NCBI GenBank assembly: GCA_026982565.1
Contig: JALSGV010000014.1
Span: 1 to 32,254, forward strand
Direction: 5' to 3'
Length of the DNA: 32,254 bases
Source of the DNA: Gammaproteobacteria bacterium
GTDB taxonomy: Bacteria; Pseudomonadota; Gammaproteobacteria; SZUA-140
Made by a program: the position numbers and the translations under genes. Below, piece by piece: positions 1 to 32,254 of this stretch (position 1 is its first letter; each line of letters begins with the position of its first letter). The notes beneath the pieces are model-generated. The model ran no database searches and was not told the origin of the DNA. It was given only the letters and a program-made list of their open reading frames with translations.

Positions 1-411
1 AAGGACCTGCACCGCATGTACGAGGAGTGGCCCTATTTCCGCGCCCTGCTGAGCAATACCCAGATGTCCCTGTTCAAGGCCGACATGCAGATCGCCCATG
101 AATACATGGAGTTGTGCTCAGACAAGGATGCGGCGGGAACGATCTTCGACAAGATCCGGGCCGAGTATGAACTGACCGTGGAACAGACCCTGCAAGCGGC
201 CAACTGCAAGGTACTCATCGAAGAGAATCCCACGCTGGCCCTGTCTCTGAAGCGCCGCAATCCCTACCTCGACCCCCTCAGCCACATCCAGATCACCCTG
301 CTGCGGCGCTATCGCGACCCGGACCTGGATGAGGAGGAAAGAGAGGCCTGGTTGAGCCCCTTGCTGCGCTCCATCAACGCCATCGCCGCCGGCATGCGCA
401 ACACAGGCTGA
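1..411 (+). CDS. ppc: Phosphoenolpyruvate carboxylase, C-terminal fragment (5' end outside window)
   Basis: The frame is open from base 1, so only the last 136 codons are present and the gene starts upstream of the window. The visible part has the typical C-terminal end of PEP carboxylase: the run RNPYLDPLSHIQITLLRRYR and the terminal INAIAAGMRNTG, whose extreme C-terminus lies at the active and effector sites in the family. The enzyme carboxylates PEP with bicarbonate to oxaloacetate in the cytoplasm, refilling the TCA cycle. It ends 12 bp before the stop of the convergent cytochrome gene on the other strand, and no strong terminator is visible between them. Identification is confident; completeness of the rest cannot be judged. 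Confidence 0.95.
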   Translation, partial: KDLHRMYEEWPYFRALLSNTQMSLFKADMQIAHEYMELCSDKDAAGTIFDKIRAEYELTVEQTLQAANCKVLIEENPTLALSLKRRNPYLDPLSHIQITLLRRYRDPDLDEEEREAWLSPLLRSINAIAAGMRNTG

Positions 412-423
412 ACGCCTTCCTCA

Positions 424-2121
424 TCACGACGCACCCCGCCGCATCAAGGCCAGGAAAGCGGCTGGATCGGCCGCCCTGATAAAGTAGCGGGGATAGTCTC
501 GTCCCGCGTATAAATCCTCCTTGAGCGTACCAGCGGCATCCAGAACATAAATACGCGGCACATAATCGCCATCGAGGGCATAACGCCCATTGAGCGCCTC
601 CTCCTCATCGGCATTGACGCGGATCATGATGAAACCATCCGACGCCTCGACGACCCTGCGGTCATAGAAAATTTTCTTATAGGCGTGACAGGTGGGACAC
701 CATTCGGCATAGAAAACCATGAGAATGGGCTTGTCTTGCGCCGCGGCCGCCGCGATGCCGCTGTCATGGTCATACCAATGTATAGCGGCATCATTCCAGT
801 CCGGCTTGCCACCGTCGTGCCGCGCATCAGGCCTTTTCGATAGCAGCGAGGGTGATGCCTGCGGGATGCCAGTTGGCAATTTGATTGTCTCTGCGCCCGG
901 CGTCAAGGGAAAGGTCTGTTCATAGAGGGTAAATGGTGTTTTCCGCGTATGCGCCAGGGCCTCCTCGATGTAGGCGCGTCCTTTGCCCCCCCGCCCCTGG
1001 GCAAGGTAGTTTTCGTAGAACCGGGTATAGAAATGATCGGGGTGGACGACGATCTCCACCCTGAGCTGCTGTCCGGCTTCCTGCATCACCTCTGCGTAGG
1101 AAATTACCAGGGAATTACCCGGCGGAATACGGGTATCATAGATTTCCCGGGACAAATCGGGGGTTGCCTCTCTTCCGATAATGGCTTCCTGTAAGGTGCC
1201 GGGATAACGCTCCCCCTTTTCATTGACAAGATAACCGCGTACGAAAATCTTGGGTGTCATGTAAGTGGGAAAATAATGCCCCGTGCCGGTGTTGGCAATG
1301 GTGACCCTGGCGAGGATGCGCTCACCCGGCCGATATGATTGCCGTTCGAGAGCAACCGATATGGTGACGCCCTTTTTCACCATCTCCGGATCGTGGATAC
1401 CACGCCAGACATGGCGCCGTTCCGGCATATGGCAGGTCTGGCACTGAATCCCCAACGCAGGATAAGGGCTTGCCTTCCATTCCTCATAGGTATTCTCGAT
1501 CAGCTTGCCATTGAGGGCATAATCATCCGCTTCGAACTGGTGGCATCCGGCGCAGAAGGCCGATTTGCTGAAGGCTGTTTCCGCTGTGAAGCCATCATGA
1601 GGCAGCCCCTCATCGATCTTCCCCGCCTCACCTGGCATGCGCGTGCGAGGCGGGCCATATCGCCGGTGCTGCCTGACATGACAACCCGCACAAATGAGCC
1701 CCTGCCGCTGTAATCCCGGATCGAAGGCATGATTCTTACGGAAACCTCCCGACTCGTCCGCCAGCACATCCTGCTGCTCTGCATTGGGTGTATGACAGGA
1801 CCAGCACGTGCGCGCCGTTTCAGGGTCCTTCTGAACCATTTCAAGCAATTGCCCCAGCACCCCCGGCCCCATGGTCCTGCTATGGAGGCTGCTCTGCCAA
1901 TCCTGGTATTGCCGGGGATGGCAGACGCCACAGTCACCAGGAGCCAGAGAAGTTTCTAGCTCGGAATATGCGCCCGGCGGGGGGCCCTGCAGGGGAATGA
2001 TATCCGGCCAGTGCTGTGTCAAAAACTGCTGTTCATGGGCTGTCAGCAGATCGCCCTCCACTGCCGACGCATCGAGGGAGAACAACAGGAAAAGCACGGC
2101 AATACCCTGTCTGTACATCAT
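424..2121 (-). CDS. Exported five-heme cytochrome c with C-terminal thioredoxin-like domain
   Basis: Predicted periplasmic electron-transfer protein of 565 residues from the ATG at 2121. This start is preferred to an upstream GTG at 2175 because it opens directly into a signal peptide (MMYRQGIAVLFLLFSLDASA). Five CXXCH heme sites follow: CGVCH (64-68), CWSCH (106-110), CAGCH (144-148), CAGCH (190-194) and CQTCH (227-231). Residues about 250-370 look like a beta-rich domain (NTGTGHYFPT). The C-terminal ~110 residues form a thioredoxin fold with FYAEWCPTC (WCPTC at 474-478) and a cis-Pro region (YVPRIY). The N-terminal part resembles the cytochrome c554-like multiheme group. WCPTCH also fits CXXCH, but its thioredoxin context argues for a redox disulfide. 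No clear ribosome site is visible. The partner and substrate are unknown. Confidence 0.85.
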   Translation of the reverse strand: MMYRQGIAVLFLLFSLDASAVEGDLLTAHEQQFLTQHWPDIIPLQGPPPGAYSELETSLAPGDCGVCHPRQYQDWQSSLHSRTMGPGVLGQLLEMVQKDPETARTCWSCHTPNAEQQDVLADESGGFRKNHAFDPGLQRQGLICAGCHVRQHRRYGPPRTRMPGEAGKIDEGLPHDGFTAETAFSKSAFCAGCHQFEADDYALNGKLIENTYEEWKASPYPALGIQCQTCHMPERRHVWRGIHDPEMVKKGVTISVALERQSYRPGERILARVTIANTGTGHYFPTYMTPKIFVRGYLVNEKGERYPGTLQEAIIGREATPDLSREIYDTRIPPGNSLVISYAEVMQEAGQQLRVEIVVHPDHFYTRFYENYLAQGRGGKGRAYIEEALAHTRKTPFTLYEQTFPLTPGAETIKLPTGIPQASPSLLSKRPDARHDGGKPDWNDAAIHWYDHDSGIAAAAAQDKPILMVFYAEWCPTCHAYKKIFYDRRVVEASDGFIMIRVNADEEEALNGRYALDGDYVPRIYVLDAAGTLKEDLYAGRDYPRYFIRAADPAAFLALMRRGAS

Positions 2122-2208
2122 AAGCAATATGTCCGTCAAGCTGGCCTGATGTACATCAGGGCGGCACGACTGCACCGCCCTTAACGATGTACAAGCTGAA
2201 TTCAGCTT
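2112..2208. promoter_or_regulatory. Cluster of palindromes upstream of the cytochrome-thioredoxin gene
   Basis: Three TGTACA hexamers start at 2112, 2150 and 2188, exactly 38 bp apart; the middle one sits in the perfect palindrome TGATGTACATCA. Between the second and third is a GC hairpin with arms GGGCGG (2159-2164) and CCGCCC (2175-2180). Next to the third is the perfect 16-bp palindrome AAGCTGAATTCAGCTT (2193-2208). This looks like an operator or leader region for the minus-strand cytochrome gene, but no known regulator is recognised and the first hexamer lies inside the coding sequence. Confidence 0.3.
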
Positions 2209-2374
2209 ACCACTTTTTCCCGCAGGGGTTCTTGCCTTTCATACCACATGGGTTGTGCTTCTCTTTGTGGGATAACGCAGAACGAAATCTATAACTGGCG
2301 AGTGGCAGTTGAGTGGAATCGGGGTCTGGCCTGTGACGACTGCAGGCCGGTACTGAGTACAGTAAAGCCCAAAC

Positions 2375-2551
2375 TATTAACCCGGCAATAATATATATCG
2401 TATTCAGGACTTCAGGCCTGCGCTGGAACAAGGCGCGGTGCGCAGGCAATGGTGATTCCATTGGCAAGCGCCGCAACGCCGTGCCGGCGCAGGCCTGAAG
2501 TCCCTGGCAGATTGAAATCAAAGGACAGGCCATTGCGCGCCGGGTTTATAA
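2375..2551. repeat. Composite inverted-repeat element (modules A and B), MITE-like
   Basis: Two perfect 17-bp arms (GGACTTCAGGCCTGCGC at 2407-2423 and its reverse complement at 2487-2503) flank a 63-nt loop. Outside the arms lie module A, inverted (2375-2416), and module B (2518-2543). The outer ends are also inverted relative to each other: TTAACCCGGC on the left and GCCGGGTTTA on the right. Module A recurs at 14899-14940 with 40 of 42 bases identical, and module B at 16485-16510 with 25 of 26 identical. It is therefore an interspersed intergenic repeat, not a chance hairpin. No coding capacity. Whether it is a mobile element, a processed RNA structure or a promoter module cannot be decided here. 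Confidence 0.7.
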
Positions 2552-2552
2552 T
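2547..2552 (+). promoter_or_regulatory. Possible -10 box for pfp at the edge of the repeat
   Basis: A perfect TATAAT lies 38 bp before the pfp ATG, at the right border of repeat module B. No good -35 is seen at 17 bp; AGGACA (2522-2527) lies 19 bp upstream. The repeat may therefore supply the pfp promoter, which is an inference. Confidence 0.35.
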
Positions 2553-2590
2553 GTCCTTCAACAGGATGCCACTACTTGAGGGAGGGACCA

Positions 2591-3856
2591 ATGACAAAAA
2601 AAAATGCCTTTTATGCCCAGTCCGGGGGGGTTACGGCAGTCATCAACGCCACTGCCTGCGGGGTGATCGAAACAGCACGCCAGCACAAAGACAAGATCGG
2701 CAAGGTCTACGCCGGCCGTAATGGCATCATCGGCGCGCTGACTGAAGATCTCATCGATACCAGCAGGGAATCCGCCAGGACCATCGCCGCCCTGCGTCAC
2801 ACCCCGTCCGGCGCCTTCGGCTCCTGCCGTTACAAGCTCAAGGGGCTGGAAGAGAACCGGCGCGAATATGAGCGCCTCATCGCCGTCTTCGAGGCCCACA
2901 ACATCGGCTATTTCTTCTACAACGGCGGCGGCGATTCCGCCGATACCTGCCTCAAGGTTTCCCAGCTCTCGGAACGTCTCGGCTATCCCATCCAGGCCAT
3001 CCATGTACCCAAGACGGTGGATAACGACCTGCCCATCACCGACAACTGCCCCGGCTTCGGCTCGGTGGCGAAATACATTGCCATTTCCACCCTGGAGGCC
3101 AGTTACGACGTCGCCTCCATGTCCAAAACCTCCACCAAGGTATTCGTGCTGGAGGTCATGGGACGCCACGCGGGCTGGATCGCCGCCGCCGGCGGCATGG
3201 CCTCTACAGAGCAAGATGAATTGCCCATCGTCATCCTCTTCCCGGAGGTCGCCTTCCAGAAAAAACGCTTTCTGGACAAAGTGAAAGCAATGGTGAAGGA
3301 ACACGGATACTGCTCCGTGGTGGTATCGGAGGGCGTGCGCGGCCGGGATGGCAAATTCCTTGCCGACCAGGGCCTGCGGGACGCCTTCGGCCATGCCCAG
3401 TTGGGTGGTGTGGCCCCGGTGGTGGCCAATATCATCAAGCAAGGCCTGGGCTACAAATATCACTGGGGCGTCGCCGATTATCTGCAGCGCGCCGCGCGCC
3501 ATATCGCCTCCAAAACCGATGTGGAACAGGCCTACGCCATGGGCAAGGCGGCGGTACAGTTCGCGCTGCAGGGGCACAATTCCGTCATGCCCACCATTGT
3601 TCGGGCCTCAAACAAACCCTATCGCTGGAAGGTGGGCATGGCCCCCCTCAAGAAGGTGGCCAACGTGGAAAAGATGATGCCCAAGAGCTTCATCAGCCGC
3701 GACGGCTTCGGCATTACCAAGAAATGCCGCGACTACCTGGCGCCACTGATCCGCGGGGAAGACTATCCGCCCTACCGCGATGGCCTGCCCCGTTACGTCA
3801 GGCTGAAGAATGTGGCCGTAAAGAAGAAATTGAATACCAGCTTCAAGGTCAAATAG
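2591..3856 (+). CDS. pfp: PPi-dependent 6-phosphofructokinase
   Basis: Cytoplasmic enzyme interconverting fructose 6-phosphate + PPi and fructose 1,6-bisphosphate + Pi, reversibly. The ATG at 2591 is chosen because a strong purine-rich ribosome site (GAGGGAGGG) lies just before it; a TTG at 2576 is in frame but would include that site. The protein is 421 residues, normal for the family. Diagnostic residues: NGGGDS (111-116), with Asp115 at the position that is Gly in ATP-dependent enzymes, and PKTVDND (140-146), with the Lys141 and Asp144 typical of PPi users. It faces hppA tail to tail across a shared terminator. In autotrophic gammaproteobacteria and methanotrophs this enzyme has been proposed to replace fructose- and sedoheptulose-bisphosphatase in the Calvin cycle while regenerating PPi. 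Confidence 0.95.
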   Translation: MTKKNAFYAQSGGVTAVINATACGVIETARQHKDKIGKVYAGRNGIIGALTEDLIDTSRESARTIAALRHTPSGAFGSCRYKLKGLEENRREYERLIAVFEAHNIGYFFYNGGGDSADTCLKVSQLSERLGYPIQAIHVPKTVDNDLPITDNCPGFGSVAKYIAISTLEASYDVASMSKTSTKVFVLEVMGRHAGWIAAAGGMASTEQDELPIVILFPEVAFQKKRFLDKVKAMVKEHGYCSVVVSEGVRGRDGKFLADQGLRDAFGHAQLGGVAPVVANIIKQGLGYKYHWGVADYLQRAARHIASKTDVEQAYAMGKAAVQFALQGHNSVMPTIVRASNKPYRWKVGMAPLKKVANVEKMMPKSFISRDGFGITKKCRDYLAPLIRGEDYPPYRDGLPRYVRLKNVAVKKKLNTSFKVK

Positions 3857-3860
3857 GCTT

Positions 3861-3895
3861 AAGCGGGGCCGGGGCGGAAGCCCCGACCCCGCTTC
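3861..3895. terminator. Bidirectional terminator between pfp and hppA
   Basis: A long GC-rich hairpin with arms beginning AAGCGGGG and closing CCCCGCTT around a GGAA loop, with only a small internal mismatch, lies between the two convergent stop codons. The T tails are weak on both sides. Confidence 0.75.
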
Positions 3896-3905
3896 TACAC
3901 CTTAC

Positions 3906-5915
<2,010 letters not shown>

Positions 5916-5942
5916 GTCTCCCCCCTGTTAGGTCACTGGTTT

Positions 5943-5948
5943 ATTATA
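5943..5948 (-). promoter_or_regulatory. Possible -10 box for hppA
   Basis: Read on the minus strand this is a perfect TATAAT, 28 bp upstream of the hppA ATG. No clear -35 is visible at the usual spacing. The 291-bp divergent hppA/ppa gap is otherwise AT-rich on this side and has no gene. Confidence 0.4.
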
Positions 5949-6136
5949 ATTGGATTATCTTGACTGCATCGGCAACTTATTGTTCTCGTTGGTACTTGTT
6001 CTTATTGGTGGTCATGTTACCGTGCGCATGAGAGCCGCGCCGGAAGCCTAGAGAATAGTCAAATCACCCCCGCAAATCAATGGAAACCGCGAGCGCCCCG
6101 GTAGAATGGCTTTTCCTCACCCGGCAAAATCCCGAT

Positions 6137-6165
6137 TTATCATCTCAACAAAGTGCGGGTATAAT
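6137..6165 (+). promoter_or_regulatory. Sigma-70 type promoter for ppa
   Basis: TTATCA (6137-6142) and a perfect TATAAT (6160-6165) are separated by 17 bp, and the ppa ATG is 41 bp further on. This fits a housekeeping promoter with a short leader. Confidence 0.65.
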
Positions 6166-6206
6166 GCGCCCTCACTGAAATCGATACGTAACCCAGGAGC
6201 TGAATT

Positions 6207-6755
6207 ATGAATCTGGACAGGGTCACCCCCGGTCAAAACGCCCCCGAAGAAATCAACGTCATTATCGAAATCCCCTCCCACAGCGACCCGGTCAAGTACG
6301 AGGTGGACAAGGAAAGCGGCGCCATGTTCGTGGACCGTTTCATGGCCACGGCCATGTTCTACCCCTGCAACTATGGCTACGTGCCCCACAGTCTGTCAGA
6401 GGATGGCGACCCGGTGGATGTGCTCGTCGTCACCCCTGTCCCCCTCATCAGCGGCTCAGTAATCACCTGCCGCCCGGTGGACATACTGGAAATGACCGAT
6501 GAATCCGGAGTAGACGCCAAGATTCTCGCCGTCCCCACCGCCAAGCTCAGCGGTATATATAAGGGTATCCGCTCCGGACAGGACCTGCCCCCCAATCTGC
6601 TGGCACAGCTGGCCCACTTCTTCGAGCACTACAAGGACCTCGAACCCAACAAGTGGGTGCGCATCGAGGGCTGGGCGGGTCCTGACAGGGCCAAGATGGA
6701 AATCATGAACAGCATCAGAAGATACGACAACTCGCCCGATAAACCCTGCTTCTGA
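6207..6755 (+). CDS. ppa: Soluble inorganic pyrophosphatase, family I
   Basis: Cytoplasmic Mg2+-dependent enzyme splitting PPi to two phosphates. At 182 residues it has normal family length. It carries the family I signature [11 protein letters not shown] with three metal-binding acidic residues, the upstream [12 protein letters not shown] segment, and the closing [11 protein letters not shown] segment. The ATG at 6207 is preceded by AGGAG at 6195-6199. It is divergent from hppA, so a heat-dissipating and an energy-conserving pyrophosphatase share one intergenic region. The CDF gene begins 14 bp after its stop and is probably co-transcribed. Confidence 0.97.
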
Positions 6756-6769
6756 ACCGCGACGGCACC

Positions 6770-7678
6770 GTGGAGCACCAGCCGCACTCACCTCATCCGC
6801 ACCAACACAGGACTGCGGCGGACCGGGTCCTGTTCACCGGGCTGGCCATCACACTCTCCTATGCCCTGGTGGAGGCCGTCGGCGGCTGGTGGTCGGGCTC
6901 CCTGGCGCTGTTGGGTGATGCCGGCCACATGCTCACCGACGCCACGGCACTGGGGCTGGCCGCCTTTGCAGCCTGGGTCTCGCGGCAACCCCCCACCAAC
7001 CGGCACTCCTATGGCCTGGCGCGCGCCGAAGTGGTGGCGGCCCTGATAAACAGTCTGTTCATGCTGATCATTGTAGCGACCATCGCCTACCATGCCATCG
7101 AGCGCCTGCGCCATCCCCATGACGTGGCGGGTGGCGCGGTCATGGTCATCGCATTCATTGGGCTGGTGGTCAATCTCTATGTGGCGAAGATCCTGCACGC
7201 TGGCGAGCAAACCCTCAATACCCGCGCCGCCCTGCTCCACGTCATGGGCGACCTGCTGGGATCGGTCGCGGCGTTGCTGGCGGGAACAATCATCTATTTC
7301 ACCGGCTGGACGCCCATCGACCCACTGCTCTCCCTCCTCATCAGCGGCCTCATTCTGTGGTCCAGCATACGGCTGTTGCGCGACGTATTGCATGTCATCA
7401 TGGAGGGCGTGCCGCCCTATATCGACCTGCCTGAAGTAGGCCATGCCATGGCCGCTGCGGAAGGCGTGGATTCCGTACACGACTTGCACATCTGGACCCT
7501 CTCCTCCGGCATGGTGGCCCTGTCGGCCCATGTCGTCATCGGCGACATGCAACAGTGGCAATCCACGCTGGCGCGCCTGAGGAAGCTGTTGCTGGAGAAA
7601 TATGCCATCGAGCACATCACCCTGCAGCCAGAAACCCCCAAACCGGAACCCGAGCCCATCGAGCTTCACTTCAAATAA
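6770..7678 (+). CDS. Cation diffusion facilitator, zinc exporter type (ZitB/ZnT-like)
   Basis: Inner-membrane antiporter exporting divalent metal, probably Zn2+, from the cytoplasm. From the GTG at 6770 it has 302 residues, with a His-rich N-terminus ([11 protein letters not shown]), about six membrane segments, and a C-terminal cytoplasmic dimer domain. The transport site is His53-x3-Asp57 in the second helix ([10 protein letters not shown]) and His157-x3-Asp161 in the fifth (HVMGD). That HD-HD pattern is associated with zinc selectivity in the family. The ribosome site is weak, and the gene follows ppa by 14 bp, so translation may be coupled. Metal specificity is inferred from the motif only. 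Confidence 0.9.
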
Positions 7679-7811
7679 CCGCTCTTTGCAGCAAATCTCT
7701 CCCACCTGCCGCGTGAATTTTTGCTACCATGTGACCCCATTCAGAAACAAGAAAACAACCCAACAGCGCCCACCGAACACGCGGCGCCATGCGTTAAGGA
7801 GCACAGACAAC

Positions 7812-9029
7812 ATGCCAGAACTCGTCAAGCCCCACGGCAGCCATGAACTCAAGCCCCTCCTGCTGGAGGGTGCGACACTGACCGAAGAACAGAACCGCGC
7901 TCAGAACCTGCCTAGCATCCGCATCAGCTCCCGCGAGGCCGGGGATCTGATCATGATGGGTATCGGCGGCTTCACCCCCCTGGAAGGTTTCATGACCCAC
8001 AGCGACTGGCAGGGCGTGTGTGACGGCTACAAAATGGCCAACGGCCTGTTCTGGCCCATTCCTATCACTCTGTCCACGGACCGCGCCACGGCGGATGACA
8101 TCAAGACAGGCTCGGAAATCGCCCTGGTCAACGGCGAGACCAACGAGATCATGGCCACCATGCAGGTGACGGAGAAATACGAGATCGACAAGGCCCACGA
8201 GTGCATGACCGTGTACAAGACCACGGACATCGCCCACCCCGGCGTGAAAATGGTGATGGAACAAGGCGATATCAACCTGGCCGGGCCCGTCAAGGTACTC
8301 TCCCAGGGTGATTTCGCCACGCGTTTCCCCGATATCTACATGACACCCGCCCAGACCCGCGCCCTGTTCGAGGAAAAGGGCTGGTCCACGGTCGCCGCCT
8401 TCCAGACGCGCAACCCCATGCACCGCTCCCATGAGTACCTGACCAAGATCGCCATCGAAATCTGCGACGGGGTGCTGATCCATTCCCTGCTCGGCAAGCT
8501 CAAGCCCGGCGACATCCCGGCCGAGGTGCGCAGCGCCGCCATCGACGCCCTGGTGAACGAGTACTTCGTGGAGAATACGGTAGTCCAGGCCGGCTACCCC
8601 CTGGACATGCGCTATGCCGGCCCCCGCGAGGCCCTGCTGCACGCCCTGTTCCGCCAGAACTACGGCTGTTCACACCTGCTGGTGGGGCGCGACCATGCCG
8701 GCGTGGGCGACTATTACGGCCCCTTCGACGCCCATCACATCTTCGACGAAATACCGCAAGACGCCCTGGAAACCAAGCCCATCAAGATCGACTGGACCTT
8801 CTGGTGCTACAAGTGCAACGGCATGGCCTCCATGCGCACCTGTCCCCACGAAGGCAGCGACCGCCTGCTGCTGTCAGGCACCAAGCTGCGCAAGGCCCTC
8901 TCGGAGGACGAGGAAGTCCCGGCGGAGTTCAGCCGCCCCGAAGTGCTCGCCATCCTGCGCGAATACTACGCCAGCATCGCCAGCGAGGATCGCGTGGAAG
9001 TCGAACTCAGCGGGCATTCCGCCAAGTAA
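7812..9029 (+). CDS. sat: ATP sulfurylase (sulfate adenylyltransferase), dissimilatory homo-oligomeric type
   Basis: Interconverts APS + PPi and ATP + sulfate; in sulfur oxidisers it runs toward ATP. The ATG at 7812 has AAGGAG 10 bp upstream (7796-7801); longer in-frame starts overlap the CDF gene and are rejected. The 405-residue protein shows the nucleotide motifs [10 protein letters not shown] (198-207) and GRDHAG (292-297). It also has a zinc-site set CYKC (332-335) and CPH (344-346), seen in archaeal and sulfur-bacterial Sat. This is the single-subunit form, not CysD/CysN. No aprAB or APS kinase lies beside it. It is the fourth PPi-linked enzyme in this stretch. Confidence 0.95.
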
Positions 9030-9039
9030 CGATATTGCC

Positions 9040-9060
9040 GCCGCCACACTCCGTGGCGGC
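9040..9060 (+). terminator. Probable terminator of sat
   Basis: An 8-bp perfect stem (GCCGCCAC paired with GTGGCGGC) with an ACTCC loop begins 10 bp after the sat stop. The following T run is weak. Confidence 0.55.
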
Positions 9061-9159
9061 ACCCCCATATTTCATTATATATAACATAGAGTTGACAACT
9101 TCCCTGCGGCATCAGGCTGCCGCCCCAGTACCGTTCACCCATGTTTTATCAGAAAATTC

Positions 9160-9175
9160 TGGCACGAACCATGCA
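9160..9175 (+). promoter_or_regulatory. Candidate sigma-54 (RpoN) promoter upstream of nrdJa
   Basis: TGGCACG (9160-9166), four bases, then ATGCA closely matches the RpoN consensus, with the GG and GC elements at the exact -24/-12 spacing. The predicted start, near 9186, falls inside the first NrdR box. No enhancer site was identified. Confidence 0.4.
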
Positions 9176-9176
9176 A

Positions 9177-9192
9177 ACACAATATATTGTGA
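9177..9192. promoter_or_regulatory. NrdR box 1
   Basis: ACACAATATATTGTGA matches the NrdR consensus (ACACWATATATWGTGT) in 15 of 16 positions. NrdR is the ATP/dATP-sensing repressor of ribonucleotide reductase genes. The box overlaps the predicted start of the candidate sigma-54 promoter. Confidence 0.75.
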
Positions 9193-9338
9193 TGGACGGC
9201 GTCGGCATACTCTGCCGTTTACCTGATTGAAACCCTGTAGATTTAACCGCCCACCCACACCAATAAAAACTATAACTGATTGTATTTCAATAAAATTAAA
9301 CCTGTTTCCACGCGCCCCCGTTTCCTTGAATAAAACCG

Positions 9339-9367
9339 TTGACAGGTCCCGCCGTTTGCAAGAGAAT
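9339..9367 (+). promoter_or_regulatory. Sigma-70 type promoter for nrdJa
   Basis: A perfect TTGACA (9339-9344) is followed after 17 bp by GAGAAT (9362-9367), 4 of 6 to the -10 consensus. Transcription would begin inside the left arm of the 38-bp palindrome, so NrdR bound there would block it. Confidence 0.5.
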
Positions 9368-9405
9368 CTGCATACGGAACACAATATATTGTGTTCCGTA
9401 TGCAG
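9368..9405. promoter_or_regulatory. NrdR box 2 at the centre of a perfect 38-bp palindrome
   Basis: The 16-bp NrdR consensus ACACAATATATTGTGT (9379-9394) is a full match. It is extended on both sides by 11 bp of exact dyad symmetry, so the left arm CTGCATACGGAACACAATA is followed directly by its reverse complement. There is no T tail, so it is not a terminator. It lies 97 bp upstream of the nrdJa start. Confidence 0.85.
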
Positions 9406-9502
9406 GGCAACATGGCCTGCCCGCCATACAGCCCACGCCACGGAACGACGGTCATGCATCCACCCAAAATAACTGACAATGATTCATGGAGTTGACAACA
9501 AG

Positions 9503-12500
9503 ATGGAATCCGCTCACCTGCGCATCATTTCCGACAACGCCCCCAACATCAAACTGCAGCCGGCCTCCCTCGACATCTGGGACAAGAAATACCGCCTCAA
9601 GAGCAAGGACGGCGAGTGCATCGACGAAACCATCGACGACACCTACAAGCGGGTGGCCCGCGCCCTGGCGGACGTGGAGACTTCCCTGGACGCCCGCGAG
9701 AAGTGGTACGAGGAATTCCTCTGGGCCCTGCGCCACGGCGCCATCCCCGCCGGTCGCATCACCTCCAACGCCGGCGCCCTGGCCCACAAGCCCGCCACCT
9801 CCACCATCAACTGCACCGTCTCCGGCACCATCAAGGACTCCATGGACGGGATACTGGAGAAGGTCCACGAGGCCGGCCTGACCCTCAAGGCGGGCTGCGG
9901 CATCGGCTACGAATTCTCCACCCTGCGCCCCAAGGGCGGCTACGTCTCCGGCGCCGGCGCCTACACCTCGGGGCCCATGTCCTTCATGGACATCTATGAC
10001 AAGATGTGCTTCACCGTCTCCTCCGCGGGCGGGCGGCGCGGCGCCCAGATGGGCACCTTCGATATCGGCCACCCCGATGTGCTGGATTTCATCAAGGCCA
10101 AGCGCGAGGACGGCCGCTTGCGCCAGTTCAATCTTTCCCTGCTCATCACGGAAGAATTCATGGACGCCGTGAAAAACGACCGCCAGTGGCCACTGGCCTT
10201 TCCCGTCACACCCACGGAGGCCTATAACGAGGCCCTCGATCTCGACGATCCCGGCAAGGTGGTGTGGCGCGACTGGCCCATCAAGACCGATTACATCACC
10301 AACGAGGCGGGGCTGGTGGCCTGCAAGATCAGCCGGACCATACGCGCCCGCCGCCTGTGGGACGTCATCATGTCCTCCACCTACGACTACGCGGAACCCG
10401 GCTTCATCCTCATCGACAAGGTCAACGAGATGAACAACAACTGGTTTTGCGAGAACATCCGCGCCACCAACCCTTGCGTCACCGCCGAAACCTGGGTGCA
10501 CACGGCGCAAGGCCCGCGCCAGGTGCGTGACCTGCTGGGGCGGCCGTTCAGCGCCCTGGTCGATGGACATGCCCACCGATCGACGGCCGCGGGCTTCTTC
10601 AAAACGGCGACCAAGCCCGTCGTCAAGCTGATGACCAGTGAAGGCTACAGCCTGCGCCTGACGGCGGACCACCGCGTGCGCCGGGTCACCCGTTTCACCC
10701 GCTATGCCACCGACACGGAATGGTGCGAGGCTGGCAGGCTGCGCGCGGGCGACCGCGTGCTGCTCAATGAGCATCGCGCGGCGCCTTCCTGGCAGGGGGA
10801 ATACAACGGGGAGCAGGGCTACCTGCTCGGCCTGCTGGTGGGAGACGGCACCCTGAAAAGCGACGAGGCCATCCTGTCCATGTGGAAGCCCGCCATGGCC
10901 GCCAATGGCGTCGCAGAAGGATTGCCTCAGGGCATTCGCGCCATCATGGACGAGGCCCTGCGCGCCGTCCGCACGCTGCCTCACCGCAGCGACTTTCAGG
11001 GTTGGATGGAAGTTTCCGGCCGCAATGAATACCGCCTCGCCACCGCGGCCCTGAAGCAACTGGCGGAAGAAACGGGCATGTCGCCTGGAAACAAGGCGAT
11101 CACACCCCGCATGGAGCGCGCCTCCAGCGCCTTCTATCGCGGTTTCCTGCGCGGCCTGTTCGACGCCGATGGCTCCGTCCAGGGCGACCAGGCCAAGGGC
11201 GTCAGCGTGCGTCTCGCCCAGTCCGACCTGCTCCGCCTGGAGGCCGTGCAACGCATGCTGCTGCGCCTGGGCATCGCCTCCCACCTGTACAAATTCCGGC
11301 GCCGGGCCGGCGAACGCGCGCTGCCGGATGGCAAGGGCTCCAGGGCGCCCTATACCGTTCAAGACCAGCACGAACTGGTCATCAGCAACGAAAATCTGCT
11401 GCGATTCCATGAAATAGTCGGCTTTGCCGACACGGACAAGCAATCCCGCCTGGAGCGGCATCTCGCCCGTTACCAGCGCCGGCTCAACCGTGAAAGGTTC
11501 GTGGCGCGCGTCGATGCCGTCGTGCCCGACGGCGTGGAAGACGTCTACGACGTTCAAATTCCCGGCATCAACACTTTCGACGCCAACGGCCTCCATGCCC
11601 ACAACTGCGGCGAACAGCCCCTCCCCCCCTACGGCTCCTGCCTGCTGGGCTCCATCAATCTCACCAAGTTCGTGAGGGCGCCCTTCACCGACAAGGCGCA
11701 GTTCGACTGGGAGGAATACCGCAAGGTGGTCGCCATCTTCACGCGCATGCTCGACAACGTGGTGGAAATCAACGGCCTGCCCCTGCCCCAGCAGCGCGAG
11801 GAGATCATGAGCAAGCGCCGTCACGGCATGGGTTACCTGGGCCTGGGTTCCACCATGACCATGCTGCGCATGAAATACGGCGACCAGGATTCATTGGAAT
11901 TCACCGGGCGCGTCACCCGTGAAATGGCCCTGACGGGATGGCGCACGGCCCTGGAGCTTGCCCGGGAAAAAGGTTGCGCCCCCATCCTGGAGCAGGATTT
12001 CACCGTCACGGAAGAAATGCTGCGCAAGCGCCCGGAAATGGCGCGCGACGGCTACAAGCCCGGCGATGTCGTCAAGGGCAAGGTTTTGCACGCCCGCTAC
12101 AGCCGTTACATGCAGCAGGTCGCCGCCGTCGAACCGGAACTGGTGGAAAGTCTCGCCGCCGAGGGCGCGCGCTTCACGCATCACACCTCCATTGCGCCCA
12201 CGGGCACCATCTCCCTGTCCCTGGCCAACAATGCCAGCAACGGCATCGAGCCCAGCTTCGCCCATCATTATTCCCGCAATGTGATTCGCGAGGGCAAGAA
12301 GACCAAGGAAAAAGTGGACGTCTATTCCTTCGAACTGCTGGCCTACCGGCAACTGGTCAACAAGGAGGCCATGCCGGACGCCACGGAGGGGAAGGGGAAA
12401 CTGCCCGACTATTTCATCTCCGCGGACGACATCCATCCCAAGGAACATGTGGATGTGCAGGCAGCCGCCCAACTGTGGGTGGATTCATCCATCTCCAAAA

Positions 12501-12787
12501 CCGCCAACGTACCCAGCGACTATCCCTACGAGGATTTCAAGGACATCTACCTCTACGCCTACGAGAAGGGACTCAAGGGCTGCACCACCTTCCGCTTCAA
12601 CCCGGAGGCCTTCCAGGGCGTGCTGGTCAAGGAACAGGACCTGGAAAACACCACCTACCGCTTCATCCTGGAAGACGGCACCGTGGTCGAGGCCAAGGGC
12701 AACGAGGAGATCGAATATGACGGCGAGATACACACCGCCGCCAACCTCTATGACGCCCTCAAAGAAGGCTATTACGGAAAACACTGA
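9503..12787 (+). CDS. nrdJa: Class II (B12-dependent) ribonucleotide reductase catalytic subunit, intein-containing
   Basis: Reduces ribonucleotides to deoxyribonucleotides using an adenosylcobalamin-derived thiyl radical. The ATG at 9503 is preferred because GGAG (9488-9491) precedes it; an ATG at 9479 has no ribosome site. The precursor has 1094 residues; removing the 377-residue intein leaves 717. Seen: Cys104 (STINCTVSG), the catalytic loop ATNP/CGEQPLPPYGSC with thiyl Cys325 of the spliced protein, and the phosphate-binding segment APTGTISLSLANNASNGIEP. The C-terminal redox Cys pair is absent here and is found in the next gene, as in the split NrdJa/NrdJb enzyme of Pseudomonas aeruginosa. 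Likely repressed by NrdR. Confidence 0.95.
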   Translation: MESAHLRIISDNAPNIKLQPASLDIWDKKYRLKSKDGECIDETIDDTYKRVARALADVETSLDAREKWYEEFLWALRHGAIPAGRITSNAGALAHKPATSTINCTVSGTIKDSMDGILEKVHEAGLTLKAGCGIGYEFSTLRPKGGYVSGAGAYTSGPMSFMDIYDKMCFTVSSAGGRRGAQMGTFDIGHPDVLDFIKAKREDGRLRQFNLSLLITEEFMDAVKNDRQWPLAFPVTPTEAYNEALDLDDPGKVVWRDWPIKTDYITNEAGLVACKISRTIRARRLWDVIMSSTYDYAEPGFILIDKVNEMNNNWFCENIRATNPCVTAETWVHTAQGPRQVRDLLGRPFSALVDGHAHRSTAAGFFKTATKPVVKLMTSEGYSLRLTADHRVRRVTRFTRYATDTEWCEAGRLRAGDRVLLNEHRAAPSWQGEYNGEQGYLLGLLVGDGTLKSDEAILSMWKPAMAANGVAEGLPQGIRAIMDEALRAVRTLPHRSDFQGWMEVSGRNEYRLATAALKQLAEETGMSPGNKAITPRMERASSAFYRGFLRGLFDADGSVQGDQAKGVSVRLAQSDLLRLEAVQRMLLRLGIASHLYKFRRRAGERALPDGKGSRAPYTVQDQHELVISNENLLRFHEIVGFADTDKQSRLERHLARYQRRLNRERFVARVDAVVPDGVEDVYDVQIPGINTFDANGLHAHNCGEQPLPPYGSCLLGSINLTKFVRAPFTDKAQFDWEEYRKVVAIFTRMLDNVVEINGLPLPQQREEIMSKRRHGMGYLGLGSTMTMLRMKYGDQDSLEFTGRVTREMALTGWRTALELAREKGCAPILEQDFTVTEEMLRKRPEMARDGYKPGDVVKGKVLHARYSRYMQQVAAVEPELVESLAAEGARFTHHTSIAPTGTISLSLANNASNGIEPSFAHHYSRNVIREGKKTKEKVDVYSFELLAYRQLVNKEAMPDATEGKGKLPDYFISADDIHPKEHVDVQAAAQLWVDSSISKTANVPSDYPYEDFKDIYLYAYEKGLKGCTTFRFNPEAFQGVLVKEQDLENTTYRFILEDGTVVEAKGNEEIEYDGEIHTAANLYDALKEGYYGKH
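10475..11605 (+). mobile_element. Intein with LAGLIDADG homing endonuclease, inserted at the RNR active-site cysteine
   Basis: In-frame protein-splicing element of 377 residues inside nrdJa. Splicing blocks are complete: Cys1 (CVTAETWVHT), TADH block B with His66, the block F segment VYDVQIPGINTFDANG, and the terminal His376-Asn377 followed by extein Cys. Between them lie both LAGLIDADG helices, GYLLGLLVGDG (115-125) and FLRGLFDADGS (224-234), each with its catalytic Asp, so the homing endonuclease looks intact. The insertion is exactly before the thiyl-radical Cys of the NPCGE loop; RNR genes are a known intein target. Base composition is not obviously different from the host gene, suggesting long residence. 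Confidence 0.95.
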
Positions 12788-12833
12788 TCACAGCAGGGAG
12801 GCGCTTCCCGGCATTATCGAAGGAGCAAAGCAC

Positions 12834-13532
12834 ATGGCCATCAAGATTGACAAAAAAATCGTAGACTACGCCGTCGCCGATAAAACGGAAGAAGACAAAA
12901 AGGAAGCCGCCGCATCTCAGAATGAGGGGCTATCCAACATCATCCAGATGCATGAAAAGCTCAAACGGCCCGACATGCTGCTGGGATCCACCTACAAGGT
13001 CAAGACGCCGCTGAGCGAACACGCCCTCTACGTCACCATCAACGACGTCATTCTCAACGAGGGCACCGAACACGAACTGCGGCGGCCCTTCGAGATCTTC
13101 ATCAACTCAAAAAATATGGATCATTTCCAATGGATTGTCGCATTGACCCGCATCATCTCCGCGGTGTTCAGAAAGGGCGGCGACATCACCTTCCTGGTGG
13201 AGGAACTGCGCTCCGTCTTCGACCCCCGCGGCGGCTACTTCAAGAAAGGCGGCAAATTCATGCCCTCCCTGGTGGCCGAGATCGGCGATGTCATCGAGCA
13301 CCACCTGAAATCCATCGGCATGCTCAACAGCGAAAACCTGGACAGCAACCAGAAAGAGTTCATCGCCAAGAAACGCCAGGAATACGACGACGCGCAAACA
13401 AGCCACGACAATGAAAACAGCGGTGACTTCCCGGCGGGCGCCCAACTCTGCAACAAATGCAACACCAAGGCCATGATCCAGATGGATGGCTGCCTGACCT
13501 GCCTCAACTGCGGGGAGTCAAAGTGTGGCTGA
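12834..13532 (+). CDS. nrdJb: Class II ribonucleotide reductase C-terminal subunit (TSCPD domain)
   Basis: Separate C-terminal part of the split B12-dependent reductase, needed to shuttle reducing equivalents to the NrdJa active site. The ATG at 12834 has AAGGAG eight bases upstream (12820-12825), 46 bp after nrdJa, so they form an operon. The 232 residues contain the segment KVKTPLSEHALYVTINDV and a body typical of the NrdJ C-terminal domain (RRPFEIFINSKN, ISAVFRKGGD). A Cys-rich tail (CNKC, then CLTCLNCGESKCG) follows, carrying both zinc-type and redox-type CXXC pairs. A longer in-frame ORF extending back into nrdJa is rejected because it has no ribosome site and overlaps nrdJa. Confidence 0.9.
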   Translation: MAIKIDKKIVDYAVADKTEEDKKEAAASQNEGLSNIIQMHEKLKRPDMLLGSTYKVKTPLSEHALYVTINDVILNEGTEHELRRPFEIFINSKNMDHFQWIVALTRIISAVFRKGGDITFLVEELRSVFDPRGGYFKKGGKFMPSLVAEIGDVIEHHLKSIGMLNSENLDSNQKEFIAKKRQEYDDAQTSHDNENSGDFPAGAQLCNKCNTKAMIQMDGCLTCLNCGESKCG

Positions 13533-13789
13533 CGTCTTGTATATTGCGTGAATCCATCTCAGTACATGTTGTTGTACTTCAGACAACATACACATCCGCC
13601 CTGTATCATGGAAATCGCCCCATAATTTCGTTAACTATATGATGTATATTCAATATACAAGCACCCTGAGCATACGTGTCTAACCGAACAGCGCCATGGC
13701 AACAAGGCAGGCTATGACCTGTGGTATAGTTTTGTTATCATCGACCCTGTCCATCAGGCAATCTGGAACCGTCGCAACAGGGGGAAGTC
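13533..13789. promoter_or_regulatory. AT-rich palindromic region upstream of the small unknown gene
   Basis: This 257-bp gap is much more AT-rich than its surroundings. It contains the palindrome TGTATATTCAATATACA (13643-13659) and the 11-bp arm CTTGTATATTG (13536-13546), whose exact reverse complement lies at 13651-13661. There is also a 7-bp hairpin, ATGTTGT (13566-13572) with ACAACAT (13583-13589). A TATAGT at 13725-13730 may be a -10 box. No terminator with a T run is seen after nrdJb, and no regulator is recognised. Confidence 0.4.
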
Positions 13790-14020
13790 ATGGCGCTCAA
13801 TATCAAACCTGAAATCGGCAACTGGTATATGAATGTGACGGGTCAGCTCCTCAAGATCTGGGCCGTCGCCTATGCCGGTAAGCATATGACAAACATAGTG
13901 ATTGAGTATCTGAACGGAGACAAGCGCATCATCAGCGCCCAGGATTGGAAGCGCCTCGATCTGGAGGCCCATCTCTACCAGTCAGCGCGCAGGCACAATG
14001 AGGAACACCTGCGACATTGA
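13790..14020 (+). CDS. Small conserved-looking protein of unknown function
   Basis: A 76-residue soluble protein with no signal peptide or membrane segment. The ATG is preceded by a good ribosome site (AGGGGGAAG). The N-terminal half looks like a compact beta-rich fold (IGNWYMNVTGQLLKIWAVAY, then NIVIEYLNGDKRIISAQDW), and the C-terminus is helical, basic and His-rich. It has no cysteines and no catalytic motif I can recognise. It is separated from nrdJb by a palindromic AT-rich region and from the next cytochrome by its own promoter, so it is probably a single-gene unit. Family not recognised. Confidence 0.7.
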   Translation: MALNIKPEIGNWYMNVTGQLLKIWAVAYAGKHMTNIVIEYLNGDKRIISAQDWKRLDLEAHLYQSARRHNEEHLRH

Positions 14021-14045
14021 TTGAATCTTGGGTGAATATTCATGC

Positions 14046-14074
14046 TTGACAGCCTTGGTGATACTACGGATAAT
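14046..14074 (+). promoter_or_regulatory. Sigma-70 promoter of the small cytochrome c gene
   Basis: A perfect TTGACA (14046-14051) and GATAAT (14069-14074, 5 of 6) are separated by exactly 17 bp. The predicted start near 14081 leaves a leader of about 150 nt before the cytochrome ATG. Confidence 0.75.
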
Positions 14075-14132
14075 TTGCCGTTCCTAGGATAAGACAGGGG
14101 AAGTTAACAAAAACATTCAGGCATAACCTGAA

Positions 14133-14226
14133 GTTGCCCACGCCGCTTACTGCGACAAATAAGCGAGGAGGCGTAGGGAGGGAACTGCAACCTCTTTCTG
14201 TTCACAATAACTAACTCCTTGAGGAG
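14133..14226 (+). promoter_or_regulatory. Structured leader of the cytochrome c mRNA
   Basis: Nested pairings are visible: GTTGC (14133-14137) with GCAAC (14187-14191), ACGC (14140-14143) with GCGT (14171-14174), and CGCTTA (14144-14149) with TAAGCG (14160-14165). A separate small stem, CTCC (14215-14218) with GGAG (14223-14226), covers part of the ribosome site. The structure could control translation or mRNA stability. It matches no riboswitch I recognise. Confidence 0.4.
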
Positions 14227-14233
14227 GAAAAAT

Positions 14234-14563
14234 ATGAAAGCACGTTGGATAAGTGTCGCTGCTGCTGCAGCAATCTTTATGTTCGGTGCGGGCCAGGCCA
14301 GTGCGGATCTGGACCTTGCCCAGAAGAGTGGCTGCCTGGCTTGCCACAGTGTTGACAAGAAGGTAGTAGGTCCTGGTTGGAAAGATGTTGCTGCCAAATA
14401 CAAGGGTGATGCCGGCGCCAAAGATCTTCTCATTGGCAAGGTCAAGGCTGGCGGCAAGGGCAACTGGAACGACGTAACCGGTGGTGTCCCCATGCCTCCG
14501 TACTCCCCTCGCGTTTCAGATGCTGATATTGCCACACTGGTTGATTTCATATTGGGCCTCTAA
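14234..14563 (+). CDS. Small periplasmic cytochrome c (c551/c5-like)
   Basis: Exported monoheme electron carrier of 109 residues. The ATG at 14234 has a strong GGAGG ribosome site. The signal peptide ends at ASA before DLDLAQ. The heme site is CLACH near residues 32-36. The axial Met is in the PMPPYSPRVSD segment, and WKDVAAKYKGDAGAKDLL plus the C-terminal DADIATLVDFILGL helix are typical of the c551/c5 class I family. Such proteins carry electrons between the bc1 complex or sulfur-oxidising enzymes and terminal oxidases or nitrite reductase. It has its own promoter, structured leader and strong terminator, so it is likely abundant and monocistronic. The partner is not determined. Confidence 0.93.
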   Translation: MKARWISVAAAAAIFMFGAGQASADLDLAQKSGCLACHSVDKKVVGPGWKDVAAKYKGDAGAKDLLIGKVKAGGKGNWNDVTGGVPMPPYSPRVSDADIATLVDFILGL

Positions 14564-14589
14564 TACGGCCGAATCAACCTAGGTTTGGG

Positions 14590-14622
14590 ACAAAAGCCAG
14601 CATCATGCTGGCTTTTGTTTTT
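14590..14622 (+). terminator. Strong intrinsic terminator of the cytochrome c gene
   Basis: A perfect stem of about 12 bp (arm CAAAAGCCAGCA) with a TCA loop is followed by a T run, 28 bp after the stop codon. Confidence 0.95.
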
Positions 14623-14763
14623 CCAATGTCAGAAAAATTCTCTCAACGTCGTTTTCGCCTAAACTCAGTGCTCCCGCCCAAGCCAGCCTAAGATACCGAT
14701 AACTATTCATTACCCACGGAGTTTATAACTCAAGACACATAGTGCATTAATCGCCTCACAAAT

Positions 14764-14782
14764 AAAAATAATTCTCATTATT
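14764..14782. promoter_or_regulatory. Fur-box-like site without an obvious iron gene
   Basis: Read on the minus strand, AATAATGAGAATTATTTTT matches 14 of 19 positions of the common Fur site variant GATAATGAGAATCATTATC. The nearest downstream gene is thiD, about 200 bp away. No iron-uptake gene is in the window, and no small RNA terminator is visible. Confidence 0.35.
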
Positions 14783-14898
14783 ATTCATGCAAAGGGAGTT
14801 ATCAATAAGAAAAACCGTCTTTTGCCATAGGGCTGTGCGGCATTCCATGGCTCCCCGTTGCCAGCGCGGACGATGAGCCACTCCCCACTGAGCCACAG

Positions 14899-14940
14899 CC
14901 TGAAGTCCTGAATACGATATATATTGTTGCCGGATTAATA
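14899..14940 (+). repeat. Intergenic repeat, module A, second copy (upstream of thiD)
   Basis: These 42 bases, beginning CCTGAAGTCCTGAATACGAT and ending ATTAATA, match the inverted copy at 2375-2416 at 40 of 42 positions. Similarity stops at both borders. It ends 45 bp before the thiD ATG. Confidence 0.75.
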
Positions 14941-14984
14941 ATAATATAAGTTATTCGACTCCAACAATTTTCCAGCAGGCAACC

Positions 14985-15794
14985 ATGACACAACCATCGA
15001 TCCCGGTGGTCGTGACCTTCTCCGGCCACGATCCCTGTGGAGGGGCGGGCATCCAAGCGGATATCGAGACCCTGGCCAGCATGGGCTGCCATGCCGCGCC
15101 GGTCATCACTGCTCACACGGTACAGAACACCCTCGATGTCATTTCCGTCACGCCCGCAGACCCCACCCTGCTCATCCAGCAGGCGCGGGCGATAATGGAA
15201 GACATGGAAGCGGCCGCCTTCAAGATCGGCCTGCTGGCAAACACGGAAATTACCGAGGCTGTCCACAGTCTGCTGGTGGACTATCCCGGCATCCCCGTGG
15301 TGGTGGACCCGGTATTCGCGTCCGGTGGTGGTAAGCGCCTGGTGGACGAGGGCCTGCTCGACGCCATGCGCACCCTGCTGTTGCCTCTCACCACCATCCT
15401 CACACCCAATAGTTTCGAGGCGCGCACCCTTGCCGCGGAGGCCGACAATCTCGACGCCTGCGCCCACAAGCTCATGGACGATGGTTGTGAGTACGTCCTC
15501 ATCACCGGCACCCATGAAAACACACCGGACGTGGAGAACCGTCTCTATGGCAACCGCCGTCTCATGGACACCTACCGCTGGGAGCGGCTTCCCGACCCTT
15601 ATCATGGCTCCGGGTGCACCCTGGCCGCGGCCATCGCGGGCCTGCTGGCCCAGGGCGGAGAGGTTCCGGCGCTGATCGAGGAGGCCCAGGCCTACACCTG
15701 GGAAACGCTGAAACAGGGTTACCGCATCGGCATGGGGCAATACCTGCCCAACCGCCTGTTCTGGGCCGTGGAGGAAGAAGGGGCCGGCCAGTGA
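14985..15794 (+). CDS. thiD: Hydroxymethylpyrimidine / phosphomethylpyrimidine kinase
   Basis: Phosphorylates HMP to HMP-P and then HMP-PP, the pyrimidine precursor of thiamine, in the cytoplasm. The 269-residue ribokinase-fold protein begins with TFSGHDPCGGAGIQADIETL, the substrate-binding N-terminus of the family. It has the C-terminal anion-hole and catalytic region YHGSGCTLAAAIAG, with HGSGCT characteristic of ThiD. The ATG at 14985 has a modest AGCAGG upstream. Its stop overlaps the thiE GTG, so the two are translationally coupled. The upstream repeat module A may include its promoter, but no clean -35/-10 pair is seen. Confidence 0.95.
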   Translation: MTQPSIPVVVTFSGHDPCGGAGIQADIETLASMGCHAAPVITAHTVQNTLDVISVTPADPTLLIQQARAIMEDMEAAAFKIGLLANTEITEAVHSLLVDYPGIPVVVDPVFASGGGKRLVDEGLLDAMRTLLLPLTTILTPNSFEARTLAAEADNLDACAHKLMDDGCEYVLITGTHENTPDVENRLYGNRRLMDTYRWERLPDPYHGSGCTLAAAIAGLLAQGGEVPALIEEAQAYTWETLKQGYRIGMGQYLPNRLFWAVEEEGAGQ

Positions 15795-16420
15795 CATCCC
15801 CCGCCATTCACGGCCTTTATGTCATCACCCGCGACGATCTGCCCACGGCGGCGCTGCTCGCCGATATGGACGCCGCCCTGCAGGGAGGAGCCGCCGTCAT
15901 CCAGTACCGCAACAAACAAAGAGACAAATCCCTGCGTTACAAACAGGCCACCATGCTGCGCCAGTTGTGTCGCCGCCATGGCGTCCCCTTCATCGTCAAT
16001 GATGACATCGCGCTGGCGCGGGAAGTGGACGCCGATGGGGTGCACCTGGGGCGGGACGACGACAACCTGACCCGGGCACGCCATATCCTGGGTGACGACG
16101 CGATCATCGGCGCTTCCTGTTACGACAGCCTGCCTTTGGCCCGGGCCGCGGCGGCGGGCGGCGCCGATTACGTGGCCTTTGGCAGTTTCTTTGCCTCGCC
16201 GACCAAGCCGCAGGCCGTCACGGCGACGAGCGGGCTTTTGCAACAAGCCGCAAATACCCTTAACATCCCCATAGTGGCCATCGGGGGCATCACGCCGCTG
16301 AACGGCGCGGCGCTGATCCATGCCGGTGCCCACGCCCTGGCAGTCATCAGCGGCCTGTATACAAAACATGGCGTCGAACACACGGCGCGGCAATACGTGC
16401 GCCTGTTTGAGCATCCTTGA
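15791..16420 (+). CDS. thiE: Thiamine-phosphate synthase
   Basis: Joins HMP-PP and thiazole phosphate to give thiamine phosphate, releasing PPi. The GTG at 15791 overlaps the thiD stop (GTGA) and gives 209 residues, normal for ThiE. The TIM-barrel motifs are visible: GLYVITRDD at the N-terminus, AAVIQYRNK for PPi binding, FIVNDDIALAREVDADGVHLG, VAFGSFFASPTKP, and VAIGGITPLN near the C-terminus. A longer frame starting inside thiD is rejected. It forms an operon with thiD and probably hemL, a common gammaproteobacterial arrangement. Confidence 0.95.
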   Translation: MTSPAIHGLYVITRDDLPTAALLADMDAALQGGAAVIQYRNKQRDKSLRYKQATMLRQLCRRHGVPFIVNDDIALAREVDADGVHLGRDDDNLTRARHILGDDAIIGASCYDSLPLARAAAAGGADYVAFGSFFASPTKPQAVTATSGLLQQAANTLNIPIVAIGGITPLNGAALIHAGAHALAVISGLYTKHGVEHTARQYVRLFEHP

Positions 16421-16484
16421 ACTGCCCCAAAGAGGGTGTCGTAAAAGGCAGCTGCGCCGCCTAAAATCACTGACAGAGTCGGAG

Positions 16485-16510
16485 TCAAAGGACAGGCCAT
16501 TGCGTGCCGG
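16485..16510 (+). repeat. Intergenic repeat, module B, second copy (upstream of hemL)
   Basis: These 26 bases, beginning TCAAAGGACAGGCCATTGCG, match 2518-2543 at 25 positions and are followed in both places by a TTAATA/TTTATA-like run. The hemL ATG lies 36 bp downstream; at the other copy the pfp ATG is 47 bp downstream. Confidence 0.7.
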
Positions 16511-16546
16511 TTAATAAAAACACAACGGAAACATCAGGAAACATCC

Positions 16547-17827
16547 ATGACGCAATCCCATGAATTATTCAAAAGCGCCCAGCAGCACATTCCCGGCGGT
16601 GTAAACTCGCCCGTGCGCGCCTTCCATGGCGTGGGCGGCGAACCCGTCTTCATCAAGAGCGGCGCGGGCGCCTATATCACTGACGAAGACGGCAAGGAAT
16701 ACGTGGACTACGTGGCCTCATGGGGTCCCATGATCCTCGGCCATGCCCATCCCGCCGTCATCGAGGCCGTCAAGACGGCCGTCGACAACGGCCTGGGCTT
16801 CGGCGCGCCCACCCAGATCGAGACCGTCATGGCCGACAAGATCTGCGAACTGGTGCCCTCCATCGAAATGGTGCGCATGGTCAACTCGGGCACCGAGGCC
16901 ACCATGAGCGCCATCCGCCTGGCGCGCGCCTACACGGGGCGCGACAAGATCCTCAAGTTCGAGGGCTGCTACCATGGCCATTCCGACTCCCTGCTGGTCA
17001 AGGCCGGCTCCGGGGCCCTGACCCTGGGCGTGCCCACCTCGCCGGGGGTGCCCGTGGCGCTGGCGGAACACACCATCACCGTGTCCTACAACGACCTGGA
17101 AAAGGTGGAAGAGGTTTTCGCCCATGTGGGTGGCCAGATCGCCTGCATCATCGTCGAGCCGGTGGCCGGCAATATGAACTGCATCCCGCCGCAGCCCGGC
17201 TTTCTCGACGGCCTGCGCAAGGTCTGCGACGAATACGGCAGCGTGCTCATCTTCGACGAAGTGATGACGGGCTTCCGTGTCGCCCTGGGCGGCGCCCAGC
17301 AGCGCTACGGCGTGAAGCCGGATCTCACCACCCTGGGCAAGATCATCGGCGGCGGCATGCCCGTGGGCGCCTTCGGCGGGCGCCGCGATATCATGGACAA
17401 GATCGCCCCCCTCGGGCCGGTCTACCAGGCCGGCACCCTGTCGGGCAATCCCGTCGCCATGGCGGCGGGCCTGGCCACGCTGAACGAACTCACCAAGCCG
17501 GATTTCTACGAGGATCTGAGCGCCAAGACCAAGCGCCTCGCCGAGGGCCTGGTGACCCGCGCGCGCGCCTTCAACATCCCCCTGCGCGCCAACTGCGTGG
17601 GCGGCATGTTTGGCCTGTTCTTCACCGAGGAAGAGGAAATCACCAATTTCGACCAGGTGACCCGCTGCAATCTGGACCGCTTCAAGCTGTTCTTCCACGG
17701 CATGCTGGAGCAGGGCGTCTACCTGGCGCCTTCCGCCTACGAGGCCGGTTTCGTCTCCGCCGCCCACGGCCAGGACGAGTTCAAACGCACCCTGATCGCC
17801 GCGGAGCAGGTGTTCTCGCGCCTGTAG
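16547..17827 (+). CDS. hemL: Glutamate-1-semialdehyde 2,1-aminomutase
   Basis: PLP enzyme making 5-aminolevulinate in the C5 tetrapyrrole pathway, which feeds heme and cobalamin synthesis. The 426-residue length is typical. The PLP lysine is Lys265 in [18 protein letters not shown], the cofactor Asp is in [10 protein letters not shown] (Asp237), and the N-terminus [13 protein letters not shown] is diagnostic against other class III aminotransferases. It follows thiE by 126 bp containing repeat module B. The LVIVD protein starts 10 bp after its stop. Heme supply suits a genome with many c-type cytochromes. Confidence 0.97.
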
Positions 17828-17837
17828 CAAGGACCGG

Positions 17838-20800
17838 ATGCAAGGTATGTCGATGTCATGGCTCCTGGCGGGCCTGCTCGGTCTGGCGCCCGTCATGGCC
17901 CATGGCGCGCCCGCCGCGGCCATCAAGCGCATTGAACCCGCCGTGGTCACAGTGGGCAAACCCCATCAGGTGACCATCACCCATGCCGCCCTGGGTGAGA
18001 ACGGCCAAGTGTTTTTCCAGCCCGGCGGCCCCTATGTGCAACAGCGCCTCGTGCTGGAAGGCCAAGCCGCCGGGCTGGCCGTGGCCGGGGAGACGGCCTA
18101 TGCGGTGGGCGGCTTCGACGGCATCGAAATCCTCCATCTGTCGGCAGAAAACTCGCTCCAGCGTCTCGGCCGCATATCCAGCGGACGCTCTTATCACACC
18201 ATCCGCACGCAGGACGGCAAGGCCTACGCCCTGGCGACGCAACGCCTCGATATTTTTTCCCTGGCGGACAAGACACGGCTCCGGCTGAATGGCAGCCTCG
18301 ATGACCTGAACGCCGCACGGGACATCGCCATCAGCGGCACGAGGGGCGTCTTGTTGTCTGACGGCAACCGCCTGACGCTCCTGGCGCTGGATTCCCCTGC
18401 CGGGCCCCGCATCCTGGGCACTTTCACCCCGGCGCAGCGGATCCAGTCCATGCAGATTGCCCAGGGCATACTCTACCTGGCGGCCGGGGAAGAGGGGCTG
18501 CTGGCCATGGATCTGCGTCCGCCGCAGAGAGGAAAGATCATCGGCCGCTACCGCACCACCGGGCCGGCGCGCGATGTCAGTATCAGCGGCCACGTGGCGC
18601 TGGTGGCCAATGGTCCCTTCGGTATCACGCTCCTCGACATCAGCGATCCCGCGCACATCACCTGGCTGGGCAGCCACCAGCAACTGGGCAAGGTACGCCG
18701 CGTGGGAATTCTGGATCAGGAGCGCGCCTATGCCATCAACGAGGGTCGCGACGTATTGCTCATCGACATCGGCAACCCGGCCCTGCCCTCCCTGATCTCC
18801 GCCGCGCCGCGCAGTGGCGCCCTCAACGCGCGGCGCCTGAGTGACGACACCCTGCTCCTCACCACTGCCAACGGCCTGGGGGTACTGGATATTCAGGCCC
18901 TGCCGCCGCAGATCAGCAACGAGGGCCTGGACTCGGGCCAGGGCGTCAACTATGGTGGCGAGCGCAAGCTGATGATCCAGGACGGCATCGCCTATGTGGC
19001 TGACTGGTTCTCGGGCATTCACCTATATGACATCAGCGACGGACAGCGGCCGCGCCTGCTGTCCAGCTTCCATACCCAGGGCTCCCCCAAGGGCGTGGTG
19101 GTGAGGGATGGCGTGGCCTACGTGGCCGACGACGACCACGGGCTGCAGATCATCGACGTCAGCGACCCGCGCCGCCCCCGCCAGTTGTCCAGCCTGCTCA
19201 CCTCGGGCCTGGCCTACACCCCGGTGCTGGCGGGCGATCTGTTGTATCTGGCCAGCCACCGCGGCGGCTTCCAGGTGGTGGATGTGAGTGAGCCTGCCGC
19301 CCCCGTCCTGGTGGCCGATGTGGACACGCCGGGCAAGTCGTGGTCCATCCAGGTGCGTGGCGACTATGCCTATGTGGCCGACGACGATCCCGGCCTGCTG
19401 ATTTACGATATCCGCGATCCGGCGTCACCCCGCCTGGTGGCCCGGTTCGATCCCGGCGGCGCGGCGGAAGACGTGCTCCTGGATGGAAATACCGTTTACG
19501 TGGCCTTCTTCGACCAGGGTGTCTACGCTCTGGATATCTCGGACCCCGCCAATCCCCGGGAACTGAGCCATGTACCCACGCCCGGCAATGCGCGCGGACT
19601 GGAACTGGATGGCGACCACCTCTACGTGGCCGACTGGCTGGGCGGCATCCAGGTGCTGGATGTTTCGCAACCCCGGGCGGCCGCCATCGTGGGCAGTTTC
19701 GATACGGCCGGCGCCTCGTGGGGCCTGCGCATCCACGATGGATTCGCCTACGTGGCCGACTGGTGGGGCGGTTTCATCGTCCTCGACGTGCGCGACCCGC
19801 GGCACCCGCGCCTGGCGGGCAGCTATCACCACAATGACACGGTACGGCAGGTCGCCACCCGCGGCATGTATGCCTATGTGGCCAAGGGCCGTGACGGGCT
19901 GCAGGTCTTCGATATCAACAACGCCCTCAATCCCACCTGGGTGACGGGCGTCGCCACCGGGCCCGTGCACGACATCGTCATCACCGGCCACTATGCCGTG
20001 ACCTGCGGCGGGGCGGGGCACATCACCATCGTGGACATTGCAGACCCCTTCCGTCCGCGGATAAAGGACAGCCTGACTCTCGACCATGACTGTGACCGCC
20101 TGAGAAGCGCGGACGGCTCGGCCTATGTCGCCAGCCTGGAAGGCGCCATCACCCGCCTCGATCCCGCCACTGAAAAAACCAGCACGGCGCATGGCGCCAT
20201 CCCAGCACTGAACGACCTGTGGGTCGATGACGGACCTGTCACCGTGCTGGGCAGAGACGGGGAAATACGCATCTACCAGGGCTGGCCCCTGACTGCGCCA
20301 CAGGCCACATTCCGCCTGACGCGTAAAGGGGCGACGCATGTGAGGGCCGCCTGCGACCTTATCGCTGTGCATCAGGCGGGGCAGGGTATCACCCTGCTGA
20401 GCCACCATGGCGGCAACATCGCATCCACGGAATTCATCCCGCTCACCACGCCTCTCGGCGACTTGCGCCTTCAATGCGGCAGGCTGTATGCCACAACCGG
20501 CGACGACACCATCCATGAGTTCATCCTGACATCGAAGCGCGGGTGGCATATCAAGACCCGCTACCAGGCCTTGAACCCGGTCACCCGCCTGCATGTCCGC
20601 GGCAACACCCTGTATGGCGCGGGGATGCGTCACATTATCGCCTTCGCCACCCTGCCGGATGTCGCCTTGGCGAACAGCAGCGCCACATCCACGCAGGCCG
20701 GCCTCCCCGCCGATATGCCCAATGGCGCCTACGACGTGGTGCTCATGAAAGAATCAGGTGACGGCGCGCCACCCTTCATCGCGCATAACGGCCTGACCAT

Positions 20801-20912
20801 CGAGATGCCCGCCTTCGGCAAGCCCAGCTTCACCATGGAAGACCTGAAGCGCATCATGAAACAACGCCAGACAGAGAAAAAAGACAGCCCTCCCGCCCCC
20901 TTGGCAGAGTAA
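17838..20912 (+). CDS. Large exported LVIVD-repeat beta-propeller protein
   Basis: A 1024-residue protein of unknown function, with an N-terminal signal peptide (LLAGLLGLAPVMAHGAPA). After a short Ig/IPT-like segment come about sixteen repeats of roughly 40 residues with the pattern YVADxxxGLxIxDVSDPxxPxLxG, for example GVAYVADDDHGLQIIDVSDP. This is the LVIVD repeat, which folds into beta-propellers at the cell surface or periplasm. The best-conserved block is near residues 380-720; earlier and later repeats are more diverged. The C-terminal ~80 residues are not repetitive and end in a charged tail (RIMKQRQTEKKD). No anchor or enzyme motif is seen. The start at 17838 has AAGGA nearby. It lies 10 bp after hemL, so it is probably co-transcribed. 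Confidence 0.85.
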   Translation: MQGMSMSWLLAGLLGLAPVMAHGAPAAAIKRIEPAVVTVGKPHQVTITHAALGENGQVFFQPGGPYVQQRLVLEGQAAGLAVAGETAYAVGGFDGIEILHLSAENSLQRLGRISSGRSYHTIRTQDGKAYALATQRLDIFSLADKTRLRLNGSLDDLNAARDIAISGTRGVLLSDGNRLTLLALDSPAGPRILGTFTPAQRIQSMQIAQGILYLAAGEEGLLAMDLRPPQRGKIIGRYRTTGPARDVSISGHVALVANGPFGITLLDISDPAHITWLGSHQQLGKVRRVGILDQERAYAINEGRDVLLIDIGNPALPSLISAAPRSGALNARRLSDDTLLLTTANGLGVLDIQALPPQISNEGLDSGQGVNYGGERKLMIQDGIAYVADWFSGIHLYDISDGQRPRLLSSFHTQGSPKGVVVRDGVAYVADDDHGLQIIDVSDPRRPRQLSSLLTSGLAYTPVLAGDLLYLASHRGGFQVVDVSEPAAPVLVADVDTPGKSWSIQVRGDYAYVADDDPGLLIYDIRDPASPRLVARFDPGGAAEDVLLDGNTVYVAFFDQGVYALDISDPANPRELSHVPTPGNARGLELDGDHLYVADWLGGIQVLDVSQPRAAAIVGSFDTAGASWGLRIHDGFAYVADWWGGFIVLDVRDPRHPRLAGSYHHNDTVRQVATRGMYAYVAKGRDGLQVFDINNALNPTWVTGVATGPVHDIVITGHYAVTCGGAGHITIVDIADPFRPRIKDSLTLDHDCDRLRSADGSAYVASLEGAITRLDPATEKTSTAHGAIPALNDLWVDDGPVTVLGRDGEIRIYQGWPLTAPQATFRLTRKGATHVRAACDLIAVHQAGQGITLLSHHGGNIASTEFIPLTTPLGDLRLQCGRLYATTGDDTIHEFILTSKRGWHIKTRYQALNPVTRLHVRGNTLYGAGMRHIIAFATLPDVALANSSATSTQAGLPADMPNGAYDVVLMKESGDGAPPFIAHNGLTIEMPAFGKPSFTMEDLKRIMKQRQTEKKDSPPAPLAE

Positions 20913-20933
20913 GCCTGCGGTGCGAGAGCATCA

Positions 20934-21239
20934 TCAGTCATCGTCGCCCAGCTCCGGCGACCATCCCGCATCACGGGCGCGCCTCAGGGCATCGTCCTGA
21001 ATACGGAGATAACGCGCCCGCAATTCGTCTGGCATGTTATTCACCCGGAAGCCGTACTTTTCCCATTCTTCCTGAACCCGGCGCCACAGATCCTCGATAC
21101 CTTGCGGCAACCAGCCTTCACAGCTCTCGCTCTCATCGATCAGACCGAATGCCCAGGCATCCCGGATAATTTTTCCGGTATCGGTCATGCCACCATACTT
21201 ATCATTATGGATCCCGACATATGGCGTGTTATTTCTCAT
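20934..21239 (-). CDS. Small acidic protein of unknown function
   Basis: A 101-residue soluble protein. The ATG at 21239 is chosen over an upstream start at 21284 because a strong GAGGAG ribosome site precedes it. It begins MRNNTPYVGIHNDKYGGMTD and has predicted helices rich in Trp, Arg and Glu (GIEDLWRRVQEEWEKYGF, DELRARYLRIQDDALRRAR), ending in an acidic tail (ELGDDD). There are no membrane segments, signal peptide or recognised motifs. It is convergent with the LVIVD gene and follows the hydrolase gene on the same strand by 84 bp. Confidence 0.7.
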   Translation of the reverse strand: MRNNTPYVGIHNDKYGGMTDTGKIIRDAWAFGLIDESESCEGWLPQGIEDLWRRVQEEWEKYGFRVNNMPDELRARYLRIQDDALRRARDAGWSPELGDDD

Positions 21240-21323
21240 ACAGATGCTCCTCTGATACCAATCGACTGTATACCATGGCCCCACCGTACTGTCACGCCCG
21301 TGACTTGCCTTGGGACGGTCCCT

Positions 21324-22337
21324 TCACGAAGCTGTTGAATCAGCCATGCAGAAGGACGTCAAGACATTCTCCAGGTCATCATACTCTGATTTCCCGGCCA
21401 CCAGCCACTGGTGGATATCAGACAACACACGCTCCGCCTGCCTGTCCCGGGTGAGCATATGATAGCCGTTTTCATAGACCACGACCTGCCAGGGCGGCGC
21501 CGCCTTCTTCACTTTCACCAGCATGCGGCAGGTGGGTTCCCGGGGAATGATGTCATCGTGCATGCCATAGAGGAACAATACCTTCGTGTCCTCGGCAGGC
21601 GAAGCCTGCGCCGCCTGATCCATGAGATTGCTGACGCCATACAGCACGTCCACGCGCGTCGCCTTGATGACCTTGGAGTCACGGCCCAGGGCGCGCAGCA
21701 TCTCCATGTTGTCCGACGGCCTGATATCCAGCCCCTCACCCGTCAGCCGCCTGCCCGGCATGGTATGCACCGCCAGCCACAGCGCCATGCGCTGATAGAA
21801 GGGCATGCTGTCCCGTGACCACACGGCAGGCGCCACCAGCACCACACCGGCAATCTCGGAGGCAATACTGTCCAGGCCCACCAGCGCTACCGCACCACCC
21901 ATGCTCTCGCCCAGAACATACAGGGGGCAGTCAGGCCGGGCAGCCTTCATCAGGGTCACCATGAGGCGCAGATCACTGACCAGGCGTGCCCTGCCATGCC
22001 ACAGGCCGAAACCCGCCGTATCACCAAAACCGCGCTGATCGTAGGCCACCACCGTCACACTCCGGGCGGCCATAAACGCCCCCAGGCCGGCAAAGGCTTG
22101 GTGATAGTCGTTCAGGCCATGCAGGGCCAATAGCTGAGCACGGCATGCCCCCCCCGCCGACCAGCGCTGTAATGGCAAACGATAGCCGTCATCCATGACG
22201 GCATGGGTTTCGTACAGGGCCGGAAGCGCCCTGGCATCGCCTTCAGGATGCACATAGGGCCTGGCGCAGGCGCCCACGCCGGCCAGTATCATGAGCGCCG
22301 CCAACAGGCTGATAGCAATAGAAATATGTTGAAACAT
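21324..22337 (-). CDS. Alpha/beta hydrolase (monoacylglycerol lipase-like), probable lipoprotein
   Basis: A 337-residue serine hydrolase of the Hydrolase_4 type. The N-terminus is a hydrophobic signal ending in a plausible lipobox (AGVGAC), suggesting a lipid-anchored envelope protein. The catalytic triad is visible: nucleophile Ser in GESMGGA, Asp in LYGMHDDIIP, and His in NGYHMLTRD. The oxyanion region is LLALHGLNDYHQAF. The substrate is likely a lipid or ester but is unproven. The start ATG at 22337 has a weak ribosome site and diverges from the cheX gene. Confidence 0.85.
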   Translation of the reverse strand: MFQHISIAISLLAALMILAGVGACARPYVHPEGDARALPALYETHAVMDDGYRLPLQRWSAGGACRAQLLALHGLNDYHQAFAGLGAFMAARSVTVVAYDQRGFGDTAGFGLWHGRARLVSDLRLMVTLMKAARPDCPLYVLGESMGGAVALVGLDSIASEIAGVVLVAPAVWSRDSMPFYQRMALWLAVHTMPGRRLTGEGLDIRPSDNMEMLRALGRDSKVIKATRVDVLYGVSNLMDQAAQASPAEDTKVLFLYGMHDDIIPREPTCRMLVKVKKAAPPWQVVVYENGYHMLTRDRQAERVLSDIHQWLVAGKSEYDDLENVLTSFCMADSTAS

Positions 22338-22437
22338 GGGTAAATATCACCATAACTGCGCCGGTTCCGCAAACCGCTTCAGCTTGAGCGTCTGGGGTCG
22401 ATATACATCACAGAGCATCCCATGCCTGCGAGGTATC

Positions 22438-22914
22438 ATGAACGTCGCCTTCATCAACCCCTTCATCCAGTCCATCCTGGATGTTCTCTCCACCATGGCC
22501 GGCCTGGAGGCCAGGCCGGGACGCCCCGCCATCAAGGAAAACGCCACTGCACGGGGTGATGTAACCGGCATCATCGGCATGGCGGGAGAACAGGTGAGCG
22601 GCTCGCTGGCCGTGTGCTTTACAGAGGCGGTGATTATTGAGATTTCCCGGCGCATGCTGGGGGAAGCACCGGCCACCATCGATGAATCGGTGACAGACAT
22701 GGTGGGTGAGCTGACCAATATGGTTACCGGCGGGGCGAAAAAACTGCTGGCGGAGGACGGTTACGATTTCGATATGGCCATCCCCGCTGTCTTCTCGGGG
22801 AAGGAACACACCATCAACCACAAATCCAGCGGCGCCACCATCATCCTGCCCTTCGACACCGATGCAGGGGCGTTCTTCATCGAAATCTGCTTCAAGGAAA
22901 AGGGGGCATCATGA
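22438..22914 (+). CDS. CheX-like chemotaxis phosphatase domain protein
   Basis: A 158-residue protein of the CheC/CheX family, which removes phosphate from CheY-type response regulators. The ATG at 22438 (preceded by GCGAGG) is chosen; an upstream frame to 22336 adds a non-homologous segment. The catalytic E-x2-N motif is present as Glu91-Leu-Thr-Asn94 in DMVGELTNMVTGGAK. No CheA, CheY or flagellar gene is nearby, so the target regulator is unknown. Its stop overlaps the next ATG by 4 bp, so the two are coupled. Confidence 0.85.
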   Translation: MNVAFINPFIQSILDVLSTMAGLEARPGRPAIKENATARGDVTGIIGMAGEQVSGSLAVCFTEAVIIEISRRMLGEAPATIDESVTDMVGELTNMVTGGAKKLLAEDGYDFDMAIPAVFSGKEHTINHKSSGATIILPFDTDAGAFFIEICFKEKGAS

Positions 22915-23426
22915 AGCTGTTCTACAAGCTCCTCATGCTGACCGTGGTGGCGGCCGTCGCTGCGCCCTTTATTCTCAAGGACGGGGCGGGACGCCCGCTG
23001 ATGACCCTGGACAAGCTGCACATGCCCGAAATCTCCACCCCCGCTCTGCCGGGGGTCGCGTCCACCCTCAGGGAAGTGGCAAGCAAGCTACCCGATATGG
23101 ACCTTGACAAGGCGCGGGCCAAGGTAACGGCCTACAAGTGGCAGGATGCCGAGGGCGTTTGGCATTTCAGCGACAAGCCCGATGGCGGCGGTGAGGAGAT
23201 CAGCATCGATCCCGATGCCAGCGTGATGGAGTTTGATGGGATTCCCGTTGCCGCGCCCGCGACAAAACCGGCGCTGCCATCAAGGCCCCGCGAGGACAAC
23301 GCCACCCAAAGCCCGTCCCTCCCCGGCAGCGTGACCAGCCTGATGGAGCAGGTGCGCGGCGTGAACCAGCTTGCCCAGGACCGTTTCGACCGGCAGTCGC
23401 GGGAGATCGAGTCACAAGGCCGCTGA
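22911..23426 (+). CDS. Membrane-anchored or exported DUF4124-domain protein
   Basis: A 171-residue protein with an N-terminal hydrophobic segment ([16 protein letters not shown]) that is a signal peptide or single anchor. A DUF4124 module follows around residues 75-90 ([16 protein letters not shown]), then a Pro/Ala-rich linker and a short helical tail. The function of DUF4124 is unknown; it is common in gammaproteobacterial envelope proteins. It overlaps cheX by 4 bp (ATGA), and its 3' end overlaps the convergent ubiX by 15 bp. Confidence 0.8.
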
Positions 23427-24035
23427 AGGGCGCTCACCCCAGCGCGGCAGCAGTGCATGTTCGATGCCCAGGTGATCCAGAATACGGGCCACCACGAAGT
23501 CCACCAGATCGTCCACCGATTGCGGTTTCTGGTAGAAGCCGGGACAGGCCGGCATGATCACAACCCCCATGCGGCTCAGGGCCAGCATGTGCTCCAGGTG
23601 TATGGAAGACAAGGGCATCTCGCGTGGCACCAGAATGAGCTTGCGCCGTTCCTTGAGAATCACATCGGCGGCGCGTTCCAGAAGATTGTCGCTGGTGCCA
23701 CAGGCGATGGCCGCCAGGGTGCCGCTGGTGCAGGGGCAGACCACCATGGCCTCTGAAACGCTGGAACCGCTGGCCACTGGCGCCGTCCATTGTTCCTTGC
23801 CGAACACCCGTAACTGCCCTTCGGACGCCGCGAAGCGCTCGGAAAAATAGCGTTCCATGTCGCGGGGGGCGCCGCTCACCTTGAGGTCCGTCTCCAGGGA
23901 CATGACCACCTGGGCCGCCGGCGAGATCAGCACATAGACCTGCCTGCCGTGCTCCAGCAGGCACTGCAGCAGGCGTATGCCATAGGGAATGCCTGAAGCA
24001 CCCGTCAGCGCCAGGGTGATAGTGTCACGCGCCAC
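23412..24035 (-). CDS. ubiX: Flavin prenyltransferase UbiX
   Basis: Makes prenylated FMN, the cofactor for the UbiD decarboxylase in ubiquinone synthesis. The protein has 207 residues from a GTG at 24035. The FMN-binding N-terminus [16 protein letters not shown], the central [22 protein letters not shown] and the [16 protein letters not shown] segment are standard UbiX features. It overlaps the end of mpl by 11 bp and is the last gene of a five-gene minus-strand cluster. No ubiD is in the window. Confidence 0.95.
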
Positions 24036-25395
24036 GCTGACGCAATGCCTCTATCAGGCGCTCGTGAATATTGCCGAAACCGCCATTGCTCATGATCAAT
24101 ACCTGTTCTCCGGGCCGCGCACTTGCCGCCACATGGCTGACGATGGCTTCGATATCCGCCATCACCCGCGCCTCGCCACCCAGTGATGATGCCACTTCCC
24201 GCAGATCGAAATCCAGTTGTTGCGATTGATACAGAATGACTTCATCGGCCCGGGCGAGGGCCTGGGGCAACAAGCCTTTGTGCACGCCCATTTTCATGGT
24301 GTTGGAACGCAGGTCGAGTACGGCGGTGATACGGGCATCCCCGACATGGCGGCGCAGGCCCTCTACGGTGGAGGCGATGGCCGTGGGATGGTGGGCGAAA
24401 TCGTCATAGACGGTGACCTCCCGGACCACGGCGCGCACTTCCATGCGCCGCTTCACACCCTGGAATTCATTCAGGGCCGCCACCGCCTGGGCGGGCGGCA
24501 CGCCCGCATGGCGCGCGGCGGCCACGGCCGCCAGGGCATTGGCGATATTGTGCCTGCCCATCAGCGCCCACGACACCGTGCCGAAACAGGCGTCACCGAG
24601 ACAGACATCGAAACGGCGCATGTCCGCACTGACGTGACGGGCATGCCAGCGCCCCGGTGCGTCGACTTCGCCAAAATACTCAAGGGACGTCCAGCAACCC
24701 TGTCGGATCACCGCCTCCAGATGGGCGTCACCATGGGGAAGAATGATCAGGCCGGCTGAAGGCACGGTACGCACTAGGTGATGAAACTGGCGCTGGATGG
24801 CCGCCAGATCATCGAAAATGTCCGCATGATCATATTCCAGGTTATTCATGACCAGGGTGCGGGGCCGGTAGTGGATGAACTTGGAACGCTTGTCGAAAAA
24901 GGCGCTGTCATATTCGTCGGCCTCCACCACGAAGAAGGGGGCCTCGCCCAGGCGGGCCGAGGCGGGAAAGTTGCGCGCCACGCCACCGATCAGGAAACCC
25001 GGCGCCAGGCCGGCGTATTCCAGAATCCAGGCCAGCATGCTGGCGGTGGTGGTCTTGCCGTGGGTGCCGGCGACACCCAGCACCCAGCGCTGGCGCAGGA
25101 TGACATCCGCCAGGAACGCCGGCCCCGAAGTATAGGGCAGTCCACGATCAAGCACGTATTCCACCATGGGATTGCCGCGGGACAGGGCATTGCCGATGAC
25201 CACCAGATCCGGTTCGGGCTGCAGGTGGGCGGGGTCATAGCCCTGACAGAGCAGGATGTCCTGCGCCGCCAGTTGCTCGCTCATGGGCGGATAGACGTTG
25301 GCGTCCGATCCGCTGACCTCATGACCCATCTGGCGCGCCAGCACGGCGATGCCGCCCATGAACGTGCCGCAGATACCCAGGATATGAATATGCAT
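24025..25395 (-). CDS. mpl: UDP-N-acetylmuramate:L-alanyl-gamma-D-glutamyl-meso-DAP ligase
   Basis: Murein-recycling ligase that reattaches the released tripeptide to UDP-MurNAc, using ATP, in the cytoplasm. The ATG at 25395 (CAGGGGG upstream) gives 456 residues beginning [15 protein letters not shown], the family N-terminus; the longer frame is rejected. The ATP loop is [14 protein letters not shown] (THGKTT at 111-116), followed by [18 protein letters not shown] and the [10 protein letters not shown] segment of Mur ligases. It overlaps the preceding membrane-protein gene (TGATG) and ubiX. Confidence 0.96.
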
Positions 25396-25946
25396 CACGC
25401 CCCCTGGGAAAACAGTCCCGACAAATTCTGGATGAGGGTGATGGAAATAAACATATACGCCACGGACAGCGCCACGCCGATGGGAAACAGGGTGGAGAGG
25501 GCATGCCGCAGTATATGACCGACGACGATCAGGTTCCAGAACAACACCAGCCACAAGATCAAAGAGGAAACGATCACGCCGGTTTCATCCAGAGAGATCA
25601 CCTCGGCCTGGGCATTGTCCATGATCTGTTGTTGCCAGGCGAGCAGGGGCAGGGCGATCAACTCGAAAAAGGCCCCGCTGCCCAGCAGGGCCGTCCATAC
25701 CCGGATCAGGCGGTCCAGCAGATTGTTGGCCCACAGCAGCACATAGACCAGCCCGCCCAGCAAGGCGATGTCCGCTGCCACCAGCACCACGGCCTGTGCC
25801 AGGGGCACACTGATGACCGTCAGCAACACACCTATGGTGATATAGAGCAGCAGCGACAGCGCCAGGAGAAAAGCGGAAGAGGGCAAATCCTGCGGCCCCG
25901 CGCGCAGCAGGCAGATGTTGAAGAATTGTCTGAAGATGAGTTTCAT
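25395..25946 (-). CDS. Inner-membrane protein, YIP1-like
   Basis: A 183-residue hydrophobic protein with about five membrane segments, near residues 25-50, 50-72, 82-104, 127-147 and 152-175. The N-terminus is MKLIFRQFFNICLLRAGPQDLP. The overall pattern resembles YIP1-family integral membrane proteins, but no catalytic residues are seen, so the assignment is tentative. It starts 9 bp after the MetH-domain gene and its stop overlaps the mpl start, placing it inside a compact operon. Confidence 0.65.
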   Translation of the reverse strand: MKLIFRQFFNICLLRAGPQDLPSSAFLLALSLLLYITIGVLLTVISVPLAQAVVLVAADIALLGGLVYVLLWANNLLDRLIRVWTALLGSGAFFELIALPLLAWQQQIMDNAQAEVISLDETGVIVSSLILWLVLFWNLIVVGHILRHALSTLFPIGVALSVAYMFISITLIQNLSGLFSQGA

Positions 25947-25955
25947 GGTGAGGGG

Positions 25956-26771
25956 TCAGGCACTGAAATACTTGGCTTCGGGGTGATGCACGACAATGGC
26001 GCTGGTGCTCTCTTCCGGCCACAACTGGCCCTCCTCGCCCATCACCACGCCGATGCGCTCGGCATCGAGCAGCTCCAGGATCTTGTCCTGGTCGGAGAGG
26101 TTGGGACAGGCGGGATAGCCGAAGGAATAACGCGAGCCCCGGTAGCGCTGCTTGAAAAGATCGTTGATGACACGGGCGTCTTCCTTGCCGAATCCCAGTT
26201 CGGAGCGGATGCGCTTGTGAATGAACTCGGCCAGGCCCTCGGTCGTCTCCACGTTGAGTCCGTGCCAGTACAGGTAATCCTGGTATTGATCCTTCTCGAA
26301 CAACTCGCGGGCGAAATCGGAGGCATGCTGCCCCACGGTCACCACCTGCATGCCCACCACATCCATCTCGCCACTGTCCACGGGACGGAAGAAACCGGCA
26401 ATACACAAGCGCCTGCCCGAAGGCTGGCGCGGGAAGCTGAAGCGGCAACGTTCGCGCCGCCCGCTCCCATCCTCGTAGATAATGAGATCATCGCCTTCCG
26501 ACTGGCAGGGAAAATAACCGTATACCGCCTGGGGGCTGAGGATATGCGCTTCATCGTCACGCGCCAGCAGGCGGTTAAGAATAGGATCGAGTTCGACCCG
26601 CGCCCATTGCTGGTACTCCGGCAGGGACTTGCCCTGTGACTTGTATCCCCACTGAAACTTGTACAGGGTGTTGCGGTTGATATAGGGCACGATACTCCGC
26701 ACCGGAATATGATCCAGGCATTTACTGCCCCAGAAAGGCGGCTCGGGTATGGGGTTGTCCTGGGCGATCAA
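25956..26771 (-). CDS. Stand-alone methionine synthase (MetH) activation domain protein
   Basis: A 271-residue protein matching only the C-terminal, S-adenosylmethionine-binding reactivation domain of cobalamin-dependent methionine synthase. The hallmark is RYSFGYPACP (214-223). It is preceded by a helical segment AEFIHKRIRSELGF and followed by WPEESTSAIVVHHPEAKYF, which in full MetH lines the AdoMet site. The homocysteine, folate and cobalamin domains are absent here. The only plausible start is a TTG at 26771 overlapping the upstream stop (TTGA); no in-frame ATG occurs before residue 135. It may reactivate a separately encoded MetH core or have taken on another role. Confidence 0.85.
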   Translation of the reverse strand: MIAQDNPIPEPPFWGSKCLDHIPVRSIVPYINRNTLYKFQWGYKSQGKSLPEYQQWARVELDPILNRLLARDDEAHILSPQAVYGYFPCQSEGDDLIIYEDGSGRRERCRFSFPRQPSGRRLCIAGFFRPVDSGEMDVVGMQVVTVGQHASDFARELFEKDQYQDYLYWHGLNVETTEGLAEFIHKRIRSELGFGKEDARVINDLFKQRYRGSRYSFGYPACPNLSDQDKILELLDAERIGVVMGEEGQLWPEESTSAIVVHHPEAKYFSA

Positions 26772-26989
26772 CGCTTGATTTCCGCATCCCGGTAATGGGG
26801 GTCCCGCCAGCAGCGCGGCAGGTCCTCGCCGGAGGGAAAAATCAGGTCCGACTTGGAGAACTGTGCTGGCTCCTGCAATTCCTCGCCAGCGTGCAAGCGC
26901 CCCGCTACGGCGCCTGCGCAGGGGTCCACCAATTCATCCATCCTGAGGATCTCGACCAGATCACCTGATTGTCTGTCTTTCAGATACAT
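26768..26989 (-). CDS. Small protein of unknown function upstream of the MetH activation domain
   Basis: A 73-residue soluble protein. The ATG at 26989 has GGGAG five bases upstream. Conspicuous features are LVEILRMDELVDPCAG, GRLHAGEELQEPAQF and LIFPSGEDLPRCWRDPHYR. Two Cys and two His could suggest metal binding, but this is a guess. Its stop overlaps the TTG start of the next gene, so it leads the operon that continues through mpl and ubiX. I do not recognise a named family. Confidence 0.7.
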   Translation of the reverse strand: MYLKDRQSGDLVEILRMDELVDPCAGAVAGRLHAGEELQEPAQFSKSDLIFPSGEDLPRCWRDPHYRDAEIKR

Positions 26990-27095
26990 ATTGTCTCCCA
27001 ATCTATAGGGCCATATGGAGAATATTACGACTTGTGGCCGCCACTATGAAAACTTGCCGGCAATGTAAGTAAATATGGCATCATAAACCTCGCCG

Positions 27096-27115
27096 GGATT
27101 ACCTGAAGGTAATCC
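27096..27115. promoter_or_regulatory. Perfect inverted repeat upstream of transaldolase
   Basis: Two 9-bp arms, GGATTACCT and AGGTAATCC, are separated by GA, 52 bp before the tal start. It may be an operator. No T tail follows, and no matching regulator is known to me. Confidence 0.35.
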
Positions 27116-27167
27116 TCATACCACGGATGATACCACTAACATGGCTTGCGCGCAGGAGGACGATGCT

Positions 27168-28301
27168 GTGAATCGCTTACTTCAATTGCAGAAACTGGGG
27201 CAGAGTGTCTGGTACGATAATATCCACCGCCACCTGCTCCATTGCGGTGAACTCGGGCGCATGATCAAGGAAGACGGTCTCGGTGGCGTCACAACCAACC
27301 CCACCATTTTTGAAAAGGCCATCGGCGGCGGTGACGCCTACGATGCGCCCATCAGGATGTTGATAACACGCCACCCCGCCCTGGACAGCCGCGACTTGTT
27401 CAACACCCTGGCAGTGGAGGACGTGCAGCGGGCCGCGGACCTGTTCCAGCCTGTCTATGAACAGAGCCACCATATCAACGGCATGGTGAGCATCGAGGTC
27501 TCGCCCGAGCTGGCCTATAACACAGACGCCACCATCTCGGAGGCCAACCAACTCTTTGAGGCAGTCAACCGTCCCAACGTCATGATCAAGGTACCCGCCA
27601 CCAGGGAAGGACTGACTGCCATAGAGGTCCTCATTTCCGAGGGCATCAACGTCAATGCCACCCTGCTGTTCTCCGTAAAACGCTACCGCGATGTGGCCGA
27701 GGCCTATCTCCTCGGCCTGGAGAAACGGCTGCGCCGCGGCCAGCCTCTGCATGACATCACTTCGGTGGCGAGCTTCTTCGTGAGCCGCGTGGACACCAAG
27801 GTGGACGCGCTGCTGCAATCCCGGCTGGAAAAAGCGGACGAAGAGCGACGCGGGTTGATTCAGTCATTACAAGGCAGGATTGCCATCGCCAATGCCAAGA
27901 TGGCCTATCAGGCCTGGCAGGAGATCTTTGGCACCGAGCGCTTCGCGCAGCTCAAGGCCTCGGGCGCACACCCCCAACGCCTGTTATGGGGCAGCACGGG
28001 CACCAAGAACCCCGCCTACAGCGACACGCTCTATATAGACGAACTCATCGGTCCTGACACCGTCAACACCATCCCTCCGGCCACCTACCAGGCCTTCAAG
28101 GATCATGGCCACCCGCAGCGCACCCTGGACAAGGACCTCGACGGCGCCCGGCGGCAACTGGCCGAACTGCCGGCACTGGAAATCGACCTGGACGCCGTGA
28201 CTGACACCCTCGAAGAAGAAGGTGTATGCCAGTTCGCCGATTCCTATCATGGCGTTATCGACGTCATCGAGACAAAGCGCCGCCTGCTGGAGGCATCCTG
28301 A
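27168..28301 (+). CDS. tal: Transaldolase
   Basis: Transfers a dihydroxyacetone unit between sugar phosphates in the non-oxidative pentose phosphate pathway. The GTG at 27168 is chosen because AGGAGG (27154-27159) lies 8 bp upstream and the protein then begins MNRLLQLQKLGQSVWYDNI, the usual family start; an ATG at 27141 is in frame but lacks a site. The 377 residues include LGGVTTNPTIFEKAI and the Schiff-base Lys141 in VMIKVPAT, followed by WGSTGTKNPAYSD. The length fits the longer transaldolase subfamily. The next gene begins 15 bp after the stop. Confidence 0.95.
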   Translation: MNRLLQLQKLGQSVWYDNIHRHLLHCGELGRMIKEDGLGGVTTNPTIFEKAIGGGDAYDAPIRMLITRHPALDSRDLFNTLAVEDVQRAADLFQPVYEQSHHINGMVSIEVSPELAYNTDATISEANQLFEAVNRPNVMIKVPATREGLTAIEVLISEGINVNATLLFSVKRYRDVAEAYLLGLEKRLRRGQPLHDITSVASFFVSRVDTKVDALLQSRLEKADEERRGLIQSLQGRIAIANAKMAYQAWQEIFGTERFAQLKASGAHPQRLLWGSTGTKNPAYSDTLYIDELIGPDTVNTIPPATYQAFKDHGHPQRTLDKDLDGARRQLAELPALEIDLDAVTDTLEEEGVCQFADSYHGVIDVIETKRRLLEAS

Positions 28302-28316
28302 ACAGGGGCCTGCCAT

Positions 28317-29201
28317 ATGTCGATCTGGACCACCATTGCCACCCATATCACCACTACGACGGGAAAGCCTTTCCAGGCCGCCAGCCACCAATCCATCAGC
28401 GGCGGTTGCATCAACAGCGCCGCCCTGGTGCAAGACGGTGAACGTCGTTTCTTCGTCAAGCTCAACCGCGCCGCTGCGCTGGAAATGTTTGCCGCGGAAA
28501 GCGCCGGCCTGGAGGAGATTGTTGAGGCCGGAGCCATCCGCGCGCCACGCCCCTTGTGCCATGGCACTGCCGGAGGTCAGGCTTACCTGGTCATGGAGTA
28601 CATCGAGAGCGGGGCGCCGCGCGCCGCCGACGCGGCATTGCTCGGCGAACAACTGGCCGCCCTGCATCATGCCCAGGCGGAACATTTCGGCTGGAAAATG
28701 GACAATACCATCGGCGCCACGCCGCAGGACAACACCTGTGATGATGACTGGTGCCATTTCTGGGGCAAGCGGCGCCTCGCGCCCCAGTTGAATCTGGCTG
28801 CGCGCAACGGTTATCGCAGCCGCTTGCAACAGCGCGGTGAAAAACTGCTGGTGGAACTACCCCGGCTGCTCGGTGAGCACCAGCCTGCGCCGTCCTTGTT
28901 ACATGGTGATCTGTGGTCCGGAAATTATACCTTCGACGCCGAAGGCATGCCGGTGATATTCGACCCCGCTGTCTATTATGGCGACCGCGAGGCCGACATG
29001 GCCATGACGGAGCTGTTTGGTGGTTTCTCACCGGATTTCTACCGCGCCTACGAAGCCACCTGGCCCTTGCCGCCCGGATATGACGTGCGCAAGCACCTCT
29101 ATAACCTGTACCACATTCTCAATCATGCCAATTTGTTCGGCGGTGGCTATGTTGCCCAGGCGGAAAACATGCTGGACCGTCTGTTGAGTGAAATCGGATA
29201 A
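28317..29201 (+). CDS. Fructosamine-3-kinase family protein
   Basis: Predicted cytoplasmic kinase of 294 residues acting on sugar-amine adducts, a protein-deglycation repair role known for some family members. Kinase features: RRFFVKLN with the ATP lysine Lys48, the EYIESG hinge (94-99), the catalytic loop HGDLWSGN (196-203) with Asp198, and IFDPAVYYGDREADMAM carrying the metal-binding Asp216. SGGCINSAALV is the family's glycine-rich region. It is 15 bp after tal. The actual substrate in bacteria is mostly untested. Confidence 0.88.
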   Translation: MSIWTTIATHITTTTGKPFQAASHQSISGGCINSAALVQDGERRFFVKLNRAAALEMFAAESAGLEEIVEAGAIRAPRPLCHGTAGGQAYLVMEYIESGAPRAADAALLGEQLAALHHAQAEHFGWKMDNTIGATPQDNTCDDDWCHFWGKRRLAPQLNLAARNGYRSRLQQRGEKLLVELPRLLGEHQPAPSLLHGDLWSGNYTFDAEGMPVIFDPAVYYGDREADMAMTELFGGFSPDFYRAYEATWPLPPGYDVRKHLYNLYHILNHANLFGGGYVAQAENMLDRLLSEIG

Positions 29202-29236
29202 GCAGGTCTCACAGTACAATCAAAGAGGGATAAATC

Positions 29237-30088
29237 ATGAAAACCCGCCCAGCCTCCACATTCATGGCCCTGTTGCTGTTGACCTCTGCCCTGGCGAGCG
29301 CGGATGAAGACCTGACCGCCCTGCAGATCATGGAACGCGCCTACCAGGTACATGCCGGCGAAGACATGGTCTCGCGTCTCACCTTCATCATCAGGGACGG
29401 CAACACGGAAAAAAGACTGGGGCTGATCATGGCCTACAAGGCCTATGAAGGAAAAAAGGGACTGCGGTCAAAACTCATCATGTTCAACGAATTCCCGCCG
29501 GATAAAAGGGACATCAGCTTCCTGGCATGGATCTATACGCCGGAGAAGAGACGCAAGGATGACATGTGGCTGTATCTGCCGGAGCTGCGCACGGTGCGTA
29601 AACTATCCCACCAACACAAGCCCGGAGGGCATGGACACCACAGCAAGGGCGTAGATGACGAGTTTTCCCTGTCGGAACTCAAACGTTTTGAACTGCAACC
29701 TCGCAATCCCGCACTGGACAAGCACGAACTGCAGGGAACGGAACGATGGGGAACACAAGCTGTTTACAGGGTCCTCAGCACCCCCAGGAATATGGAAAGC
29801 TCGCCCTATGGAAAAATCGTCTCCCAGATCAGCACGGATCACTTTCTTCCCCTGCACATCACCTATTTCAATCATAACGGCGCCATCGTCAAGCGGCAGC
29901 GTACGGAATGGGTCAACATCGAGAATGCCTGGGTATGGAAGAAGGTGAGCGCCGTCAATCCCGGCAACGGCCATGAAACCATCCTGGAACAGGACGACAT
30001 TAAACTAAATACGGGCCTGTCCGATAATATTTTTACCAAGCGCTTCATGAAACTGGGCGCCAGAACGCTAATTAACCGCGTCAGGTAA
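29237..30088 (+). CDS. Outer-membrane lipoprotein-sorting-like periplasmic protein
   Basis: A 283-residue exported protein with a signal peptide ending LASA before DEDLTA. The body has the LolA/LolB-like beta fold features of the COG2834 group: LTFIIRDGN, DISFLAWIYTPEKRRKDDMWLYLPELRTVRKL and FNHNGAIVKRQRTEWVNIENAWVWKKV. An unusual HGHHSKG loop lies near residues 137-143. Such proteins often accompany RND-type lipid exporters, but none is seen here. The ATG has a GAGGGA site and the gene is 35 bp after the kinase. Confidence 0.8.
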   Translation: MKTRPASTFMALLLLTSALASADEDLTALQIMERAYQVHAGEDMVSRLTFIIRDGNTEKRLGLIMAYKAYEGKKGLRSKLIMFNEFPPDKRDISFLAWIYTPEKRRKDDMWLYLPELRTVRKLSHQHKPGGHGHHSKGVDDEFSLSELKRFELQPRNPALDKHELQGTERWGTQAVYRVLSTPRNMESSPYGKIVSQISTDHFLPLHITYFNHNGAIVKRQRTEWVNIENAWVWKKVSAVNPGNGHETILEQDDIKLNTGLSDNIFTKRFMKLGARTLINRVR

Positions 30089-30128
30089 ACCTCTCCCAGG
30101 CCAGCCTCACGCAACCCCGGCCACCTCC

Positions 30129-30821
30129 ATGGAAAACGAAGTTCTGACTATCATATTCAGACTGTTCTTCGCCAGCCTTGCCGGCGCGCTCATCGGACTG
30201 GAGAGAACCTATCACGGCAGACCAGCGGGATTCCGCACCCACACCCTGGTCTGCATGTCCTCCAGCCTGCTGATACTGATCACGGTCTTTCAGTGGGAGC
30301 TGCTGGCCGACGCGCCGCTGGACACCATCCGCGTGGATCCCACGCGCATGGCGCAGGGCATCATGACAGGCATCGGCTTTCTCGGCGCCGGCGTGATACT
30401 CAAGGAAAGCTTCACCGTGCGTGGCCTGACCACCGCGGCCTCCATCTGGCTCACGGCGTCCATCGGCATCGTCATCGGCATGGGCCTCTATTTTGCCGCT
30501 ATATTGGCCACCATTCTGGCGCTGGCAACTCTGATCGTTTTCAGAAAACTGGAGCGGCGCATGTCAACCCTGCGCTATGCGCGCCTCAGCGTGCGCTTCG
30601 GGCGTCACGACCACATGAACGAGAAACAACTGCGCGAGATTATCGAGGACCATGATATCCAGCCCTCCAAATTCAGTTATCAACTGGAAAACGAAGGGAA
30701 GATTATCGAATACCGCATGACCATCCATACCACCGACAAGGAGAATTTCCGCCGCCTGGCCGAGAAACTGATCGTGACAGAGCAGGTGCTCGAATTCTCA
30801 GTCATGCCTACGGGTGATTGA
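30129..30821 (+). CDS. MgtC/SapB family membrane protein
   Basis: A 230-residue inner-membrane protein. The N-terminal ~140 residues have about four helices with the MgtC signature segments LAGALIGLERTYHGRPAG, FRTHTLVCMSSSLLI and GIGFLGAGVILKE, then GLTTAASIWLTASIGIVIG. A soluble C-terminal ACT-like domain follows. Family members relate to magnesium stress and modulation of the F-type ATPase in pathogens; the role in free-living bacteria is unclear. The ribosome site is weak. It is the last gene of the tal-led unit. Confidence 0.9.
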   Translation: MENEVLTIIFRLFFASLAGALIGLERTYHGRPAGFRTHTLVCMSSSLLILITVFQWELLADAPLDTIRVDPTRMAQGIMTGIGFLGAGVILKESFTVRGLTTAASIWLTASIGIVIGMGLYFAAILATILALATLIVFRKLERRMSTLRYARLSVRFGRHDHMNEKQLREIIEDHDIQPSKFSYQLENEGKIIEYRMTIHTTDKENFRRLAEKLIVTEQVLEFSVMPTGD

Positions 30822-30849
30822 CACCGGACCCATCCCATCACCCAAAAAG

Positions 30850-30870
30850 GAGGGGGCTCAGGGCCCCCTC
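30850..30870. terminator. Terminator between mgtC-like gene and nirK
   Basis: An 8-bp GC stem (GAGGGGGC with GCCCCCTC) around a TCAGG loop. On the minus strand it is followed by CTTTTT, so it best serves nirK, though it may also stop plus-strand transcription. Confidence 0.75.
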
Positions 30871-30903
30871 AAACGTTGGCATAGCGCCTTCAGCTAAAGC
30901 GTC

Positions 30904-31896
30904 TTACTTGACGTGATGCTTCATGGGTTTGATGTCGGAACGGATCAGGATGTTGTCACCCTTGCCTGCCTTGGGATCGGCATCCGGTTTGTTCATCAGC
31001 ACCGTAATGGCCCCGCGCAGTGCGGCGCTCATGGTGTGATCCACGATGGCGTTGTTGGTGGGCCTGTCGGCCGGTGAGACGATATCGAAGATGCCCGCCT
31101 CGGAAACCGCCACGTTGACGGTCGCCATATCATAGAGGACGTTCTCCGGGTTGCCATTGAGATAGACCCTGTCCCAGATACCAGCGATGGGATGGAAGGC
31201 AACAGGCATGTTGACGTTGGCATTGACGAAATAGATACGCACGCGCTCGCCCGGCTTCGCCTGCAGTACGGCCTGGGCATCGGGATCGTGGACCGGATCG
31301 TAGTGGAAGATCTTTCCGTTTATCAGGGAGTTTGTCCAGCCCCTGTTTTCCAGCATGGCCTTGTAGTCTCCGGCATCGGGGAAGAACTGCTGCTGAATGA
31401 GCACGTACTCACGGTCAGGCTTGGGGAACTTCTTGCTGTAACCCTCTTTGGGATCGACGATGATGACGCCATACATGCCACGCGCGATGTGCTGCACCAT
31501 GGGGCCGGCGCCGCAGTGATACATCCACACGCCCGCGCGCTTGGCCTCAAACTTGAAATGCTTGGTTTCACCCGGCTTGACGGGGCCGAACTCGTTGAGA
31601 ACGTCAACTTCCGCGGCATGGAAATCGATGGAATGACTTTCCTTGTTTGACTTGGGATTGATGAGTTTGAAATCGACCACATCACCTTCTTTCACACGCA
31701 CCACCTTGCCCGGCACCATGCCGTCGAAAGTCCATGCCGGATATTCCGTGCCACGGTTATCGATCACAACGGGAGTCTCTTTCGCGGTCATGGTAACCTC
31801 GACCGTCTTGGCCATCACGACAGTTGCCGACAGACCCAGTCCCGCGGCCACCAGGGCCGCCACACCCACTTTTACTAGTTTGCTGTTGATTTTCAT
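30904..31896 (-). CDS. nirK: Copper-containing nitrite reductase, AniA-like
   Basis: Periplasmic enzyme reducing nitrite to nitric oxide. The 330 residues start with a Sec signal ending VVMA before KTVEV. Two cupredoxin domains hold all copper ligands. Type 1: His88, Cys128, His136 and Met141. Type 2: His93, His127 and His287. The catalytic pair is Asp91 and His235. The short Cys-to-His spacing (YHCGAGPMVQH) and the AFH position of His235 match the Neisseria AniA group rather than the Alcaligenes type. The ATG has an AGGAG site. A c-type cytochrome gene lies 78 bp upstream on the same strand and is a likely electron donor. Confidence 0.92.
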   Translation of the reverse strand: MKINSKLVKVGVAALVAAGLGLSATVVMAKTVEVTMTAKETPVVIDNRGTEYPAWTFDGMVPGKVVRVKEGDVVDFKLINPKSNKESHSIDFHAAEVDVLNEFGPVKPGETKHFKFEAKRAGVWMYHCGAGPMVQHIARGMYGVIIVDPKEGYSKKFPKPDREYVLIQQQFFPDAGDYKAMLENRGWTNSLINGKIFHYDPVHDPDAQAVLQAKPGERVRIYFVNANVNMPVAFHPIAGIWDRVYLNGNPENVLYDMATVNVAVSEAGIFDIVSPADRPTNNAIVDHTMSAALRGAITVLMNKPDADPKAGKGDNILIRSDIKPMKHHVK

Positions 31897-31974
31897 CTTT
31901 TACTCCTCTCTTGTTTGACAACGATATTTCCACTGGCACATCCTTTCACCAAGAAAATTCTTTTCTGACTTCCA

Positions 31975-32254
31975 TCAATATTTCCCATGTTCACATTGAC
32001 AGCGCTGGCGCAGATAGCGCACCAAGTCATGTATCTCTTCGTCACTGAAAACCCCATCCCAATGGGGCATCAGCACTGATTTGCTTACCGCCGGCCCGCC
32101 TTCCTTGATGGCCATGAACAGTTCCTCGTCACTGCGCGAGGCCATTTCCTTTCCATAGGTATGGTCACGGGGCTGCACCGACATATCCCGTACGTTGATG
32201 CCGTTGCCATTTCCGCTCATGCCATGGCATTGCCAACAATAGGTTTTGTAATTG
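31975..32254 (-). CDS. c-type cytochrome, 5' end outside window
   Basis: The frame is open to the window edge on the minus strand, so the start is missing; at least 92 codons are seen. The heme site CWQCHGMSGNGNG lies upstream of the first internal ATG (32220), so that ATG is not the start. The axial Met is in SVLMPHWDGVFSDEE, and the C-terminal helix is IHDLVRYLRQRC. It is a class I cytochrome c, probably periplasmic. It precedes nirK by 78 bp and may pass electrons to it. Confidence 0.88.
   Translation of the reverse strand, partial: NYKTYCWQCHGMSGNGNGINVRDMSVQPRDHTYGKEMASRSDEELFMAIKEGGPAVSKSVLMPHWDGVFSDEEIHDLVRYLRQRCQCEHGKY

Follow-up and report, generated by a model that had tools for sequence, protein, structure and literature searches.

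A 284-bp IS630-type MITE with a conserved double-hairpin core between the genes of a gammaproteobacterium

Repeat copies near pfp, thiD and hemL and the complete element

The window, i.e. the whole stretch of 32,254 nucleotides that was analyzed, belongs to a fragmented gammaproteobacterial MAG (2.64 Mb, 214 contigs, ~91% complete; G000). It carries pfp for diphosphate-fructose-6-phosphate 1-phosphotransferase (2591..3856, +), which lies outside the repeats described below, as well as thiD and hemL. The names given to these genes in the original prediction agree with the models found: the NF010675 subfamily (E 2e-200) for pfp, TIGR00713 (E 6e-191) for hemL and, slightly under the cut-off of the model, TIGR00097 (E 4e-57) as the best one for thiD. 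At 424-1638 (-) the window also encodes a protein that has a thioredoxin-like/TsoB-like C-terminal part and weakly resembles a multiheme (seleno)protein model.

Two short repeats had been noticed before these genes, and both are real. Module A at 2375-2416 (+) shares 40 of 42 positions with 14899-14940 read on the opposite strand, and module B at 2518-2543 shares 25 of 26 with 16485-16510; the chance expectation in the window for pairs this alike is ~2e-12 and ~5e-5, respectively. The perfect 17-bp inverted repeat (2407-2423 with 2487-2503) was likewise recovered, and so were the distances to the start codons: 47 bp from 2543 to the pfp ATG at 2591, 44 bp from 14940 to the thiD ATG at 14985 and 36 bp from 16510 to the hemL ATG at 16547. 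What did not hold is the division into two separate families, as both modules are parts of one 284-bp element, module A comprising its left end and an arm of hairpin 1, and module B its linker and an arm of hairpin 2.

A genome-wide search for copies with window stretch 2368-2564 as the query gave at least 40 near-full matches in G000, nearly all of which start at the left end and run through module B; in many of them a second, inverted left end appears ~80 bp further along. The complete element is 284 bp long, contains no gene and is bordered by ~31-bp terminal inverted repeats (TIRs; TATTAACCCGGCAAC-ATATATATCGTATTC), with TATTAACCCGGCAACAATATATATCGTATTC at one end of the aligned copies and its reverse complement at the other. 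This length was obtained in 34 detections (overlapping loci included), and derivatives of 40, 47, 111, 186, 212, and 441 bp share the ends. In total, 66 module-A sites and, within the 2.64 Mb, 228 end-like sites (first 19 bp, up to 3 mismatches) vs. 0-1 for a reversed control pattern were found; the copy count is a lower bound, with many contigs ending within the element. Copies within one genome are 95.6% identical. None of 30 complete copies was located inside a gene predicted by a simple codon-bias script, although coding sequence makes up 0.86 of the window, so that neither a lack of further copies nor a spread into genes was observed. The repeats belong to a short mobile element without coding capacity, of which at least 100 copies (end-pairs) lie between genes in this bacterium. 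An assembly or binning artefact, with a foreign repeat mixed into the MAG, would agree with the fragmentation and the many contig ends within the repeat, but copies lie inside contigs with ordinary genes on either side, independent MAGs share the element, and either the class I element or its core is present in two single-contig genomes, G147 and G592, which contradicts such an origin and makes it extremely improbable.

Several structural variants were observed. The minimal palindromes of 40-47 bp consist of two ends fused (L159 432-471, L160 416-462, L162 405-444, L172 393-432, L015 799-838, and L129 2447-2486), and the one in L015 has matching changes in both ends (TATCGACCCGG / CCGGGTCGATA). 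Forms of 335 bp contain an extra hairpin (GACAGGATGTCCAAGTGTCGCGAG...) within hairpin 1 (L099 3129-3463; also L103, L131, and L140), and an insert related to it is present in L090 and L149. A second repeat family, CCTGAATCCG(T/C)GGGTTCA...TGAACCCACGGATTCAGG, adjoins several G000 copies (flanks of L028, L055, L059, and L070) and is also found between the two hairpins of a 450-bp element in G083 (L154/L289, G083:C76).

The window copy at 2375..2550 (+) is a 176-bp internal-deletion form of the 284-bp MITE, with the flanking/duplicated TA counted at both ends. It shares 95.3% identity with the reference copy L018 over positions 1-169, followed by the junction to the right terminal repeat. Its left TIR, TATTAACCCGGCAATAATATATATCGTATTC, occupies 2375..2405 (+; TA at 2375-2376), and next to it lies hairpin 1 (2407..2503, +), the stem arms of which form the 17-bp inverted repeat. 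Within this hairpin the conserved core (2425..2485, +) has CAAGGCG at 2429-2435 and, after 38 nt, CAACGC at 2474-2479. Alignment to L018 and 40 genomic copies places the central linker and the 5′ arm of hairpin 2 at 2504..2543 (+). The deletion junction lies at 2539..2550 (+), where GCCGG of module B is fused to the terminal GCCGGGTTTATA. Missing at the junction are 108 bp, which hold the remainder of hairpin 2 together with the inner part of the right terminal repeat; the deletion call is based on full copies, in which ...GCCGGCCCGCTG... and ...TTGCCGGGTTAATA are separated by these 108 bp. Judged from these alignments, hairpin 2 of the window copy is lost via deletion between two GCCGG repeats. 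Copies L004 and L005 have the same junction. The remaining two copies in the window are truncated. Near thiD (14894..14940, -), 44 bp before the gene, one terminal repeat and the hairpin-1 arm (module A) are left, with 95.8% identity over 48 bp to L018 positions 1-48. Near hemL (16459..16516, +), 30 bp before the gene, the linker, module B and a terminal GTTAATA are left, with 84.6% identity over 52 bp to L018 positions 119-169, and the GCCGG-GTTAATA junction is common to this remnant and the copy at 2375..2550.

The original prediction had offered two readings of the repeats, i.e. MITE remnants or mobile promoter/regulatory modules. A regulatory role, with the copies governing the expression of pfp, thiD, and hemL, could be read from the three copies ending 36-47 bp before start codons, and Correia elements do carry promoters (PMC10969869). 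Yet two of the three copies are the truncated remnants, and among 52 element sides genome-wide whose neighboring gene was identified, 30 are turned toward the start of that gene and 22 toward its end, so gene starts are not preferred. The promoter and terminator scan gave none, with no sigma-70-like match in 2300-2640. The GCCGG followed by an AT-rich run is present as described, not as a promoter feature but as the transposon end GCCGGGTTAATA. We therefore consider a regulatory role very unlikely. The MITE reading is borne out more strongly than it was proposed: full-length 284-bp copies are present, their TIRs match, the insertion is at TA, and an IS630 relative shares the ends.

Insertion at TA and a candidate transposase

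Insertion at TA is a mark of IS630/Tc1-mariner transposases. Two empty sites in sister genomes were informative, those in G007, G011 and most of G001 being too diverged to read the duplication. For the filled site L153 in the same-genus G001, the flanks and one dinucleotide align without gaps over 242 bp with the empty place in G000, the dinucleotide there being CA in the present-day genome, not TA. For the G000 copy L161, the counterpart in G001 is an empty TA. These sites fit insertion at TA with TA duplication, and no wider direct repeats beyond TA were seen by eye in the aligned copies.

Thirteen genomes carrying the element were searched for the IS630 transposase family. In G097 (Chromatiales MAG 354-166, the genome of locus L095) we identified L236, an intact IS630-family insertion sequence of 1095 bp with the TIR TATTAACCCGGCAATAAAGAA (21-bp TIR starting TATTAACCCGGCAAT) and a 341-aa transposase (DDE_3, E 1e-40; HTH_33). 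Its outermost 14 bp equal those of the MITE, and the two are alike only across the outer ~14-15 bp. Truncated or decayed IS630 relatives with similar ends are present in G007 and G094. One decayed IS630, L242 (G007:C100), has an end, TATTAATCCGGCAACAAAATATTG, which beyond the outermost 15 bp is nearer to the MITE end than that of the intact insertion sequence in G097. The DDE_3 search revealed no L236-like IS630 transposase in the window's own ~91% complete, fragmented MAG. Two long end pairs were rejected as autonomous elements: L157 (2.18 kb) has unrelated genes between its ends and a right end that is part of a separate 40-bp palindrome, while L147 (3.43 kb) was discarded with gene prediction as the sole check.

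The ends, the insertion at TA and the matching insertion sequence are demonstrated, and we infer that an L236-type enzyme may mobilize the element. The element is probably moved by a borrowed enzyme. In its short length, TIRs, lack of a transposase gene, TA insertion (two sites) and autonomous relative with matching ends (in another genome), it corresponds to MITEs of the IS630/Tc1-mariner type, and, compared with Rfam and openly accessible papers, it appears to be a new family of IS630-type MITE. It resembles RUP, an IS630-derived MITE of Streptococcus pneumoniae, which is short and intergenic, has ~100 copies and a TA target and shares its ends with an IS630-type IS (PMC2229807). However, RUP is 107 bp long with 9-bp TIRs (PMC2229807) vs. 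284 bp and ~31-bp TIRs here and, unlike RUP, the window element has a conserved double-hairpin core common to many genera. Correia/NEMIS elements of Neisseria are likewise TA-flanked and foldable, with long TIRs and two size forms differing by an internal segment; by description they are set apart by another TIR length and host, and no double inverted CAAGGCG hairpin is described for them. Promoter and RNase III roles are demonstrated for Correia/NEMIS and none for the window element. QMITE1 and QMITE2 of Coxiella burnetii are also gammaproteobacterial MITEs (150-400 bp, with size variants down to 39 bp) with long folded transcripts, and some yield sRNAs (PMC5896051); compared by description, they differ in their variable direct repeats of 2-3 or 7-11 nt, which are not TA, and in the GTAG REP of QMITE2 (PMC5896051). 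MITEPsy1 of Pseudomonas syringae, the movement of which was demonstrated in vivo (PMC3189936), has CTAG among its targets, and class II ends in the core loci described below begin with CTAG, but it is 100 bp long, with the TIR GGAAGGTCTGAAAAAGCC and a 4-bp duplication, and probably derives from ISPsy2 (possibly listed as IS5) (PMC3189936).

The folded core and its exchangeable ends

The complete 284-nt element folds at -182 kcal/mol, the other strand being nearly as stable (z -16 vs. shuffles for both), and for the hairpin 1 stretch of the window copy a 177-nt fold gave -91.5 kcal/mol (z -7.7), with compensatory changes across genera in the alignment. An alignment of 19 elements revealed a terminal stem and two hairpins with 104 consensus pairs, 31 of which show pairing-preserving double changes. 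The hairpins are inverted relatives of each other, and each has CAAGGCG, 38 nt in nearly all cases, and CAACGC. In 77 distinct cores, 94.2% of the pair cells were standard vs. 67.4% when shuffled, and double changes were found in 301 vs. 81 cells.

The exact 29-bp end was found in MAGs labeled Sedimenticola, Thiohalobacter, Chromatiales, Thiotrichales, and others, and end-like sites in 6 of the 94 genomes searched, the window's own included; G007 has 49 ends and its congener G011 none. Across genera, the interior of the 284-bp element shows ~73-85% identity to that of L018, the exceptions being a copy in G007 (97%) and one diverged copy (65%); the ends are nearly invariant. No match was detected in E. 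coli, and no near-complete one in plasmids or phages, the sole match being 53 bp in an Azotobacter plasmid, which represents the same hairpin core within other ends, CTAGGGTCTGTTGACG.

A covariance model built from the 61-nt core (R1) scored the window core at 80.4 bits (E 8e-16). In a set of 369 gammaproteobacterial genomes, 97 gave a hit at E ≤ 0.001 per genome, commonly with many loci each; of 398 genomes sampled in the phylum, 47 were positive at 1e-4, and those outside Gammaproteobacteria came from a single further family. This family, f207 (G395-G639), was the only non-gammaproteobacterial one with the core among these genomes, and many of its genomes are positive; its possession of the core suggests transfer between habitats or lineages. 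At the core loci the layout of the window element recurs: another hairpin, in inverted orientation, lies at a distance of ~105 or 123 nt, and most of the elements measure 263-292 bp overall. Their ends fall into unrelated classes: TATTAACCCGGC, CTAGTG..., CTAGGGTCTG..., CTGCCCTTTACCC, TATACCCAAACC, GAGCCTATCTCG, and others. When the same elements were compared pairwise, the ends were 30% identical, i.e. near random, and the cores 67%.

Rfam gave no match in the window and only weak, sub-threshold matches for the full element, and a search of openly accessible papers found none on the core or the terminal sequence. As far as Rfam and this literature show, a core with exchangeable ends is undescribed. 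CIR elements of Caulobacter and Brucella also have two long inverted-repeat arms with a linker and a phylogenetically kept fold, but they are alphaproteobacterial, have no reported TIR and carry the GANTC methylation motif in an arm (PMC2229807). GANTC is not conserved in the window-type core, where the loop varies (GTCATTC, GTGATTC, GTTGCTC, GTAATTC...). REP, REPIN and TIRtron elements, with RAYT or TIRYT transposases, similarly form many intergenic copies of inverted hairpin pairs; they are, however, 20-40 bp long, with GTAG/CGTC tags and HUH tyrosine transposases (PMC3733652), vs. untagged hairpins of ~97 nt with the motif CAAGGCG-38-CAACGC and TA-type DDE ends here. The Y1 model PF01797 gave no hit in G000 and is present in some other core-carrying genomes. 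A link to REPINs or TIRtrons via a hairpin beside a Y1 gene in L322 was discarded, since the hairpin is an insertion: an element of another end class (CTAAGACAAACGATGAC...; ~1233-1502 of L322, G011) appears to split this Y1 (REP-type) transposase gene.

Selection on a single strand and possible function of the core

Among imperfect pairs, G-U outnumbers A-C by 31 to 5 within the middle stem and by 64 to 23 within the outer one; 33 loci had an excess of G-U and 3 of A-C. Hairpins 1 and 2 both show the G-U excess when each is read in the direction of its own motif, i.e. on opposite strands. With one hairpin per genome the counts were 68 vs. 14 (33 genomes vs. 1), figures that carry a small bias because the core set was gathered by a covariance model scoring G-U above A-C, and related genomes are partly dependent. 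Arm copying or a double-stranded cruciform is blind to G-T vs. A-C, since a G-T on one strand reads as A-C on its complement; the excess thus points to folded single strands, on which selection appears, statistically, to act. The fold also appears to be under selection from the recurrence of the core inside different ends in about a quarter of the sampled gammaproteobacterial genomes. A purely selfish palindrome, with functionless hairpins that stay paired only because mutations in one arm are transferred to the other, through template switching within the hairpin or conversion among copies, would explain the 95.6% identity within one genome, and MITEs often form long hairpins of no known function (PMC10969869, PMC2229807). 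Arm copying, however, yields perfect Watson-Crick pairs and gives no cause for a ~5:1 preference for G-U in one orientation, and the core retains its unpaired motif letters and 38-nt spacing where the TIRs change. We judge this alternative unlikely.

Single-stranded DNA, too, tolerates G-T better than A-C, and the pairing data would fit RNA and ssDNA alike, as both strands fold about equally well. REP hairpins are recognized by RAYT, and attC sites by the integron integrase. The core hairpins could similarly act as ssDNA bound by a recombinase or a replication/repair protein, since a strand-symmetric ssDNA substrate would be expected to look like this, with a pair of opposed hairpins that are selected on one strand each; REP dimers are laid out in a similar way (PMC3733652). 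Against this stand the absence of a Y1/RAYT-type transposase gene from the window's own genome in the PF01797 search, the G011 element, which merely interrupts a Y1-type gene, the core motif without a GTAG/CGTC tag, and the ends, which already match a DDE transposon. An ssDNA role of this kind is the chief alternative to RNA and seems rather improbable.

We consider it highly probable that the window feature is a MITE moved in trans by an IS630-family transposase, with an old structured module, selected as a single strand, as its interior. According to this model, the terminal ~14 bp, TATTAACCCGGCAA(C/T), would serve as the recognition site of an IS630-family (Tc1/mariner-type) DDE transposase, which would place the element at a TA and duplicate that TA. 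The element has been amplified in the window's genome to more than 100 end-pairs, the survivors being almost only intergenic, and the window copies represent one internal-deletion derivative and two truncated remnants. The interior consists of two inverted hairpins with the invariant CAAGGCG/CAACGC internal-loop motif, an old structured module borne by many unrelated transposon ends in Gammaproteobacteria and one further family of the phylum. In a read-through transcript a hairpin may stop, cleave or stabilize the message, which would make the insertion harmless to the host; as the hairpins are opposed, either direction of transcription always includes one correctly oriented hairpin. An action as RNA in read-through transcripts is the role that we find most likely for the core, with nearly an even chance of being right, and such RNA effects or transcripts exist for Correia, ERIC and QMITE elements (PMC10969869, PMC5896051). 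It is also conceivable, and we propose it tentatively, that the double-hairpin core is a distinct, undescribed module which has spread by repeatedly adopting the ends of different transposons, in a SINE-like manner, and is selected for a role of its own as a single strand, be it RNA or ssDNA.

A MITE is usually recognized by its ends, whereas what lies between them counts as filler. In the present elements the ends are replaced, but the fold, motif letters and spacing of the interior are retained over dozens of bacterial families, with strand-specific pairing. This inverts the usual picture of a MITE and makes it testable why bacterial MITEs fold, and whether the benefit goes to the element, to the host transcript or to a DNA-processing step. 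The covariance model, absent from Rfam, provides an annotation probe for such elements.
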